Assembly: GCA_023205875.1 (NCBI GenBank) | Contig: CP060765.1 | Span: 1 to 64,000, forward strand | Source: Chloropicon primus | Lineage: Eukaryota; Chlorophyta; Chloropicophyceae; Chloropicales; Chloropicaceae | Direction of reading: 5' to 3' | DNA length: 64,000 nt | Part shown: piece by piece, positions 1 to 64,000 of the stretch | Layout: each line of letters begins with the position of its first letter | How positions within the stretch are numbered: the stretch's first letter is position 1 | Notes under the pieces: model-generated | What the model saw: the letters and a program-made list of their open reading frames with translations, nothing else | Told to the model about the DNA's origin: nothing | Database searches by the model: none | Made by a program: the position numbers and the translations under genes

Positions 1-590
1 AACCTAAAACCTAAAACCTAAAACCTAAAACCTAAAACCTAAAACCCAAAACCTAAAAACCTAAAACCTAAAAACCTAAAACCTAAAACCTAAAACCTAA
101 AACCTAAAACCTAAAACCTAAAACCTAAAACCTAAAACCTAAAACCTAAAACCTAAAACCTAAAACCTAAAAACCTAAAACCTAAAAACCTAAAACCTAA
201 AACCTAAAACCTAAAACCTAAAACCTAAAACCTAAAACCTAAAAACCTAAAACCTAAAAACCTAAAACCTAAAACCTAAAACCTAAAACCTAAAACCTAA
301 AACCTAAAAACCTAAAACCTAAAACCTAAAACCTAAAAACCTAAAACCTAAAACCTAAAACCTAAAACCTAAAACCTAAAACCTAAAACCTAAAACCTAA
401 AACCTAAAACCTAAAACCTAAAACCTAAAACCTAAAACCTAAAACCTAAAACCTAAAACCTAAAACCTAAAACCTAAAACCTAAAACCTAAAACCTAAAA
501 CCTAAAACCTAAAACCTAAAACCTAAACCTAAAACCTAAAACCTAAAACCTAAACCTAAACCTAAAACCTAAACCTACAAGCCTAAACCT
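1..590. repeat. telomere, CCTAAAA repeat (G-strand TTTTAGG)
   Basis: Nearly uninterrupted array of the 7-mer CCTAAAA, so the G-rich strand would read TTTTAGG toward the chromosome end. Scattered 8-mer units (CCTAAAAA) occur through the distal part. Shorter CCTAAA units appear at the inner edge (about 525-590), where the array decays into unique sequence. The position at base 1 with the C-rich strand reading inward shows the window starts at a chromosome end. The unit differs from the common plant TTTAGGG and from the Chlamydomonas TTTTAGGG. Confidence 0.97.
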
Positions 591-592
591 AA

Positions 593-1100
593 GGAAGGAC
601 GACCTGGCCAAAGAAAGGAGCCGGGGAACAAAAGAAGCCTAAGAGAAAGACACCGTTGCATCATCCAAGCTTTCCGTGGTGCCTCCGAGCCACCGCGTTT
701 CCTAAAGGCTTGGGAGTCCTAAAACCTAACGCCTAAAAGGCCCTCTCGTGGGTCCGAAGTGCCTTGAGTAGGGTTTGCCCGAGGAAGGAAGGAAGGACGA
801 CCTGGCCAAGGAAAGGAGCCGGAGAACAAAAGAAGCCTAAGACAAACACACCGTCGCATCATCCAACCTTTCCGTTGTGCCTCCGAGTCACCGCGTTTCC
901 TAAAGGCTTGGGAGTCCTAAAACCTAACGCCTAAAAGGCCCTCTCGTGGGTCCGAAGTGCCTTGAGTAGGGTTTGCCCGAGGAAGGAAGGAAGGACGACC
1001 TGGCCAAGGAAAGGAGCCGGAGAACAAAAGAAGCCTAAGAGAAAGACACCGCCGCATCATACAAGCTTTCCGTGGTGCCTCCAGCCACCGCACTTTTTCT
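593..1100. repeat. subtelomeric 198-bp tandem repeat, about 2.6 copies
   Basis: The string GGAAGGACGACCTGG starts at 593, 791 and 989, giving a 198-bp period. The first two copies are complete; the third decays around 1085-1100. Each full unit carries a short telomere-like segment (CCTAAAACCTAACGCCTAAAAGG-like; 713-742 and 910-940) and AAGG-rich edges. The copies differ by only a few substitutions, suggesting recent homogenisation. No open frame suggests a protein. Confidence 0.92.
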
Positions 1101-2040
1101 TTCTGGTATAAGTTTTAAGTGTGATCTGGGTTTTAGTCAGCCCTAAACCAGGTCGCATAAGACGACGGATTCCAGCAGAAGAGTGGATCAGGGTAAGGTT
1201 TACGATTGGACCTCGTTATTCTCAGGTGCCCTAGATTGCACTCCGCCCGGAACAGGTCTCTCCATCACGGACTCCATTCACACAACATCATCATCATCCA
1301 TGGAGGGCTGTGGTTTGGGTTTTAGTGGTCCGACAGATGGATCTCTACAGGCTCAAGGACGACGGGAAGATACACCATATTCAACGAATGTCCGAAACGA
1401 AAATACAAGCCGCTTCTGACAAAGTTTCACAGCCATCGGACACGAACTGGATCCGTCACTCCACTATTCGTACCAAAAAGTAGGCCCCCAAATGGACAAT
1501 AGTAGCAACAGAATCATATCATACACACCTACATTACACAATCAAGTCAGCATTTACCAAACCAAGAGGATCCAATCCACGAACAACTACCCACAATCAC
1601 ATCTACTTGCCTTCTCTCCTCTCCCACACGCCTGAATCGCCCAAGAACACCTCTCCTCCCTCGCCCCCCGGCAACGGTACGGGTGCGCCGGCCACTTCCC
1701 ACCACAGCTTGGCCTCTCCCGATCATCGGAAGGACGACAGAATGAAATAAGGCCCAATCCATGCGCGCACAACACCACCTTGTTTTCCTCTGCCGCCCAC
1801 AATGCCTCCTCCTGCCAGGACCTCACTGGTGTCCTTTCTTTCGCCCCAAGTGTCAAAAACATTTTCATGCACACGAGCAAAACGAAAAGCACAATCGCAT
1901 TACAAAAAGAAATCCCTAAAAACTAACCACAGAAAGGCATTACAATACACAAAAGAAACACATACACGTCCTTCGCCCTCCCTTCCCCATCATCCCCCCA
2001 AGCACCCAAAGAATTATGTCCTCCCACTGAAAATGCTGCT
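1101..2040. other. subtelomeric non-coding stretch
   Basis: About 940 bp between the tandem repeat and the first gene. It has short telomere-like remnants (GGGTTTTAGTCAGCCCTAAACC near 1130-1147; GGGTTTTAGTGG near 1317). The only open frames are short and low in complexity, and none resembles a known protein. The part next to 2040 is probably the 3' UTR of the leftward glycosyltransferase gene. Confidence 0.6.
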
Positions 2041-4353
2041 TTACCTCCGTCCGTCCTCAACACAGACATTTGACACACTGCTGCCGAACCCACCATCCTT
2101 TTGGGGTTTGTCCCGTACATCCAAGATGACTTTGGCAAACATGGTCCTTGCCAGCTTTTTCTGGACGTGGCTCTCTGATACCATTTGAGGGAGGAGGACT
2201 TTCATCCTCTTCCGGTGTCGGAACATCTGGATCCCAACGAAACCAACCAGGCCGAGCAAAGCGTATCCAACCAGGCTCACGACCACGCCATATGCTTTTT
2301 CAAGCTTCGTCTTCCTGCTGTAGCCAAATCGATAACGAGCAACCTCATTTCTGTACTTCTCAGAAGCAAGGAGCCATCGCTCGAACAATGGGTCGTTGTC
2401 GTAAACATTGAGCAGCAGACCTACCATGTTAAGCTCAAGGCCACTAGGCCGCTGTTCTGGCAGGTCTTCTGCCTGGCAAGGACATGCCGGGCAAGGACAA
2501 TTGATGTCCTCGCCCCCTTCGTCCTCTTTTTCTATTTTCCTTGTGTCCAAATGTTCTGACACAACGGGAACGAGCGAGCAAGCGGGCTTCTCGGGGAGCA
2601 TGTGAGCAGCGGCGCTACACCACATCAAATCCGGTCCCCAAGAGAGCGTCTGATCCAGGAATTCATCAGTCAAAACACCTTCAAAGAACCATGCTGCAAA
2701 GTCGCCTTCTAGCAAAGCAAAATACTGCTCGATGAACCCGGAGGCAAGCGGTTCAACGGATTCGAAGTCTGTGGCATTTGCCGCCGATTTCCAGTACCTG
2801 GCCTCGTGCAGTTGGTACCACTGTCGACCAGGAGCCTTCCGTCTCCTCCAATTCATGAGCGACTCGCCAACCGCCTCCCTCAGCGGTCCGGATATTACGG
2901 ACCCTCCTTTCTTTTCCATAAAGGCGTTCCAAGGAAACCCAGCGATTCTCATATCTGCGTCTTTCATCAGAACGTAATCGTACTCTCCCATTTGCCGCAC
3001 CAGGGGCTTCATGAATGCGTACTTGTTGAACCTGGCAGAGCTGCTCGTGTATCGGACCATGGGCTCCAGATCACCTCGCTCCACCAGCCCCCGAAGCTTC
3101 TCAGCAAAGGCCGTCTTCAGATTTGTTCTCACGACAAAGTTCACCTTCCACTTGCTGCATGGGTTCCACTGTGAGAGGGCTCGCATGTCGGACTCAAGTG
3201 TCGCAATGTCGTCGTTCAGCTGCTCTTCTGTCTTTATCAGACAGTTCGAAAGGACAAGGATGCACTCTTTTCTGGGTGTGATCCGCGCCATGTCCACGTT
3301 CGAGGCTTGAAGCAAAGCCGTGATTTTGTTATTCACGTCCGCTGATTCGACTGTCGAGTCAACGTCGTAGTCGTGTTGAATGCCCAGCGTTCTGGTAGCA
3401 GTGTAAGTCCTTCCAGCAAGAGCGTAGAGCAACTCATCTGCAATCACCATGTCGTCACCAAAGTACCAATCAGCAGAAGCATCGCTCTGCACCCCGCGCA
3501 AGATCCTCTCTATGCCCTCCCGGTTGACCATGTACGCCTGAGTTCCCCAGTGTCCAGGCATCCAGCTGATCCAAGGGTCTTGGTAATGGAAAGACGCGTT
3601 CACCACCACGGGATTGTTGGTGTACCACTGCAGTACTGTCCAGTCCGGAGGAGCCATAGCTGCGTACCACTCCCAAGTCTCCAGGAAGCTTGCCGGTACA
3701 GAAACGTCGTCTTCGAGGATCAGGGCAAGCTCAGAATTGTCGTCGTACGCTCTCTTGATTGCTGTCAGGTGAGACAAGGCGCAAGCAAACTGACCCTCGG
3801 TGTACTCGTTCCTGAGATTCAACTCCCGGGTCTCCTCCTCGGCGCCCGGCGGTGCGGCGGCAAGGCCTTCCTTCAGCTCGACGCGCCCGAGCCGAAGCAT
3901 GTCTCTGACTGCCTCCGCATCAATGCCTGGAACCCGAGTGGATCTGACAGTCGGAAAAGACGCCGCAGCGGACTTGAGCATGGTTTCCATGCTTGCTCTT
4001 CTCCCCACAGACTCGTCCAGGTTGATCCAGTAGATGTCCAGACCACCCCTCTGTGGACTCCGCGACGCGATACGTTGCCGACTGCCTTCGCCACCACGGG
4101 CTTCCTCGTCGACGGCGGGCTGCGCACTGAGCGCCACGCCTGGCCCCGTCCAAAGACTCCGGGACGGCCAGACCTCGTCGCCGTTGTTGCTGTTCCCCTT
4201 CCCCTTCCCCTTGCCCTTCCCCCGCTCCTCTAACGCGTTGCCGGGCCCGTGAACGCCCCACAGAACAAGCGGCAAGGACAAGAGCACGCAAAGAAAGCAC
4301 GCACCGAGCAAGACCTTACGCGTCCTCGTGCCGCGCATCGTGGCACGTCTCAT
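2041..4353 (-). CDS. GT25-family glycosyltransferase fused to a second glycosyltransferase-like domain
   Basis: 770 residues, ATG at 4353. A short cytosolic basic tail is followed by a signal-anchor helix (about residues 14-33) and a low-complexity stem (GKGKGKGKG), typical of a type II Golgi enzyme. Residues ~104-340 match family 25 (LPS/procollagen galactosyltransferase type): opening YWINLDESVGRR, ALILEDDV at 210-217 and GTQAYMVNREG near 270. Residues ~360-600 form a second unit with KDADMRI (464-470), a DxD-like metal/nucleotide-sugar site, and a tryptophan-rich SWGPDLMWC segment reminiscent of DUF707-type transferases. A second hydrophobic helix lies near residues 688-711 before a basic tail. 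It probably adds sugars to secreted glycans; donor and acceptor cannot be told. The GT25 assignment is firm, the second domain tentative. Confidence 0.85.
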   Translation of the reverse strand: MRRATMRGTRTRKVLLGACFLCVLLSLPLVLWGVHGPGNALEERGKGKGKGKGNSNNGDEVWPSRSLWTGPGVALSAQPAVDEEARGGEGSRQRIASRSPQRGGLDIYWINLDESVGRRASMETMLKSAAASFPTVRSTRVPGIDAEAVRDMLRLGRVELKEGLAAAPPGAEEETRELNLRNEYTEGQFACALSHLTAIKRAYDDNSELALILEDDVSVPASFLETWEWYAAMAPPDWTVLQWYTNNPVVVNASFHYQDPWISWMPGHWGTQAYMVNREGIERILRGVQSDASADWYFGDDMVIADELLYALAGRTYTATRTLGIQHDYDVDSTVESADVNNKITALLQASNVDMARITPRKECILVLSNCLIKTEEQLNDDIATLESDMRALSQWNPCSKWKVNFVVRTNLKTAFAEKLRGLVERGDLEPMVRYTSSSARFNKYAFMKPLVRQMGEYDYVLMKDADMRIAGFPWNAFMEKKGGSVISGPLREAVGESLMNWRRRKAPGRQWYQLHEARYWKSAANATDFESVEPLASGFIEQYFALLEGDFAAWFFEGVLTDEFLDQTLSWGPDLMWCSAAAHMLPEKPACSLVPVVSEHLDTRKIEKEDEGGEDINCPCPACPCQAEDLPEQRPSGLELNMVGLLLNVYDNDPLFERWLLASEKYRNEVARYRFGYSRKTKLEKAYGVVVSLVGYALLGLVGFVGIQMFRHRKRMKVLLPQMVSESHVQKKLARTMFAKVILDVRDKPQKDGGFGSSVSNVCVEDGRR

Positions 4354-4613
4354 CGAGACCTACGTACGTCTTCCCCCTTCGTCGGCAGGCTGCCGACGAG
4401 TAACGCTCGCCCTCGCTCCTTCAAAGGCGGGGGTTTCGGCCGTTCCATTCCAATCCCACTCTGGTGGGGCGATACGGTAGGATCACGAGAAGGGGGGGGG
4501 GGTGGGGCGGGCGCGTCAGGAAGTGCGAGGCTAAGCTCAGTTGAAAACATATGGAGAGTATACATATCGAGCAACGTAAGGCCCTAACTTAGTGGCACTA
4601 AGCGGCAGCTAAG
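4354..4613. other. spacer with G-run between GT25 and sulfotransferase genes
   Basis: A 260-bp gap holding the 5' flank of the GT25 gene and the 3' flank of the leftward sulfotransferase gene. A run of nine or more G residues interrupted by T sits near 4492-4505. No coding signal is seen. Confidence 0.5.
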
Positions 4614-5639
4614 TTAATTGCAGCACTGGAGCCCAATCTCGTCAACGAGATGTCTGCAAGTTGGCTCTGCGTCAATGGCAGCCTCGACGGCGCTGCTGCA
4701 GGCGCCGCACTCTCTTCTCGAGCGTTTAGTACCGAATGCTTTCCTATTCTCTCGTTCCGCAACCTCGTCGTTTGTCACAAAGTTCTCGTTCACTAACTTT
4801 TCCAAAGCATTCCTGTCCGACTTGACCCCCATGAAATTGTGAACCTTAAGGATGACATTGAGAGTGTCGGTCACAAGGTCCTGGTATCGCACCACGAGGT
4901 ATCGTCCCTCGTATTGATTAGCATCTCCATCGCCCATAATCGCATCGTGGTTCGTCTTAGTCTCCGCACAAAGCTCGTGCAATCCCGGGTACGAACTCCA
5001 TTGGAGAAGGTGCTTAATTTTGTTGATGCTTTCATACACCTCGTGCGGGTGGCGGATGAGGTGGATAATGCGCAGGTTCTCGTACCGATCCAGAGCATAT
5101 TTCATCGCCGTCTCCATTCTAATGACCTTGGTGCCAACAATGGGAGCATGCCGGCAAGCACTATCAAACGCCCCAAGGATCTCCGCGGGCCTTGCCGACT
5201 TGAGGATCTCCTCGGGCCTTGCCGACTTGAGGTCGTTGGGAAGGTGAAGCCAGCTCGGCAGACCCTCTACGAACATTCTGATGAGGAACCAGTCCGAGGC
5301 CACCTTGGGGGGGATGTCTGACTTCGCCATGGTCTCGTACGCCTCGCAATCGAACAACATAGCCATGATATTATCCGTTTTCTCGACGGGAGTTCCCGTC
5401 GCGTTCTTGAAGGGCCAGAGTGGCTCATCAAAGTACACGAACCCTTCGACCGAGCGAAAGAACAACGACTCCGCCACCGTCGATCCAGAACGCCCGTGCG
5501 ACGCCAGAACCACAACCTCCCTATTCGCGTAGCCTTTCACCGCGCTTTCGGAGGGACCAGCCTGCAACGCACGTGGCCGGCCCTCCTTGCCGCTAAAGGA
5601 AGCGAACCCCCAATAGCTGTGCAGCAAAAACAGGCACAT
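4614..5639 (-). CDS. Golgi-type carbohydrate sulfotransferase
   Basis: 341 residues from the first ATG at 5639. It carries the two PAPS-binding motifs of the sulfotransferase superfamily: the 5'-phosphosulfate loop SHGRSGST and the 3'-phosphate motif IIHLIRHPHEVYES, plus a conserved RYLVVRYQDLV segment. It should transfer sulfate from PAPS to a sugar hydroxyl of a Golgi-processed glycan. The membrane anchor at the N-terminus (FLLHSYWGFASF) is short. The frame stays open 39 nt upstream to a GTG at 5678 and would extend the hydrophobic stretch (LLWVLISCMCLFLL), so the real start may lie in an unseen 5' exon. Residues near 5160-5230 contain a small in-frame duplication (LKSARPEEI / LKSARPAEI). 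It shares orientation with the GT25 and transporter genes on either side. Confidence 0.85.
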   Translation of the reverse strand: MCLFLLHSYWGFASFSGKEGRPRALQAGPSESAVKGYANREVVVLASHGRSGSTVAESLFFRSVEGFVYFDEPLWPFKNATGTPVEKTDNIMAMLFDCEAYETMAKSDIPPKVASDWFLIRMFVEGLPSWLHLPNDLKSARPEEILKSARPAEILGAFDSACRHAPIVGTKVIRMETAMKYALDRYENLRIIHLIRHPHEVYESINKIKHLLQWSSYPGLHELCAETKTNHDAIMGDGDANQYEGRYLVVRYQDLVTDTLNVILKVHNFMGVKSDRNALEKLVNENFVTNDEVAERENRKAFGTKRSRRECGACSSAVEAAIDAEPTCRHLVDEIGLQCCN

Positions 5640-5904
5640 GCATGAAATCAAAACCCAAAGCAACCTTTCCGAAACCACCCTAAAATCCTTCCTAACCCCT
5701 CACATCCCTGCTTGTGCGATGCCGTCAACGTCACGTCACTATCGAATCAAGCCAAAGCGCTCCCGTCGCCTTCAGCCGTTTGGTTTTACCTTCGCTCGCC
5801 CCAGGTAGGAGATGACATCGTTTGGTTTGGGTGTCCAAAGAGGGACGGAGGTGTTAAGACCTGCTTCTATTCTGTAGTACACGTCGTATTTCAAAACAAA
5901 ACAA

Positions 5905-7056
5905 TCAAGCTTCCTGCCGGGGCGCGGTTCTCGGCGGTGTGTCAAGGATGCGGAAATAGTTGTACAGTGCGACCCCGCTGATGACCATGAGGATGCCGCC
6001 CACGCTCGAGGCAACCACCGCGTTGCCAAAGTACAGGATGCTGATGAAGATCATGAGCGTGCGCTTCAATGTGTTTGCGACGCTCTGCGTGACGGGGGAC
6101 ACGAGGGCCATCGTGCAGTACGCCGACACGGACTGCATGTGGAAGAACACCGCGCAAATGAGCACGTAAGCCGACACCTCCCAGCCAGCAGGTTTTGCTT
6201 CCGCTGTCGCTTCCAAGCTCGCGGATCTCTTGAGTTGCCACAGCATCACTGGCAGCTGGAAGAACGACCCCGCAACGGAGGTGAAGAACTGAAGTTGCAC
6301 CGGAGTCACGAGCGATTCCATCATCTTCTTCGAGAAGATGTTCTGGATGCAATCCAAAAAGGTGTTCAAGAGCGCCGCAAGGAAGCCCACCACGTGGAAG
6401 CTTATCTCGCTCGAGGCGCACAAGATGAGCCCGCCCATCACGGGAAAGAGAGACAGGAACACGGGAAGGGAGGTCCGCTCGCCCAGAATCAGCCAAGCGA
6501 ACAGCACGGTCGCCAAAGGGGCCGAGGCTTTGATCGTCTCCGTGAAGCTCGCAGCCACGTAGGAGAGACTGACCAGCCCGAGGACGACCGTGCTGACTCG
6601 GAGAGCCCCAAGAAGAACCATGTAATTCCAAAATTGAGGCTTCCGCATCAACTTCCCCACGGAGGAGTCGAGCTGCTGGTCAGACTGGTCCCCCTCCGGC
6701 CAATCGCTGCGCTCCTCTTCCGTCCTTCCCCTGGGACTCTCCTCGTCCCCAATGGGGTAACTGGACCTCTTCCGCTTGATTCTCGCGTTCTTCCACAGCT
6801 TGATCCTCCTCGCTTCGGGGCCAAGGACCTTGATGGCCCCAAACAAGGCCGTCACCGACATCTGCACCAGCCCTATTCCGACGGGGGTGCACCCCTTCTC
6901 GGAAAGCAGCGTCTTCACCATGAGGAGGTTTACCAGGGAGCACACGTACCAGGTGGACAGCCAGAACGAGACCTGGGCGACATACTTCCACTCCTCTCTG
7001 CTCCTCGCACGAGGCAACCTGTCGAGGCAAAGGAGCCCCATGCAATTAAGCCCCAT
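5905..7056 (-). CDS. SLC35E2-like nucleotide-sugar/triose-phosphate transporter family protein
   Basis: 383 residues from ATG at 7056. About ten hydrophobic helices in the drug/metabolite transporter fold. Signature stretches typical of the TPT family are AASFTETIKASAPL, LILGERTSLPVF, LSLFPVMGGLILC and SPVTQSVANTLKR, closest in my memory to SLC35E2 and its plant relatives. A charged loop (KRKRSSYPIGDEESPRG) sits between early helices. It is expected in Golgi or plastid membranes exchanging a sugar nucleotide or phosphorylated metabolite for phosphate; the substrate is unknown. The frame continues upstream to a TTG at 7356 through a Ser/Gly-Arg low-complexity stretch, but the ATG at 7056 is preferred and leaves a normal promoter gap to the divergent exostosin gene. 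Confidence 0.85.
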   Translation of the reverse strand: MGLNCMGLLCLDRLPRARSREEWKYVAQVSFWLSTWYVCSLVNLLMVKTLLSEKGCTPVGIGLVQMSVTALFGAIKVLGPEARRIKLWKNARIKRKRSSYPIGDEESPRGRTEEERSDWPEGDQSDQQLDSSVGKLMRKPQFWNYMVLLGALRVSTVVLGLVSLSYVAASFTETIKASAPLATVLFAWLILGERTSLPVFLSLFPVMGGLILCASSEISFHVVGFLAALLNTFLDCIQNIFSKKMMESLVTPVQLQFFTSVAGSFFQLPVMLWQLKRSASLEATAEAKPAGWEVSAYVLICAVFFHMQSVSAYCTMALVSPVTQSVANTLKRTLMIFISILYFGNAVVASSVGGILMVISGVALYNYFRILDTPPRTAPRQEA

Positions 7057-7403
7057 CCTCCCCTTGTCTCGTCTCGTTCGTTCCCGCGCGATGCCACGAC
7101 CCACGTCTCTCCAAGTTCTCCCCCGGGCGTTCCTTTCGCTCCCTCTCCCTCTCCCTCTCCCTCTCCCTCTCCCCTCCTCTCCCTCGCTGCCGCCGGGCGT
7201 TACCAGCGGGGCGCCCGTGGAGCGACGAGAATTGAGAATGAGAGTGAGATCCAATGCCCCCTCTGGCTGGCTGCTGGCCGACGAAGAGGAAGAGGAAGAG
7301 GAAGGCGGAGGGCGAGGGGGGTAGGAGGACGAGGACGAGGACGAGGACGAGGACAAGAACGTAACGCTGGACGGTGGGCGCTGGGCTAACTCGAGGAGAG
7401 GAG
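7057..7403. promoter_or_regulatory. divergent promoter region with (CTCCCT)n tract
   Basis: A 347-bp gap between the leftward transporter (ATG 7056) and rightward exostosin gene (ATG 7404). It holds a polypyrimidine hexamer tract (about 7138-7180) and a GAGGAC-type repeat (about 7322-7350). No specific factor site is recognised. Confidence 0.5.
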
Positions 7404-8822
7404 ATGGGGAGCGGTGGCTGGGTCCGGGGGAGGAGGAGGCGGATCGCAGCCGCGTCGGTTTTGGCTCTCGTGCTCTTGGCGGCGCTCCTGGTGGTCTTTC
7501 ACGCCGAGGACTCCATGGCGAAGAGGGGAGGGGCGAGGCTTGAGTGGGTCTCGACGACGTTGGAAGACCAACCTGCAGTGCGCTTCTTCCTCTACGAGGA
7601 CGTGCTCGAGGACTTTACCGCGCACTGCGAGATCAAGGACCGTTACGCCGCCAAGGGAGCCGAGGCGCTCTGGATCGAGCAGCTCGTCGACCACCCCTGG
7701 CGGACGCGCGACCCGGAGACGGCCGACCTCTTCGTGATCCCGGCGAACTTCTACGCGGCTCACACGGGTTGGTGCCGGAAGACGCCCGAGGAGTTCCTGC
7801 GGACGACGTCCCGGACGCTGGAGGGCAGCGATTGGTTCCACAGGTCGGCAGGGAGGGACCACGTCATCCTCAGCACATACTTCGAGTCGTGGCGCCAGAT
7901 CGAGAGGCTTCCCAAGTTCAGGAACATGATCTGGCTCTCCAGGATGTCGGGCGGGTGGACGTGGCATCACCCCAAGGCGCGGTGCGCGGTCGCGGTGATG
8001 CATAACGGCCCTCCGCCGCGACCGAGGCGCGACCGGAATGCCACGCACCGGCACACCCTCTTCTTCGTTGGCCAGGCGGACGCAAGGCGGGCATACCGGC
8101 TCCGCGTGGCGACGATCAAGTCCTTGGGCGACGTTGACGGGGGCCGGGGCGACAACTTTGTCGTCGGGACCAACCCTGGCGGCAAGGTCGACCCTGAGAA
8201 GAAGTTTGGAATCCCGTACTGTGAGTCGAGTCAGTCGACCGGTTGCTACTTGGCGGTGCGTCTCACCCACAAGAGATTCATGAAGGAGCTCACAGGCAGC
8301 CGGTGGAACTTGTTCGTCGGCGGAGACGATCCTGGGAGTGCCCGGTTCGCGGAGGTGAGTCTCTCTCTTGTTCACATCGTTTTCATGTCATCAAGCACTG
8401 ACTGACTCCTTTCACTTGGTGTCAAGGCGGCCTCCGTGGGGGTTCCGAGCATCATTATCAGCCCCGGAGTCGAGTCTTACCTCAGTTTCAAGGACCGCAT
8501 CCCGTGGAGAAACTTCACCGTGATCGTTGACCCTTCCTCTTTCCTGGCTCATCCCAAGGAAACCATTGGGGAAGTGCTGAGGAGATACGACGACGACGAG
8601 ACGAGGGATCGGATGGTGGCACTACAGGACCAGTACTCGCGGGAGTTCCTGTGGGGCCACCCGGAGAGCAGGGTCGCCACCAACGCCCTCGCCGAGGCAG
8701 CACGCGAGTGCCTGTTCAGCGACAATCAAAAGCGATTCCATTCGTATCCCTTCGCTCTCCAAATCTACCTTTTTGTCTTCATCATGATCATAATCCTCGC
8801 CGCGATACCTTTTGGATTGTAG
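7404..8822 (+). CDS. exostosin-like glycosyltransferase (GT47), two exons
   Basis: 448 residues. Exon 1 is 7404-8354 and exon 2 is 8427-8822, joined across a 72-bp phase-0 intron (GTGAGT...AAG, branch-like CTGAC). An Arg-rich tail and signal-anchor helix (VLALVLLAALLVVF) open the protein. The body follows the exostosin pattern: VRFFLYEDV, ETADLFVIPANFYA, a GRDHVILSTYFESW stretch, RHTLFFVGQADARR, and after the intron AASVGVPSIIISPGVES with a PWRNFTVIVD segment, where family members bind the nucleotide sugar. Unusually, the extreme C-terminus is a second hydrophobic helix (LQIYLFVFIMIIILAAIPFGL-like, split by F). It probably elongates a wall or extracellular glycan in the Golgi, matching the three neighbouring glycan genes. 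AATAAA at about 8891 is a plausible poly(A) signal. Confidence 0.88.
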
Positions 8823-9383
8823 TCTACCCTAAACAACACAGGCACAGGCAGGCCTTCTCCCCCTTGCCTTGCCTTCCTTCCCTGCAAGACAATAAAGAAA
8901 GAGGAGGAGTAGGAGGAGTAGGCGGGTGATGCTTGGTGGTAAGTAAACGGCGGATGACCCGGTGTCCCCCCTTGCCTTGCCTGTCCTTCCCTGCAAGACA
9001 ATACAAGACAAAAGAGAGAGAGACAGAAAGAGAGAGAGAAAGGAAGAAAGAAAGAAAGAAAGAAAGAGGAGTAGGAGTAGGAGTAGGAGTAGGAGTGGGC
9101 GGGTGATGCTCAGTTGTAAGTAAAGGTCCCCTTTCCTTTCCCTTTCCTTTCCTTGTCGTCCTCGTTGTCCGTCACGGGGATCCAGTGGATGACGAGATCT
9201 CCTCCGTGGAAGATCTCTGTAGATTTCCCTTGTTATTCCCCTTCCACCAATCGGAGGAGATGATTTCTCATTTTCCGGAGGAGGAGATAAGGCGAGCGCA
9301 AGGAGAGGAGAGAAGAGGGCGACCAACCACCACCATCACCGACACGAAACCAACACGTTAACCTCCTTGACTTGACTTGACTT
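8823..9383. repeat. intergenic stretch with a duplicated ~90-150 bp segment
   Basis: Between exostosin and psbQ. A segment beginning CCTTGCCTTGCCT, containing CCTTCCCTGCAAGACAATA, AG-rich and GAGTAG repeats and ending GGCGGGTGATGCT...GTAAGTAAA occurs twice (about 8866-8947 and 8968-9123). The second copy is lengthened by GAAA and GTAGGA microsatellite expansion. It probably covers the exostosin 3' UTR and the psbQ promoter. Confidence 0.7.
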
Positions 9384-10261
9384 ATGAACGCGATGAACGT
9401 GGTGGCGAGGAAGAACCTCGCGGTGTGCGCAAGACACAACAACGCCAAGAACGCAAGAGTCGTACGCGTTTCCGCTCAGGCCGAGAGCAGTTCCAGGAGA
9501 CAGGTAAGACTTACGATCCAGAACCTAAACCATCTTCTCTCTTCTCTCTTCTCTTTCGTGAAAAAAAAACATGAAACGGGAAGACAACGACTGACTTGCT
9601 CTTGCTCTTGCTCTTGCTCTTGGTGCTGCTCTTGCAGATGATGGGTCAGCTCGCTGGCGTGGCCGCGCTCCTCGCCGGAGCCGGAAGCGCCAAGGCGGAG
9701 TCGATCAACTTGTTCGATGACAAAACCAAGGGCTTGGACTACAAGAACAACATCGCGGATCAGGCGAGAGACGTGGGCTTGGACAACAACATCCGTACCG
9801 GACGCTCCCAGTCCAGGGCCGACAAGGCTCTCGTGGTCTCCAGAGTGACCGAGGGAAAGAACAGACTCGAGAAGGACGTCAAGGACTATGTCTCCAAGGC
9901 CTACTGGTAAGGAGAACAAGTGGCAGAAGATGAGACACACAAGACTAAGGCGCGGGGAGAGGACGCCATGCCTGCCTTCTTGCTGACACACGGGGTTCCT
10001 CTGATTGTTCTTCCTCCTCTTCTCTCTAGGTACGATGCCAAGCAGGAGCTTAGAAGGCAGTTGGGATACATGTCTGGTGACATGGACACTCTTATCGCCT
10101 CGACCAGCGACAAGAAGACGGGCCTTTCCATGAAGAAGGACTTCTTCACCGCCGTGGACAACTTGGACTTCGCGATTAGAAAGAAGGACAAGGACTCTGG
10201 CTTGAAGTACCAGGCCGATGCCGTCGCCAAGTTGAACGACTTCATCTCTTTCGCTACCTAG
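9384..10261 (+). CDS. psbQ: PsbQ / oxygen-evolving enhancer protein 3, three exons
   Basis: 206 residues from exons 9384-9503, 9638-9906 and 10030-10261. Introns are 134 and 123 bp (GTAAGA...GCAG and GTAAGG...CTAG); the second splits a Trp codon. The first exon encodes a stroma-targeting peptide rich in Ala, Arg and Ser. It is followed by a twin arginine (SSRRQ) and, in exon 2, a hydrophobic stretch ending AGAGSAKA, an AxA site for thylakoid processing peptidase, as for lumenal Tat substrates. The mature part is the four-helix PsbQ fold with FDDKTKGLDYKNNIADQARD, KSYW-like SKAYWYDAKQELRRQLGYM and KDKDSGLKYQADAVAKLNDF. It stabilises the Mn cluster and Ca/Cl retention at photosystem II on the lumenal side. 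The ATG at 9384 is the first in frame. Confidence 0.92.
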
Positions 10262-11129
10262 AGAGGAGCGAGGGAAAGGAGACGAGGAGGCGGGGGCGGG
10301 CTCTGGGGAACTGGGCGCTCGAGGACTATTGTCCCGCGCCGCCGGGGGTCTCGGAACCCTTGCGCTGCTTTTTTAACAGCAACAGCAACAGCAACAACCC
10401 AAAAAGAACAGTGCCTTGTAACGCGCACGAAATTTTAGAACGAGACAAAGGAAGTGTTTAGCCGGTTGCCGCGCGGCGGAGCCTCGTGTCACCCAGCTTC
10501 CCCCTTCCTTCCCCTCCCGAGCGACGAAACACTCGAGCACTCCGCTCTAAACGAAAAGTGGAGAGAGAAACGAACGAGGGGAAGAGGGAAGAGGAGCGTG
10601 TCTTGTCTCGTGTCGTCCCGTGTCGTGTCTCCCCGCTCGTTGCTTCTTTCTCGGTGGTTGGTTGGTTGGTTTTGGATTTGTATTACAGGGTTCAAACCAC
10701 AAAGTTTTAGGCGAACCAGACGGAGAACCCAAAGTGAGTGGCGGTGAAACCACAACAACAACGTTCTCCTCCGCCCGCCCATCCCGCGTGCTTCGTTTCA
10801 TAATTATTCGCGTCCCCCGAACACTTGCTATATAGAGAGAGTCCGTCCTCCCGTCCACCCGTCCTCCCGTCCACCCGTCCCCCAAAACATGCTCACCGTG
10901 CTCTGCGTGCGCCCGCGGTGTCTCATACCAGCAAACACCAGCAAACCACGCAGAGCACGATATACCGCATACTCGTCGTCCACCTCCTCTCCTCCACTCC
11001 ACTCCATTTGAAGTGAAGTGAAGGAAGAAAGCACAGCTCCGGGTTTGTTTCTTTCCAGGTTCGTCGTCCGTTCGTCCGTTCTTGGAATGGAAGGAAGGCT
11101 CTTGCTCGGGGCCGAAGCGAAGAGGGTGT
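10262..11129. other. convergent intergenic region, no gene recognised
   Basis: 868 bp between the 3' ends of psbQ and eL21. It contains a (CAG/CAA) stretch near 10378-10397, a TTGGTTGGTTGG tract near 10658, and a direct-repeat CCTCCCGTCCACCCGT block near 10846-10880. Open frames here are short with biased composition. Most of this is probably 3' UTR; a small RNA cannot be excluded. Confidence 0.5.
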
Positions 11130-11627
11130 TTACCTCTCCTTCTTGGCGACCTCCTTCTCGATATCGTAAGGAATGGCGGTGACCGTCTCGAGAGCCCCAG
11201 TGACCTCGAAGGCGTCCCTAGGTCCAACAGGCTGCCTCTTCATGAAAGGAACAGGCTCTCCCTTCTTCTTCGCCTCGGCTCTCTTCTTGTCGTTGTCCGC
11301 TCTCCTGAGGAGGAAAGCCTCCCTGCACCTCGAGGGCTGGACGTGCTCCACCCTGACGTGGAACCTCTTCTTGAGCTGGATCCCTCTGACGATCTTGTTA
11401 ACCTCGACACCGACAGCCCTCTTCGTGACGTTCCAGACCTTTCCGGTCTTTCCCTGGTAGTACTTGTAAGGGAAACCCTTGTGGATGCTCGAGTTCACTT
11501 TGATATCGACATAGTCCCCTATCTTCAAGGTACGCAAGTAAATGCTTGGTGGGATGACACCCTTTTGCCTGAACCCTCTGGAGAACAAGTCCCTCGTCTT
11601 CGCCCTAAGTCCCTGTCCCGCTCCCAT
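11130..11627 (-). CDS. RPL21: 60S ribosomal protein L21 (eL21)
   Basis: 165 residues, single exon, ATG at 11627; eukaryotic eL21 is usually 160-164. The full family pattern is present: [59 protein letters not shown], a [16 protein letters not shown] block and a [14 protein letters not shown] segment near the C-terminus. It is a cytosolic large-subunit protein near the central protuberance. Absence of an intron is unremarkable for this compact genome. Confidence 0.97.
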
Positions 11628-12179
11628 CTTGTCACGTCGTCGTACTCGTCACCGTCACCTTCACCCCTCGTCTGACGCGCCCCTCGTCTCTTCTCCGAGT
11701 CTTTTTCTTCGGCGGCGGCGGCGGCGAACCCGTTTCACTAGGAGACGTACCCAAGGAAAGGAGAAAAACAACACGACGGGTAACGTCGTTTTGGGAACAC
11801 CAAAACACATCAAACCCAACCCAAACCAACACACGAGTTTCACTACACGACGTCACACAAGAGTGGTGAGAACTACATGGTATGGAACGTCTTGTGTGGT
11901 AAGAATGTGCGCGGTCTCCGTCTTCCATCTCCGCAGCGAGGTTTTTTTTTTGTGTGTGTGTTTTTCGGAAGGCGGAGAGAAGAGAAAGAGAAAGCGGAGG
12001 GGAGGGGAAGCCAAGCCAGGGCTTCACTTTTGTTGTCGCTCGCTTTCACTCGAGACACACCAGACACAACCTTCGTGAACCAATTTACCCTAGGGAGGGT
12101 CTCGGTGGTTTTTTTTTTCCTGCACTGCACTGCACTGCTTTGCACTCCTTTGCATTGCATTGCATTGAGTATCTGTAAT
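11628..12179. promoter_or_regulatory. divergent promoter between eL21 and the ESSS-like gene
   Basis: 552 bp separating two head-to-head genes. It contains a GGCGGC tract (11711-11728), a T-run (11942-11951), another near 12109-12118, and a TGCACTGCACTGCACTGC repeat at 12121-12140 directly upstream of the ESSS-like ATG. No TATA box is convincing. Confidence 0.45.
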
Positions 12180-12515
12180 ATGAGTGGGTGGGTGCGTGGG
12201 TTGGTGCATGGAGCGAGGAGGAGTGTGGGGATGAGGAGTGGGAGCGGGAGTGGCTCATTGAAGGGAGGAGGACCGCCGGGTGGGTTCTGGTCCGAGGGGA
12301 CCAAGGCGAAGAGCGACGGTTTGCTGTTCGGGGAGACCCCGCCCGCGCCGGGGAAGACCAGGAAGTGGGAGACGTGGGAAGCCCCTTGGTACGCCACACT
12401 CGTGGGATCCTTCGTCCTGCTCTACGTTGGCTTGAGCGCCAAGCCGGACAACGGCATCACGACCTGGGCGAGGGACGAGGCGTCCAAACGGCGGTACGGA
12501 AGCCAGGACAACTAG
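12180..12515 (+). CDS. mitochondrial complex I ESSS/NDUFB11-like subunit
   Basis: 111 residues, ATG at 12180. An Arg/Ser-rich N-terminus lacking acidic residues (VRGLVHGARRSVGMRSGSG) looks like a mitochondrial presequence. It is followed by WETWEAPWYATL, one transmembrane helix (VGSFVLLYVGL) and the tail KPDNGITTWARDEASKRR. The W-E-x-x, single helix and KPD...I..WA..EA pattern matches the plant/algal ESSS subunit of NADH:ubiquinone oxidoreductase, a small membrane-arm protein. Short length and one helix make the family call moderately certain. It lies head-to-head with eL21. Confidence 0.7.
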   Translation: MSGWVRGLVHGARRSVGMRSGSGSGSLKGGGPPGGFWSEGTKAKSDGLLFGETPPAPGKTRKWETWEAPWYATLVGSFVLLYVGLSAKPDNGITTWARDEASKRRYGSQDN

Positions 12516-12972
12516 GAAAGAAGGGACCTGACCGAAACCTAGGACGACGACGACGACGACGGACCTTGGGCTCGCCTGCCTGGTGGTATGCTAGGGTCCG
12601 TCCCTTTCGCTCCGAGGTTGGAGTTCGACACCACTGCTTGCACTTGCGCGCACACTGGACTAGGGCGCGGTGTTTTGTTCGGTCTCGGGCTCGAGTGAGA
12701 GTAACTTATTTCATTTTCTTGTTTGAGCTTGCTTGCTCGTGGACGGAGAAAGGTTTTCGGAGAAAGGTCTTTTTCGTGTTTTTAATGCAGCTCATGTACC
12801 ACTACAACGTTTGGTTACTTTTGTTTATTCTCTTGTGCACCGCGGAGAAGAACGGGAGGTGCAGGCGGACGAGAAGAACCAAGCCAAGCCAAGCCAAGCC
12901 AAGCCGACGTTCCCGCCTCCCCCCCTCCCTATGCCTCTCCGGGCTTGCGTGCGTGTGCTCTCAAAATTGTGC
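12516..12972. other. convergent intergenic region
   Basis: 457 bp between the ESSS-like stop and the 3' end of the FAX-like gene. It has a (GAC)n stretch near 12543-12560 and an AAGCC pentamer repeat (12882-12904). Nothing coding is recognised. Confidence 0.5.
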
Positions 12973-13794
12973 TCAGAACTTGAGGAAGAACCTCAGGTAG
13001 GCGAGGAGCGTCCACGCCGAGAAGCCGAACAGCACGCCTCCCGGCACAAGCTTCTTGCTCTTGTGAAACTTCTTCGCGCAGTACGCGAGGACCAGGACGG
13101 AGAACACCAGGCCGAGCCCCGCGCCGAGGGAGGGATTGACCCCCATGAGCGCGGACGAGGCCACGAAGGGCGTGGAGAGCGTGAGCCCGCCGATCAGGCT
13201 CATGGTGCTCCCCGCCACGAGGTACCCGACCAGGCCGAGGGCCGCGTACACGAAGGCCGCCACCCAGCCCGCCTTCTTCGGATTCCCGCCGCCGTCCCCC
13301 TGCCCCCCTCCGCCGAACATGCCTCCCCAGCGCCCACCGCCTCCTCCCGAGGGCGGACCGTACTGAAAGGGCGCGGTGTAGTTCATGGGAGACTGATAGG
13401 CATCCTTGGACACCGTGTAGTCGGCCGGACAAGAGTAGGTCCAGAAGTTCGGTCCTCCCATCGGATTCGACCTCCCGCTGGACGACTCCACCGATTCCCT
13501 CGACTTGTTCTTGCCCCTCGACCGGCTTCCGTCCCTCCCTCCTCCCTTGTTGCTTCCCGTAGAGTACGGACTCGTCCAGATATTGCTGTGCTGTGCCCTT
13601 GTCAGCGTCATCCCCATCCCAGCACCACCTGGATTTCCTCCTGTTCCTCCTCCGTGTGTCCTGGAACAACCGGACGCCATCCTCATCCTCATCCTCATCC
13701 CCATCCCCATCCTCCCGCGGGTTGGCCTCTTCCTCACCCAGGAGGAGTTCCCTCTCGCCCCATGGGGAACAAAGTCCGTCGCCATCCTCTGCAT
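12973..13794 (-). CDS. TMEM14 / fatty acid export (FAX)-like membrane protein
   Basis: 273 residues from ATG 13794. The C-terminal ~100 residues are a clear Tmem14 domain: four short Gly/Ala-rich helices with FVYAALGLVGYLVAGSTMSL, GGLTLSTPF, a central GLGLVFSVLVLAYCAKKFHKS and VPGGVLFGFSAWTLLAYLRF. Plant FAX proteins of this family export fatty acids across the plastid inner envelope. Ahead of the domain is a Gly-rich linker (GGGGGRWGGMFGGGG) and a Ser/Arg/Asn-rich segment that could be a plastid transit peptide. The N-terminus is uncertain: an ATC microsatellite (13677-13712) reads as MGMRMRMRM in this frame but as an acidic Asp/Glu run in another, so an upstream exon in a different frame is possible. 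Confidence 0.72.
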   Translation of the reverse strand: MQRMATDFVPHGARGNSSWVRKRPTRGRMGMGMRMRMRMASGCSRTHGGGTGGNPGGAGMGMTLTRAQHSNIWTSPYSTGSNKGGGRDGSRSRGKNKSRESVESSSGRSNPMGGPNFWTYSCPADYTVSKDAYQSPMNYTAPFQYGPPSGGGGGRWGGMFGGGGQGDGGGNPKKAGWVAAFVYAALGLVGYLVAGSTMSLIGGLTLSTPFVASSALMGVNPSLGAGLGLVFSVLVLAYCAKKFHKSKKLVPGGVLFGFSAWTLLAYLRFFLKF

Positions 13795-14367
13795 TCCCCG
13801 CCGACCGACGATGAAGCTGCTCCTTGGCCGCGCGTGATGCAGAGCGCGCGAGCAAGGAAGGAGACACGGACGCGAACCCTTTCCAATTCCAAGCGAAGTG
13901 ACCTCCTTTTCCACCGACGTGGTCGACGTCGTCGTCGTGGAGCGGAGCGGAGCGGAGTGCGTTAGCGTGCGACAACGTGAGAGAGATCTTTCGTCTTGGT
14001 TTTGGATAAGGATAGGGTTTTAGGTCCGTCCGTTCGCCCCAACAGGCTAAAAGACACCAAAGACGAAGGGCGGAAGGAGGAGGAGGAGGAGCACGAGAGG
14101 AGCCTCGGTCCTCGGAAGCTTGGCGTTCTTCCCTTCCCTTCCCTTCGCTTTGGTTCGCTTTGCTTTGGTTTGGTTTGTCTTTGGGGCCAACACAAGACCA
14201 GCAGCAGCAGGAGGTGGAGGAGGAGGAGGAGGAGGACCACCACACGAACGCAAACGAGAAGCGGCTTGGTGATCACCAGACAGACCATTGAGATACACAC
14301 TTCAACACAAACACCTTAGCTTGGCTTGGGATTGGCTTGTGATTGATTGAAGTGAAGTGAAGTGAAG
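13795..14367. promoter_or_regulatory. divergent region between FAX-like and rhodanese genes
   Basis: 573 bp, head-to-head arrangement. It contains GGAGGA repeats (14070-14090, 14210-14242), a TTTGG-rich block (14146-14181) and AGTGA direct repeats right before the rhodanese ATG (14350-14366). A 5' exon of the FAX-like gene could hide here. Confidence 0.4.
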
Positions 14368-14983
14368 ATGGCGAGAAGGGATGAGGAGAGGAGGAAGGAG
14401 ATGTTGGAGGCCTTCGAGGGTTTTGCCAGCAAGGGGGGGTTCAGGGACAAGGTGGACCACATCACGAGCGAGGAGGTCGCCAAGAGGATGGGAGACGGAG
14501 ACCTCGTCGTCGTAGACGTGAGGCCGGACAAGCTAAGGGCGGTCTCGCGCATCCCGGGGTCGATGAGCCAGAAGGAGTTCGAGGACAAGAGGGCGGGTGA
14601 TGCCAGCTTCTTCCAAGGGAAGACGGTCGTAACGTCATGGTGAGAGGACGATCCCAAAGGTTTCCTTGTATCTGCCCATCCCAATCCAGCGGGGCAACTG
14701 ACTCACTCGGGACTGTGTTTGCTTTTGCTTTTGCTTTTGCTCTCGTGCTGAACGGATGACCAGCACGATTGGGTTCAAGGCGGGCCTGTTCGCCCTGAGC
14801 CTCGTGGAGAACTCCAAGGACCTCGTGGTGAAGAACCACGTGGGGAGCATGATGGACTGGTGCCACGAGGGGGGCGACCTCGTGGACGGCAAGGGGGAGG
14901 CCACCAAGAACGTCCACGGGATGAGCGAGGACTTGGTCAAGTACTTTCCGCACGCCAAGGGGTACAACATCGTCACCGACTAG
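14368..14983 (+). CDS. single-domain rhodanese-like protein, two exons
   Basis: 163 residues. Exon 1 is 14368-14639, exon 2 is 14764-14983, intron 124 bp (GTGAGA...CCAG). Reads as a rhodanese fold: DKVDHITSEEVAKRM, DLVVVDVRPDK (the strand-loop with Asp-Val-Arg), IPGSM, and VVTSCTIGFKAG, the active-site loop. The catalytic Cys codon is assembled across the intron: TG from exon 1 plus C from exon 2, which strongly supports the splice model. Expected to bind persulfide sulfur or act as a phosphatase-like Cys protein. No transit peptide is evident, so a cytosolic location is likely. Confidence 0.85.
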
Positions 14984-15206
14984 GACTAGCGCGAGTGCTC
15001 TTCTTCTTCTTGTCAATAACAATAAACATGTCATGTATTCGTACGACCTATAAAAACTACAACAAAATGGTTCAGAAACAGCGGCCTTCTCTTTCTCTGT
15101 TGTCCTGGTTGGCTAGAGCACCCACCGTTCCACGACGACGGGCGAAGACGATGGCGGCGTGTTCGTTCAACATTCTGACCTAGACCACTGCAGACCGCCA
15201 CGGGTT
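14984..15206. other. convergent 3' region
   Basis: 223 bp between the rhodanese and methyltransferase stops. CAATAACAATAAACATG near 15013-15030 may serve as a poly(A) signal. Nothing else is recognised. Confidence 0.4.
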
Positions 15207-15985
15207 CTAGCCCAGCTTTCTGCAGATGTACACGAAGTAGGAGTTCTCATAGTGCTGCCCCTCCTCGTAATTCTGTATGCTGAGCTCGTAATCCCCTCCC
15301 TCCAACGCGACCTTGAGCGAGGGCTTCTTGAACACCATGACCTTGACGTTGAACAGAGGCTCCTTGTTGGTGGCCTGGCCGTCAAGCAGGGCGAGGCGCT
15401 CCTCCGGCGGGCCGTACGAGAACACCAAGAGGGTCCCGTTCACCGCGAGGCAAGACCAAACGTTGCTCAGCATGGTGCTGACGTTCTCGTTGACGTCCGT
15501 GCCGCAGACCACGGTGTCCAGACAGCCCTACAAGAAAGTGGAACAACAAGGTTTGACCCGTCAGTATTCTTTGCCTGCCCAGTGCCATCCCGCCGGGCGC
15601 TTGGTTTGTCTCCTCTCGGCCTTACCTTGTCGATGACAAGCTGGAAGCTCGAGTCGATGTGACTCTTGAACGCGCTGTCGGTGATGTCCATGGTGTCGTA
15701 CTTGATTTCGGGCCTCGACTCCACGCTCCTCTTCTGCATCTTCTTCATCACGCTCTCCACGAAGTCCACGCAGAACTGGTTGTTCCTGTACCCGTCCTCG
15801 TGCATCTCCTCCGCCAGGGTAGAGTTCCCGCAACCAATGTGGAGGACGTTCATGTCCTTCTTGCCCCCAATTCTCTTCAAGAAGGGCTTGACTGTGGACC
15901 AATCCCCGTACCACTCGAACGTGTCCGCGTCGGCCCCCTTGTACCTCTGCTCCCAGTACGCCTTCTCCCCATAACTCGGTATCGT

Positions 15986-15988
<3 letters not shown>
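15207..15988 (-). CDS. METTL13/EEF1AKNMT-like class I methyltransferase, two exons
   Basis: 227 residues from ATG 15988. Exon 1 is 15626-15988, exon 2 is 15207-15527, separated by a 98-bp phase-0 intron (GTAAGG...GTAG). The fold signature is clear: YWEQRYKGADADTFEWYGDW at the start, SAM-binding motif I VLHIGCGNSTL, CVDFVESVMKKM after it, and DKGCLDTVVCG formed across the splice. The N-terminal WYGDW and GCGNS pattern is that of the METTL12/METTL13 group, many of which methylate lysines of translation factors. The substrate here is unknown. The start lies directly downstream of a long CT/GA microsatellite. Confidence 0.87.
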
Positions 15989-16030
<42 letters not shown>

Positions 16031-16791
16031 CTCTCCTCTCCTTCCCCTTTGCTGCCAATCAATCCAACCAACCAACCAGCCCAGACTTCTGAGTCCTCAC
16101 AACGACGACGAGCAAGGGGTCCTCGACCCCGAAACGCTCCACCCCAGCACGAGTAGTCCACCCCCGAAGAACCTCCTCCCTCTGTTCCCTTGTCCTTGGG
16201 ATGACGACTTCCCCTCCTCGCTTGTCCCCCGCACACAGCCCCCCCCCCGAACCCCTCCAGCCGGCGTACACCTTACCCTTCCGTCACCCTACCCCCCCAC
16301 CCCCCCACACACCAAAACACTAACCCCTCCTACCTGCCCTTCCCCCGTTCCCCTGTCTGTCCCTCTCCTCCGCCTTGCCCCTTGGCTTGGCCCCGGCCTT
16401 GGCCTTGGGATGATTGGCCCCCCTCGTCCATCGTATCGTATTCGTTGAGAAAATGAAATTCCAAAGTATTCGTTGCTTTTGGGAAACCCGATCGTTGACC
16501 CGGAATACGGGGATTTCTACACAAAATCGAAAAAAAAAAAAAAAAAGGAAAAAAATTCAAATTCCAAAACGAACAGATCGATCGAAGTCGATCGTTGCGA
16601 TCGATCGGCAGTCGGCAGTGCGAGGAGGACGCGAGGCGATCGTGATCGATCGATCGAGGGAGCCGATCACGACCACGACACCCGGAGCGCACAACACCGA
16701 GCTCGAGTCGTCTTGCGCCTTTGGTTTGGTTTGGATTCGGAATAGGATTCGGATTCCCTTTCTTGTTTTTTGTTTTTCTTTGGCGTGAAGG
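15989..16791. promoter_or_regulatory. divergent region between methyltransferase and kinesin-14 genes
   Basis: 803 bp. It contains a (CT)n microsatellite at about 15990-16027, C-runs (16239-16248, 16293-16310), an A-run (16529-16545), and a cluster of CGATCG palindromes between 16573 and 16668, just ahead of the kinesin gene. No convincing open frame. Confidence 0.5.
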
Positions 16792-19700
16792 ATGAGGACG
16801 AGGAGGCAGAGGCAGCTGGACGAGGAGGCGAGCGTCGGGGTGGAGGGCAATAACGAGAACAGCGGGGTTGTGGGTCACGAGGTGGCGGCGACTCCGTTGA
16901 GCAAGAAGGATATGCTCGCGCAGTGGAAGAGGACGCAGCTGGAGACGCCGAGGAGGGCGGCAGGGGACGGACAAGTCCTTGACGGCCTCGCTTCCCTGAA
17001 CGGAAAGGCGACGAGGGAGCCCCTCGGACAGAGGGACTTGAACCTCAACTCCTCCCTTGAGCAGATCCTGTCGTCCCAGCAGAAGAAGGAGGCCAAGTCA
17101 AGCAAGCTCGCGTGGATGGAGGGAAGCAACGAGAACGGCGACCTTCCTGCTTTCACCACCCCCTCGAGGGGGAAGCAGCAGACGGCCTCCCAGGGCAACG
17201 GGCCGAGCATGGTGGACCTCAAGGCGAGGGTCGATGTGATCCGCCGCGAGAGCATCATGAGGGACGTCAGGAGGGAGAGCATGAGCGGAATGAACCCCGC
17301 AACCGGCCTGTCCTCGCTTCTTCCGCAGACCCCAAACAGAAACCTCGCTGCCATGAACGCGAGCGCCGGCGTCGGGGCTCTCGGGGACCTCTCCATGAGC
17401 TTCCCCGGCTGCCTGAGCGCGGCCATGGCTTGCTTTGACGAGGAGACGTTCGTGAAGGAGTGCAAGGCGGCGCTGCAGTGTAAGATCAGATCCAGCAGGC
17501 AGAACCCGGAGACCCAAAGGGACGAGGCGGTCACGATCATCAAGTCCCTGAGGAGGTGCCTGAAGACCATGTTTTCCAAGAAGGACGCGCTTTCCAAGGC
17601 AACCGTGCAATTCGAGGACGAGGTCTCTCAAATGATTGCTGAGATGACGCTCAAGATGCAGACGGAACTGGACAGCTCCAGGCAGCAGTCCCTGCAACAG
17701 ACGAAGGAGCTCTTCAAGGATCTCAAGGACGGGGACGCAGGCGACAACTCCGAGATGTTCAACGAGCGCATGAGAAAGCTCGAGACGCTCGAGCAGCACC
17801 TTCAGAAGTGTGAGAAGGAGCTTGAGAGCGAGCGCTCTGGAATGAGGGAGGATGAGAGGAAGAGAGCCGTGGCGGAGGCCCAGTCCAAGCTTAACCGCTC
17901 GATGTCCGAAGTCGAGAAGAGGCAGTCCCAGCTCTCCATCAGAGAGGCTGAACTCAAGGAGAGGAGGCTTGAATGGCAGAACATGGAGAAGGAGTACAAA
18001 CTCGTCGCGGAGGAGGCTGAGAAGGCCAAGCAAGAGCAGAAACAGATTGAGGAGCAGAACAACTTTTTGCAGAAAAAGTGCACTAGCCTCGAATCCGATC
18101 TCATGAAGATCCAGGAAGAGCTCAGCGAGTCAAAGGACGAGGAGTTCAATGCGCAGCAGGCTTGCTCCTCCCTCCAGGAAGCCCTCGAGACCGAGAGGGC
18201 TGCCTTCCTTGAAGAGCAGAAGGAACTCGCTGATAAGAAGGAGGTGGAAATGAAATCTCTCGAAGAGCAGTTGTTCGCTCAGAAGGAACAGGAGATCAAG
18301 GAGGTGGAGGCCCAGATGAGCGAGGAATCTTCTAAACTCTTGCTTTTGGAGCGTCAAACTCACGAGAAGGAGCAGGCGGAGCAGTTGGCGGAATTCGAGG
18401 AGAGGCTTCAGAGAACGGTCGACAACGCAACCGCTGAGGTGAAGTCAACCATGGAGCAGGACTTTGCGACAGAGCTCAAGGCATTGACTGAGCAACACAC
18501 AGCTGAGCTGGAGGACACCCTTCAGGCCACGCGCTCTGAGATGTCCAACAGATTCTCCCAGGAGAACAGCAGTGCCCTTGACCAACAAAAGGAGACGATG
18601 TTGGCTGAATTCAACCAGACAATGGATGACAAGTTGGCTGAGCAGAAGTCCCAATTGCAGTACACATTCAACGCCGAAGTGGATCTCATGAAGGATACAT
18701 TTGAGGAAGAGAAGGCTGCGTTGCAGAAGAGTCTTTCCCAGAAGGCCGAGGAGGAGATGCTTGATGCTTTGTCCTCTCAGGAGAGCGAGTTGAAGGCCCA
18801 GGCTCAGAGCGAGCTTGAGTCCTCCCTCGATGCGCAGATGGAATCTCTCAAGGCAGACTTTGCGAAGGAGCTTGAGCAGGCCTTGGCTGATCAGAAGCTT
18901 TCCCTTTCAGAGTTGTCTTCCAACGAGATGTCTGAGATGCTCCAGAACCAGAAGGAATCCCTCGAGGCCTTTGCTACTGAGCAGATGGATAAGGCCCTTG
19001 CCGAATTGACTGAGCAGCTTACGTCTGAGAAGAACGCTGCCCTTTCTGCGCTCCAGGAGACCCTCGAGCAGCAGTCTAGGGAGGCCCTCGTGAAGGCTGT
19101 TGGTTCCAAGACATCTGAGGCCGAGGCTGCCCTCTCATCCATGAAGGAGGAGTACGCCAACGAGGTCACATGCTTGAAGGAGGAGCACGCCAACGAGGTC
19201 ACATGCTTGAAGGAGGAGCACGCCAACGAGATCACATGCTTGAAGGAGGACCTTACCCAGGCCGCCGCTGAGGAGAAGGCCCGCGTCATTGAGTTGGAGA
19301 GATCCAGCGCTGAGGCGAAGCTCTCTGAGGCCAAGGTTGCCTTCGAGACTCAGGCCATCAAGGACAGAGATGTTGCTGTTTCTGAGATGAAGCAGGCCTT
19401 GCAGACTTCTTTTGATGAGAGAATCCAGCTTGCCAAGGATTCCTATCAGCAGGAGAAGATCAAGCTGTTGTTCGAGCAGAAGCAGGTGGTTGAAAAGACC
19501 ATGGGCAGCAAGACCAAGGATGCGCTCAAGGAGCAGGAGTCCGAATTGAGGCAGGAGTTCGAGGATGAGCTGAACAGTGCTCTTTCCAGACAAAAGAAGG
19601 AGCTTGAGACCTTTGCTGCTGAGCATGAAACTGATACCATTTCTTCTTTGAGAAAAGAGTTGTTGTCTGAGAAGAACGCTGCCCTTTCTGCGCTCCAGGA

Positions 19701-22700
19701 GACCCTCGAGCAGCAGTCTAGGGAGGCCCTCGAGAAGGCTGTTGGTTCCAAGACATCTGAGGCCGAGGCTGCCCTCTCATCCATGAAGGAGGAGTACGCC
19801 AACGAGATCGCATGCTTGAAGGAGGACCTTACCCAGGCCGCCGCTGAGGAGAAGGCCCGCGTCATTGAGTTGGAGAGATCCAGCGCTGAGGCGAAGCTCT
19901 CTGAGGCCAAGGTTGCCTTCGAGACTCAGGCCATCAAGGACAGAGATGTTGCTGTTTCTGAGATGAAGCAGGCCTTGCAGACTTCTTTTGATGAGAGAAT
20001 CCAGCTTGCCAAGGATTCCTATCAGCAGGAGAAGATCAAGCTGTTGTTCGAGCAGAAGCAGGTGGTTGAAAAGACCATGGGCAGCAAGACCAAGGATGCG
20101 CTCAAGGAGCAGGAGTCCGAATTGAGGCAGGAGTTCGAGGATGAGCTGAACAGTGCTCTTTCCAGACAAAAGAAGGAGCTTGAGACCTTTGCTGCTGAGC
20201 ATGAAACTGATACCATTTCTTCTTTGAGAAAAGAGTTGTTGTCTGAGAAGAACGCTGCCCTTTCTGCGCTCCAGGAGACCCTCGAGCAGCAGTCTAGGGA
20301 GGCCCTCGAGAAGGCTGTTGGTTCCAAGACATCTGAGGCCGAGGCTGCCCTCTCATCCATGAAGGAGGAGTACGCCAACGAGATCGCATGCTTGAAGGAG
20401 GAGCACGCCAACGAGATCACATGCTTGAAGGAGGACCTTACCCAGGCCGCCGCTGAGGAGAAGGCCCGCGTCATTGAGTTGGAGAGATCCAGCGCTGAGG
20501 CGAAGCTCTCTGAGGCCAAGGTGTCCGCAGAGTTGCAGGCTGCCAAGGACAGAGCTGATGCCCTTGGCAACATGAAGGAATCCATGGAAGCCGCCCTTGC
20601 TGAACAGGTTGCTGCTGTTGAGGCCACATGCGAGAGCGCCAAGGAGAAGGCCCTTGAGCAGCAAAAGCTTATGCTTGAGCAGGAGGGAGCCAGAATGCTT
20701 TCTGAGGCCTTGTCCAAGAAGGAGAGTGAGCTTGAGCTTGAGCACAACACCAGCCTGCAGAATGCCTTGGAGAAGCAGAGGATCGAGATTGAAGATAGGA
20801 ACTCTGTTGAAAACACTGGATCCATGTCTGAGCTCCGCAAGACGCTTGAGGCTGAGTTCAAGGAAAGGCTTACAAGCAACCTGCATGAACAGCAAGCCAA
20901 GTTGATGCATGACTTTAACATGAAGTTGGAGGCGGAACTGAAGGGGCAAAAGTTTCAGCTTGGACAGCAGCATCAGCAGGATCTCGATGATATGATCTCT
21001 AACTTGGAGAGAGAGATGAAGGATACATTTGAGGAAGAGAAGGCTGCGTTGCAGAAGAGTCTTTCCCAGAAGGCCGAGGAGGAGATGCTTGATGCTTTGT
21101 CCTCTCAGGAGAGCGAGTTGAAGGCCCAGGCTCAGAGCGAGCTTGAGTCCTCCCTCGATGCGCAGATGGAATCTCTCAAGGCAGACTTTGCGAAGGAGCT
21201 TGAGCAGGCCTTGGCTGATCAGAAGCTTTCCCTTTCAGAGTTGTCTTCCAACGAGATGTCTGAGATGCTCCAGAACCAGAAGGAATCCCTCGAGGCCTTT
21301 GCTACTGAGCAGATGGATAAGGCCCTTGCCGAATTGACTGAGCAGCTTACGTCTGAGAAGAACGCTGCCCTTTCTGCGCTCCAGGAGACCCTCGAGCAGC
21401 AGTCTAGGGAGGCCCTCGTGAAGGCTGTTGGTTCCAAGACATCTGAGGCCGAGGCTGCCCTCTCATCCATGAAGGAGGAGTACGCCAACGAGGTCACATG
21501 CTTGAAGGAGGAGCACGCCAACGAGATCACATGCTTGAAGGAGGACCTTACCCAGGCCGCCGCTGAGGAGAAGGCCCGCGTCATTGAGTTGGAGAGATCC
21601 AGCGCTGAGGCGAAGCTCTCTGAGGCCAAGGTTGAGTTTGAGGAATTGGCTGCCAAGCAAAGGGCTGATGCCCTTGGCAACATGAAGGAATCCATGGAAG
21701 CCGCCCTTGCTGAGCAGGTTGCTGCTGTTGAAGCCACATGCGAGAGCGTCAAGGAGAAGGCCCTTGAGCAGCAAAAGCTTATGCTTGAGCAGGAGGGAGC
21801 CAGAATGCTTTCTGAGGCCTTGTCCAAGAAGGAGAGTGAGCTTGAGCTTGAGCACAACACCAGCCTGCAGAATGCCTTGGAGAAGCAGAAGCTTGACATG
21901 AGTGCTGAAGCTGAGGCGCAAATGGCAAAGGCTCTTGAGGACCAGAAATCTGAGCTGGACAACAACAGCAGTGCGGAGTTGGAGAAGGAGCTTTGCAACT
22001 TGAGGGACCAGATGCAATGCGAAATGGAGAACCTCCTGGCCAAGTCAGAGGCTTTGTATGAGAACAAGTTGAAGGAGCTTGGCCAGAAGCAGAAGCTTCT
22101 GTTGGAGGAGACCTTGCAATTCAGAGAGGATGAGCTCAGAGCTGAAGCCGAGGCATATCACAGCGCTGAGGTTGAGAGCCTGAAGGCCAGGCTTGAGAGT
22201 GACTTCCAGGCGGAGAAGAACACTGCCCTCGAAGAGCTTAAGGTCGAATTGAACGAGATGTTCTCCACTAACATGGAAAGCAAGGTGAAGGAGCTTACCG
22301 CTGAGATGTCTACGGCCCATGAGACTGCCTTGAAGGGCCAGAAAGATGCTTTGATGTTGGAATTCAATGAAAGCAAGGAGAAGGCCCTTGCTGAACTCCA
22401 GGCCAAGCTTGAGTCTGAGGCGAAGAAGGACAAGGAGTCTGCCCTTGAGGCGCTGAAAAAGGAACTCTTCGACAGCACCATCAGCGTCTTGAACAAGAAG
22501 ATTGAGGAGCTTGAGGAATCCAGAACACAGCACGCTGCTGAGCTTGACAAGATGAATGTGCGCCTCCAGGGTGCTCTTGCTGCCCTGCAATCTGAGAAGG
22601 AGGAGGTTTCCTCCCTCCAGCAGCAAGCGGCAGAGATGACCAAGGACCATGTTCTCAAGGTTGACGAGCTCACAGCTAGTTTGGACGATGTTCGCAAGGA

Positions 22701-24120
22701 CAGGCAAGAGTTCTTGAACAAGCTTGAAGTTCTTAACGCCCAGATGTCCGCTTTGAAGGAAGCCCAAACCAAGAACAAGCAGCAGCAGATGGAGCAGATC
22801 AGCGATGCGTCCAAGGCCATGGAGGAGAGCAGGCAGCAGGTCCTCAGCCTTGAGGATGACATCGAATCTCTGAAGCTTGAGATCAAGAACAGGGAGGGCA
22901 GAATCTCTGAGGTGGAGGGACAGCTTCTGGAGGCCGAGTACGTCAGGAGACAGCTCCATAACCAAATTCAGGAGCTCCGCGGTAACGTCAGAGTGTTTTG
23001 CAGGGTCAGACCCTTGAAGGAGCAGTTCACCGAGGCATCTGTTGCTTATGTGGACGATGTCTCCATGAAGCTGACTGCGCCAAGTACCAACAATGGCTCT
23101 CTCAACCCTGAGACCAAGGACTGGCAGTTTGGATTCGACAAGGTGTTCACTGATAAGAGCAGCCAGTCGGATGTTTTCAGTGAAGTCTCCCAGCTTGTGC
23201 AGAGTGCCCTTGACGGTTACAAGGTCTGCCTCTTTAGCTATGGCCAAACTGGAAGTGGAAAGACCCACACTATGCTTGGAGGCCAAGGAGACTCCAAGGG
23301 AATCATCGCGAGGTCCGTTGAGAAGATCATTGAGGCTTCCGAACGCCTGGAGAAGAAGGGCTGGAAGTATTCCATGGAGGCCTGCTTCATCGAAATTTAC
23401 AATGAGACTGTGAGAGACCTTCTGCAGCCTGGAACGGCTCATTCTCAGAAGTATTCCATTCAGAACCCAAAGACCGCAGGCGGTTGCCCCTTCGTGGCCA
23501 ATGTCTTGAGGGAGCCCGTGGACTCTGTGGAGGCCGCGAACTCGCTCGTTAGGAGGGCCTCAGCCGCAAGGGCGGTTGAAGCCACCCAGATGAATGACAC
23601 CAGCAGTAGGAGTCACACCATCTTCATGCTTTACATCACTGGTATCCATAAGGATGCCGGGCAGAAGCTTGAGGGCTGCTTGAACCTCGTTGATCTCGCA
23701 GGTAGCGAGAGGGTGTCAAGGTCTGGTGCAAGTGGCGCGAGGCTCAGAGAGACCTGCGCCATTAACAAGAGTCTGAGCAGCTTGGGAGATGTCTTCACCG
23801 CTATTGGAGCGAAGCAGAAGCACATTCCTTTCAGAAACAGCAAGCTTACACATCTGCTTGCACCTTGTCTGTCCGGCGATGGAAAGACTCTGATGTTTGT
23901 CAACATCAGCCCGGAAGTGAAGGATGCCGAGGAGACTCTCTGCTCCTTGAGGTTTGCGAGCCATGTGAATGCTTGTGAGCTTGGAAGGGGGGCAAGGCGC
24001 AACGTTAAGGCTTTGGAGGAGACCACAAACAAGCCCCCACCAACGCCAGGTAGCATGAAAAAGCCCGCGAGGCGTGTCGCATCCAGGACGGCAACTCGGG
24101 TGTCTAAAGCACGAATTTAA
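16792..24120 (+). CDS. giant C-terminal-motor kinesin (kinesin-14) with internally duplicated coiled coil
   Basis: 2442 residues, single exon, ATG 16792. Residues 1-~210 are a basic tail; ~210-2055 form an almost continuous Glu/Lys/Gln/Ala heptad-rich coiled coil; the motor is at the C-terminus (~2058-2400), starting with the kinesin-14 neck LRGNVRVFCRVRP. Motor motifs are complete: P-loop GQTGSGKTHTM, switch I NDTSSRSHTIF, switch II LVDLAGSER and NKSLSSLGDVFTAI. It should be a minus-end-directed microtubule motor or crosslinker in spindle or cytoplasmic transport. Typical kinesin-14s are 700-1300 residues; the excess is coiled coil, enlarged by near-identical DNA repeats between about 18690 and 21900. 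A basic tail after the motor (ARRVASRTATRVSKARI) may bind microtubules or nucleus. Confidence 0.95.
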   Translation: MRTRRQRQLDEEASVGVEGNNENSGVVGHEVAATPLSKKDMLAQWKRTQLETPRRAAGDGQVLDGLASLNGKATREPLGQRDLNLNSSLEQILSSQQKKEAKSSKLAWMEGSNENGDLPAFTTPSRGKQQTASQGNGPSMVDLKARVDVIRRESIMRDVRRESMSGMNPATGLSSLLPQTPNRNLAAMNASAGVGALGDLSMSFPGCLSAAMACFDEETFVKECKAALQCKIRSSRQNPETQRDEAVTIIKSLRRCLKTMFSKKDALSKATVQFEDEVSQMIAEMTLKMQTELDSSRQQSLQQTKELFKDLKDGDAGDNSEMFNERMRKLETLEQHLQKCEKELESERSGMREDERKRAVAEAQSKLNRSMSEVEKRQSQLSIREAELKERRLEWQNMEKEYKLVAEEAEKAKQEQKQIEEQNNFLQKKCTSLESDLMKIQEELSESKDEEFNAQQACSSLQEALETERAAFLEEQKELADKKEVEMKSLEEQLFAQKEQEIKEVEAQMSEESSKLLLLERQTHEKEQAEQLAEFEERLQRTVDNATAEVKSTMEQDFATELKALTEQHTAELEDTLQATRSEMSNRFSQENSSALDQQKETMLAEFNQTMDDKLAEQKSQLQYTFNAEVDLMKDTFEEEKAALQKSLSQKAEEEMLDALSSQESELKAQAQSELESSLDAQMESLKADFAKELEQALADQKLSLSELSSNEMSEMLQNQKESLEAFATEQMDKALAELTEQLTSEKNAALSALQETLEQQSREALVKAVGSKTSEAEAALSSMKEEYANEVTCLKEEHANEVTCLKEEHANEITCLKEDLTQAAAEEKARVIELERSSAEAKLSEAKVAFETQAIKDRDVAVSEMKQALQTSFDERIQLAKDSYQQEKIKLLFEQKQVVEKTMGSKTKDALKEQESELRQEFEDELNSALSRQKKELETFAAEHETDTISSLRKELLSEKNAALSALQETLEQQSREALEKAVGSKTSEAEAALSSMKEEYANEIACLKEDLTQAAAEEKARVIELERSSAEAKLSEAKVAFETQAIKDRDVAVSEMKQALQTSFDERIQLAKDSYQQEKIKLLFEQKQVVEKTMGSKTKDALKEQESELRQEFEDELNSALSRQKKELETFAAEHETDTISSLRKELLSEKNAALSALQETLEQQSREALEKAVGSKTSEAEAALSSMKEEYANEIACLKEEHANEITCLKEDLTQAAAEEKARVIELERSSAEAKLSEAKVSAELQAAKDRADALGNMKESMEAALAEQVAAVEATCESAKEKALEQQKLMLEQEGARMLSEALSKKESELELEHNTSLQNALEKQRIEIEDRNSVENTGSMSELRKTLEAEFKERLTSNLHEQQAKLMHDFNMKLEAELKGQKFQLGQQHQQDLDDMISNLEREMKDTFEEEKAALQKSLSQKAEEEMLDALSSQESELKAQAQSELESSLDAQMESLKADFAKELEQALADQKLSLSELSSNEMSEMLQNQKESLEAFATEQMDKALAELTEQLTSEKNAALSALQETLEQQSREALVKAVGSKTSEAEAALSSMKEEYANEVTCLKEEHANEITCLKEDLTQAAAEEKARVIELERSSAEAKLSEAKVEFEELAAKQRADALGNMKESMEAALAEQVAAVEATCESVKEKALEQQKLMLEQEGARMLSEALSKKESELELEHNTSLQNALEKQKLDMSAEAEAQMAKALEDQKSELDNNSSAELEKELCNLRDQMQCEMENLLAKSEALYENKLKELGQKQKLLLEETLQFREDELRAEAEAYHSAEVESLKARLESDFQAEKNTALEELKVELNEMFSTNMESKVKELTAEMSTAHETALKGQKDALMLEFNESKEKALAELQAKLESEAKKDKESALEALKKELFDSTISVLNKKIEELEESRTQHAAELDKMNVRLQGALAALQSEKEEVSSLQQQAAEMTKDHVLKVDELTASLDDVRKDRQEFLNKLEVLNAQMSALKEAQTKNKQQQMEQISDASKAMEESRQQVLSLEDDIESLKLEIKNREGRISEVEGQLLEAEYVRRQLHNQIQELRGNVRVFCRVRPLKEQFTEASVAYVDDVSMKLTAPSTNNGSLNPETKDWQFGFDKVFTDKSSQSDVFSEVSQLVQSALDGYKVCLFSYGQTGSGKTHTMLGGQGDSKGIIARSVEKIIEASERLEKKGWKYSMEACFIEIYNETVRDLLQPGTAHSQKYSIQNPKTAGGCPFVANVLREPVDSVEAANSLVRRASAARAVEATQMNDTSSRSHTIFMLYITGIHKDAGQKLEGCLNLVDLAGSERVSRSGASGARLRETCAINKSLSSLGDVFTAIGAKQKHIPFRNSKLTHLLAPCLSGDGKTLMFVNISPEVKDAEETLCSLRFASHVNACELGRGARRNVKALEETTNKPPPTPGSMKKPARRVASRTATRVSKARI
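18688..21900 (+). repeat. in-frame coding repeats within kinesin-14 coiled coil
   Basis: Three layers of near-identical DNA. First, a block of about 600-650 bp starting at 18688 recurs at 21016 (offset 2328 bp; encodes MKDTFEEEKAALQKSLSQ onward). Second, a 576-bp unit (192 residues, opening AFETQAIKDRDVAVSEM) is tandem at 19336 and 19912. Third, a block encoding ALGNMKESMEAALAEQ recurs near 20557 and 21667. The segment SEKNAALSALQETLEQQ appears four times. Small 30-bp units (EEHANEV/I) vary in copy number between blocks. All lengths are multiples of three. Confidence 0.9.
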
Positions 24121-24201
24121 GCCTTCTGGCCTAGAAGCGATTGTACTATATATATGATTACGAAGTTTACATATGAAGACAGAAGGGTTACCGACGCTCG
24201 A

Positions 24202-25566
24202 CTACTCAGTCTTGCTCTTTTTGAGCTCCGTCATTGCCCTCTCCACCAGCTTTCCCAACCCCCCGCCACTCTCTTTGATGGCCTTGCGCACTTTCTTCGC
24301 TTCCTCCGAGGTCTCCTTTTTTCTCTTCTTGCTCAACGGAGCTGCTGGGGTTTCAACCTCCATGTCGTCAGTCTTGCAGCCTTCCAGACCGCACATCTGC
24401 TGCGCCCACGCAAACTCCCTCATCGTTTCTGTCTTGCTGGCCTGCAGGTAGACGGGAAACTTCCACTTCTTCTTCTCTGGAAGTTCGCCCATCTTCTCCT
24501 CGGCGTATACCCCCAAGCTTTTCTCCAGCTTCTTGCCGTGATCCTCGGGGTAAAGGCTGCGCAGGACGTCCACGACAGACTTGTTCGCATCCACGAAGAC
24601 CCTGTTGAGCTCCGGGTAGTAGTGAAAACTGATCGTGTCCACCGCCCCCTTGGCCCCGGCGGGGAGGAGAGACACCTTCACGGACAGCGGGTGCGTCACC
24701 ACCGTGAGGCCCTTTCGGAAGGCCTGGTGCTGTTGCTTATTTCCAAGGTTGTCCCCGCCGCCCTCCGATCGGTCGAAGCACAAATCGTCGGAAAGGTACT
24801 CCTGGAGGTCGGCCGACGTCCCCTCTATGGAAGCGCACCACTCCCTCGGGCCCTCGACCGCGGCCGCCTGCGCCAACAATATCTGCAGGGGCATGGGAAG
24901 ATACTGGTCAAAGGTGGACTTGGAGATACCCGCTCGGTGCTTGGACCTCTCGAAGAGCCTCTGTATCCGGGCCACGCCCTCCTTCTGCAGAGCGACTTCC
25001 TTGACGAAGAGAGACTCGAGCTTCTCGTTCTCGTCCAGTTCCAACTGCTCCTCCTCCTTCTTCGCGCTCAACTCCCTGAACGTCTCGACAAGAGCGTTCC
25101 TCTGCTTCTTCTCCTCCACCAGCTGGGCCTTGTACTCCTTGCACCGCTCGTCCAGCTGCGTCACTTGACTCAAGTCGTTCTCCTCCACGTCCAAGTCAGC
25201 GCTCGTGTACTTGCTCTTGTTCGCCAACGTACGCTTCACCCTCGTCGTGTAATGGTTCAGGATGTACTTGCTGCTCCCGAGAGCCTCGGACTCCGAGTGG
25301 AGCTTCGAGCGAGCCAACGAGCTCGAACACGCCGAGCGAGATACCTCTCCGACGGCTCTCTTGAACTTCATCCCGAGGCTCACCAGTTGGATCTCCGCTC
25401 GCCGGGCGAGAACTCCAAACCTTTCCTCGTGTTCTCCTCCAGGTGAGGTTGTTGCGGTACCGGTGTCGGTGCCGGTGGCGGTGCAAAGGGACACCATCTC
25501 CTTCGCCACATCCCTCAACTCCTGTAATGACACTCTCCACTCCTCCCTCTCCTCCATCTTCACCAT
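24202..25566 (-). CDS. THOC5-like THO/TREX mRNA-export subunit
   Basis: 454 residues from ATG 25566. The middle is coiled coil (KSKYTSADLDVEENDLSQVTQL, ERCKEYKAQLVEEKKQRNAL), followed by STFDQYLPMPLQILLAQAAAV, which resembles the YLP..L..L..QA core of THOC5/FMIP. Then come HPLSVKVSLLPAG and a beta segment ISFHYYPELNRVFVD. The C-terminus is a basic nuclear-localisation-like stretch (PLSKKRKKETSEEAKKVRK). THOC5 acts in the nuclear TREX complex in mRNA processing and export. It is shorter than animal or plant THOC5 (about 680-820). The frame is open for another 540 nt upstream to ATG 26106, but that stretch is Pro/Ser low-complexity and probably 5' UTR. Convergent with kinesin-14, 81 bp apart. 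Confidence 0.72.
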   Translation of the reverse strand: MVKMEEREEWRVSLQELRDVAKEMVSLCTATGTDTGTATTSPGGEHEERFGVLARRAEIQLVSLGMKFKRAVGEVSRSACSSSLARSKLHSESEALGSSKYILNHYTTRVKRTLANKSKYTSADLDVEENDLSQVTQLDERCKEYKAQLVEEKKQRNALVETFRELSAKKEEEQLELDENEKLESLFVKEVALQKEGVARIQRLFERSKHRAGISKSTFDQYLPMPLQILLAQAAAVEGPREWCASIEGTSADLQEYLSDDLCFDRSEGGGDNLGNKQQHQAFRKGLTVVTHPLSVKVSLLPAGAKGAVDTISFHYYPELNRVFVDANKSVVDVLRSLYPEDHGKKLEKSLGVYAEEKMGELPEKKKWKFPVYLQASKTETMREFAWAQQMCGLEGCKTDDMEVETPAAPLSKKRKKETSEEAKKVRKAIKESGGGLGKLVERAMTELKKSKTE

Positions 25567-27025
25567 CGTCGCCTTCCTCCTTTCTGGCTCTGGCTCGGAT
25601 CGGACGGAGGGGACGAGGGATGGCGAGGGATGGCGAGGGATGGCGATGGTGGAGGGGGAGGGCAAGGGGAGGAGCAAGGTAAGACACGGCATGGATGGAT
25701 CCCTTGTCTCTTCCTCTTTCCAAAGAGCCCTCACTTGACACGATGGAGAATGATGGAAAGAGAGGGGAGAGGGGGAGGGGGAGGGGGAGGGGTACACTCT
25801 CCCAGCCTCGGGTGTGGGAGAGGGGTGGATGCCACCGGAAGGGGCACGGGACAGGAGGGTGCAGAGCTTTCGATGGGGACTGTCACTTGCCAGGATGATG
25901 CCTGTCCAGGGCATCAGGAATCCTGAATTCAAGGGGGATGCAGGGACAAGGTGAGGGAGCGGCTGCACGGGGCGCACGAGGGGGCGAGGGCGGGGGGCCT
26001 CGTCCCAAGCACTTGGTGAAGTGTGATCGAAGAGAGGGCGCCAGTCGGCGTGGATGCGACGCTTGATCGATCTTTTGCTGACACGACTTGACCCCTCTTT
26101 GCCCATCAGACTAATGTGTTGGCTTGTGTCACACTCTTGCTCCAGTGCAACGAGAACACAAGACTATTTTTATGAAATAATAATGAAAAAAAAATAACAG
26201 TAAGGATTCGAAGTTCCTCCTCGAGGTCTTGGAGCTCCTTTCCTCCGTTGGCATTATTTTTTCCCGACGCGCGGGTCCCTCTATGGCGCCGCCAATCGCT
26301 CGACTTGTCCCGCATCGAGCTGCAAACCTGTCGGGAAAATAACAAAAAAAAACTTTCATGGAAGCCCACTCGTTCGCTGGAGCGGCTTTCCCTTGCGCCC
26401 CGCGTGCAAGAACAAATAAAGGCGAGTCCTTTGGACACCTCAAGCGGTTTTCTCCCTCGTGATCGCTTCGAGGCGCTCCCCATTGTCGCCCACCGACAGC
26501 AAAAGCCGTTCCGTTTCAGGCTTGCTCCTTTCACTCGGGACTCTGCAGCCGCTTGCTGCTGTGAAGAAAAAGAGAGAGAGTGGGGGGAGAGGGAGAGAAA
26601 GAGAGATGCTGCTGCCACTGCTTCTGTCCCTAATGACGACGATGCCTCCGATGGTAGTTGCTCTCCTTTCTTCTAGCATCCCCCTTGAAGGAAAGTTTCC
26701 CTTCTTCTTCTTGCACAGGTTCTTGTTCTTGGGCTCCAGCAACAGCCGAAGAACGAAGAGACAACCAATCAACCAAACAAACAAGGAGAGAGAGAGAGAG
26801 AAAGAAAGGGATGCAGACGACGGCAATCCTTCAAAAGTTCTCAAGCTGCCCTCCTCTCTCCTTCCTTGCTCTTGCTCTAGCTCTGGTCTCTCTCTCTCTC
26901 TCTCTCTCGATGCCGATGGATCGTCGATCGGTTTCACTGAGCAACTTTTCTCTTCGTGCTCGCCCGTTAATGTTTGCTCGTTTCGGCTCTCTGCTCTGCA
27001 GCCGTCGGTCCGCGTTGACGGAGCC
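25567..27025. promoter_or_regulatory. long divergent region between THOC5-like and Sec23-like genes
   Basis: 1459 bp. It includes GGCGAGGGAT repeats (25619-25645), a (GGGGGA)n tract (25766-25790), a copy of a dispersed TCTTTCGAAAGAGCC-type motif (about 25693-25740), an AT-rich block (26160-26210), GA and CT microsatellites (26570-26605, 26785-26806, 26886-26910), and GATCG motifs near 26925-26938. Both genes have in-frame upstream extensions here whose composition does not look like protein. Confidence 0.45.
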
Positions 27026-29464
27026 ATGACGGTGCGGCACGTGAGGGCGTGCGCGAGCAAAGTGCCGAGGGATGCCGCCGTCGGTAACACATGCAAGGTT
27101 CCCTTGGGCGCCATCGTCTCGCCCTTCCTCTCCAACAAGAAAACGCCAATGCCCATGATGCCATGGCAGGGAAAGAGGTTGGGGAGTGGTGTGAGGTGCG
27201 TGAGGTGCCGAGCGATGGCGTCGAGGTATTGCCACGTCGCGGAGGACAGGGTGACGTGGAGGTGCGCCTTGTGTGGACAACAGAACAAAGTCAAGGAAGC
27301 GGATGCCTCCAGACTCCTCCTCATGCAAACAAACCATGACAACGGCGACGACGAGGAAAACCATGGCAGTGTCAGTGTCATGGAGTGGGTCAGTGACGCT
27401 TCGGTCTCGGTGAAGGTGAGGAGGACACTCGTGCTCCTCATTGACGTGACGCTGGACGCGGACCATTTCGAGATGCTTCGTGTGGGTCTGTTGGACTTCC
27501 TGGGCAAAGTTCTCGGCAACAAGGATGGACCCTCGAGGCTGGCCATGGCGAGCTTCGGATCAGTGGCGACTCTGTATCACCTCGGGGAGGAGGAGGGGGG
27601 CGAGGAGGCGACGACGTCCTCGGTGGTGGAAGGGGATGCGTTTCCTGTGAGCCTGCAGGGCTGCATTGGGGGGGAGGAAGGCCAGAGGGGTCTGGCGGTG
27701 GCGACGTTGGAGGCCAACCTTCAGAGGTACTTCCTCGAGGTGAATAGGACGGAGGGAGGGGGCGTGAGCTCCGGGGAGAGGGAGAGGGTGCTGAGGAGGG
27801 TGGAGCGGACGCTGAGGGCCATAAGTCCGTTCTCATCGCGGAGGAATACCCCGAATCACGAGAGGCCGAGGTGTCTCGTGGGGAGTCTGAGCTTGGTGAG
27901 CAAGGCGATCAAGATGTGCGAGTGGTCCTTGGACGACGGCCAGCAGGGCGGGCTGGGTGGGTCGAACCAGAACTTGACGAGCATCATGGTAGTCGGCGGC
28001 GGGAACTGCACCAAGGGGCCGGGGTCCATCCCCTCGGAGGATCACCCCAAGTTCATTCATTTGGAGAGGGAGGCCCTCTCCTTCATCGAGGAGCTGGCGG
28101 AGTTTTTGACGGAGAGGAGCGTCGTTGTGGACATCTTCGGTGCTGGCCACGTCTCCCTGGACGTTCCTTGCCTCTACCCACTGACGCAGAACACGGGGGG
28201 CTGCTTGATGATGTACGAGACCTTTGGAAAAGACCTGTTCGCGGCTTTGGAGTCCGCTTACAACAGGTTTATTGGGACGAGTGCCGTGATGGACTTCCAC
28301 TTGAGCGCCGACCACTTCAACGTGGATCAGATCGTCGGGCCAATCAAGCCAGTCTCGGCGAAGAACAGGAGGAGGGCGATTGCGGAGGGCAACGGTGGAA
28401 GCAGCGGGGGTGGTGGGTCTCTGCTGAGCGACAATGCCGTGGAACTCACGAGCGTAGAATATGATCACGGGATCACCCTTTCCCTCTCCATGAGGGCTGA
28501 CATACCGGGCGACAGCACCTTCTTCCAGGTGGAGGTGTGGTACGCTTCTCTCGACGGGTGCTGGCGGCACAGGGTGATCACCTCGAGGATATCGGTCACA
28601 AGCAGTGGCAGGGAGTTCATCCTCTCGGTGGATCCCCTCGCCGTCGGGGTCACGCTGGCGAAGAAGGCGATGGTGGACATCAGGAAGGCAAAGTACTCGC
28701 GCAAGGTCGTGGATGGCGTGAAGAAAGATTTAGCAGATCGCATCTATGACATTGCGAGGAACTTCAGCCCCAAGGTTCGCGGTGATTCAGGCGGAATCGT
28801 CGCACGATTCTTCTCCAAGCCCACTTGCTTGCTGAAAGAGGAGCTGGCGATTCTTGCGGAGTTCGTGTACCACCTCGGGAGGACGGTCGCCTTCACCGAG
28901 AACGCTCACAGGGACGAGAAGACGTGTTTTGTGGCCCACTTCCTTCGCTGCGGCGTCGAATCCTGCGCTCGGATGGTTTGGCCACGGTGCCTGACCCTCG
29001 GCCCTCAAGGCCCGGTCGCTCTCCCTGCGGCGGACATCGCGTTGCAGATGGAGCAGCACTTTCTCATGGACTGCGGCTTGGATTGCTTCGTGTGGGTCAA
29101 GTCAAACAGCGCGGTGGGATCCACTGCGGTGGGGGACAGGGAGAGGTCCATCCTAGCGAAGTACAACGAGTACATGTGGCATTTCATGCTCAGGGGCCGG
29201 TTCCCCGCCCCCGAGATGCATCTGTGCATGGAAGGCACTGGGAACGCGAGGTACCTCCAATCCAGGCTCATTCCCACGAGGCAAGACACCCCGGAGGAGC
29301 AGGCGGACCAAGTGAGGGGCCTGGGGAGCTTGGAGCCAGGGCTCAGGAATGCTCACATCACAAGCCTGGTTTCATCCTTTCACTGCACGGACGAGCCCAG
29401 CTTCAGGGAGTGGTGCAGGCAGACCAGCCTGTCTTGCGGGAGTCAGGCGCTCGGCATCCTGTAA
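27026..29464 (+). CDS. divergent Sec23-like COPII coat protein
   Basis: 812 residues from ATG 27026; canonical Sec23 is about 765-780. Domain order is that of Sec23/Sec24: an N-terminal strand (CKVPLGAIVSPF), zinc finger with CVRC ... WRCALCGQQN, von Willebrand A-like trunk starting RTLVLLIDVTLD, a beta-sandwich region (TSVEYDHGITLSLSMRAD), a helical region (FHMLG-like absent, replaced by EELAILAEFVYHLGRT) and a gelsolin-like end with MCMEGTGNARYLQSRL-like sequence (LCMEGTGNARYLQ). It should act with Sar1-GTP and Sec24 in ER-exit vesicle budding. Identity to canonical Sec23 appears low, and plants also keep a divergent SEC23-like paralogue. The frame is open upstream to an ATG at 26606, but the added residues are microsatellite-like. 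Confidence 0.82.
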   Translation: MTVRHVRACASKVPRDAAVGNTCKVPLGAIVSPFLSNKKTPMPMMPWQGKRLGSGVRCVRCRAMASRYCHVAEDRVTWRCALCGQQNKVKEADASRLLLMQTNHDNGDDEENHGSVSVMEWVSDASVSVKVRRTLVLLIDVTLDADHFEMLRVGLLDFLGKVLGNKDGPSRLAMASFGSVATLYHLGEEEGGEEATTSSVVEGDAFPVSLQGCIGGEEGQRGLAVATLEANLQRYFLEVNRTEGGGVSSGERERVLRRVERTLRAISPFSSRRNTPNHERPRCLVGSLSLVSKAIKMCEWSLDDGQQGGLGGSNQNLTSIMVVGGGNCTKGPGSIPSEDHPKFIHLEREALSFIEELAEFLTERSVVVDIFGAGHVSLDVPCLYPLTQNTGGCLMMYETFGKDLFAALESAYNRFIGTSAVMDFHLSADHFNVDQIVGPIKPVSAKNRRRAIAEGNGGSSGGGGSLLSDNAVELTSVEYDHGITLSLSMRADIPGDSTFFQVEVWYASLDGCWRHRVITSRISVTSSGREFILSVDPLAVGVTLAKKAMVDIRKAKYSRKVVDGVKKDLADRIYDIARNFSPKVRGDSGGIVARFFSKPTCLLKEELAILAEFVYHLGRTVAFTENAHRDEKTCFVAHFLRCGVESCARMVWPRCLTLGPQGPVALPAADIALQMEQHFLMDCGLDCFVWVKSNSAVGSTAVGDRERSILAKYNEYMWHFMLRGRFPAPEMHLCMEGTGNARYLQSRLIPTRQDTPEEQADQVRGLGSLEPGLRNAHITSLVSSFHCTDEPSFREWCRQTSLSCGSQALGIL

Positions 29465-29582
29465 AGAAAGCTGATTTGTATCTGTAAAATAATTTTGGGT
29501 AGAGATATGTTACAAAACTGGTTTTGGCTATTGATACACCGATGTTGTTTCAAGAATACGAGTAGTAGCAGGATGGAAGCAT
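29465..29582. terminator. convergent 3' ends of Sec23-like and NOP58 genes
   Basis: 118 bp between facing stop codons. The Sec23-like stop sits in CTGTAAAG and a second TGTAAAATAA lies near 29483. TGTAA is the poly(A) signal of many green algae, so this is a plausible but unproven 3'-end signal. Confidence 0.35.
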
Positions 29583-31259
29583 TCACTTGTCCTTCTTCTT
29601 CTTCTTGTCTTTCTTTTCCTTCTTTTCCTTCTTTTCCTTCTTCTTCTTCTTCTTCTCCTTCTTCTCCTCGTCGTCACTCGAGTCATCGTCTCTGGACCTC
29701 TTCTTCTTGTCCTTGCCGTTCGACTGCATGTCGTCCGCCTGCGAGAAGCTCTTCGTGTCCACGTCCATGTCGAGCTTGGTGCTCTGTCCCGTTGGTCCGT
29801 CCTGGGCAGGGAACTGGAAGGACTTGCCTTCGAGCTGCCTCAGCCTCATCTCTACCTTGGCCCTCGACTCGAGGCCGATGGAGGTGTCTGGGTCATCCCC
29901 GAGGGCATCCACTCTGACAGCGAGCGCCGCCTTGGCGGCCAGAACCCTGGAGATCTTTCCCTTGTTCTTTGGCGCGCTCTGGCCGACCAAAGAGGCGTGG
30001 TAGATCAGACCGTACTTTGGGGTCTCGTGCTTGGTCTTCAAGGCCCTGAAGAGAGCCTTCTCCGCTCCCAGGATCTGGACGGTACTGGCGGGGTGCTTGG
30101 CCAAGTTCATGAGGGAGCCGGCGTGGGCAATGAGCCGCGCGCCCACAAGCTCGCCGACCATCACGGTCAAGTTGGGTGCCACCGAGGACATCCTGCTCTT
30201 GAGGTAGTCGTACAGCTGGCCCCTGTAATCGGCGAGGTCCACGACCTGCTCGCAGAGCTGCTTGATGTGCATCAGGTCGACGTCAGAAATCTCAGTTCCC
30301 ATGCTCATTGGCGCCTGCTCCTTGAGCTGCTCCTCCACCTCCTCGGAGATGATGTCAGAGAACTCGCAGTCCCCGCAGTTGTTCTTGGTTCCCATCCTGT
30401 GCGCAACCTTGGCGTACTGAATGTTGTCCTGGATGATCTTGGTCATCTCAGGAAAGTGCCAGCCGTACCACTCCCTCACACGCATGGCGTACGTGTTCAG
30501 CTCCTTGTCCAAGTCGTCCAGCAGCCCAATGGCCTGGATGATCATCGTGTCCACCTTGTCGGGGGAGAACTTGAGCTTGAAGCGGGACAGGGAGTGGCCG
30601 AGACCCAAAGACATGGGCTTGAGGTCCACCTCCTTATCGTCCGAGCCTCCAAGAAGGGTCCCGATCTCGCTCCTGATCGCGCGCATCATCTCGCCCACCG
30701 CTCCGGACGCCTGGCAATCCAAATCCAGCTTCTCCTTGATCAAGTTTCCAAGCTTCGCATCCGCAACGCAGAGCGTCTCCTTCGAGTCACAATTCTTCTG
30801 CAAGAACTGCGAATCCATCCATCCATCGCAGAGGAGAAGAACAACCAATGCCCACGTTCGATTCATCAATCAATCGATCGTCAGTAAAGAGCAATCGCCA
30901 GGAAAGATCAGGAAGGGAAGGGAAGGAAAGCGAATGAATGAATGAATGAATGAATGAATGAATGAAGGGCCAAGGAATGGCCCAGGTCTTCGTCTTCGTT
31001 CTCCTCTTGTCGTGACGTGTGTCGTGGTGTTCTGTTGTGATGCGTTGCGTTGCGTTGGGCTGCGTACCTTCTTAATCGGTTTTGTGAGTTTGGAATCGGA
31101 GATGGCAGTCGCCGCCTCGAGTGCGGCGGTAGTGTCCTCGAAGGCACTGAACTTCTTCAACTTGACAGCCTTTTCGAGACTCTTTCCCTTTTCGAGCTTC
31201 TTCTCGTCCAGCACCTTGAACAGCGCCAAACCGGCTGGAGACTCAAATAACAACAACAT
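29583..31259 (-). CDS. NOP58: NOP58 (Nop5) box C/D snoRNP core protein, two exons
   Basis: 471 residues. Exon 1 is 31068-31259 (ATG 31259), exon 2 is 29583-30806, intron 261 bp (GTACGC...GCAG, phase 0). The start [20 protein letters not shown] matches the Nop58 N-terminal domain. The splice gives [16 protein letters not shown], aligning with the human KQLKK-VLKK segment. The Nop domain follows ([49 protein letters not shown]), ending in a lysine-rich KKE/KKD tail. It acts in the nucleolus with NOP56, fibrillarin and 15.5K to position 2'-O-methylation guides. Very strong call. Confidence 0.96.
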
Positions 31260-31669
31260 GATGCTCTCCTCTCGTGTATATCCTCCTCGTGCTTGTGTCC
31301 ACCTCGTTCTCTGTCGTGCCTCGTGCCTCCTCGACGGCTCGGGTTGGCGTCGCTCTGCTCTTCTCCTCCGCGGTTTTCTTTGGGCTTTGCGCCGCCGCCT
31401 CATGAGGAGTGTACCAGGACGTACACCTTTAAAACAACACCCCCTTGCCATCCGCAGCATAACGGGCGAGCACGAGGGCGAACCAGGACGAGCACGAGAG
31501 AGGAAAAGAAGAGGGCGGGAGCGCGAGGAGGAGGAAGAGAGAGAGGCGGGGGACAAGAAAAAAAAAAAGAACAAACGTCTCTTCATCTTTCGAAAGAGCC
31601 GTCGCTCGAAAGAAACGGTGCTCTGGTGAGAATCGTCTGAGGAGCACGGGCACACGGACGGACGTGATC
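31260..31669. promoter_or_regulatory. divergent leader between NOP58 and F-box/ankyrin gene, carrying dispersed repeats
   Basis: 410 bp. Near 31456-31500 is a CATAACGGGCGAGCACGAGG-type element that recurs at 32752 and, shortened, in the 34.5-34.9 kb minisatellite. Near 31577-31650 is a CATCTTTCGAAAGAGCC-type element seen again, inverted, at about 41125-41200 and more weakly at 25693-25740. An A-run lies at 31558-31568. Confidence 0.55.
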
Positions 31670-32632
31670 ATGATGGAGGAGACGAGGGAGAGCAAGAGGC
31701 AGAGGACGGAGGGAAGGGATGCACTGGACGTGCTTCCGGAGTGGGCATGGCTCCTTGTCTTCAAACAGCTGCCCGACTACGAGCATATCGCCTTCGCCTT
31801 GACCTGCAGAGCGTTCCTCGAGGCGGTGACGACGACGGCGACGGCGACGGAGGCGAACCCTGAGCAGAAGGTTGCTCTGGAGACGGATCTGTCGCAAGAG
31901 AAGTTGTTCAAGGAGATGCCTTGCTTCAGCATGGATTGGTTCCAGTGGGTGTTTCGGTCGCTCGAAAGGAAGAAGGGAGTGGCGGGCTTTTGGAGATTGT
32001 GAAAGTACTACTACCACTTGTACGACTCCGACCTGATGTACCTCGCCGCTTTCCAGGGCAGCAAGAAGGTGATCAAGTGGTTGGTGAGCCAAGGGATCCC
32101 TTTGAAGATCAAGCGCAAGTATCGTGGAATGGTAGCAGCTACAGGAGCCGCTGGGGGCGGCCACATTGACTTGCTCGAATGGTTGAAGAGCGAGAGGTGC
32201 GGGTTTAATGAAGAGACTTGTTCTTATGCAGCTCGGGGAGGTCACCTTGCTGTTCTGCAGTGGCTTCGAAGCCAGGACCCGCTTTGTGGTTGGAACAAGG
32301 CTACTTGTTCTAATGCAGCTCAAGGAGGTCACCTTGGTGTTCTGCAGTGGCTTCGAAGCCAGGACCCGCCTTGCCCTTGGGACGACGAGACTTGTTCTTG
32401 GGCAGCTAAAGGAGGCCACCTTCACGTTCTGCAGTGGCTTCGAAGTCAGGACCCGCCTTGCCGTTGGGACCAGGAGACTTGTTTAGAGGCAGCTAAAGGA
32501 GGTCACCTCGACGTTCTGCAGTGGCTTCGAAGCCAGGACCCGCCTTGCCCTTGGAACGTTTGGGAATGCGGAATCAAAGCAGCGTCCTTTAACCACCAGC
32601 ACGTCATCGAATGGATCGATGCCAATTCTTAA
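31670..32632 (+). pseudogene. F-box/ankyrin-like repeat gene interrupted by an in-frame TGA
   Basis: One reading frame runs from ATG 31670 to 32632 but is broken by TGA at 32000-32002. The first part has an F-box-like helix set (LDVLPEWAWLLVFKQLPDYE, AFALTCRAFLEA). After the stop the same frame continues with ankyrin-like helices (SDLMYLAAFQGSKKVIKWL) and four near-identical 29-residue units of the form GGHLxVLQWLRSQDPPCPW with TC and AA. The surrounding sequence suggests a former CGA Arg codon. It could be a recent pseudogene, a truncated F-box protein, or readthrough. No credible intron removes the stop without deleting conserved sequence. Such proteins usually serve as SCF ubiquitin-ligase adaptors and form large families. 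Confidence 0.65.
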
Positions 32633-33152
32633 CCAAGACAATGTCTCACGACGAACCTGTCATCGACCTTCGCTTTCCTTCCTGGTTCCTCCTCCTTTCT
32701 CCTCTCTGTTTCTTTCTCTTCCGGTGGATTTCTCCCTTCCGCTGAACCATCATAACGGCCGAGCACGCGGGCGAACGAGGACGAGACGAGAGAGAGACGA
32801 GAGAGAGACGAGAGAGAGAGAGAGAGAAAGGACGAGGACTGGGGCCAACGAGAACGGATCAATTGGGTTGGAGAAGAATTCAGGACAAGAAGCAGTTTCC
32901 TGTGTGACCACCGCTTCGTCTTGGTCTTCGCCGTCGCAGTGGCCTGGCCTGGCCGGGCGTCGAAGAGACCTGCTCCCGCCGGGGACAATGAGAGGACGGT
33001 GCGGTGGTCAAGTCGGGTTCTCCCCCCTCCTCTTGCTGTTCGGAAAACAATATTTTTTTATTTTTGCGCAATTTTCATTCTATTACACAAGAAAAACGTT
33101 TTGAGCACGGCGCGCGCCCCCGCCGTCGTTTGTTCGCTTGTCGTCGCGCGTT
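32633..33152. other. intergenic stretch with a dispersed repeat copy
   Basis: 520 bp between two 3' ends. Contains a CATAACGGCCGAGCACGCGG-type element at about 32750-32795 followed by a GAGA microsatellite (32797-32830), and an AT-rich block at 33045-33100. No gene recognised. Confidence 0.5.
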
Positions 33153-33989
33153 TCAGTGGATCTTGACCGCAATGGACCTCAACCTCTCGTCGCACTTGAG
33201 GAGGCGGTCGATGTGCTTGGTCAGCACCCCCGGTGCGAAGAAGAGCCTATGGGGCCGGCACAGCGAGGCCTGGCCTTCGGTGAAGTCGTCCCTCTTGACC
33301 CACATGGTGTGCCTCCTGGGCTGGGGGTCGCTCTCCTGCTTGAAGCTCGGGGCGTTCGCCAGCTCGATCTCGAGGAAGGCGCTCCTCTGCGGGGGCGTCG
33401 AGTAGGACAGCTTGGAGATGTCGCTCCAGCAAATCTCGATCTTGCTCTTCGTCCCGTGCTCCTGCAAGACCTCCCACACGAGCTTCTTCTTGGCGTAGTA
33501 GCACTTGGCGATGAGCTCCCCCTCGTGGGTCGCCACCTTCTTCCACTTGCCGATCTGCAGGGTGGAGGCCGGGAAGTTGCTCGCCTTCATCCTCGGGGCC
33601 CCCGGGGAGCCTTGGCCGCCGAGCGACAGGTGCGACGAGGTCATGGAGCTGGAGCTGGTCGCGGCCTCCTGCCCCTCGGTCCTCTGTCCCCTGTACGCGG
33701 GCAGCCGCATCGCAGGCCCACGTCCCAGGACGCCCTCCCCTCCCGGGTTCGCTCCCAACGTGATGATGTTCTCCACCTGGACCCTCGACGTCGACGCCCT
33801 TGTCTGCTGGGACAATTCCGACAACTCCTTCTGCATCATGTTCACCTGACTCGGCGTCTTCTTCAGCTTCAGTCCGATGGGCATCGCGGGAAGCCTCGTG
33901 TTCTTGAAGTGCTGCCCCAGCGTGCAGTGGTCCCAGGGGTCCCCACCCACGTGGTGGTGCGTCAACCCGGACCCCGTCCTCCTCTTCTC

Positions 33990-34029
<40 letters not shown>

Positions 34030-34211
34030 TGTTGCTTTTGTTGTTTTTGTTGCTTTTGTTGCTGGTGTGGCCGGGTTTCACACTTCTTGTTCTTCCACCT
34101 CCTCGTCTTCGTCGTGTTGGTCACAGCGTTCTTGAATTTGACAATGGGTGAGGCCACCGCCTGCCTCCTCCTCCCCTTCCCCTTCCCCTCCTTCCCCTCC
34201 TCCTTCTTCAT
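33153..34211 (-). CDS. ASG1-like protein with TRF2/HOY1 PH-like domain
   Basis: 352 residues from ATG 34211. A basic N-terminus is followed by a glutamine tract encoded by CAG repeats (34002-34060). Then comes MPIGLKLKKTPSQVN, the short conserved motif seen upstream of the PH-like domain in plant ALTERED SEED GERMINATION 1-type proteins. The C-terminal domain has FPASTLQIGKWKKVATHEGE, LIAKCYYAKKKLVWEVL, KSKIEICWSDISKL, PQPRRHTMWV and the closing HIDRLLKCDERL, all characteristic of that plant family. Molecular function is poorly known; a nuclear or signalling role is suggested in plants. The poly-Q tract is a length-variable microsatellite. Confidence 0.8.
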
Positions 34212-34530
34212 CCCCAACCCAACCGATGACCTCAACCTCACGTCACACCGAAGCGAAGCAGCGCTTCGTCCCACCAGAGCGCCCTTCCCTCCGTCCCTCC
34301 GTCCCTCCCTCTCGTGCGTTGCGCTCCCTTGCGTCCTCGTCGTCGTCGTCCTCCTCGTCGTCGTCGGCGTGGGTTTATCCAGTTTGTGTTCTTTTTTTTT
34401 TTTTTTTTTTTTTTTTCGTTTTTAGATAAGGGAAAAGAAAGGAGAACGCGGCGCCTCTCTGTCACATGCACACCATCGGCCACGTGCCGTCCCCTTTCCT
34501 TTCCTCCGGATCCACTTTCGAACCCAAACA
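34212..34530. promoter_or_regulatory. upstream region of ASG1-like gene with long T-run
   Basis: About 320 bp. It holds GTCGTC trinucleotide repeats (34339-34366) and a T-run of about 26 (34389-34415). Likely promoter for the leftward ASG1-like gene; nothing coding. Confidence 0.4.
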
Positions 34531-34890
34531 CAACAGCGCAGGGGCGTCACTCACGGAGCAACACACAGGAGCAGGAGAAGAGCAACACTAACGGGCGAGC
34601 ACGAGGCGTAGCTCCAAGTCCACAACACAACAGCGCAGGGGCGTCACTCACGGTGCGCCGGAGCGAGGAGAAGAGCAACACTAACGGGCGAGCACGAGGC
34701 GTAGCTCCAAGTCCACAACACAACAGCGCAGGGGCGTCACTCACGGTGCGCCGGAGCGAGGAGAAGAGCAACACTAACGGGCGAGCACGAGGCGTAGCTC
34801 CAAGTCCACAACACAACAGCGCAGGGGCGTCACTCACGGTGCGCCGGAGCGAGGAGAAGAGCAACACTAACGGGCGAGCACGAGGCGTAG
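34531..34890. repeat. 93-bp minisatellite abutting the AK-HSDH start codon
   Basis: CAACAGCGCAGGGGCG starts at 34531, 34628, 34721 and 34814: one diverged 97-bp copy, two 93-bp copies and a partial one. Each unit contains AACGGGCGAGCACGAGGCG, related to the dispersed element at 31456 and 32752. The last partial unit ends four bases before the AK-HSDH ATG (34894). The full units look almost identical, so copy number is likely variable between strains. Confidence 0.93.
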
Positions 34891-34893
34891 AGG

Positions 34894-37749
34894 ATGGTTG
34901 GGGCGAGGATGAGGGTAAGGGTGAGGGTGGGGGCTCCGTCAGGAAGCAACACCAGGAGGCATACTTATCCTCAACGTGATCATGGGTGGAGGACAGCTCG
35001 GGAGGAGGGGGTGAGGGTGAGGGCGTCAGGAAGGAACACCAGTGGCGGTCCTCATCGTCATGGTCCTGGTCGTAGTGATAGGCGTGGTGGTTGTGGTTGT
35101 GTTGTTGTTGGAGCGTCTGTGGCAGGGAACCCGAGGAGCGCGCAGGAGGCGAGTGGAGGGCCGGACGCGGAGTGGAGGGCCAAGGGGAAGGGTTGGACGG
35201 TGTGGAAGTTCGGGGGAACGTGCGTGGCCGGGCCGGATAGGCTCGTCAAGGTCGCGGAACTCTTGAAGAAGGACATGAGTGAGGGGAACAAGCTGGCAGT
35301 GGTGCTGAGCGCCATGGGGTCGACGCCGGAGGAACCGGTCAAGGTGACCGACCAGCTGCTTCGGGCGGTCGGGAACGCGGCGGACAGGAGCGACGATTAC
35401 AAGGCGGACCTGGAGAGGCTGGAGGAGATGCACATCAAGGCCGCGATGCAGCTGCTGGGGGACGAGGCCGGGGGTCTGTTCGAGGAGTACGTGGAGATGC
35501 TCAAGGAGGATATCAAGAACCTCAAGTCGATGCTCAAGGCGGTGACCATCGTGGGCGTGAGCTCCTCCGCGTTCAGCGACTTCGTCGTGGGCCACGGCGA
35601 GCTCTGGAACGCCAGGCTCTTCACGGCCTTCTTGAGGACGAGCGGGCTGGTGAGCGCCAAGATGGTGGACGCCAGGGACGTCCTCGTGGTCGAGCCCTCG
35701 GAGCAAGACACTGTGGAGGTGGACTACGTGGACAGCGCCAGGAACTTGGACGCCTGGTACAAGGACAACATCTCGGAGGAGGAGGGCAACTGCCCCATCG
35801 TGGTGACGGGGTTCATCGCCAAGAGGAGGGACGGCAGGGCCACGACCTTGAGGAGGAACGGCTCGGACTACTCGGGGACCATCATGGCCGCCCTGCTGAA
35901 CGCGGACAGCATCACCATCTGGACCGACGTCGATGGGGTGTACAGCGCCGACCCAAGGAAGGTGAACGAGGCGGAGCCCCTCAAGCACCTGTCCTATAAC
36001 GAGGCGTGGGAGCTGAGTTACTTTGGGGCGAACGTCCTGCACCCCAGGTCTACCATCCCGGCGATGTCCAACGGCATTCCCATCAGGATCAAGAACTTCT
36101 TCAACGTGGACGCGAGGGGAACCCTGATCGACTCAAAGAAGCCCGAGTACGACAGCACTGATCTCCACAGGGGTTACAGGTGGAACAAGATCGTGAAAGG
36201 TTTCGCGACGATAGACGATTGCAGTCTGATCAACATCGAGGGGACGGGAATGGTGGGCGTGCCGGGTACGGCCAGCAAGATCTTCAGCACGATCAGGGAC
36301 GCGGGGATCAACGTGATCATGATTTCCCAGGGCAGCTCGGAGCACTCCGTGTGTTTCGCCGTCAAAAGCAGTGACGCCAGACTCGCGCAGCAGCTTCTCA
36401 AGACGAAGTTCGATGAATACATCCAGAGCGGCCTTCTGGACGACGTGAGCGTCTTGGAGAACTGCACCATGTTGGCTGCGGTCGGCTCTAACCTTCAGGA
36501 CGCGGTAGGAGCCGCGGCGCACATGTTCGCTGCCTTGTCCAAGTCGAGGGTCAACATCAGGGCCATTGCGCAGGGGTGCTCGGAGCACAATATCACCGTG
36601 GTCATCGACTCGAAAGATGCCAAGAAAGCTTTGGAGTGCGTCCATTCTGCGTTTTATCTCTCGGACGTTACAGTCGCGGTTGGGCTGGTGGGCCCAGGTC
36701 TCGTGGGAAAGACCCTCCTGGAGCAGTTCAACCAGCAGCTTCAGGTCTTGAAGAAGGAAAGGGGCGTGGATATCAGGGTCTGTGGAATCGCTAGCTCCAA
36801 GAAGATGCTCTTGTCCGACTCTTACATCAACTTGGACACCTGGGAGGAGGACTTTGAGAAATGCTCCCGGCCAAGCGATTTGACAGAGTTTAAGGACCAC
36901 TTGCTGTCTTGCTCCATGCCGATTCCGGTGATCGTTGACTGCACCGCAAGCGACTACGTTTCGGACTACTACCAGCAGTGGATGGAGAGCGGGGTGCACG
37001 TCATTACCCCGAACAAGAAGGTCAACTCTGGGCCCTTGGAGAGGTACAACGCGGTCAAGAAGCTTCAGGAGGAGAAGCACGTCCACTACTTTTACGAGGC
37101 CACGGTAGGCGCGGGCCTCCCTGTGATCGCTACAATCAAGCACTTGATGGATACTGGGGATCACATCAAGAGCGTCGAAGGAATCTTCAGCGGGACTCTG
37201 TCTTACATCTTCAACAACTTCAAGAGTGGGACCAAGTTTTCTGACATCGTCAAGACCGCCAAGGAGAACGGGTTCACGGAGCCTGACCCGAGGGACGACC
37301 TCTCGGGCACTGACGTGGCCAGGAAGGTGACCACCTTGGCAAGGGAATCCGGCGTTGGGCTGGAGCTCTCGGACATCCCGGTGGAGAGCCTCGTTCCAAA
37401 GGAGCTGGAGTCCTGCAGCTCGAGCGAGGAGTTCATGCAAAAGCTTCCAGAATTCGATGACCAGATGACAAAGCTGCAGGAAGAGGCTGCCGCGGCCGGC
37501 GAAGTCTTGCGGTACGTTGGCTCCGTGGACGTGGCAACAGGAAAAGGAACGGTTTCGCTGAAGAGGTACCCCGAATCCCACCCTTTTGCCCAATTGAACG
37601 GCACCGACAACATCATTCTGTGCGTGACGGATCGCTACGACCCCCAGCCCCTCGTGATCACCGGTCCCGGCGCGGGCGCCGAAGTCACTGCCGGCGGGGT
37701 GTTCAGCGATCTTATCAGGCTGTGCTCCCACTTCGGAGCTCCATCTTAA
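34894..37749 (+). CDS. bifunctional aspartokinase-homoserine dehydrogenase
   Basis: 951 residues, ATG 34894. Residues 1-~100 are Arg/Gly/Ser-rich and could be a plastid transit peptide, though this stretch is made of GA/GT-rich simple sequence. Aspartokinase begins with WKFGGTCVAG (~103-112), then VGVSSSAFSDFVVGHGE and TIWTDVDGVYSADPR. Two ACT regulatory units follow (FATIDDCSLINIEGTGMVG; TMLAAVGSNLQDAVG). Homoserine dehydrogenase starts at about residue 594 with VGLVGPGLVGKTLLEQF, then VHVITPNKKVNSG, FYEATVGAGLPVI and GTLSYIFN. It catalyses the first and third steps from aspartate to threonine and methionine in the plastid, probably threonine-inhibited through the ACT pair. Length fits the plant enzyme (about 910-920). 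Confidence 0.95.
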   Translation: MVGARMRVRVRVGAPSGSNTRRHTYPQRDHGWRTAREEGVRVRASGRNTSGGPHRHGPGRSDRRGGCGCVVVGASVAGNPRSAQEASGGPDAEWRAKGKGWTVWKFGGTCVAGPDRLVKVAELLKKDMSEGNKLAVVLSAMGSTPEEPVKVTDQLLRAVGNAADRSDDYKADLERLEEMHIKAAMQLLGDEAGGLFEEYVEMLKEDIKNLKSMLKAVTIVGVSSSAFSDFVVGHGELWNARLFTAFLRTSGLVSAKMVDARDVLVVEPSEQDTVEVDYVDSARNLDAWYKDNISEEEGNCPIVVTGFIAKRRDGRATTLRRNGSDYSGTIMAALLNADSITIWTDVDGVYSADPRKVNEAEPLKHLSYNEAWELSYFGANVLHPRSTIPAMSNGIPIRIKNFFNVDARGTLIDSKKPEYDSTDLHRGYRWNKIVKGFATIDDCSLINIEGTGMVGVPGTASKIFSTIRDAGINVIMISQGSSEHSVCFAVKSSDARLAQQLLKTKFDEYIQSGLLDDVSVLENCTMLAAVGSNLQDAVGAAAHMFAALSKSRVNIRAIAQGCSEHNITVVIDSKDAKKALECVHSAFYLSDVTVAVGLVGPGLVGKTLLEQFNQQLQVLKKERGVDIRVCGIASSKKMLLSDSYINLDTWEEDFEKCSRPSDLTEFKDHLLSCSMPIPVIVDCTASDYVSDYYQQWMESGVHVITPNKKVNSGPLERYNAVKKLQEEKHVHYFYEATVGAGLPVIATIKHLMDTGDHIKSVEGIFSGTLSYIFNNFKSGTKFSDIVKTAKENGFTEPDPRDDLSGTDVARKVTTLARESGVGLELSDIPVESLVPKELESCSSSEEFMQKLPEFDDQMTKLQEEAAAAGEVLRYVGSVDVATGKGTVSLKRYPESHPFAQLNGTDNIILCVTDRYDPQPLVITGPGAGAEVTAGGVFSDLIRLCSHFGAPS

Positions 37750-37886
37750 ATTTTTATGGGACTTCGTCGTAGGTTTTTTGTTTTTGCTTGTTTAGTTTTA
37801 GTTTTAGCTTTCTATTACATCATGTGTTACACTCTCACAAGAGTCAGCCTCATTGATCCGATTGCTCCCTCAGTCAACTTCAACTC
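37750..37886. other. short convergent spacer
   Basis: 137 bp between the AK-HSDH and E4 ligase stops; T-rich (TTTTTGTTTTTGC) and likely two overlapping 3' UTRs. Confidence 0.4.
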
Positions 37887-40800
37887 TTACTTTGTTCTTT
37901 GATCTGACAACCACTGCTCTATTTTCTTCTTCAGCTCGACCTCGGGCAACAGCATATCCGGGGTCAGCTTCGACCTGTTGAAGGGGTCTGTCTGGTCCGA
38001 CAGCAAATGCCTTTGGATTGTGGATCGATCCATCACCATCTTGCTGCTCGGCAGAATGACAGGATCCGTCATCAGCGTGTATTGGATCGGGTCCAGGAAC
38101 TCGTCTGGAATCTCACCAAGCATCTCTTCCTCCTTCGCATCTGCAGCCACCTGGCTTTGCAGTTTTTCTATGAAGGAAGCAAAGTATTCATTCTCGTTGA
38201 CAGAGAGAAGTCCGTACTTTTCTGCGATGGTCTGAGCTTCCAGGAACAGCTCGTGGCTGTAGCTTCTCCCGTCCCGTGCTACAGAGGAGCCAAAATTCCC
38301 ACCCTCGACCTTTTCGTCTGCCACGGCGAGGTGCATGTAAATCTTCATGATCTGGCTGAGCATTTTTCTTGGGTCCCATCCGTATTTCTCGGGGTTCCTG
38401 ACCTTGAGCTGCTTCCTCTCCGGGCCAACGAGAAACCGCAGAAAATAGTTGAGCATGGTCGCAATTCTTTCCACCATCTCTGGCAGCAGAAACGCCTTGG
38501 TGATCTCCCGGGTGGTGTACTCCATCAGGTCGATGTGCACGTTTGCGAGCAGGAGGTCTTGCCTCAGAATGTCCTCGCTCTGCCTCAACTGTTGCTCCCT
38601 TTCAGACTGCTCCTGAGGAGGTTGGCTGTTCCACATGTCAATGTTGTCCATGGCCTCAAGCGTCTCCCTGACCTCTGGGAGCTTCTTCATCCCTTCGTCC
38701 AGCAAGTAAATCGCATCGTTCACCAGCATGTTCACAAACTTGAGGTAAAATCCGTCGGCCTGCTCGTTGGCCAGGGCCTTCCAGTTCGCCCTGTGCACCG
38801 GAATGCTCCACAGGTACTCGAGCATCTCCCCAATGTGATGCCTGATGTTGAACTTGTCGTAAAACTGGGTGTTGCTGCCAGTGAACTCAATGTCGACGTA
38901 GAGCTTGAGAAGGTTTGCTACGAGGGACTTTTTCCCAATCTCGTGGAACTCGAAGAGGTTTGCCATCTTGCTTACCAAGGGGTGAGTGACATTCGGAGGG
39001 GGCACCCAGTGGTGCAAAACGTCCACCATCTTGGCCCTCAGGTAAGGGTTGTGCACGAAGTCCGGCTTACCCGTGAAAACGACTAGGAAGGTCATGAAAG
39101 CCTCGAGGTCCTCATCTTGCAGGACGCGGGGCTGCCTCTCTGCGACTCTTGCCGTGAACAGGAGCAGCTCTGCGACGTCGTCGACAAAAAACTCTGGGAG
39201 CATGTGGAAGACTTCAGGCGGCTTTGCGTCCACTTCCATGGCGCTGGCCGCAGGATCAGCATTCCCTCCTCCGCCATCCTCCGGGACGAACCTGAACAAC
39301 CAGGACCCCACCAGCTTGTAGTACAGCAGCGCCTGGTGCAAGATTCCTTCCTCTTGTATGGCACACTCGTAGCACAAATGCATCTCCTTGTGCTCAGATA
39401 TCCACGCCTCCAGTTGCTGGACCTGCTGCTCAGTCTGTCTCCGGTAGGGCCCACTTTGCCAGGCCGCCTGTGTGGACTGCAGCCTCCTCAGCATGTGCTG
39501 GTGCCTGCTCAGCTCCTTCATGTTGTCCAAGAAGTCCCTCACCGATTTCATGAAGCCCAAGTGCATCACCTTGGCCGTCATAAAAAAGCAGTCACAGATG
39601 AAATGGTATGGGTAGCCCCCGCCATCCCCCTCGACCTTTTCCCTGCCCCCCAGCCACTTGTTGTACTCTTCCAACGACGCGGCACATCTCGTGTCCTCCT
39701 TGAACGCCTCCTGCAGCCTGCTTCCCTGGAAAACGAAATCCACGTTCACTTTGTCATAGGCCTTCCCGTATCCCTTGAGCGGGTCCATGAATGGACCGCA
39801 CAGGTTGAGCATCACCGAGCTCAAGTTGAAGAAGAACCCATGCGTGGCGCACTTGAGCAGGTCTATCCTCATCTTAGCCCTCCCCTTTGCGTTGTCCTCT
39901 ATGGCCCTGGCAATCCAGGAGAGGATGCCCTCCCTGACCTCCCCTCCCATGCGCAGCAGGCTCAGCACGAGCTCCTGCAGGCTCTGCTGCACGATCTTCA
40001 TGCTCTGGCGCAAAGTCCTCACGGCTACTGCCACTTCCTGCTGCGCCCTCACGTCCCGCTCCTCCGGGACCCTAAGCAGCTGCCTTATGGACGGCTTGCC
40101 GTTGCCAAAAATGTCGGGCAGCGTGCTCACCTTGAAGAAGGGCCCCAGGAGGGACTCGTACTCGATGCTCCTTCCGGTCGTGAGCCTATCGAGTGGGAGC
40201 CAATCCTCGCTCCTGACGCAAGCGAGCGCCACCTCCTTGCAGCTCAGCAGAAGAGTGCACAAGTTAAGGGGCTTCTGAAAATCGCCCAGCGGGCTCACGT
40301 TCACCACCGACTTGCCCAGCTCTTTGATCACCGGCACGATGATCTGTGCCAGGGTCTCTTCCCCGCTGAACCGCCCCGCAAAGTCGACGAAGAACCTCTG
40401 AGGGATCTGGTTGCTCATGAGGGCGTCGTAAAGCTGAAGCACGCCGCGGTTCTCCTGCTCGTCCGTCTGAGGGAACATCCCCGGGATGGTCAGCAGAAGG
40501 CCCACGTAGGAGACGATCAACGTGTTGAGCTGGACGAGGTTCTCCTCCAGGGCGTTGGTCTCCTCCTCGGCGTCGGCGGTATCTGCGGGGCTCTTGTCCC
40601 GCTTGGCGGGCGAGGGACTCGACGCACCACCAACCCCAGCGAAGCTCCCGCTCGACCTCCTCCCATCAATCCTCCTGAACTCATCCAGGCACCTCTCGTA
40701 GCAGCCCAAGAGATAACTCAGCGAGGACTCCTCCCCCTGGGTCCCCTCTGCGAGTCTCGTCATGAGAACCTTCTCAGCTAGCGTCACCGGCTCCGTCGTC

Positions 40801-40919
40801 GTCTTCGTCGTCGTCGCCTCCGTCGTCGACCCACCACTTTCCTCCTCCGACACAAGCGGCCGGCCAAGCACCAACCCAAACGTCCTCTCGATCCCTCTCA
40901 TCCATTCACTCGGCGCCAT
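37887..40919 (-). CDS. UFD2: ubiquitin conjugation factor E4 (UFD2-type U-box ligase)
   Basis: 1010 residues, ATG 40919; plant and yeast UFD2 are about 960-1040. The long alpha-helical Ufd2 core is recognisable ([20 protein letters not shown]-like segment, [55 protein letters not shown]). The C-terminal U-box lies at ~935-1005: [33 protein letters not shown] and [15 protein letters not shown]. It extends ubiquitin chains on substrates handed over by other E3s and works with Cdc48/p97. Single exon. Divergent from MYG1. Confidence 0.96.
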
Positions 40920-41408
40920 CCTCTCTCTCTGTCTGTCTGTCTGTCTGTCTTTGTCAGTCAGTCTGTCTTTCTGTCGTGAGGATGCGGAACTCCTCCGCCA
41001 AGTGATCGATCGAGTGGCCGCTCAAGCTTCAAGCGGAGCGCCAAGGTGTTCCTCGTCCCGCGCTCCTCTCCTCCTCCGCCCCCCTCTCTCTCTCTGCCCC
41101 TCTCGTTGTGAGGTGAGTGATCGCCTCTGAGGAATGAATCCTCACCACGAGGTCGTTCGCTTCAAGGGAGGGCTCCTTCGAAAGATAAAGACGCGCCGCT
41201 TCCGATCGCGCACCCTCCTCCCCCTCTCCCGTCCCCACGCGACCCACGATCGCCGCTCCTCTCCTAGCCCTCTCCCTCTCCCGCGATCGCGATCGATCAA
41301 AACAAAAGTGAAGTGAAGTGACGGCGAAGACGAAGAAGCAGAAGGGAAGGGGCAAACGATCGCACGAAGACGAAGACGAAGACGATCGATCGCGAGGAGG
41401 GGAGAAGG
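40920..41408. promoter_or_regulatory. divergent region between UFD2 and MYG1, with dispersed repeat and CGATCG motifs
   Basis: 489 bp. It contains a CTGT repeat (40928-40954), an inverted copy of the TCTTTCGAAAGAGCC-type element (about 41125-41200) related to the F-box gene leader, and CGATCG-type motifs at 41246, 41285-41298, 41360 and 41383-41396. No gene seen. Confidence 0.5.
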
Positions 41409-42545
41409 ATGGCGAAGACGGTGAAGACGATCGGGACGCACAGTGGGACGTTCCATTGTGACGAGGCTCTCGGTTGCTTCCTTTTGCGAAGGACGAAGCT
41501 CTTTGCGAATGCCAAAGTGACGCGTACGAGGGATGAACAAGTCTTGCAAAACTTGGACTGCGTGATCGACGTTGGCGGTGTTTACGATCACGGCAAGCAT
41601 CGTTACGATCACCATCAGCGGGGTTTCTCCGAGTTCTTCGGCCATGACGCGTACCACAACACCAAGCTGAGCAGCGCTGGTTTGGTTTACCGTCACTACG
41701 GGAAGGAAGTGATCGCGAGGGAGACGGGTCTGGATGAGGAACACCCGGACACAAACGTTTTGTTCCTTGCCATGTACAAGCACTTCATCGAGGGAGTGGA
41801 TGCGATTGATAATGGGGTCGAGCAGTACCGTGCCAAGGTGGAGGCGAAGCAGAGTAAGAGGCAGAGGACGGGGGGGGAAGGGGAAAGGGAAGGGGAAGGG
41901 GAAGGGGAGCAGGAGGAGGAGGAGGACGTGGACTACGAGGTGACGTTGGAGAAAGTTTACTTGGAGGGGACTGGGCTTGCTAGCAGGGTTGGGGCGTTGA
42001 ACGCGGCGTGGAACGAGGATGCGAGTGCCGAGGTGCAGGACGCGAGGTTCAAGGAAGCGAGCGAGATGGCTGGGAAGGAGTTCCTCAGCAAGCTCACTTA
42101 CCTGCACCGCTCTTGGCTCCCAGCGAGGGAGATCGTCAAGCAAGCGATGATCAGCAGGTACGACGTTGACGACTCTGGGAAGATCATGAAGCTGGACCGG
42201 TACTGCCCCTGGAAGGACCACCTGTTCGAGCTCGAGATGGAGGAGTGGAGGGACCACCCGGAGGGGGACATGCCTCGGGTTCTGTACTGCCTGTACGAGG
42301 ACGACAGGGAGAAGAAGTGGAGGATCATGAGCGTGCCGGAGCTCGGGGGAAGCGCATTCAGCCAGAGGAAGCCCCTTCCAGGGCACTGGTGCGGTTTGAG
42401 GGACATCGCCCTCGACGCCGTAACGGGCGTCCCGGGTTGCACCTTTGTCCACGCCGCCGGGTTCACGGGTGGTCACTCGACCTACGAGGGCATCGTCAAG
42501 CTCGCCCAGATGGCGATCACGGACACCTGCTGTTGCTGCCAGTGA
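41409..42545 (+). CDS. MYG1: MYG1-family exonuclease (UPF0160)
   Basis: 378 residues, ATG 41409. The N-terminus has the family hallmark TIGTHSGTFHCDEALGCFLL and the metal-binding DVGGVYDHGKHRYDHHQRGF, both DHH-phosphoesterase-like. Further conserved blocks are LSSAGLVYRHYG, IEGVDAIDNGVEQY, RSWLPAREIV and the C-terminal LPGHWCGLRD with FVHAAGFTGG. Human MYG1 is a 3'-5' RNA exonuclease of nucleus and mitochondria. An acidic GEGEGEGEQEEEED insertion (41874-41935) is low-complexity expansion between conserved blocks. There is no obvious presequence. Ends CCCCQ after an otherwise typical terminus. Confidence 0.95.
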   Translation: MAKTVKTIGTHSGTFHCDEALGCFLLRRTKLFANAKVTRTRDEQVLQNLDCVIDVGGVYDHGKHRYDHHQRGFSEFFGHDAYHNTKLSSAGLVYRHYGKEVIARETGLDEEHPDTNVLFLAMYKHFIEGVDAIDNGVEQYRAKVEAKQSKRQRTGGEGEREGEGEGEQEEEEDVDYEVTLEKVYLEGTGLASRVGALNAAWNEDASAEVQDARFKEASEMAGKEFLSKLTYLHRSWLPAREIVKQAMISRYDVDDSGKIMKLDRYCPWKDHLFELEMEEWRDHPEGDMPRVLYCLYEDDREKKWRIMSVPELGGSAFSQRKPLPGHWCGLRDIALDAVTGVPGCTFVHAAGFTGGHSTYEGIVKLAQMAITDTCCCCQ

Positions 42546-42939
42546 TATGGCGAAAGACATCGCCGCAGGAAAGAAAATAAACAGTGATTTATAGATGGCC
42601 AACCACCTGTGACCAATAATCTGCACTAAGGCTTCACTTGGCTTGGCCTGCAAGTCGCGAGGATTCTCTTCCACAAGGTTCAGAAACTCTTGTGCGAGAT
42701 CCTTACATCCAAGTCTTTTCAAAGATCCTCTCTTCCCCCTCGTTACTCTCCTGAGCGTCTTGTTCCTCGCTCCCTCCCCTCCCCTTCGCCCCGGCCTCAA
42801 TCCAAGATCTCACGGCGTTTGTGGCTCACGATTGCCCTGCAGCAGCAAGCGACGAGGACGAGGACGTGGACGACGAGCGAGACAGAGACAGAGACAGAGA
42901 CAGAGACAGAGACAGAGACAGAGACAGAGAGCGTGAGTG
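42546..42939. promoter_or_regulatory. upstream region of peroxiredoxin gene with (GACAGA)n tract
   Basis: 394 bp. AATAAA near 42575 suits MYG1 polyadenylation. A GACAGA hexamer microsatellite (42882-42930) ends nine bases before the next ATG. No gene recognised. Confidence 0.45.
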
Positions 42940-43764
42940 ATGAATGAGATGAAGGCCATGAGGGTGATGAACGTGCGTGCGCAGCAAGGGATCTCATCGA
43001 GGAGGCACACCACGAGAATGATGGCCGCGCAGCAAGGAACTCTGATGAGATCCTTCACCCTCCCTTCGACCAAGGGTGGGAACACCAAGGTTCCCGCGAA
43101 GAACGGAAGCGTCGTGTTCTTCTTCAATAAGGTGCGTTGCCGTTACAGTCCAGGGACGCTCCGTCGCATTCGTGTGTGACAAGATCGTGTTCGGTTCTCG
43201 TCCTGGGACCGACTGGGATCGAACCACGGGAGGAGGCGTTCGCTGCGTTCGCTCTTCTCTTTTCCGCCCGCCCTTGGTAGGGATAGGACCACGGATGGAA
43301 TCGTTTTATTTTCTGACTCCCTCTTCACCTTTTTGTCCTCCTGCATCATCACCCTCCATCATCGCTAGTCTGACACGCCGGGCTGCAAGGCCGAGGCGGA
43401 CACCTTCGACGAGCTGTACGGCGAGTTCAAGAAGAAGGGAATCCAGGTGGTTGGTATCTCCATGGAGGACGTCGATGCGCTCAAGAAGTCGAACGAGGGA
43501 AGGAAGGTCGAACTGCTCAGCGATGCGGACGGCGCCGTGTCCGAGCAATTCGATAGTGAGCTCAAAATCCCTCTGATTGGCGCCAAGCTTGGCTTTAGCG
43601 CGAGGAACACCTTTTTGCTCTCGAACAAGGGCGAGGTCCTCAGCGTGTGGCAGGAGGGCAAGAGCATGGGAAACGTGAAGAACGGCAAGCATGCCCAGCA
43701 GGTACTGGACTCGGTGGAGGAGAACATCAAGTCGTCCAATCCTCTCGCGGTCCTCTTCAGCTAA
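42940..43764 (+). CDS. peroxiredoxin Q-like protein with a single cysteine, two exons
   Basis: 195 residues. Exon 1 is 42940-43131, exon 2 is 43369-43764, intron 237 bp (GTGCGT...GCTAG, phase 0). An Arg/Ser/Gln-rich N-terminus with many Met is a plausible plastid transit peptide. The thioredoxin fold follows: SVVFFFNK then, across the splice, SDTPGCKAEADTFDELY containing the peroxidatic Cys, GIQVVGISMEDVDALK, KVELLSDADGAVSEQF and NTFLLSNKGEVLSVW. It should reduce peroxides. In PrxQ/BCP proteins a resolving Cys often lies five residues after the peroxidatic one; here that position is Asp, and the predicted protein contains no other Cys. It would act as a 1-Cys enzyme needing an external thiol. 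Confidence 0.87.
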
Positions 43765-44255
43765 ATTTTTTCGGAGCACCATTCATATATTTTGTTTTTG
43801 TGTTGTTTTTGTTTCTTTTTTGTTGTCGCGCATCGTCTTTTCGTATCCTTGTGCGGGGCGAGGCTGTTGCCCTGTCCTCGCCTCATTATTCACACGCACA
43901 CACACGCCCGCCCGCCCGCACGCACGCAGGAATCTCTTCAAATGCCCTGATGCAGGCTGCATCGTGCTCGCACTCGACGCGCGTGAGGAAGGAAGGACCA
44001 ATGCCGTGACCACCATCGAGCCGAACCACGTTTGCCTCCATCCCCTTGTCCTTTCCTCCATCGAAGACGTCTCCGATGTGAGGGAGAGGACCACCTTTGC
44101 CTTCCTCATTCTCTCTCTCATATCTCTCAACCGTTGACGTTGAAACGGCTGGGGGCAGAAAAAGAAAAATTTTGAATTCAACCGACAGAAACAGAAAACG
44201 GTCGTCGTGAGGCGCCAAACCCCAAGCCAACGAAGGGAGACGACGTGACGTGAGG
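43765..44255. promoter_or_regulatory. intergenic region before the giant secreted-protein gene
   Basis: 491 bp. T-rich 3' UTR sequence (43765-43830), a CACACG/GCCCG simple-repeat block (43892-43927) and AAATTTTGAATTC near 44166. No coding gene recognised. Confidence 0.4.
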
Positions 44256-47200
44256 ATGAGGCGCGGGACGAGCGACAGGGGAAGGTCCCTCTTCCTCTTC
44301 CTCTTCCTCTTTCTCTTTCTCTTGCTTTTCTTTTTTTGCGTCGCCGTCGTCGAAACGGCTGGAGTGGTGGAGGTTGAGGTCTACACCAACGCGGAACAAG
44401 GAGGAGTGGATGGGATCGGTGGAGAGGATGGAGGACATCCTCCTCCTCCGCCGTACTTTGGTTCGGTCGATCTGCTGATACGTAACGGGGGTTCTTCCTC
44501 CGTGGACCTCGGTGATCTCACCGCGCACTTCTTCCTCGGTGAGGACCCCTCGAACGCGCACAAGTACGACGGTTTGGTTTGGAGTGCCCTGAGGGAGACT
44601 CGCGAAGGGAGCTTCGACTTTGTGGAGGACGTGGAGGTAACGTTCACGGAGTGCCATGGGAACGCGACGTCCTGGTCCGCGGAAGCGGGGGCGAGGGTGC
44701 GCATGGACATCGCCTTTGGGAAAAGCCAACACCTTCCTCCCGCGTCTAGGGCCCTCGTGAGGACGAGGGTGACCAAGAGGGTGTGGCCGCGCGAGCCGCT
44801 GGACGATGTGTCTCCATGGTCGCATCTCCGTGAGCTGGCGAGTCCTGTCGTCTTCTCGGCCTTGGACTCCAACCAAGAAAGCATGGTGCACTTTGCCGAG
44901 AACAGGAGGGTCGTGCTGAGCGACGGCAGCGGGAAAATCCTGTGGGGGCACTACCCGTCGGGGTATGATGCCGCCAGGAGCTCCGGCGAGGAGCTGTGCG
45001 GGATGAAGAGGGGGGGCGGCACCTCCAGGAAGACCGTCGCGAATTATGCGAGGAGGAGTCTGCTGCAGAACTTCGCGCAGGAGGTGTACCTGCAGGAGTT
45101 TTCCCTGCCTTGCGAGGACATCGGGAGCGTGATCCGGATGGATTCGAGGTTTGACGAGTCGTTGCCTCAGCTTCAGTACGTGAAGCTGCTCATTTCGAAC
45201 GAAGGGGAAGCGCCAGCGAGTCTTGACGGCCTGAGGATCCCCTTCCCCTACAGGGAGCTTGGCGAGGAGCACAAGCTTGTCGCGGCATGCACCAACCCGG
45301 TGTTGCTCGGCTCGAGCATGACGAACGCTTGGAGCGACGACATCTGTGACCACATCGACATCACTGTCTCTGAGGACGAGTTCGTCGTCGAGTTCAAGAA
45401 CTTCACGCTCTGTCCGTACTGCAGAATCGACGCGTTTTCCGACGCCTTGTCCCTGTTTGCTGTGTACGATGAGCATTGGCAGCGGGTGCAGATTGAAGTT
45501 ACCCTGGGAGCCTCCAGCTGCGCGTCGTCTGGCAGCGTGGTCTCTGACCCTTCCGCGCACATGTCGACGCTTTCGGTCAATCGCGTGAAGATGGACCCCG
45601 GCAACTGCCACACCATGCTCAATGTGCATTACGGCGGAACCATCCTGAGCAAGCCAGAACTCAAAGCAAGTTCTGCGACCGAGTGCTGCGATCTTTGCCA
45701 CAAGGAGCCCACTTGTAACGTTTGGACCTGGTGTGACAGTTTGATCGGATGCTCGAATGGAGAGGAGGACAAGTGTGTGCTCAAGTATGAGGTGGAGCTC
45801 GAGCCAACAATTTTGAGCAAGGGCAAATACACGCCCTGGGCATCGGGCTACTTGGGGTTGACCCAAGAGCCTATGCGCGCACCGCCAACAACAGTTTCAC
45901 CAACGTACACCTCGATCACGTCGTCATGCACGTCTGAGATCTCGGGCTTGGCAGCGGCTTGTACGAACGGCAACATGGCGTCCTCGATGAGTGTATCCCA
46001 GTGCTGCCAGAGGATTGCCGAGACAGACAGCATGTGCTTGTGCAACAAAGATTTTGGGTTTGAGATGGCTGCGATGCAGGAATCTCTCGAGACTTTTTCT
46101 GAGAGTCAGTGTAGCCACATTCCCTGCGCCAGCAGTGCAATCGCTGCACCAATACAGCAGAAGTCTTTGGCAGGGTCTCCATTGTCCAGAAAGAGCGGTA
46201 CCGCCGCACAAGGACAGCAGGGGCAGCCTGCCAAATCCCAAGCCCAGGGCCGCGCGCCCTTGCTCCCCCCAAACTGCGGTTTGGAAAACATCAAGACCGA
46301 TCTCGTCATGGAAAGCAACAGCAATTACAACAAGATCTTCTTGGTGGGATCTCTGACCAACACCGCAAGGAGGAGCGTGACGCTCGGCGACTTCACGGTC
46401 CCTATATTCTTCAGCAGGGGCGCCAAGGGCTACGACAACAAGTGGTACAGGGCAAATCCAGATGAATTTGTGGTGGAATGCAAAGATCCTGTGATCACTA
46501 CGACCCAGTTTGGCACCGTCGAACGAAGGCGCATGAGTTGCGACAACATGAAGGTCACAGTTGACGAAGAAGGAATCCTTTTCATGCTCCGCGGCGTGGA
46601 GCTGTGCCCTGGATGCTCCATCGGAGGTTCACAAGAGATGCCTATGTGGGAGATCAGGCACGCTGCCAACTTTCCTTTGGACTTCATCCATATCAACCCA
46701 GCCTTGGCATCCAACGGCCCAATCATTGGGAAACCTTTCTGCGACACTTTTGAAGACAGTTTGGAGATTCAGGAGGCCCTTGAGATGAATCCCATGGATA
46801 TGAACGTCCAGCCCCAGGAAATTTCGGACCAGGTGTGGAGGGAGCCCTCCGACACCAATACTGCCCAAGATCTTCTGCTCGGTACTCCCACAAGCGCAGG
46901 AGGTTTGGCTGGCTCAGAACCGGGCATCGGCAATGCCGCTGCGCTCAATGTTGGGCAAAAACCGTATCAGACTGTGACCCCGGATCAGCTGCGGCTGCTT
47001 GCTCCCGGGCAAGCTGCCATGCTGCTTAAGGACATGCACCCAGCTGCGGCAGCTCAAGCTCTGGCTGGACTGCAGCCACAAGAGGCCATTCCCATTTTGC
47101 AAGCGATGTCTCCCGCTGACGCTGGGAAAATCGCAGATGCAATGCCAGGCCCAGATGTCGCTGACTTGCTGAGGTACATGCAGCCAAATGCTGCATCTCA

Positions 47201-50200
47201 GCTTGTGGCAGCAATGTCTCCCGTGGTGGCAGCGAGTGCCTTGCAGCAGCTTCAGCCTCAGCAAGCTCAGGCCATCCTTTCATTGGTGGATAACCAGCAT
47301 GCCACTAGGTTACAGAACGCGATGCCTCCAGCTTCCGCGAGTCCAGGCAGATTGTCAAGACTGCCACCTGCTCAGGCGGCAGCCTTGCTCCAGCAATTGT
47401 ACCCAGCTCAGGCCGCCGCGGCACTGAGGGGACTGACGCCTGCCCAGGCAGCTGCGATACTCGAGGTCATGCCCCCGGAGGATGCTGCCCAGATCATGGA
47501 TGTGATGCCCGGCGGGGCTGCTGCTGACTTGCTTGGGGCGATGGATCCGTACGCCGCCCAGCAGCTGTTTAGCAATATGTCTCCCGTTGTGAGTGCCGAT
47601 GCTTTGAGGCAGATGCCTCCGGAGAAAGCCAGTGCTTTGATGACTTCGACGTCTACTCCAAGTTCAAGACAACCCATAGGAGCAGGAACGCCCATAGTCA
47701 CATCGCAACAGCTTGCTGCGATGAGTCCGGCACAAGCGGCCATGGCGCTGAGGGGAATGAGTCCCATGCAAGCTGCTGAGGCCCTTGCCGGTCTCGAGCC
47801 ATGGCGGGCTGCCCCCATTTTGCAAGCACTATCTCCAACGGACGCTGGTCCAATCATGGATTCCATGCCCGGAACAGAAATTGCTGGCATACTGAGGTAC
47901 ATGGATCCTGCGGAAGCAGCAGCGCTTTTGGAGCAGATGTCTCCCGTGGTGGCAGCGAGTGCCTTGCAGCAGCTTCAGCCTCAGCAAGCTCAGACCATAT
48001 TGGGCCTCATGGACAACAGGGACGCTACGAGGTTGCAGAATGCGATGCCTCCAGCTTCCGCGAGTCCTTTGAGACTTTCGCGGATGAGCCCAGCACAAGC
48101 CGCTACCTTGCTCCAGCAATTGTACCCAACTCAGGCCGCCGCGGCACTGAGGGGACTGACGCCTGCCCAGGCAGCTGCGATACTCGAGGTCATGCCCCCG
48201 GAGGATGCTGCCCAGATCATGGATGTGATGCCCGGCGGGGCTGCTGCTGACTTGCTTGGGGCGATGGATCCGTACGCCGCCCAGCAGCTGTTTAGCAATA
48301 TGTCTCCCGTTGTGAGTGCCGATGCTTTGAGGCAGATGCCTCCGGAGAAAGCCAGTGCTTTGATGACTTCGACGTCTACTCCAAGTTCAAGACAACCCAT
48401 AGGAGCAGGAACGCCCATAGTCACATCGCAACAGCTTGCTGCGATGAGTCCGGCACAAGCGGCCATGGCGCTGAGGGGAATGAGTCCCATGCAAGCTGCT
48501 GAGGCCCTTGCCGGTCTCGAGCCATGGCGGGCTGCCCCCATTTTGCAAGCACTATCTCCAACGGACGCTGGTCCAATCATGGATTCCATGCCCGGAACAG
48601 AAATTGCTGGCATACTGAGGTACATGGATCCTGCGGAAGCAGCAGCGCTTTTGGAGCAGATGTCTCCCGTGGTGGCAGCGAGTGCCTTGCAGCAGCTTCA
48701 GCCTCAGCAAGCTCAGACCATATTGGGCCTCATGGACAACAGGGACGCTACGAGGTTGCAGAATGCGATGCCTCCAGCTTCCGCGAGTCCTTTGAGACTT
48801 TCGCGGATGAGCCCAGCACAAGCCGCTACCTTGCTCCAGCAATTGTACCCAACTCAGGCCGCCGCGGCACTGAGGGGACTGACGCCTGCCCAGGCAGCTG
48901 CGATACTCGAGGTCATGCCCCCGGAGGATGCTGCCCAGATCATGGATGTGATGCCCGGCGGGGCTGCTGCTGACTTGCTTGGGGCGATGGATCCGTACGC
49001 CGCCCAGCAGCTGCTGAACAACATGTCTCCTCTCGTGCGCGCCAATGCACTGAGGCATTTAGGCAATCCAAGCGCGGCTGGGGATCTTGCAGGGCAGGAT
49101 GGTCGATTTGGGCAAATACAGAATGACGGTGAGGTACCTATAGTGGATGCGTCTGCGATACACCTTTTTGATATCGAGAAAGCACAGCAGATAGGCACGC
49201 CGATGGACCTGAATGGCCTGACACAGCAAGAGAAGGACGCTTTGCTAGCCGAGCTCTTAGCAAGGGCTGGAAGGCCTGTTGGTTCCGTTGCCGAACAAAT
49301 AGATGTGGCAGTGGCCAACTCCGATCCCGTGACTCTTCCTCCTGGGGCGTTGGACGAACAAGCAAACGCAGAGGAAGAGGGCATCCTCATTGAGTTCTCA
49401 AGATGGGCCAAAAAGAGTGATTTGTGGGAAAAGGCTGACGCGTCAGAGTTTGAACTTTCGTCGCCAGACTACGTGCAGGGGGAAGCTGTGCTGGTTGATA
49501 GAGAAGATAGCATCGAGGCAAGACTCCCCACGAAAGTGAAATCGGTTACGCTGAAGCACAAATTGGATGCAGAGCTTGACCCTCGTACTCCCACTATTTC
49601 TACGGCGAGCGGCGAGGACTACGAGGCAGTGCTTATGGAGGATGCCACCCTGTGGCTCATTAAGGACGCCAGTTTCGACGACGTCGGGGATGCCATTGAT
49701 GGAGCCGAAGCTACTGGAATCGGTGGTGGTAAAGATGACACGGTGAGGCTTGTGAGCGACGTTTCACCCTTGCAGGCTGCGAGAGTTCTCGATTCGGTGG
49801 ATGATGCTCTCGCGGCCGACATCCTGGCGGAGATGCCCCTTGAAGATATTGCGAGGGTCATCGCATTGCTGCCTGCGGACAGAGCAAAAAGGCTGATCGA
49901 GCTGTTGCCTAAGGACAGGCAAGAGGAGCTGATCCCGTTGCTGGATGGGGTGGACGCCATCGCGTTTGAAGCCATAGCCGATTTCATGCCTTGCGAGTCT
50001 GAAAAATTCCAAGTGAGTTTGAGAAGCAAAGTGCTGAACGGGGGCACGCGGTATGGGATCACGGGGACCATCGAGAACCCCACCAATCAAACGCTTTCTC
50101 TCAAGGGCCTGGAGATCAGAGTTGGGCTCAGTCCCTGGGTGAAGGATGCCACTGGAGTGTGGGAGCGAGCCGATAACGCGGATTACACCGTGCGCTGTGC

Positions 50201-50783
50201 GTGGCTTGGGATCGGATCGGTGAACTTTTGTGACACGGCCAGCGTTGTGATGGAAAACCACACGGCTGTAATCACGCTTCAAGGCCAGCTCAGGGCCGGG
50301 GAGAAAGTCAGCGGGCCTCCTGACGGAATTCTCATGGAGGTTGGAAGGAGGGGAAGAGCCCTGGACTTGAAGAATTTGCCCCTGATCGGCGTCGCTTGCC
50401 CCGGCCAGGAGGTAGGCCAGAGCATGTCGAGGTTTGAAGCTGATCAGGTAGGCGCTGGAGACTTGGTGACAATCGATTTCTCGCCCTGGATGAGGGCCGC
50501 GGGATCAAGCACCTGGCAGCGAGGCAGTGAGGACGAGTTTTCGTTGTCCTGCAAAAGCGGCGCGGATGCCTGCCCTGGTGTAGGCCAAGCAACTCTATCC
50601 ACGTCTTCCTCGGGCCAAGCACTGGAGGCTTCCTTTGTCGCGAGTGAGCCTGTGGACATCCTCCTTACCGCGAAAGACGGCTCGGAGCTCGACTTCAGAG
50701 AGCCCATTGTCACGAGCGGGTTCGACGCTTCGGCAAAACTGGTGAACAACGGGACAGCGTGGGATATTCAGCTGTCCAAGTAA
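44256..50783 (+). CDS. giant secreted modular protein: CBM3-like modules, PAN-like domain, eight-cysteine motif, MgtE-N-like repeat array
   Basis: 2175 residues, ATG 44256, single exon. A signal peptide (Leu/Phe repeat encoded by a CTCTTC microsatellite, about 10-32) targets secretion. Residues ~36-210 resemble a cellulose-binding CBM3-like beta sandwich (VEVYTNAEQ, LLIRNGGSSSVDLGDLTAHF). A second such module is at ~290-440. PAN/Apple-like Cys-rich segment ~445-515 (TECCDLCHKEPTCNVWTWC). Residues ~557-625 have the lipid-transfer-type order C, C, CC, CxC, C, C. A third sandwich is at ~674-830. From ~905 to 1600 runs an array of short helices of the form MSPxxAAxxLxxM, resembling the MgtE N-domain/FliG superhelix; a further set is at ~1834-1910. 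Another sandwich module ends the protein. Probably an extracellular matrix or wall scaffold. No homologue with this order is known to me. Confidence 0.85.
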   Translation: MRRGTSDRGRSLFLFLFLFLFLLLFFFCVAVVETAGVVEVEVYTNAEQGGVDGIGGEDGGHPPPPPYFGSVDLLIRNGGSSSVDLGDLTAHFFLGEDPSNAHKYDGLVWSALRETREGSFDFVEDVEVTFTECHGNATSWSAEAGARVRMDIAFGKSQHLPPASRALVRTRVTKRVWPREPLDDVSPWSHLRELASPVVFSALDSNQESMVHFAENRRVVLSDGSGKILWGHYPSGYDAARSSGEELCGMKRGGGTSRKTVANYARRSLLQNFAQEVYLQEFSLPCEDIGSVIRMDSRFDESLPQLQYVKLLISNEGEAPASLDGLRIPFPYRELGEEHKLVAACTNPVLLGSSMTNAWSDDICDHIDITVSEDEFVVEFKNFTLCPYCRIDAFSDALSLFAVYDEHWQRVQIEVTLGASSCASSGSVVSDPSAHMSTLSVNRVKMDPGNCHTMLNVHYGGTILSKPELKASSATECCDLCHKEPTCNVWTWCDSLIGCSNGEEDKCVLKYEVELEPTILSKGKYTPWASGYLGLTQEPMRAPPTTVSPTYTSITSSCTSEISGLAAACTNGNMASSMSVSQCCQRIAETDSMCLCNKDFGFEMAAMQESLETFSESQCSHIPCASSAIAAPIQQKSLAGSPLSRKSGTAAQGQQGQPAKSQAQGRAPLLPPNCGLENIKTDLVMESNSNYNKIFLVGSLTNTARRSVTLGDFTVPIFFSRGAKGYDNKWYRANPDEFVVECKDPVITTTQFGTVERRRMSCDNMKVTVDEEGILFMLRGVELCPGCSIGGSQEMPMWEIRHAANFPLDFIHINPALASNGPIIGKPFCDTFEDSLEIQEALEMNPMDMNVQPQEISDQVWREPSDTNTAQDLLLGTPTSAGGLAGSEPGIGNAAALNVGQKPYQTVTPDQLRLLAPGQAAMLLKDMHPAAAAQALAGLQPQEAIPILQAMSPADAGKIADAMPGPDVADLLRYMQPNAASQLVAAMSPVVAASALQQLQPQQAQAILSLVDNQHATRLQNAMPPASASPGRLSRLPPAQAAALLQQLYPAQAAAALRGLTPAQAAAILEVMPPEDAAQIMDVMPGGAAADLLGAMDPYAAQQLFSNMSPVVSADALRQMPPEKASALMTSTSTPSSRQPIGAGTPIVTSQQLAAMSPAQAAMALRGMSPMQAAEALAGLEPWRAAPILQALSPTDAGPIMDSMPGTEIAGILRYMDPAEAAALLEQMSPVVAASALQQLQPQQAQTILGLMDNRDATRLQNAMPPASASPLRLSRMSPAQAATLLQQLYPTQAAAALRGLTPAQAAAILEVMPPEDAAQIMDVMPGGAAADLLGAMDPYAAQQLFSNMSPVVSADALRQMPPEKASALMTSTSTPSSRQPIGAGTPIVTSQQLAAMSPAQAAMALRGMSPMQAAEALAGLEPWRAAPILQALSPTDAGPIMDSMPGTEIAGILRYMDPAEAAALLEQMSPVVAASALQQLQPQQAQTILGLMDNRDATRLQNAMPPASASPLRLSRMSPAQAATLLQQLYPTQAAAALRGLTPAQAAAILEVMPPEDAAQIMDVMPGGAAADLLGAMDPYAAQQLLNNMSPLVRANALRHLGNPSAAGDLAGQDGRFGQIQNDGEVPIVDASAIHLFDIEKAQQIGTPMDLNGLTQQEKDALLAELLARAGRPVGSVAEQIDVAVANSDPVTLPPGALDEQANAEEEGILIEFSRWAKKSDLWEKADASEFELSSPDYVQGEAVLVDREDSIEARLPTKVKSVTLKHKLDAELDPRTPTISTASGEDYEAVLMEDATLWLIKDASFDDVGDAIDGAEATGIGGGKDDTVRLVSDVSPLQAARVLDSVDDALAADILAEMPLEDIARVIALLPADRAKRLIELLPKDRQEELIPLLDGVDAIAFEAIADFMPCESEKFQVSLRSKVLNGGTRYGITGTIENPTNQTLSLKGLEIRVGLSPWVKDATGVWERADNADYTVRCAWLGIGSVNFCDTASVVMENHTAVITLQGQLRAGEKVSGPPDGILMEVGRRGRALDLKNLPLIGVACPGQEVGQSMSRFEADQVGAGDLVTIDFSPWMRAAGSSTWQRGSEDEFSLSCKSGADACPGVGQATLSTSSSGQALEASFVASEPVDILLTAKDGSELDFREPIVTSGFDASAKLVNNGTAWDIQLSK
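47400..49010 (+). repeat. 723-bp in-frame tandem repeat, about 2.2 copies
   Basis: Within the giant secreted-protein gene. The unit starting near 47400 (QLYPAQAAAALRGLTPAQ) recurs at about 48123 and partially at 48846 to 49010; the offset is 723 bp (241 residues). Copies look almost identical at the nucleotide level, including third positions, so duplication or gene conversion was recent. Each unit holds roughly twenty of the short MgtE-N-like helices and a Ser/Thr-rich spacer (TSTSTPSSRQPIGAG). Confidence 0.93.
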
Positions 50784-51108
50784 CGCCCCCCCCTCGGACC
50801 TTTGTGTACAACAACAAGATTTTTTTCCTTCTCTTATTGATATGAACTTTGCTTGTAGTCTATTAGAGATTCTTCTTCCTTGTTACTTGATGGTGATGGT
50901 GTATCAGCCGGGGAAGGGTGAAAGAAAGAGAGATGGGTTGGACAAGAAAACGTTAAATTCATATACGTTTCAATGAGCTTTGTTTTTTTTTTACACTAGG
51001 GCCTTAGGCGGCGGCCTCCTCCTCTTCTCCTTCAGGCTTTGGTTCTCCATCCTCTGCATCCTCCTTGGCATCCGCAGCAGTCTTTGCCTTTGCTTCCGCT
51101 TCCTCCGA
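50673..51108. repeat. direct repeat copy A flanking the nitrile hydratase segment
   Basis: Starts in the last 111 bp of the giant secreted-protein gene (AAAGACGGCTCGG), runs through the intergenic spacer and into sequence matching the 3' end of RSP3. Matches copy B (53309 to about 53786, offset 2636) with a few small differences: a 4-bp (TTCC) and a 6-bp deletion in the spacer, and a missing segment plus substitutions in the RSP3-like part. Similarity fades at about 51108. Confidence 0.93.
51004..51108 (-). pseudogene. orphan 3' fragment of RSP3
   Basis: Encodes on the minus strand the RSP3 C-terminal end DAKEDAEDGEPKPEGEEEEA with its stop codon, in the duplicated segment. Nothing upstream resembles the rest of RSP3. 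It differs from the intact gene by small changes and a missing stretch. A leftover of the duplication, with no sign of being a gene by itself. Confidence 0.85.
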
Positions 51109-51261
51109 TTTTATCCGAAAAAATATCTTTGTTCCCCTTGAAAAAATAAGCGGCCGTGACACCCTGAAGCACTGGGCGGAGTCTGGCCCCATCAAAGTGA
51201 CATCCAGGCGGGAGGCAAAGGTCAGCGCTGGGCTCTAGGACGTAAACCGCGTGGCATTCGG

Positions 51262-52839
51262 ATGAACGCTACTGCCGGCTCGCTCGGCGTCCACGACGCG
51301 GGCGGTGCGACGGATTTTGGCGCAGGTTTGAGCCTCGAAGGTGCGCGTGACAAAGCAAAGGAGGCGCTGCTCCAGTGGGAGATCGAAGTCTGCGCCGTCG
51401 CGGTGCTCATGTCAAAAAAGGGCCTGCGGGTTGTCGACGAGAGCCGCCGCCACCTAGAACTCCTCCCCCCAGATCGCTATGGGACGATCTCGTACTGGGC
51501 CAAGTGGGCGTGTGGCACGGCGCAGTTGTCGATGGCCGCTAAGATCTTCACACAAGCCGAGCTCGACGTGGAGCTCGGTGGCAGCGAGGGTGCGATGAAT
51601 GAGACCTCGCTCGGTCTGGTCCAGCCGGAATCACGGCGCTTCTCCGTCGGCGCCCACGTCCGCGTGCGCTCCGAGGCCGACTCTGTGCGTTGGCGCCGGC
51701 CGCATCTACGGACGCCTGGCTACGTCCACGGCGCGTGTGGTGTCATTGTGCGCGCCCAGGGCCCCTTCGCCAACCCGGAGGAGGTCTCCTTCTACAGTCA
51801 AGGGCCACGGAGGACCGATGCCCTCCTCTACACGGTGCGCTTCCTCCAAGCGGAGTTGTGGCCGCACTACACCGGTGGAGAGGCGGACACCGTCGATGTG
51901 GACATCTTCGAAGGCTGGCTTGCCGACGCCGAGGCCGATGACGATGCCAATGCCGGCAGCTACGACGGTGCGCCGTCTCTGTGGCGCGGCCGCGGCTCGA
52001 GCCTCGTGCGCATTCGCACAGCGGATAGTCGGAAGGCGCGGCGTGTTGGCAATGCCCAAGGCCACGTGCATCATCACTCGAGGGAGGCCGTCGAGCGCGC
52101 GGCGGTCGATCGCGAGGCAGCGCACAACAACAGGGTGGACAAGGACGGAGCATTCGCCGCCCTGCACGCTGCGACGGTGCGGCTGCTCGTGGCCAAGGGC
52201 ATCCTCGCACGCGATGAGCTCCGCGCGATGGTCGAGACGTTGGATACCATGGCGTACGGCCAGACGATGGAGGGCGCCAAACTCGTCGCGCGCGCGTGGT
52301 GCGACGAGGCGTTCAAGGCCCTCCTGCTCACGGCTCCCGCCAAGGCCATCGAGGCGGCGGGGCTCACACAGATCGTCGACGCGCGCGGTGGCATCGGCTC
52401 GACGCGTGCAGGCATCGGTCACCTCGAGTACATGGGCACAGCCTCGCGCGGTGCTCCATCGCAGGCGCTTGCGCCGATTGGCGACACGGAGCTCGTGGTG
52501 GTCGAGAACACCGACGAGGTTCATAATCTCGTCGTCTGTACCTTGTGCTCCTGCTACCCGCGCGCGCTCCTCGGGTTGCCGCCACGGTACTTCACCTCGC
52601 GCGCGTACCGTGCGCGTGCCGTCTGCGAGCCGCGCGCCGTGCTGGAGGAATTCGGGTGCGCGTTACGGCCGTCGGTTACGACCGTCCGCGTGCACGACTC
52701 CACCGCAGACGTCCGCTTCCTCGTGCTCCCCCAGCGCCCTGCGGGGACGGAGGGATGGTCGGAGGAGGAGCTGAGGCCGCTCGCGACGCGGGACTGCCTC
52801 GTCGGTGTCGCGCTGCCGGTGGTGGGTGAGCAGCGGTGA
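51262..52839 (+). CDS. fused beta-alpha nitrile hydratase
   Basis: 525 residues, ATG 51262, no intron. Residues 1-~235 match the beta subunit: LGVHDAGGATDFG opening, YGTISYWAKWA, FSVGAHVRVRSE, YVHGACGVIVRAQG, and LLYTVRFLQAELW with VDVDIFEGWL. A short His-containing linker (H268, H270-272) follows. Residues ~285-520 are the alpha subunit: LLVAKGILARDELRAMVE, VVVENTDEVHNLVVCTLCSCYP and LLGLPPRYFTSRAYR. CTLCSC (426-431) is the metal-binding claw, with Thr typical of cobalt-type enzymes. It hydrates nitriles to amides. Beta-alpha fusions with a His linker are known in choanoflagellates and some other protists. Codon use is strongly GC-ending with CGC/CGT/CGG Arg, unlike the AGG-rich neighbours. 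No targeting peptide seen. It lies between two copies of a duplicated junction. Confidence 0.93.
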   Translation: MNATAGSLGVHDAGGATDFGAGLSLEGARDKAKEALLQWEIEVCAVAVLMSKKGLRVVDESRRHLELLPPDRYGTISYWAKWACGTAQLSMAAKIFTQAELDVELGGSEGAMNETSLGLVQPESRRFSVGAHVRVRSEADSVRWRRPHLRTPGYVHGACGVIVRAQGPFANPEEVSFYSQGPRRTDALLYTVRFLQAELWPHYTGGEADTVDVDIFEGWLADAEADDDANAGSYDGAPSLWRGRGSSLVRIRTADSRKARRVGNAQGHVHHHSREAVERAAVDREAAHNNRVDKDGAFAALHAATVRLLVAKGILARDELRAMVETLDTMAYGQTMEGAKLVARAWCDEAFKALLLTAPAKAIEAAGLTQIVDARGGIGSTRAGIGHLEYMGTASRGAPSQALAPIGDTELVVVENTDEVHNLVVCTLCSCYPRALLGLPPRYFTSRAYRARAVCEPRAVLEEFGCALRPSVTTVRVHDSTADVRFLVLPQRPAGTEGWSEEELRPLATRDCLVGVALPVVGEQR

Positions 52840-53308
52840 ACAAGCGCACGATGTGAAGAAGTGGCAAGTGCAACGCGACCTCAGACCTCAGACCTCGCTC
52901 TTGCGCGGCGCATCCTCTACCTTGGTGGACCGTCATTGACCCAAGACCAAGGCAAGAGCCTGACATAACCGTAGACACCGTAGACAGAAGACAAGGACGG
53001 ATGCTGCTGTCTTGTGTGGAAGATGGATCTCGGCACGGGCGGGTGCTGGATATTGCATGATCCTATGACTCGCGTTGTCGTGTAATCCTCAATCCTGCTT
53101 GGCGATACCTTGGTGATGTGCAAGGTTTCGACCGTATTTCACATGACGGTCATTACGTTTGAGGCGCCCGAGCTGGAAGACCCTGACCTCAGCTTCCAAT
53201 ACAAGCGGGTGGTGTCCACCGATCCTGGCGTCAAGACTTTCCAGACAGGGTATTCTCCAACCACCGGCCAATACGGCGAGCTGCTGAAAGGCACGGATGT
53301 CGGATGTC
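52840..53308. other. right part of the inserted segment, with a possible coding remnant
   Basis: 469 bp between the nitrile hydratase stop and copy B. It has ACCTCAGACCTCAGACC and CCGTAGACACCGTAGAC short repeats. From about 53110 a plus-strand frame reads VSTVFHMTVITFEAPELEDP and then FQYKRVVSTDPGVKTFQTGY, with protein-like composition, but it runs directly into the duplicated segment. It could be a truncated exon of another gene carried along. I do not recognise the family. Confidence 0.5.
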
Positions 53309-53419
53309 AAAGACGGCTCGGAGCTCGACTTCAGAGAGCCCATTGTCACGAGCGGGTTCGACGCTTCGGCAAAACTGGTGAACAACGGGACAGCGTGGGA
53401 TATTCAGCTGTCCAAGTAA
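53309..53419 (+). pseudogene. orphan 3' fragment of the giant secreted-protein gene
   Basis: Duplicates the final 36 codons and stop of the gene ending at 50783 (ending NNGTAWDIQLSK), with no upstream coding part. Product of the same duplication that created copy A. Confidence 0.85.
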
Positions 53420-53786
53420 CGCCCCCCCCTCGGACCTTTGTGTACAACAACAAGATTTTTTTCCTTCTCTTATTGATATGAACTTTGCTTGTAGTCTATT
53501 AGAGATTCTTCTTCCTTCCTTGTTACTTGATGGTGATGGTGTATCAGCCGGGGAAGGGGAAGGGTGAAAGAAAGAGAGATGGGTTGGACAAGAAAACGTT
53601 AAATTCATATACGTTTCAATGAGCTTTGTTTTTTTTTTACACTAGGGCCTTAGGCGGCGGCCTCCTCCTCGTCTCCCTCAGGCTTTGGTTCTCCATCCTC
53701 TGCATCCTCCTTGGCATCCTTGGCAGCCTCCTCGGTGGCCTTTTCCTCCGCAGCAGCCTTTGCTTCCTCCTCCGCCTTGGCCTTTG
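53309..53786. repeat. direct repeat copy B flanking the nitrile hydratase segment
   Basis: Second copy of the junction between the secreted-protein gene and RSP3. Its left part (53309-53419) is an orphan copy of the last 111 bp of the secreted-protein gene including its TAA. Its right part is the true 3' end of RSP3. Spacer between the two is nearly identical to copy A. Confidence 0.93.
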
Positions 53787-54741
53787 CGATAGCAGCCTTC
53801 CTGGCATCCTCTGCCTTCTGCTGAGCGTCCAGCTTCTTCTTGAGGGCAGCCGCGACAATGCTCTTGGCCGTGTTGTACGATACCTCCATGTTTCCGAGCT
53901 GGCTCTGGGTCTCAGCAAGAAGCCAAGGCAAGAAGGTGTCCTGGACCTCCTTCTCCACCGGATCGTAAAAGTGCCCAGCCTGGTGCAAGTCCGCGAAGAC
54001 GTCCTCCACGACAGTGTCGAGGAACCCACGGGCGAAGGAAGACGCAGCAACCTTCTGCCTGACCTGGCCTTCCCTCTCCAACCTCTGCTTCTCCTGCTCG
54101 ATCCGCCTCTGCTTCTCCTCCTCCTTGCGCTTCTCGGCCGCCTCCATCCTTTGGGTGGCAATAAGCTCGGCATTTCTGATCTGCTCGAAGTTCTCCTGGT
54201 GCGTCCTCATGGCCTCGAGTTCCTCCTCTTCCAGCACCTCCATGAGCCCCTGCTCAAGCGTCTTGCCAACCAGTACCTCCAGTATGGGCTCGACCTCCAA
54301 GTCAAAGTCAAAGATCTCGCCGCTCTCTATCTGGGTCTCCATGTCCACACCCGTCTTCATCGGGATGAACCTAGGAGTCGGGGGCCTGTCCAAGAAAGCA
54401 TCCGTCTGCGTCGAGATCTCTGCCTCAGGCACAGTATCTGTGAGCTCCTCCAAGTACGCGTCCGTCTGTATATCCATGTGCCTCCTGCCGTCAATAGGCT
54501 CCGGAGTGCTCGCCCGCTTCAAAGTCTGGACGACTTTCTTGGGACGGCCAGTCGTCTCCATCAGGGGCTCCGCGGGGAGGATCTGTGCGGCGTACGTGTT
54601 TCCCCTCACAACACGGCGGTCAAACATTATGTTCGAAGGAATTCCACCCGGTTCATCACTCTCGCGGTACTTGGGCCTCCTGCGCGTGCGCACAGGCTGC
54701 GGCTCCGCCGCGTAAGCATACGTCTCCGTCGCAACAACCAT
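53650..54741 (-). CDS. RSP3: radial spoke protein 3 (RSP3/RSPH3)
   Basis: 363 residues, ATG 54741, single exon. The conserved RSP3 core is unmistakable: NIMFDRRVVRGNTYA, RRHMDIQTDAYLEELTD, STQTDAFLDRPPTPRFIP, GVDMETQIESGEIFDFD and EPILEVLVGKTLEQGLMEV, followed by a charged helix (EKRKEEEKQRRIEQEKQRL). SFARGFLDTVVEDVFADL fits the amphipathic A-kinase-anchor-type helix. RSP3 dimerises, docks radial spokes to axonemal doublets and organises the spoke stalk. It is shorter than the Chlamydomonas protein (516). The C-terminus is an Ala/Glu/Lys low-complexity tail; its extreme end is duplicated at 51004-51108. Confidence 0.96.
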   Translation of the reverse strand: MVVATETYAYAAEPQPVRTRRRPKYRESDEPGGIPSNIMFDRRVVRGNTYAAQILPAEPLMETTGRPKKVVQTLKRASTPEPIDGRRHMDIQTDAYLEELTDTVPEAEISTQTDAFLDRPPTPRFIPMKTGVDMETQIESGEIFDFDLEVEPILEVLVGKTLEQGLMEVLEEEELEAMRTHQENFEQIRNAELIATQRMEAAEKRKEEEKQRRIEQEKQRLEREGQVRQKVAASSFARGFLDTVVEDVFADLHQAGHFYDPVEKEVQDTFLPWLLAETQSQLGNMEVSYNTAKSIVAAALKKKLDAQQKAEDARKAAIAKAKAEEEAKAAAEEKATEEAAKDAKEDAEDGEPKPEGDEEEAAA

Positions 54742-55652
54742 CCCTACCTACTAATTCTAATGGATGGGACACAACTTGGAAAGCAAAAGGTTTCCTTTCT
54801 GGGTTTCTTCCTCCAATGAAAATGAAAATGGAATGGACTTTGGTCGTATCCCGAGCCCAAATGCAATGGCCTCACTCGTTCACGCACGCAAGTCCTCGCC
54901 TTTGTTCCTCCCTTGTTTGCGTTCCTCTCTTCCCTGTCCTGGAGTATGCCACCGGTCCACCACACACCACAAGAAAGCCCAAGCGTTTGCGTGTGCGTTG
55001 TGTGTGTGTTTCTGCGGTACGTTGTCCACCCCAACCGCCTTTCCTCAAAGCCAAAGCCAAGCGAAGCGGAGTCAAGGTCAAGGTCAAGGTCAAGGTCACA
55101 CCTCCGTTGCGCTTGTGGCGTGAAGAGCTTATGGGCCACGTCGTTTGTTAGACGTTGTCTGTGTCTGTGTTGTCCGTGGAGTGGAGTGGAGTGGAGCTTG
55201 GCTTGACCGACAAGGAAGTCAGTCTCCGTCTTGTCTCGCTCGTTGCTCTTGGCTCAAGCGAGGGTCAACTCAATCACAGTGCTGTGGTCGTCCAAGAAAA
55301 AAAAAAAAAAAAAAAAACAAGGAAAAAGAGGAAAAAACGCAATGAGACTTTTCCGCTGTACAGATTCCACCTTAGGGACAACATTTCCACAACAGACAAC
55401 GGTCAAAATCGATTTCAATACAAATATGAGTTTTGGAAATGTTCGAACGTAATGGGAAGAAACTACTAGACACGAGTTTTGGAAATGTTGTATAGTTCAC
55501 ATTTGAACTACAGGGTTCGTTTTGGAGTGTGAGGGGTGTACCCCTAAAAATAGACCCCGCCCAGAAAACCGATAAGGTGCGGCGGTCATTAAGAGAAGAT
55601 AAGTTATTGATAACTTTGGGGACTGCTTTGGCTTTGTTTGACGACCGACGGG
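54742..55652. other. intergenic stretch upstream of RSP3, partly AT-rich
   Basis: 911 bp. It contains an AAGGTC hexamer repeat (55074-55100), a GAGTG repeat (55176-55196), an A-run of about 19 (55298-55317), and a relatively AT-rich 55330-55640 block with a direct repeat GAGTTTTGGAAATGTT at 55427 and 55478. This AT-rich part could be the promoter of the next gene. No gene recognised. Confidence 0.5.
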
Positions 55653-55765
55653 ATGGAGTTCAATCCTTCAGGATACAGAGGGGATCCAGGGATACCACAC
55701 TCGGATACGGCGACATTTGGGTACCTCCTCGCTTGCTCAAACGTAAGGACATGCCTCTTCTCCTC

Positions 55766-55816
<51 letters not shown>

Positions 55817-56192
55817 GCTCGCTCGTTCTCTTTGATGAGACCACTCAGCTTGGCTTGTGATGCATTCCTCATGCGCATGGCGGACTGACTTGTTGCTCTG
55901 TTGTTTTTAGATTGCACTTTTCTTGAACTTGCAGCCAGGGAGGTTCCCTGTGCTGACGGACACGAGGCCCTCGCACGGAGGGACGGGAGGAAGGACCTCG
56001 AGCTTGGTCAACATCGTGCAGCATCAGGGCGCCAAGAGGGACATGCTCAGGGGGAAGCCGCCGAGGTACTTCCTCGGGACGGCGAGGAAGACCAACAGGA
56101 GCTGGGAGGAGATGTGGTGGGACCACTTGCACTACAAGAGGTGGATGCTGGAAAGGAACGGGTGCAACTACAGGGCGGTGGAGAGGATCTAG
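55653..56192 (+). CDS. small two-exon protein of unknown function
   Basis: 123 residues. Exon 1 is 55653-55742, exon 2 is 55911-56192, intron 168 bp (GTAAGG...TTTTTAG, phase 0) carrying a long CT microsatellite. The product starts MEFNPSGYRGDPGIPHSDTA and continues FLNLQPGRFPVLTD, SLVNIVQHQGAKRDML and WEEMWWDHLHYKRWMLERN. There is no signal peptide or clear membrane segment. The basic, tryptophan/tyrosine-rich character and short length recall small axonemal or ribosome-associated proteins, but I do not recognise the family. The consistent frame across a canonical intron supports a real gene. Confidence 0.7.
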
Positions 56193-56306
56193 GGGGCGAG
56201 GGTCGGTCGGGTGGGGGCGCGTGCGTGCGCGCGTGAGAAACCCGCAGCCAAATACAAACAGATAGAAATACAAATACAAGTGCACTTGCAAACTCGACAC
56301 AATCAA

Positions 56307-59300
56307 TCACGTCGAAGACCGAGTGTACTTTAAGACCTTGCTCTTCTCCAGCCTCTTCCTGACGGCTATGCCTACTAACGCGCTCCTCACGGAGTCGGAG
56401 ACGTCGTGGAGCTGCTTTGTAATATCAATAAGATCTTTCACCTTGGAGGCCTTGCCGAGCGTCTTGATCTCGTTGGAAAGAACTTGCAAGGGGTTCTGCC
56501 CGCTCAGCATCAGCATGGAGTACTCGGCGTTCCTGACCGAGTTGTGGAAGTTCCCGCAAAAGCTTGGGTAGAGCTTGTCCTCCGCTTCGATCTCCTCCTC
56601 GGTCGGGGCGATGACCTTGCCGTACGCCAAGTTGCGGAACTTGTTCAAGTGGATGGTGCTGAGGTCCTGCATGAGCTTGAGGTACATCTTGATCATGCTC
56701 GATCCGTGGGACTCCTCCTGGACCCTGTGGAGCAAACCCCTGAGAATGGGCTCGGAGCTTCCCGCGGTGTTGAGGATGGGGCTGATCTGATCGCTCAGCG
56801 AGGCGGCGTGCCTCTTCGTGATGACGGCCACCGCGGCGTTTCGGCTGTGAACCTGCGGAGACATGTCCTCCATGTTGTCCGAGCTGAAGAACACCTCCAT
56901 GTCCTCCAGGTCCACCTCCTCCTCCCTGGGAGGGGTGAAAAAGATTTGGATGTAGGCCCTGAGGATGTTCGACATCCTTACCGCGGCGCTGAAGCCCGTG
57001 AAACTGATCTCCTCGATGTCGTGGGCCCAGTCCAAGGTAGGGTTCGTGGTCATCGACTTGGCTTCGTTCACCAGCTTCTCAATTACGTGCAGAGAGGAGG
57101 GCGGGGTGGACCCCGAGGACTCGTCCACGAGCACGGCGGTGACCCAGAACTGCTTGAAAATGGTGTTGAAGTTCAGCAGGTTGTACTTGAGCCTCTCGTC
57201 CTTGGAGGTCCTCCTGATGTTGTTGTGCATCTCCAGCATCGCGACGCACTCCTCGAGCATCTCTTCGGCTTCCTTCTGGTCCATGTACCCGTTGTTGTCC
57301 TTGTCACAGAGCCTGAAGATGTCGAGAATCGCGTTGGTGAGGTGAATCTCGCAGTGGCGGGCTTCCAGGCAGAGCTGGTAAAGGAACTCGGCCTTCAGAA
57401 CCTTCCAACAGTACTCGCTGTCTCCGTGCCTCTGGTTGTATTGCTCCAGGGTAACTTCGTCCACGATGCCCCCGATGTCGTTGTCAAGGATGTCCAAGTA
57501 CATGTCCTTCTCGTCCTCCTCCACCGGCACGGAGATGTCCGTGATGCGCTCCTCGAAAATCTCCCTTGCTTCAATCGATCGCACGCCCAGAACCGTATCG
57601 GCAATGATTTCCGCCCTGCGCCTGCACAGCCACTCCGAGCTTCCTTCGTAATTCATGGAAGTGATGTTCAAAGCAGACCTCTTGTGGTGCTCCGCCTGCA
57701 CGAAAGCATCGATGGACGCGAGGGCAGCCACGAAGCGCGCAAGCACGTCTCCGCCCCAGTAGTTTGAGATCATGTTCCAAAGGATTCTGTGCATGAACTT
57801 CCAGTTCTTCATGTACGGCGTCTCCTCGTTGTCAATGATGTTCAAAATCGTGGAGCTCTTCGAGGCGTTGTCCTGCAGCTTGCTCTTCAAGGTGACCATC
57901 ATCGAAGCCATGTACTCCTCGACAATGGAACCGGTGCCGTACTGCTTGTGGAAGTACCCCAGGAACGCCTCGTGCATGTTCCACGCGGCCACTCGGAGTG
58001 CCCCCGCCATGCAGTTCAGTTTAACGTTCGTCGAGTACGACTCCATGTACTCGGAATTGAACGAGCTCAGCGAGTGGTCAAGGAAGACCATCGAGGTCAT
58101 GAATGTGAGTTTTTGGTTGAGAGTCGCGCTATGCTGCTGATGGTGCTCCACCAGGTGCCCGAGAACTGCATCGATCATACGGTTGAGCCATTCTCCACTT
58201 CGTGTCTTACCAAGGGAGAGGAGACCTTTCACTTTGCTCTTGTTTGGGCTCGCGGGTCCCTTCTCTTCCAAGGCCGTGGCCTCTTGCACTTGCGCCAGGG
58301 CAACCTTCAAGCGAGTGTCATGGTTGGCGAACCACTGTCGCCTGTGGTGTCCCAAAAACCTTTCCTGCAAGTCTTTCATCTGGGCAGCGGTCTTGAAAGG
58401 CGTCGAATCCTCAGCCGGCGCGGGTGCTTCTGGCTTTGCCTCCGGTTCCTGCTCGGGCTTCGCCTCTGGCGTGGCAGGAACGGCAGCAGGTTTCGGTGGG
58501 GGAGGCATTTCGTCCGCCATTTTCGCCATTGCAGCGATCTGAGCGTCCAGCGACATGGCAACCGTCTTCTGTGGTGTGGGGTTGGCCTTGACCGATTCCC
58601 TTCTCTTGATAACCTCGTGAGTTATCTGCTGATGGGTTTCCTGCTTCGTCTCAGCAAGCTTTGCAAGCTCTTCTCCAATCTTGCTTCGCCTCCTGAGCAC
58701 CGGTAACGCCCCTGCTATAGCAGTTCTCTTCGTTGGCGATCCCTCGGCCTTCTTTTGGCTGCTTTGCTCCAAGTAGCTCGAGAAGACGGACGTCCTATCA
58801 GGCGAGGTGCCCACCCCCAACATGCTTCTCCTCGTCGGAGAGGTTTTGTCGGCATCTAGCAAACTCCTGCGAGCATGAAGGCTCCTTCTGGCATGTATCG
58901 CAGGTTTCACGTTCTTGCTGAGCTCCTCGATGGACTTCACCCTGGAACTCCGCCTCAAGAGCGCCGACTCTCGATGCAACGGCTGCTTTGGCTTCAACGC
59001 TTTCTCCCTTGCTTCCGCCAAGTAGCGCATAACGAGCTCCCTCAGTGTCGCGTCGAGACCTTTCACGATTTCGTTCAGCTTATCTTCCCCGTTGATGTGC
59101 TTCAGGATGCAAGAGATGTTGTACGCGTCAATTCTCGACTTGGAAAGAAAGTGGACAGCCAGGCTGGCCGGGACCTTCTCCAGAATGTTTTTGGCGAATT
59201 CAACACCAAACTTGTTGTTATCGATCGCCGTGGTTGCCACGGTATGGTTCACTTTCATGTCCTGCGACAGAAGCTGCATCAGTGATATCGTGTCGATGGG

Positions 59301-62258
59301 GATGTTCATCTTTCCAATCACCTGCTCAAGCAAGGCAAGGCCGATTCCATCTTGCCCCTGACCATACATGTTGTCCAGCAGGATACGAAGCAGGGAGGCA
59401 GCAAAACTCCTCTCACGAATTTTCAGAAGAAACTCAGCGGCTCGGTGCATGTTTTTTTGCGCCAAGTTGAGCAATATCTTGGCGCATTGCCCCTCAACAT
59501 TTATGCTGTCATCGATGTCCAAGGTCGTCGAGCAAATGTGCGTCCAGGTGGAAGCTTCTGGCCAGATCTTCTTGGTCAAGGACGCCGTGCAAAGAATCAC
59601 ATTGGCCGCAAATTCGGGCTCGAACTCGAGCAGCAACTGGGACGCGAACAACTTCTGCTTCGCGTCAAAGTTTTTGTTGCTCTCGTTCAGCATCAGCTCA
59701 AGGATTGTTGACACCACCGACTCCTCGCATCGGCTCAAGATACTGGCGAGTTGCTCCGTTCCCTTTCCACTTTGAATCAAAAGCTTGATGGCACTCTCCG
59801 TGTTAATCCTGTTGAAGACCTCGACCCTCGCAACTGGATGAAGTCGCTCCATAGAGAAAACTGCATGCTTGTTGCTGTAACCCTCGAGAAGCTTCACCTT
59901 CTTGTGGTCCTCGACAGAACCCACAAGAGCAGAGGCAAGTTCCAGGGCAAAGTTCTGATCCTCATGAAGGCCTGTGATGTGCGTCAGGATCTTGGACACA
60001 ATTTCGGGCACCACGTTGGCAAAAATCTTCAAGCGCGTTGCGTCCTCCATGTGAAGAGAAGCGTTGGCAACAATGTTTGCATCCATGTGGCCGATCAAGT
60101 CTCCTGCACGAGCGTGGGGAAGGCTTGAGAGTATCTTGGCAATCTGTTCTGCGGTAAGCTTGCTCAGGGCTCCGCCGGCCACGTCAGATGATATCGAGGA
60201 CAGCAGCTTGTCAATCTCAGGAAGTGAGAGCTCAAGAAGCGATTGGCGGACCTGGCCCTCCAGCTCTTCAATGTTCCCTGACGTGAACATGTTGAGCTTG
60301 CGCTCCAAGTCACTTTTGTTCTTCTTCTCGATTGACATCTGGTCCACGGCTTTTTGAAGGTCTTCGGATATGTTCGCCGCAATCTTCAGATGGGCAATGG
60401 CCGTGTTCTTCTTCGCCACCTTCACGGCAAACTCCTCAAACTCCTTTAGTCTCTCCTGGTGGTCCTTGAGCTTCTCTTCCAAAATCTCAAGCTTTTCCTC
60501 CCCGGTGAGGTCAAGATCATCAAAGCTGTCGATGTTGTGGTCCAGGGAGAGCCGCTTCTTCACCTTTGCACTAAACGCAGAGCTCATCTTCGTTGACTTG
60601 AAGGCCGTGTTCACTTTGGTCACCTTCTGCCACCGTATATTCCTCATTCTCGAGTCCAAGTGGCTCTCCACTTGTTTCATCCGGCCGAACACCGTGTTTA
60701 TCCTCGCGTTCATCTTTGCCATGTCTTGGTTGGCCATGTCATACCGCCGTTTCGCATCTTTCGCCATCTCTTCCTCGAGGGAGGCCTTTTTGGACATGGA
60801 GTCGTAGAGGTTCGACTGTTTCCGGAGCCGGGGGGCTTCGGCCAGAAGCACCGAGAGCTTTGCATCGTAGTGGCTGATGACGTCCTCCAAGTGGCTCGTC
60901 CTGTTTTCAAAGAGGTCGATCATCTCGTTCCACAAGAAGCCCAGGACCGCGCACCTCTCTGCGCAGTGGGCACCCACCTGCCTGATCATGTCTGTCATCG
61001 CCAGAGCCAGAACTTGGGCTTGGGGCAGCCCCTCCCACTCCAGTGAGGTTTTGGACGTCAGGCTGTTCAACGACTCGAGCTTGGAAAGCCTGCTGGAACC
61101 CGTGAGGACATCTCCTCCATGCCCTTCCCTCAAAGCATCCAATGATTTTTGCGTCCAACTCGCGAGCTGGATGGTCTCTTTCCTCGACGAGGGCAGAGAC
61201 ATGTAGCTCGTGTTCAAGGAGAACGCCATCGCTGGATGGTCGGCAACAAGCTTTGAGTCGATGTCCCTCACAAAGGTGTAACCAGGCATCACGTTTGCAT
61301 TGATGCAAGGCTGGTGTCCAGGTACCCTTACTTTCATGAACATCTCACTCCCTTTCTTGACTCTCTGCGCGCTCGGGGGTGCGAAGGAGGGCCTCTCCTT
61401 CCTAGTGGAGCTCGAGCCCTCCTCAAAGAGCTCGGAGAAGCTGGAGAGCAATTGCCTTTTATCGACATCGTTTGCCGAGAAGTCCTGCCTGAACGATATG
61501 TCAGCCTGCCCAGTAACTCCGGCGTACATCATGGCGTTGTCGGAGCCCGAGAACTCGGGAAGCAAGATCGCGCGGCTGTCTTCCTTGTGAAAGTCTTGTA
61601 CCGACATGGCCTCCTCTTCACTCTCCACTACGTTCAAGCTGCTTTCATTTTTTGCCACTTGCGCCCTGTTCAAGCCATCCACCATGCTCTCCAACGAGCC
61701 ACCTCTGCTCGCTTCCGACCTCAGCCTCCGGGAGCCGGGGCTCACTTCGTGCCTCAGCAGGCTCTCCGGGAGCTGCCCCTTCCGCCTTGCCAGCGCCGGG
61801 AACCTCCTCGAGGTGTCAGAGACCGTCCACGAGGACGGCGTCGAGGGAGGCATAGCAGGGACAGGGAACAGAAGCTGCCAAAAGAGAGAGAGAGCCAGGG
61901 AAGAAGGTCAGGAAACTTGGTCCGGGTATTGCAACGGGTTCCATCGTCTTACCTCATTCAAATGTTGCTTCCTGTATGCCGAAGTGGCGTCCGTGTCCGT
62001 CCCAGTCAGAAGGTCTCTCCTTGAGCGTCCCGTTGTAGAAGAGTACTGGGACAGTTGGCCTGCAAGGAATGTAGGCAGAGGAAAGAAGCAAAAGCGCGTG
62101 GGAGAAAGGTACAAGTCAGAGACGGATTCAATCCAATTCATGGTAAAAACCAAACTCTGTTGGAATGTCTTTGCACACAACCTTCCCCATGCTCTGCAGG
62201 ACTTACTTGTGGAGGCCTGGCCCAGACTCCTTTGACTGGGATACCTCTGTCCGTCCAT
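56307..62258 (-). CDS. 1908-residue helical-repeat protein with coiled coils and EF-hand, three exons
   Basis: Exons 62207-62258 (ATG 62258), 61953-62059 and 56307-61874; introns 147 bp (GTAAGT...TTGCAG, phase 1) and 78 bp (GTAAGA...GGCAG, phase 0). Without the first two exons an internal ATG at 61853 would be used; the splice sites and kept frame favour the longer form, beginning MDGQRYPSQRSLGQASTS. A Ser-rich N-terminal third is followed by coiled coil (EEKLKDHQERLKEFEEFAVK), then a long stack of helices from about residue 600 (LPEIDKLLSSISSDVAGGAL, LTAEQIAKILSSLPHARAG) reminiscent of MgtE-N/FliG-type repeats. A basic Pro-rich linker lies around 58.4-58.9 kb, and an EF-hand (DKDNNGYMDQKE) sits near 1578. 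No membrane helices. Function unknown; a cytoskeletal or axonemal scaffold is one guess. Confidence 0.82.
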
Positions 62259-62732
62259 ATCGTGTCACGCGTCCAGTCCCTCGCTTTGGTCTTCTAGTGA
62301 ATGTATGTTTCTGTGGTACCTGAATCCCAATGGTCCTTCTCCTTGTGTTGTGTCTCGTTGTGCCGCGCTCCTCCTCATGCCAAGGGTCTCGTCCTGCGGC
62401 CTTCCTCCATCCTCCTCTCCTCTCTCCTCTTCTCCATCGGTCAATTGACGCAGTTCCAGTGCAATACCATTTCCTTAACCAAAACCAAGGTGCATCCCAT
62501 TTCCTTAAGTAAAACCAAGGTGCATCCCATTTTCTTAACCAAAACTAAGGTGAATCCCATTTCCTTAAGTAAAACCAAGGTGCATCCCATTTCCTTAAGT
62601 AAAACCAAGGTGCATCCTATTTCCTTAAGTAAAACCAAGGTGAATCCCATTTCCTTAAGTAAAACCAAGGTGCATCCCATTTCCTTAAGTAAAACCAAGG
62701 GATGCGAGAAAAACCAAGGGAAAGATCCGATT

Positions 62733-62766
<34 letters not shown>

Positions 62767-62934
62767 CGGGATGTGTGTGTTGTGTTGTCCTGGTGTAGTG
62801 ATGGTGTGTTGGACTGTGTTTGGATCCGAGTGAGTTCTTTTGTCTTCCCGCGGCAATTTGAATCTCCCCACCGCACGAACGGGGGGCGTCAGGCCTCAGG
62901 ACTGGGAACGAGGGAGGGGACGGGCTTGGACACC
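62259..62934. promoter_or_regulatory. divergent region containing minisatellite and T-run
   Basis: 676 bp between the leftward 1908-residue protein gene and the rightward partial gene. Most is the 30-bp minisatellite (62455-62705) and a run of about 33 T (62734-62766). No gene recognised. Confidence 0.5.
62455..62705. repeat. 30-bp minisatellite, seven full copies plus edges
   Basis: Units start at 62481, 62511, 62541, 62571, 62601, 62631 and 62661, each AAAACCAAGG, TGCATCCCAT, TTCCTTAAGT with few substitutions (AAC for AAG, TGAATC for TGCATC). The central CTTAAG is palindromic. The unit is a multiple of three and open in several frames, but there is no sign it is translated. Confidence 0.95.
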
Positions 62935-64000
62935 ATGGAAGCGGCGACAGCCGTGAGTACTGAGAGCGGTAGGCAGTACCAGCACGAAACTGGGATGCAG
63001 GGGGAGCAAGATTTCGGTCTCTTCCTTCAAGACGTAAGGCTCACACCTCGGCAGGAAGTCTTGGACAAAAGTATTGCCTTCTGACACCACCCACTCTCTC
63101 ACTTCTCTCTTCAACTTGTTCTTCACCTTTATGCTTTGCTCCTGGCCGTGGTCTTCAGGTGGCTGCACGAGTCATCCAGCATCACTACTTGCAGTGGAAG
63201 GGAAGGAGGACGGCCAAGATGGACGACTTGAGTGCGGACCTAGGCGGCGTGGGAGCGGAAGGAGGCAAGGGCCTGTCTGGTGCTGGCCAAGGCAAAGCGT
63301 TTGTCCTGAGGCGGTCAAAGTCTCTGGAGGTTTCCACGACGGAGGTTTGCTTCGACACGGAGAGTGACATGGAGAGCGAGAGGGACGAGGAAATGCGTGG
63401 CGAGGTCAGCACCTCGCTGGGGAGAAGCGCGGAGTCCCCTCGGAGACGACTCACTTCTAGCTCTGAGGCAGAGGCAGTGGTGAAGAGTCCTGACCGTGTG
63501 CCAAGGAAGAGGACGCCCAAGGAGTTGCCGCATCGCTTGAAGGCGCTTAGGGAGAGGGACAGGAATGTCTTGTCCCGGTCTCAGGCGCGCAACGAGGAGA
63601 CTGCCGGGAAGCCTGGCTTTCTCCTGGACAACACCCACGACCTCCTCAAGTCCACGGACAAGCTTCAAGACATCCTGCAGTTCCTGAAAAGAGCTGACAC
63701 GAGCATCGATGTGGAGCAGTCCAAATCAAAGCCTGTTTTCAGGACCGCTTCGCCCAATGCGGACACGACGAGTCCTCCTGACACAAGCGCAAGGGCGACG
63801 GGCACGGTGTCGCCTTCGATACTCAGAATCAGCGCGAACCTCGAGAGGGTGGGGGAGTCTCTTGTCGGCCTCAGCAGCCAGAGGCCCTCCGAAGGAAAGG
63901 CGGGCAACGGACGAGTCTTGGAGGGGCTCCCCGCAGGGAACGGGGGCGAGGACTTGGGCACCGTGGAGCAGACTGAAGCGATTCAGAACGTCTGCAGTGG
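62935..64000 (+). CDS. 5' part of a Ser/charged-rich protein with IQ-like motif, runs off the window
   Basis: Exon 1 is 62935-63033 (ATG 62935), exon 2 starts 63159 and stays open to 64000; intron 125 bp (GTAAGG...TTCAG, phase 0). The junction yields FGLFLQD followed by VAARVIQHHYLQWKGRR, a calmodulin/light-chain-binding IQ-like motif. The remainder is Ser, Thr, Arg and Glu-rich with likely disordered stretches (SESDMESERDEEM-like, RVPRKRTPKELPHRLKAL) and a short helix (LLKSTDKLQDILQFLKRAD). At least 313 residues; the C-terminal part is outside. Unrecognised family; a cytoskeleton-associated role is possible but not shown. Confidence 0.75.

Follow-up and report, generated by a model that had tools for sequence, protein, structure and literature searches.

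A predicted secreted giant protein of Chloropicon primus places an MgtE_N/FliG-type helical array between CBM3-like modules and is a candidate wall tether

We found that a gene of Chloropicon primus encodes a protein of 2,175 residues in which helical units of the MgtE_N/FliG type are arrayed between modules predicted to resemble the carbohydrate-binding module CBM3 in fold. Our preferred but tentative reading is that this giant protein tethers wall glycans, the helical units between the CBM3-like modules setting the distance. The gene lies in the window, a stretch of 64,000 nucleotides that forms the start of contig 12, and its features are as follows.

44256..50783, plus strand: whole gene, a single ATG-to-stop frame of 2,175 codons plus stop, without internal stop
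44256..44360, plus strand: predicted signal sequence, residues 1-35 (hydropathy; aligned segments in relatives)
44364..44951, plus strand: beta module 1, residues 37-232 (predicted CBM3-like fold)
45105..45527, plus strand: beta module 2, residues 284-424 (homologous by profile comparison to beta 3, at 90.6%, and to beta 4, at 86.9%)
45588..45860, plus strand: PAN domain, residues 445-535 (Pfam stretch 459-510)
45927..46127, plus strand: eight-cysteine prolamin/LTP-type module, residues 558-624 (cysteine spacing; weak profile matches)
46257..46751, plus strand: beta module 3, residues 668-832 (homologous by profile comparison to beta 4, at 96.8%)
46971..47630, plus strand: helical array unit 1, residues 906-1125 (MgtE_N/FliG type by sequence profile)
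47703..48365, plus strand: helical array unit 2, residues 1150-1370 (modelled as 19 helices)
48426..49091, plus strand: helical array unit 3, residues 1391-1612 (modelled as 19 helices)
49380..49667, plus strand: short beta module w1, residues 1709-1804 (predicted strands; matches w2 at 97.3% by hhalign and beta 4 at only 6.1%)
49734..49979, plus strand: C-terminal MgtE_N cap, residues 1827-1908
49986..50435, plus strand: beta module 4, residues 1911-2060 (predicted CBM3-like fold)
50460..50780, plus strand: short beta module w2, residues 2069-2175 (hhalign to w1 97.3%, to beta 4 88.2%)

The open frame around the gene extends over 2,190 codons with zero stops. From the N terminus, the domain order is a hydrophobic signal-like segment, beta 1, beta 2, PAN, the eight-cysteine module, beta 3, the three-unit helical array, w1, the MgtE_N cap, beta 4 and w2. 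Protein searches returned this order only within one family; the preliminary description had likewise pointed out that it was not known from any protein. No catalytic domain of Pfam or NCBIfam scored above its cut-off in the giant protein. The possibility that two genes had been fused by a reading error was rejected, since other lineages of the family likewise show a single open frame and this domain order, with modules 1 and 4 missing in the relative P0040.

Telomere-type repeats, mainly CCTAAAA with some CCTAAAAA, occupy positions 1-600 of the window. This indicates that the window is a chromosome end, about 44 kb from which the giant gene lies. C. primus is described as having 20 chromosomes, a genome of 17.4 or 17.5 Mb and CCTAAAAA as its canonical telomere unit, and C. 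roscoffensis as having 19 chromosomes and 16.8 Mb (PMC6731263, PMC12301720). Our genome profile searches covered 17,584,162 bases in 20 contigs. The neighbours of the giant gene are ordinary: an aspartokinase-homoserine dehydrogenase, a Ufd2-type ubiquitin ligase, MYG1, a nitrile hydratase fusion and radial spoke protein 3. We also observed a direct repeat (50673-51083, 411 nt, and 53309-53729, 421 nt; 97-100% in three blocks) flanking the open reading frame of the nitrile hydratase alpha and beta fusion at 51262-52839. Because the repeat duplicates the end of the giant gene (its last ~36 codons) and the 3' end of the radial spoke 3 frame (~80 nt), the 2.6 kb between its copies looks like a recent insertion or duplication.

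The likeness of the array to MgtE_N and FliG, proposed from inspection in the preliminary description, was confirmed by profile searches. In a Pfam search with the whole protein, MgtE_N (PF03448) matched nine stretches at 6.3e-91 and 300 bits against a cut-off of 25.9, and FliG_M, FliG_C and FliG_N likewise passed their cut-offs. Unit 1 alone scored 98.3 bits for MgtE_N. None of four shuffled copies and one reversed copy gave any MgtE_N match, which rules out chance or composition as the source of the similarity. The array has a period of 12 residues (autocorrelation 0.52, 0.44 and 0.43 at lags 12, 24 and 36) that sits within a unit of 241 residues, and an exact run of 884 nt (47407-48290 = 48130-49013) ties unit 3 to the stretch one unit upstream. 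The predicted structure has the helical superhelix fold of the MgtE_N family (PF03448), again as anticipated. In the model units 2 and 3 are rigid rods of 19 helices with a low-confidence linker between them; as modelled for these two units, the array shows itself as rods joined by a hinge linker rather than as one continuous spring. A Foldseek search with the C-terminal model returned nothing at E <= 0.001, its top rows being other helical repeat proteins, and a PDB sequence search with the whole protein gave a best E of 0.066 among rows of MgtE, FliG and one pilus ATPase.

The composition of the array differs from that of its flanks. Acidic residues make up 56 of 736 positions (D+E, 7.6%), compared with 111 of 869 in one flank and 90 of 535 in the other, and this scarcity suggests a structural rather than a metal-binding role. 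Residues 830-1912 contain no cysteine, nor does the matching stretch of the relatives P0002, P0037 and P0040. A cysteine-free array with cysteines confined to the flanks is what one would expect of a secreted protein whose flanking modules are stabilised by disulfides.

Genome-wide, at least 10 MgtE_N matches were found by profile search (counts are lower bounds), nine of them in the giant gene. The other falls in a 1,848-residue open reading frame on the minus strand at window 56307-61853, 5.5 kb from the giant gene, which has one divergent MgtE_N-like stretch and a weak EF-hand. With 28.6 bits in the genome search, 25.8 by hmmscan (cut-off 25.9) and a BLASTP E of 0.054 against the giant protein, we rejected paralogy and did not count it as a family member.

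The beta modules had been called CBM3-like, and this description holds by predicted fold for the first and fourth modules and fails by Pfam CBM_3 (PF00942) for all beta modules of the giant protein. A fold search with the predicted structures found the CBM3 beta-sandwich in modules 1 and 4, which places it on both sides of the array. Module 1 is 22% identical to the cellulosomal CipA CBM3a over 144 aligned residues. The N-terminal model is of low quality, with a mean pLDDT of 42.1 and values from 23 to 67 when module 1 is averaged in blocks of ten residues. Beta 2 and beta 3 had no fold match of their own, and they, PAN and the eight-cysteine module are absent from the fold matches of this model, which barely tests such parts. 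PDB sequence searches returned nothing for a beta 3/beta 4 profile and only chance-level rows for module 1, including one endoglucanase chain at E 1.2. The tether reading is supported by the predicted CBM3 fold before and after the array, by the homology of beta 2 and beta 3 to beta 4, and by that of w1 to w2.

Two cysteine-rich modules lie among the N-terminal beta modules. PAN_4 scored 35.7 bits against a Pfam cut-off of 27, so that the PAN-like domain of the preliminary description is upheld. The eight-cysteine pattern, C-x10-C-x13/14-CC-x9-CxC-x22-C-x4/5-C, was present in all four lineages (one protein tested in each) and agrees with what we take to be the canonical prolamin/LTP arrangement, C-C-CC-CxC-C-C. 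Family profile matches to the proposed lipid-transfer type are weak: PF00234 matched two of four members (best E 0.0032) and neither the window's own copy nor, in the genome search, the giant gene, and the unrelated INTS5_N scored 0.0027 in one member. The eight-cysteine profile matched four PDB entries, namely the chitin-binding Mo-CBP4, a 2S albumin and an amylase inhibitor (weak, E 0.088, 0.14 and 7.2) and a fourth that is unrelated. We infer that the PAN and eight-cysteine modules would make auxiliary contacts with protein, glycan or lipid. Elsewhere in the genome we noted a second PAN protein of 539 residues (locus L010, 718-2337, plus strand, contig C7) with a signal-like segment and the PAN pattern CC..C, CN.W seen in the giant protein, and a 1,752-residue open reading frame (L013, 399-5657, minus strand, contig C6) that matches PAN weakly and has hydrophobic stretches.

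We then compared the giant protein with its relatives. A search over 5.8 billion proteins required shared 5-residue words and similar length and scored ~8,000 candidates at most, so remoter relatives may be missed. It gave 39 records besides the query: 35 of lineage 2 (P0002-P0036, 51% identity), three of another lineage (36%) and one of another (51% over 48% of the query). Their labels are ena in 38 cases and jgi in one, and we take them to come mostly from marine metagenomes. The core that precedes the array, beta 2-PAN-eight-cysteine-beta 3, is kept in all four lineages. Module 1 was seen in two (it is absent in P0040 and falls outside the P0037 record) and module 4 in three, being absent in P0040, the only protein of lineage 4. 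When proteins of ~478-1522 residues were searched for the beta, PAN and eight-cysteine cassette free of an array, only P0040 was returned, which has one. In viral contigs 25 stretches matched a pattern of the family and none was confirmed by tblastn; with one unit as query, 205 stretches of prokaryote genome contigs matched and none was confirmed; phage records gave no DNA match.

The number of units differs between proteins. The query has three; by length, 34 of 35 lineage-2 records have two and one has three; the motif count is three in P0037 and two in P0040. The third unit of P0002 is an exact copy of 247 residues at offset 250 (residues 909-1405), the other 34 records of lineage 2 being shorter, and as it occurs in one record on one contig it could be a unit-number variant or an assembly artefact. 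Units are 79, 74 and 95% identical within the query, 76, 77 and 73% within P0037, 52% within P0007 and 50% within P0040. Between lineages the better conserved units are 55-71% identical, and the last units of the P0007 and P0040 lineages only 37-56% identical to other units. In two of the four lineages, those of the query and P0037, a unit resembles the others of its own lineage more closely than those of other lineages.

These comparisons bear on the main rival to the tether, a self-assembling coat, in which helical units would stack across molecules into a wall lattice or layer and the beta modules dock on glycan. It is the main rival because the same fold oligomerises in FlgY and FliG: the MgtE_N-type ARM heads of periplasmic FlgY are described as dimerising and forming higher oligomers, and FliG ARM stacking as driving C-ring formation (PMC11870540, PMC13023049). 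A coat would also fit the layered wall of Chloropicon and the alikeness of units within the query and P0037. However, a low-confidence linker separates units 2 and 3, units are unlike within P0007 and P0040, and a lattice might not tolerate a varying number of units. On balance we consider a coat unlikely, although it deserves to be kept in mind.

Adhesin stalks typically vary in unit number, and the variation seen here would suit a further alternative, that of a fibrous surface molecule for adhesion or mating whose array is the stalk and whose beta, PAN and eight-cysteine modules recognise partner cells. The genome is described as having meiosis genes and almost all genes for flagella, even though no flagella are present on vegetative cells (PMC6731263). 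Against such a molecule, hydropathy scanning found no second anchor-like segment, and the core before the array is kept in every lineage. We regard adhesion or mating as rather improbable.

The only CBM_3 match in the genome is on contig C16. It scored 26.1 bits in the genome search, where the cut-off is 22.4, and 22.0, just under that cut-off, in the whole protein. It belongs to an open reading frame of 948 residues (L015, 2894-5740, minus strand; C16 ~274894-277740) with a signal-like N terminus, the CBM_3 stretch, a hydrophobic segment identified by eye and a C-terminal protein kinase (190.8 bits). This stretch is 31% identical over 75 residues to module 1 of lineage 2 (pairwise E 2e-7) and scores 66.7% by hhalign against the module 1 profile; with the window's own module 1 it gave no meaningful BLASTP match (E 2.9). 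Against the PDB it returned five chains, all CBM3-bearing (E 0.0094 to 0.95). The C16 kinase is possibly a CBM3-based wall sensor, and the finding that the sole other CBM_3 of the genome is a receptor-like kinase ectodomain suggests that the CBM3 ligand is at the cell surface.

The genome was also searched for glycan synthases. Cellulose_synt (PF03552) had no match, whereas four of 14 control genomes matched, three over the cut-off; PF03142 likewise had none against four of 14 controls, and glucan synthase PF02364 matched neither this genome nor any control, so that it tells nothing either way. The missing Cellulose_synt match makes self-made cellulose doubtful as the ligand, and the classical ligand of CBM3 may be absent, which counts against a tether, as does P0040, in which the two modules assigned a CBM3 fold, 1 and 4, are missing. 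A cellulose-like product is still possible, since a GT2 open reading frame on contig C6, the only strong match to PF13632 (85.1 bits, beside two weak ones), has bacterial cellulose synthases as its best PDB relatives (6.4e-25). We believe this GT2 to belong to the green algal clade CslK, which is described as an orthologue of CslA and CslC whose function is unknown (PMC3797821). The ligand of the giant protein is probably a beta-glycan of the algal wall, for example the product of the C6 synthase. The missing Cellulose_synt match could instead mean that a cellulose-type ligand is foreign, a polysaccharide of the environment or of associated microbes. We give this little credence, as the giant protein has no catalytic domain over cut-off and the genome holds both a CBM_3 receptor kinase and a GT2 synthase like those of bacterial cellulose synthesis.

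The N-terminal segment has a hydropathy of KD 3.32 over 19 residues, and the next best window of the giant protein reaches 1.36 (1.34 in P0008 and 1.43 in P0040), so that no second strongly hydrophobic segment was found beyond the N terminus. Tandem repeat analysis (TRF) showed that the coding sequence of this hydrophobic core is a hexanucleotide repeat, CCTCTT, at 44288-44335; length shifts of this microsatellite by six bases would alter the core by Leu-Phe pairs. We inspected the starts of eight lineage-2 records, of which six (P0003, P0004, P0005, P0008, P0010 and P0020) extend upstream and have an aligned, more ordinary signal-like segment. P0040 has its own, placed before beta 2 because this protein lacks beta 1, and we take its true start to lie inside the listed protein. 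P0037 as read begins inside beta 2, its signal region falling outside the record. The signal peptide of the preliminary description is thus backed by hydropathy and alignment in three of four lineages, and entry into the secretory pathway is predicted from sequence. So hydrophobic a core could be an uncleaved anchor. That the protein is not secreted, the segment being a membrane anchor or a mis-read start, seems to us very unlikely: the core is unusually strong and microsatellite-encoded, but the segments in lineages 2 and 4 and the cysteine-rich PAN and eight-cysteine modules argue for export.

In MgtE, the MgtE_N domain acts together with a CBS domain. A Mg or Ca sensor or buffer, in which the array would bind divalent cations outside the cell as the MgtE N domain does inside, has the sequence and fold likeness to MgtE_N in its favour and is the least credible of the readings, as the array is poor in acidic residues, the CBS partner has no Pfam match in the giant protein and E-ring proteins are described as using MgtE_N structurally (PMC13023049).

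The tether may then be pictured as follows. The chain is predicted to be exported, its disulfide-rich flanks would bind wall components with the CBM3-type modules taking beta-glycan, and the rods on their hinges would bridge layers or chains of the wall, which in Chloropicon has three layers (PMC6731263, PMC5656628). Glycan binding and a wall location are proposed, and it is the shape of the array only that suggests a spacer. An elastic spacer between wall glycans, the function first proposed for this protein, appears plausible. As a broader idea, which we offer as speculation more likely wrong than right, green picoalgae recruited the MgtE_N/FliG solenoid to serve as a wall spacer that can be lengthened in evolution by duplicating whole units, and paired it with a CBM3 receptor kinase reading the same wall polymer, as tether and sensor, in an alga with no detectable plant-type cellulose synthase.

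Chloropicophyceae are ocean picoalgae of wide distribution (PMC12301720) with a layered wall described by microscopy (PMC5656628). The literature searched, in which few subscription journals were covered, yielded nothing on their wall chemistry; PMC6731263 contains neither the word cellulose nor the word polysaccharide. Nor did searches on MgtE_N, algal CBM3 and the Chloropicophyceae wall yield a paper describing the giant protein, and for CBM3 in green algae the matching passages of one candidate paper concerned CBM32. With the giant gene a specific wall scaffold candidate is in hand, and the C16 receptor kinase is a candidate sensor of the same polymer. A fold of MgtE, FliG and periplasmic E-rings would here serve a eukaryote as a tandem spacer at a predicted extracellular site, and such a protein may find use as a modular glycan cross-linker of tunable length.

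Several known systems share parts of this architecture. A repetitive gene of Plasmodium falciparum is, like ours, eukaryotic and has an MgtE_N Pfam match, of 1e-5 and called weak; it differs in that it is said to have no signal, and the passage on it does not mention CBM3, PAN or eight-cysteine modules (PMC5964635). From the MgtE N domain (PF03448) of bacterial Mg2+ channels the giant protein differs in its tandem units of 19 predicted helices, which stand behind a signal-like segment in a eukaryote. In Pfam it has no CBS pair and no MgtE transmembrane domain, and it scores 58.8 bits against 232.75 for the mgtE equivalog. It shares the ARM-like MgtE_N fold with FliG, whose Pfam models match it, and with the E-ring proteins MotE, FlgY and FlbB, described as using this fold outside the cytosol (PMC13023049). 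These are, in contrast, bacterial motor proteins, the E-ring ones short, and the giant protein misses the NCBIfam equivalog cut-offs of fliG (41.3 against 226.7 bits) and FlbB (21.3 against 110). Modules 1 and 4 resemble in predicted fold the CBM3a of CipA and cellulosomal scaffoldins, but here CBM3-type modules with no Pfam CBM_3 match flank a helical array. The PAN_4 score links the giant protein to PAN domains, and the eight-cysteine spacing, with weak profile matches, to plant prolamin/LTP domains; in the giant protein both are joined with CBM3-type modules in one chain.
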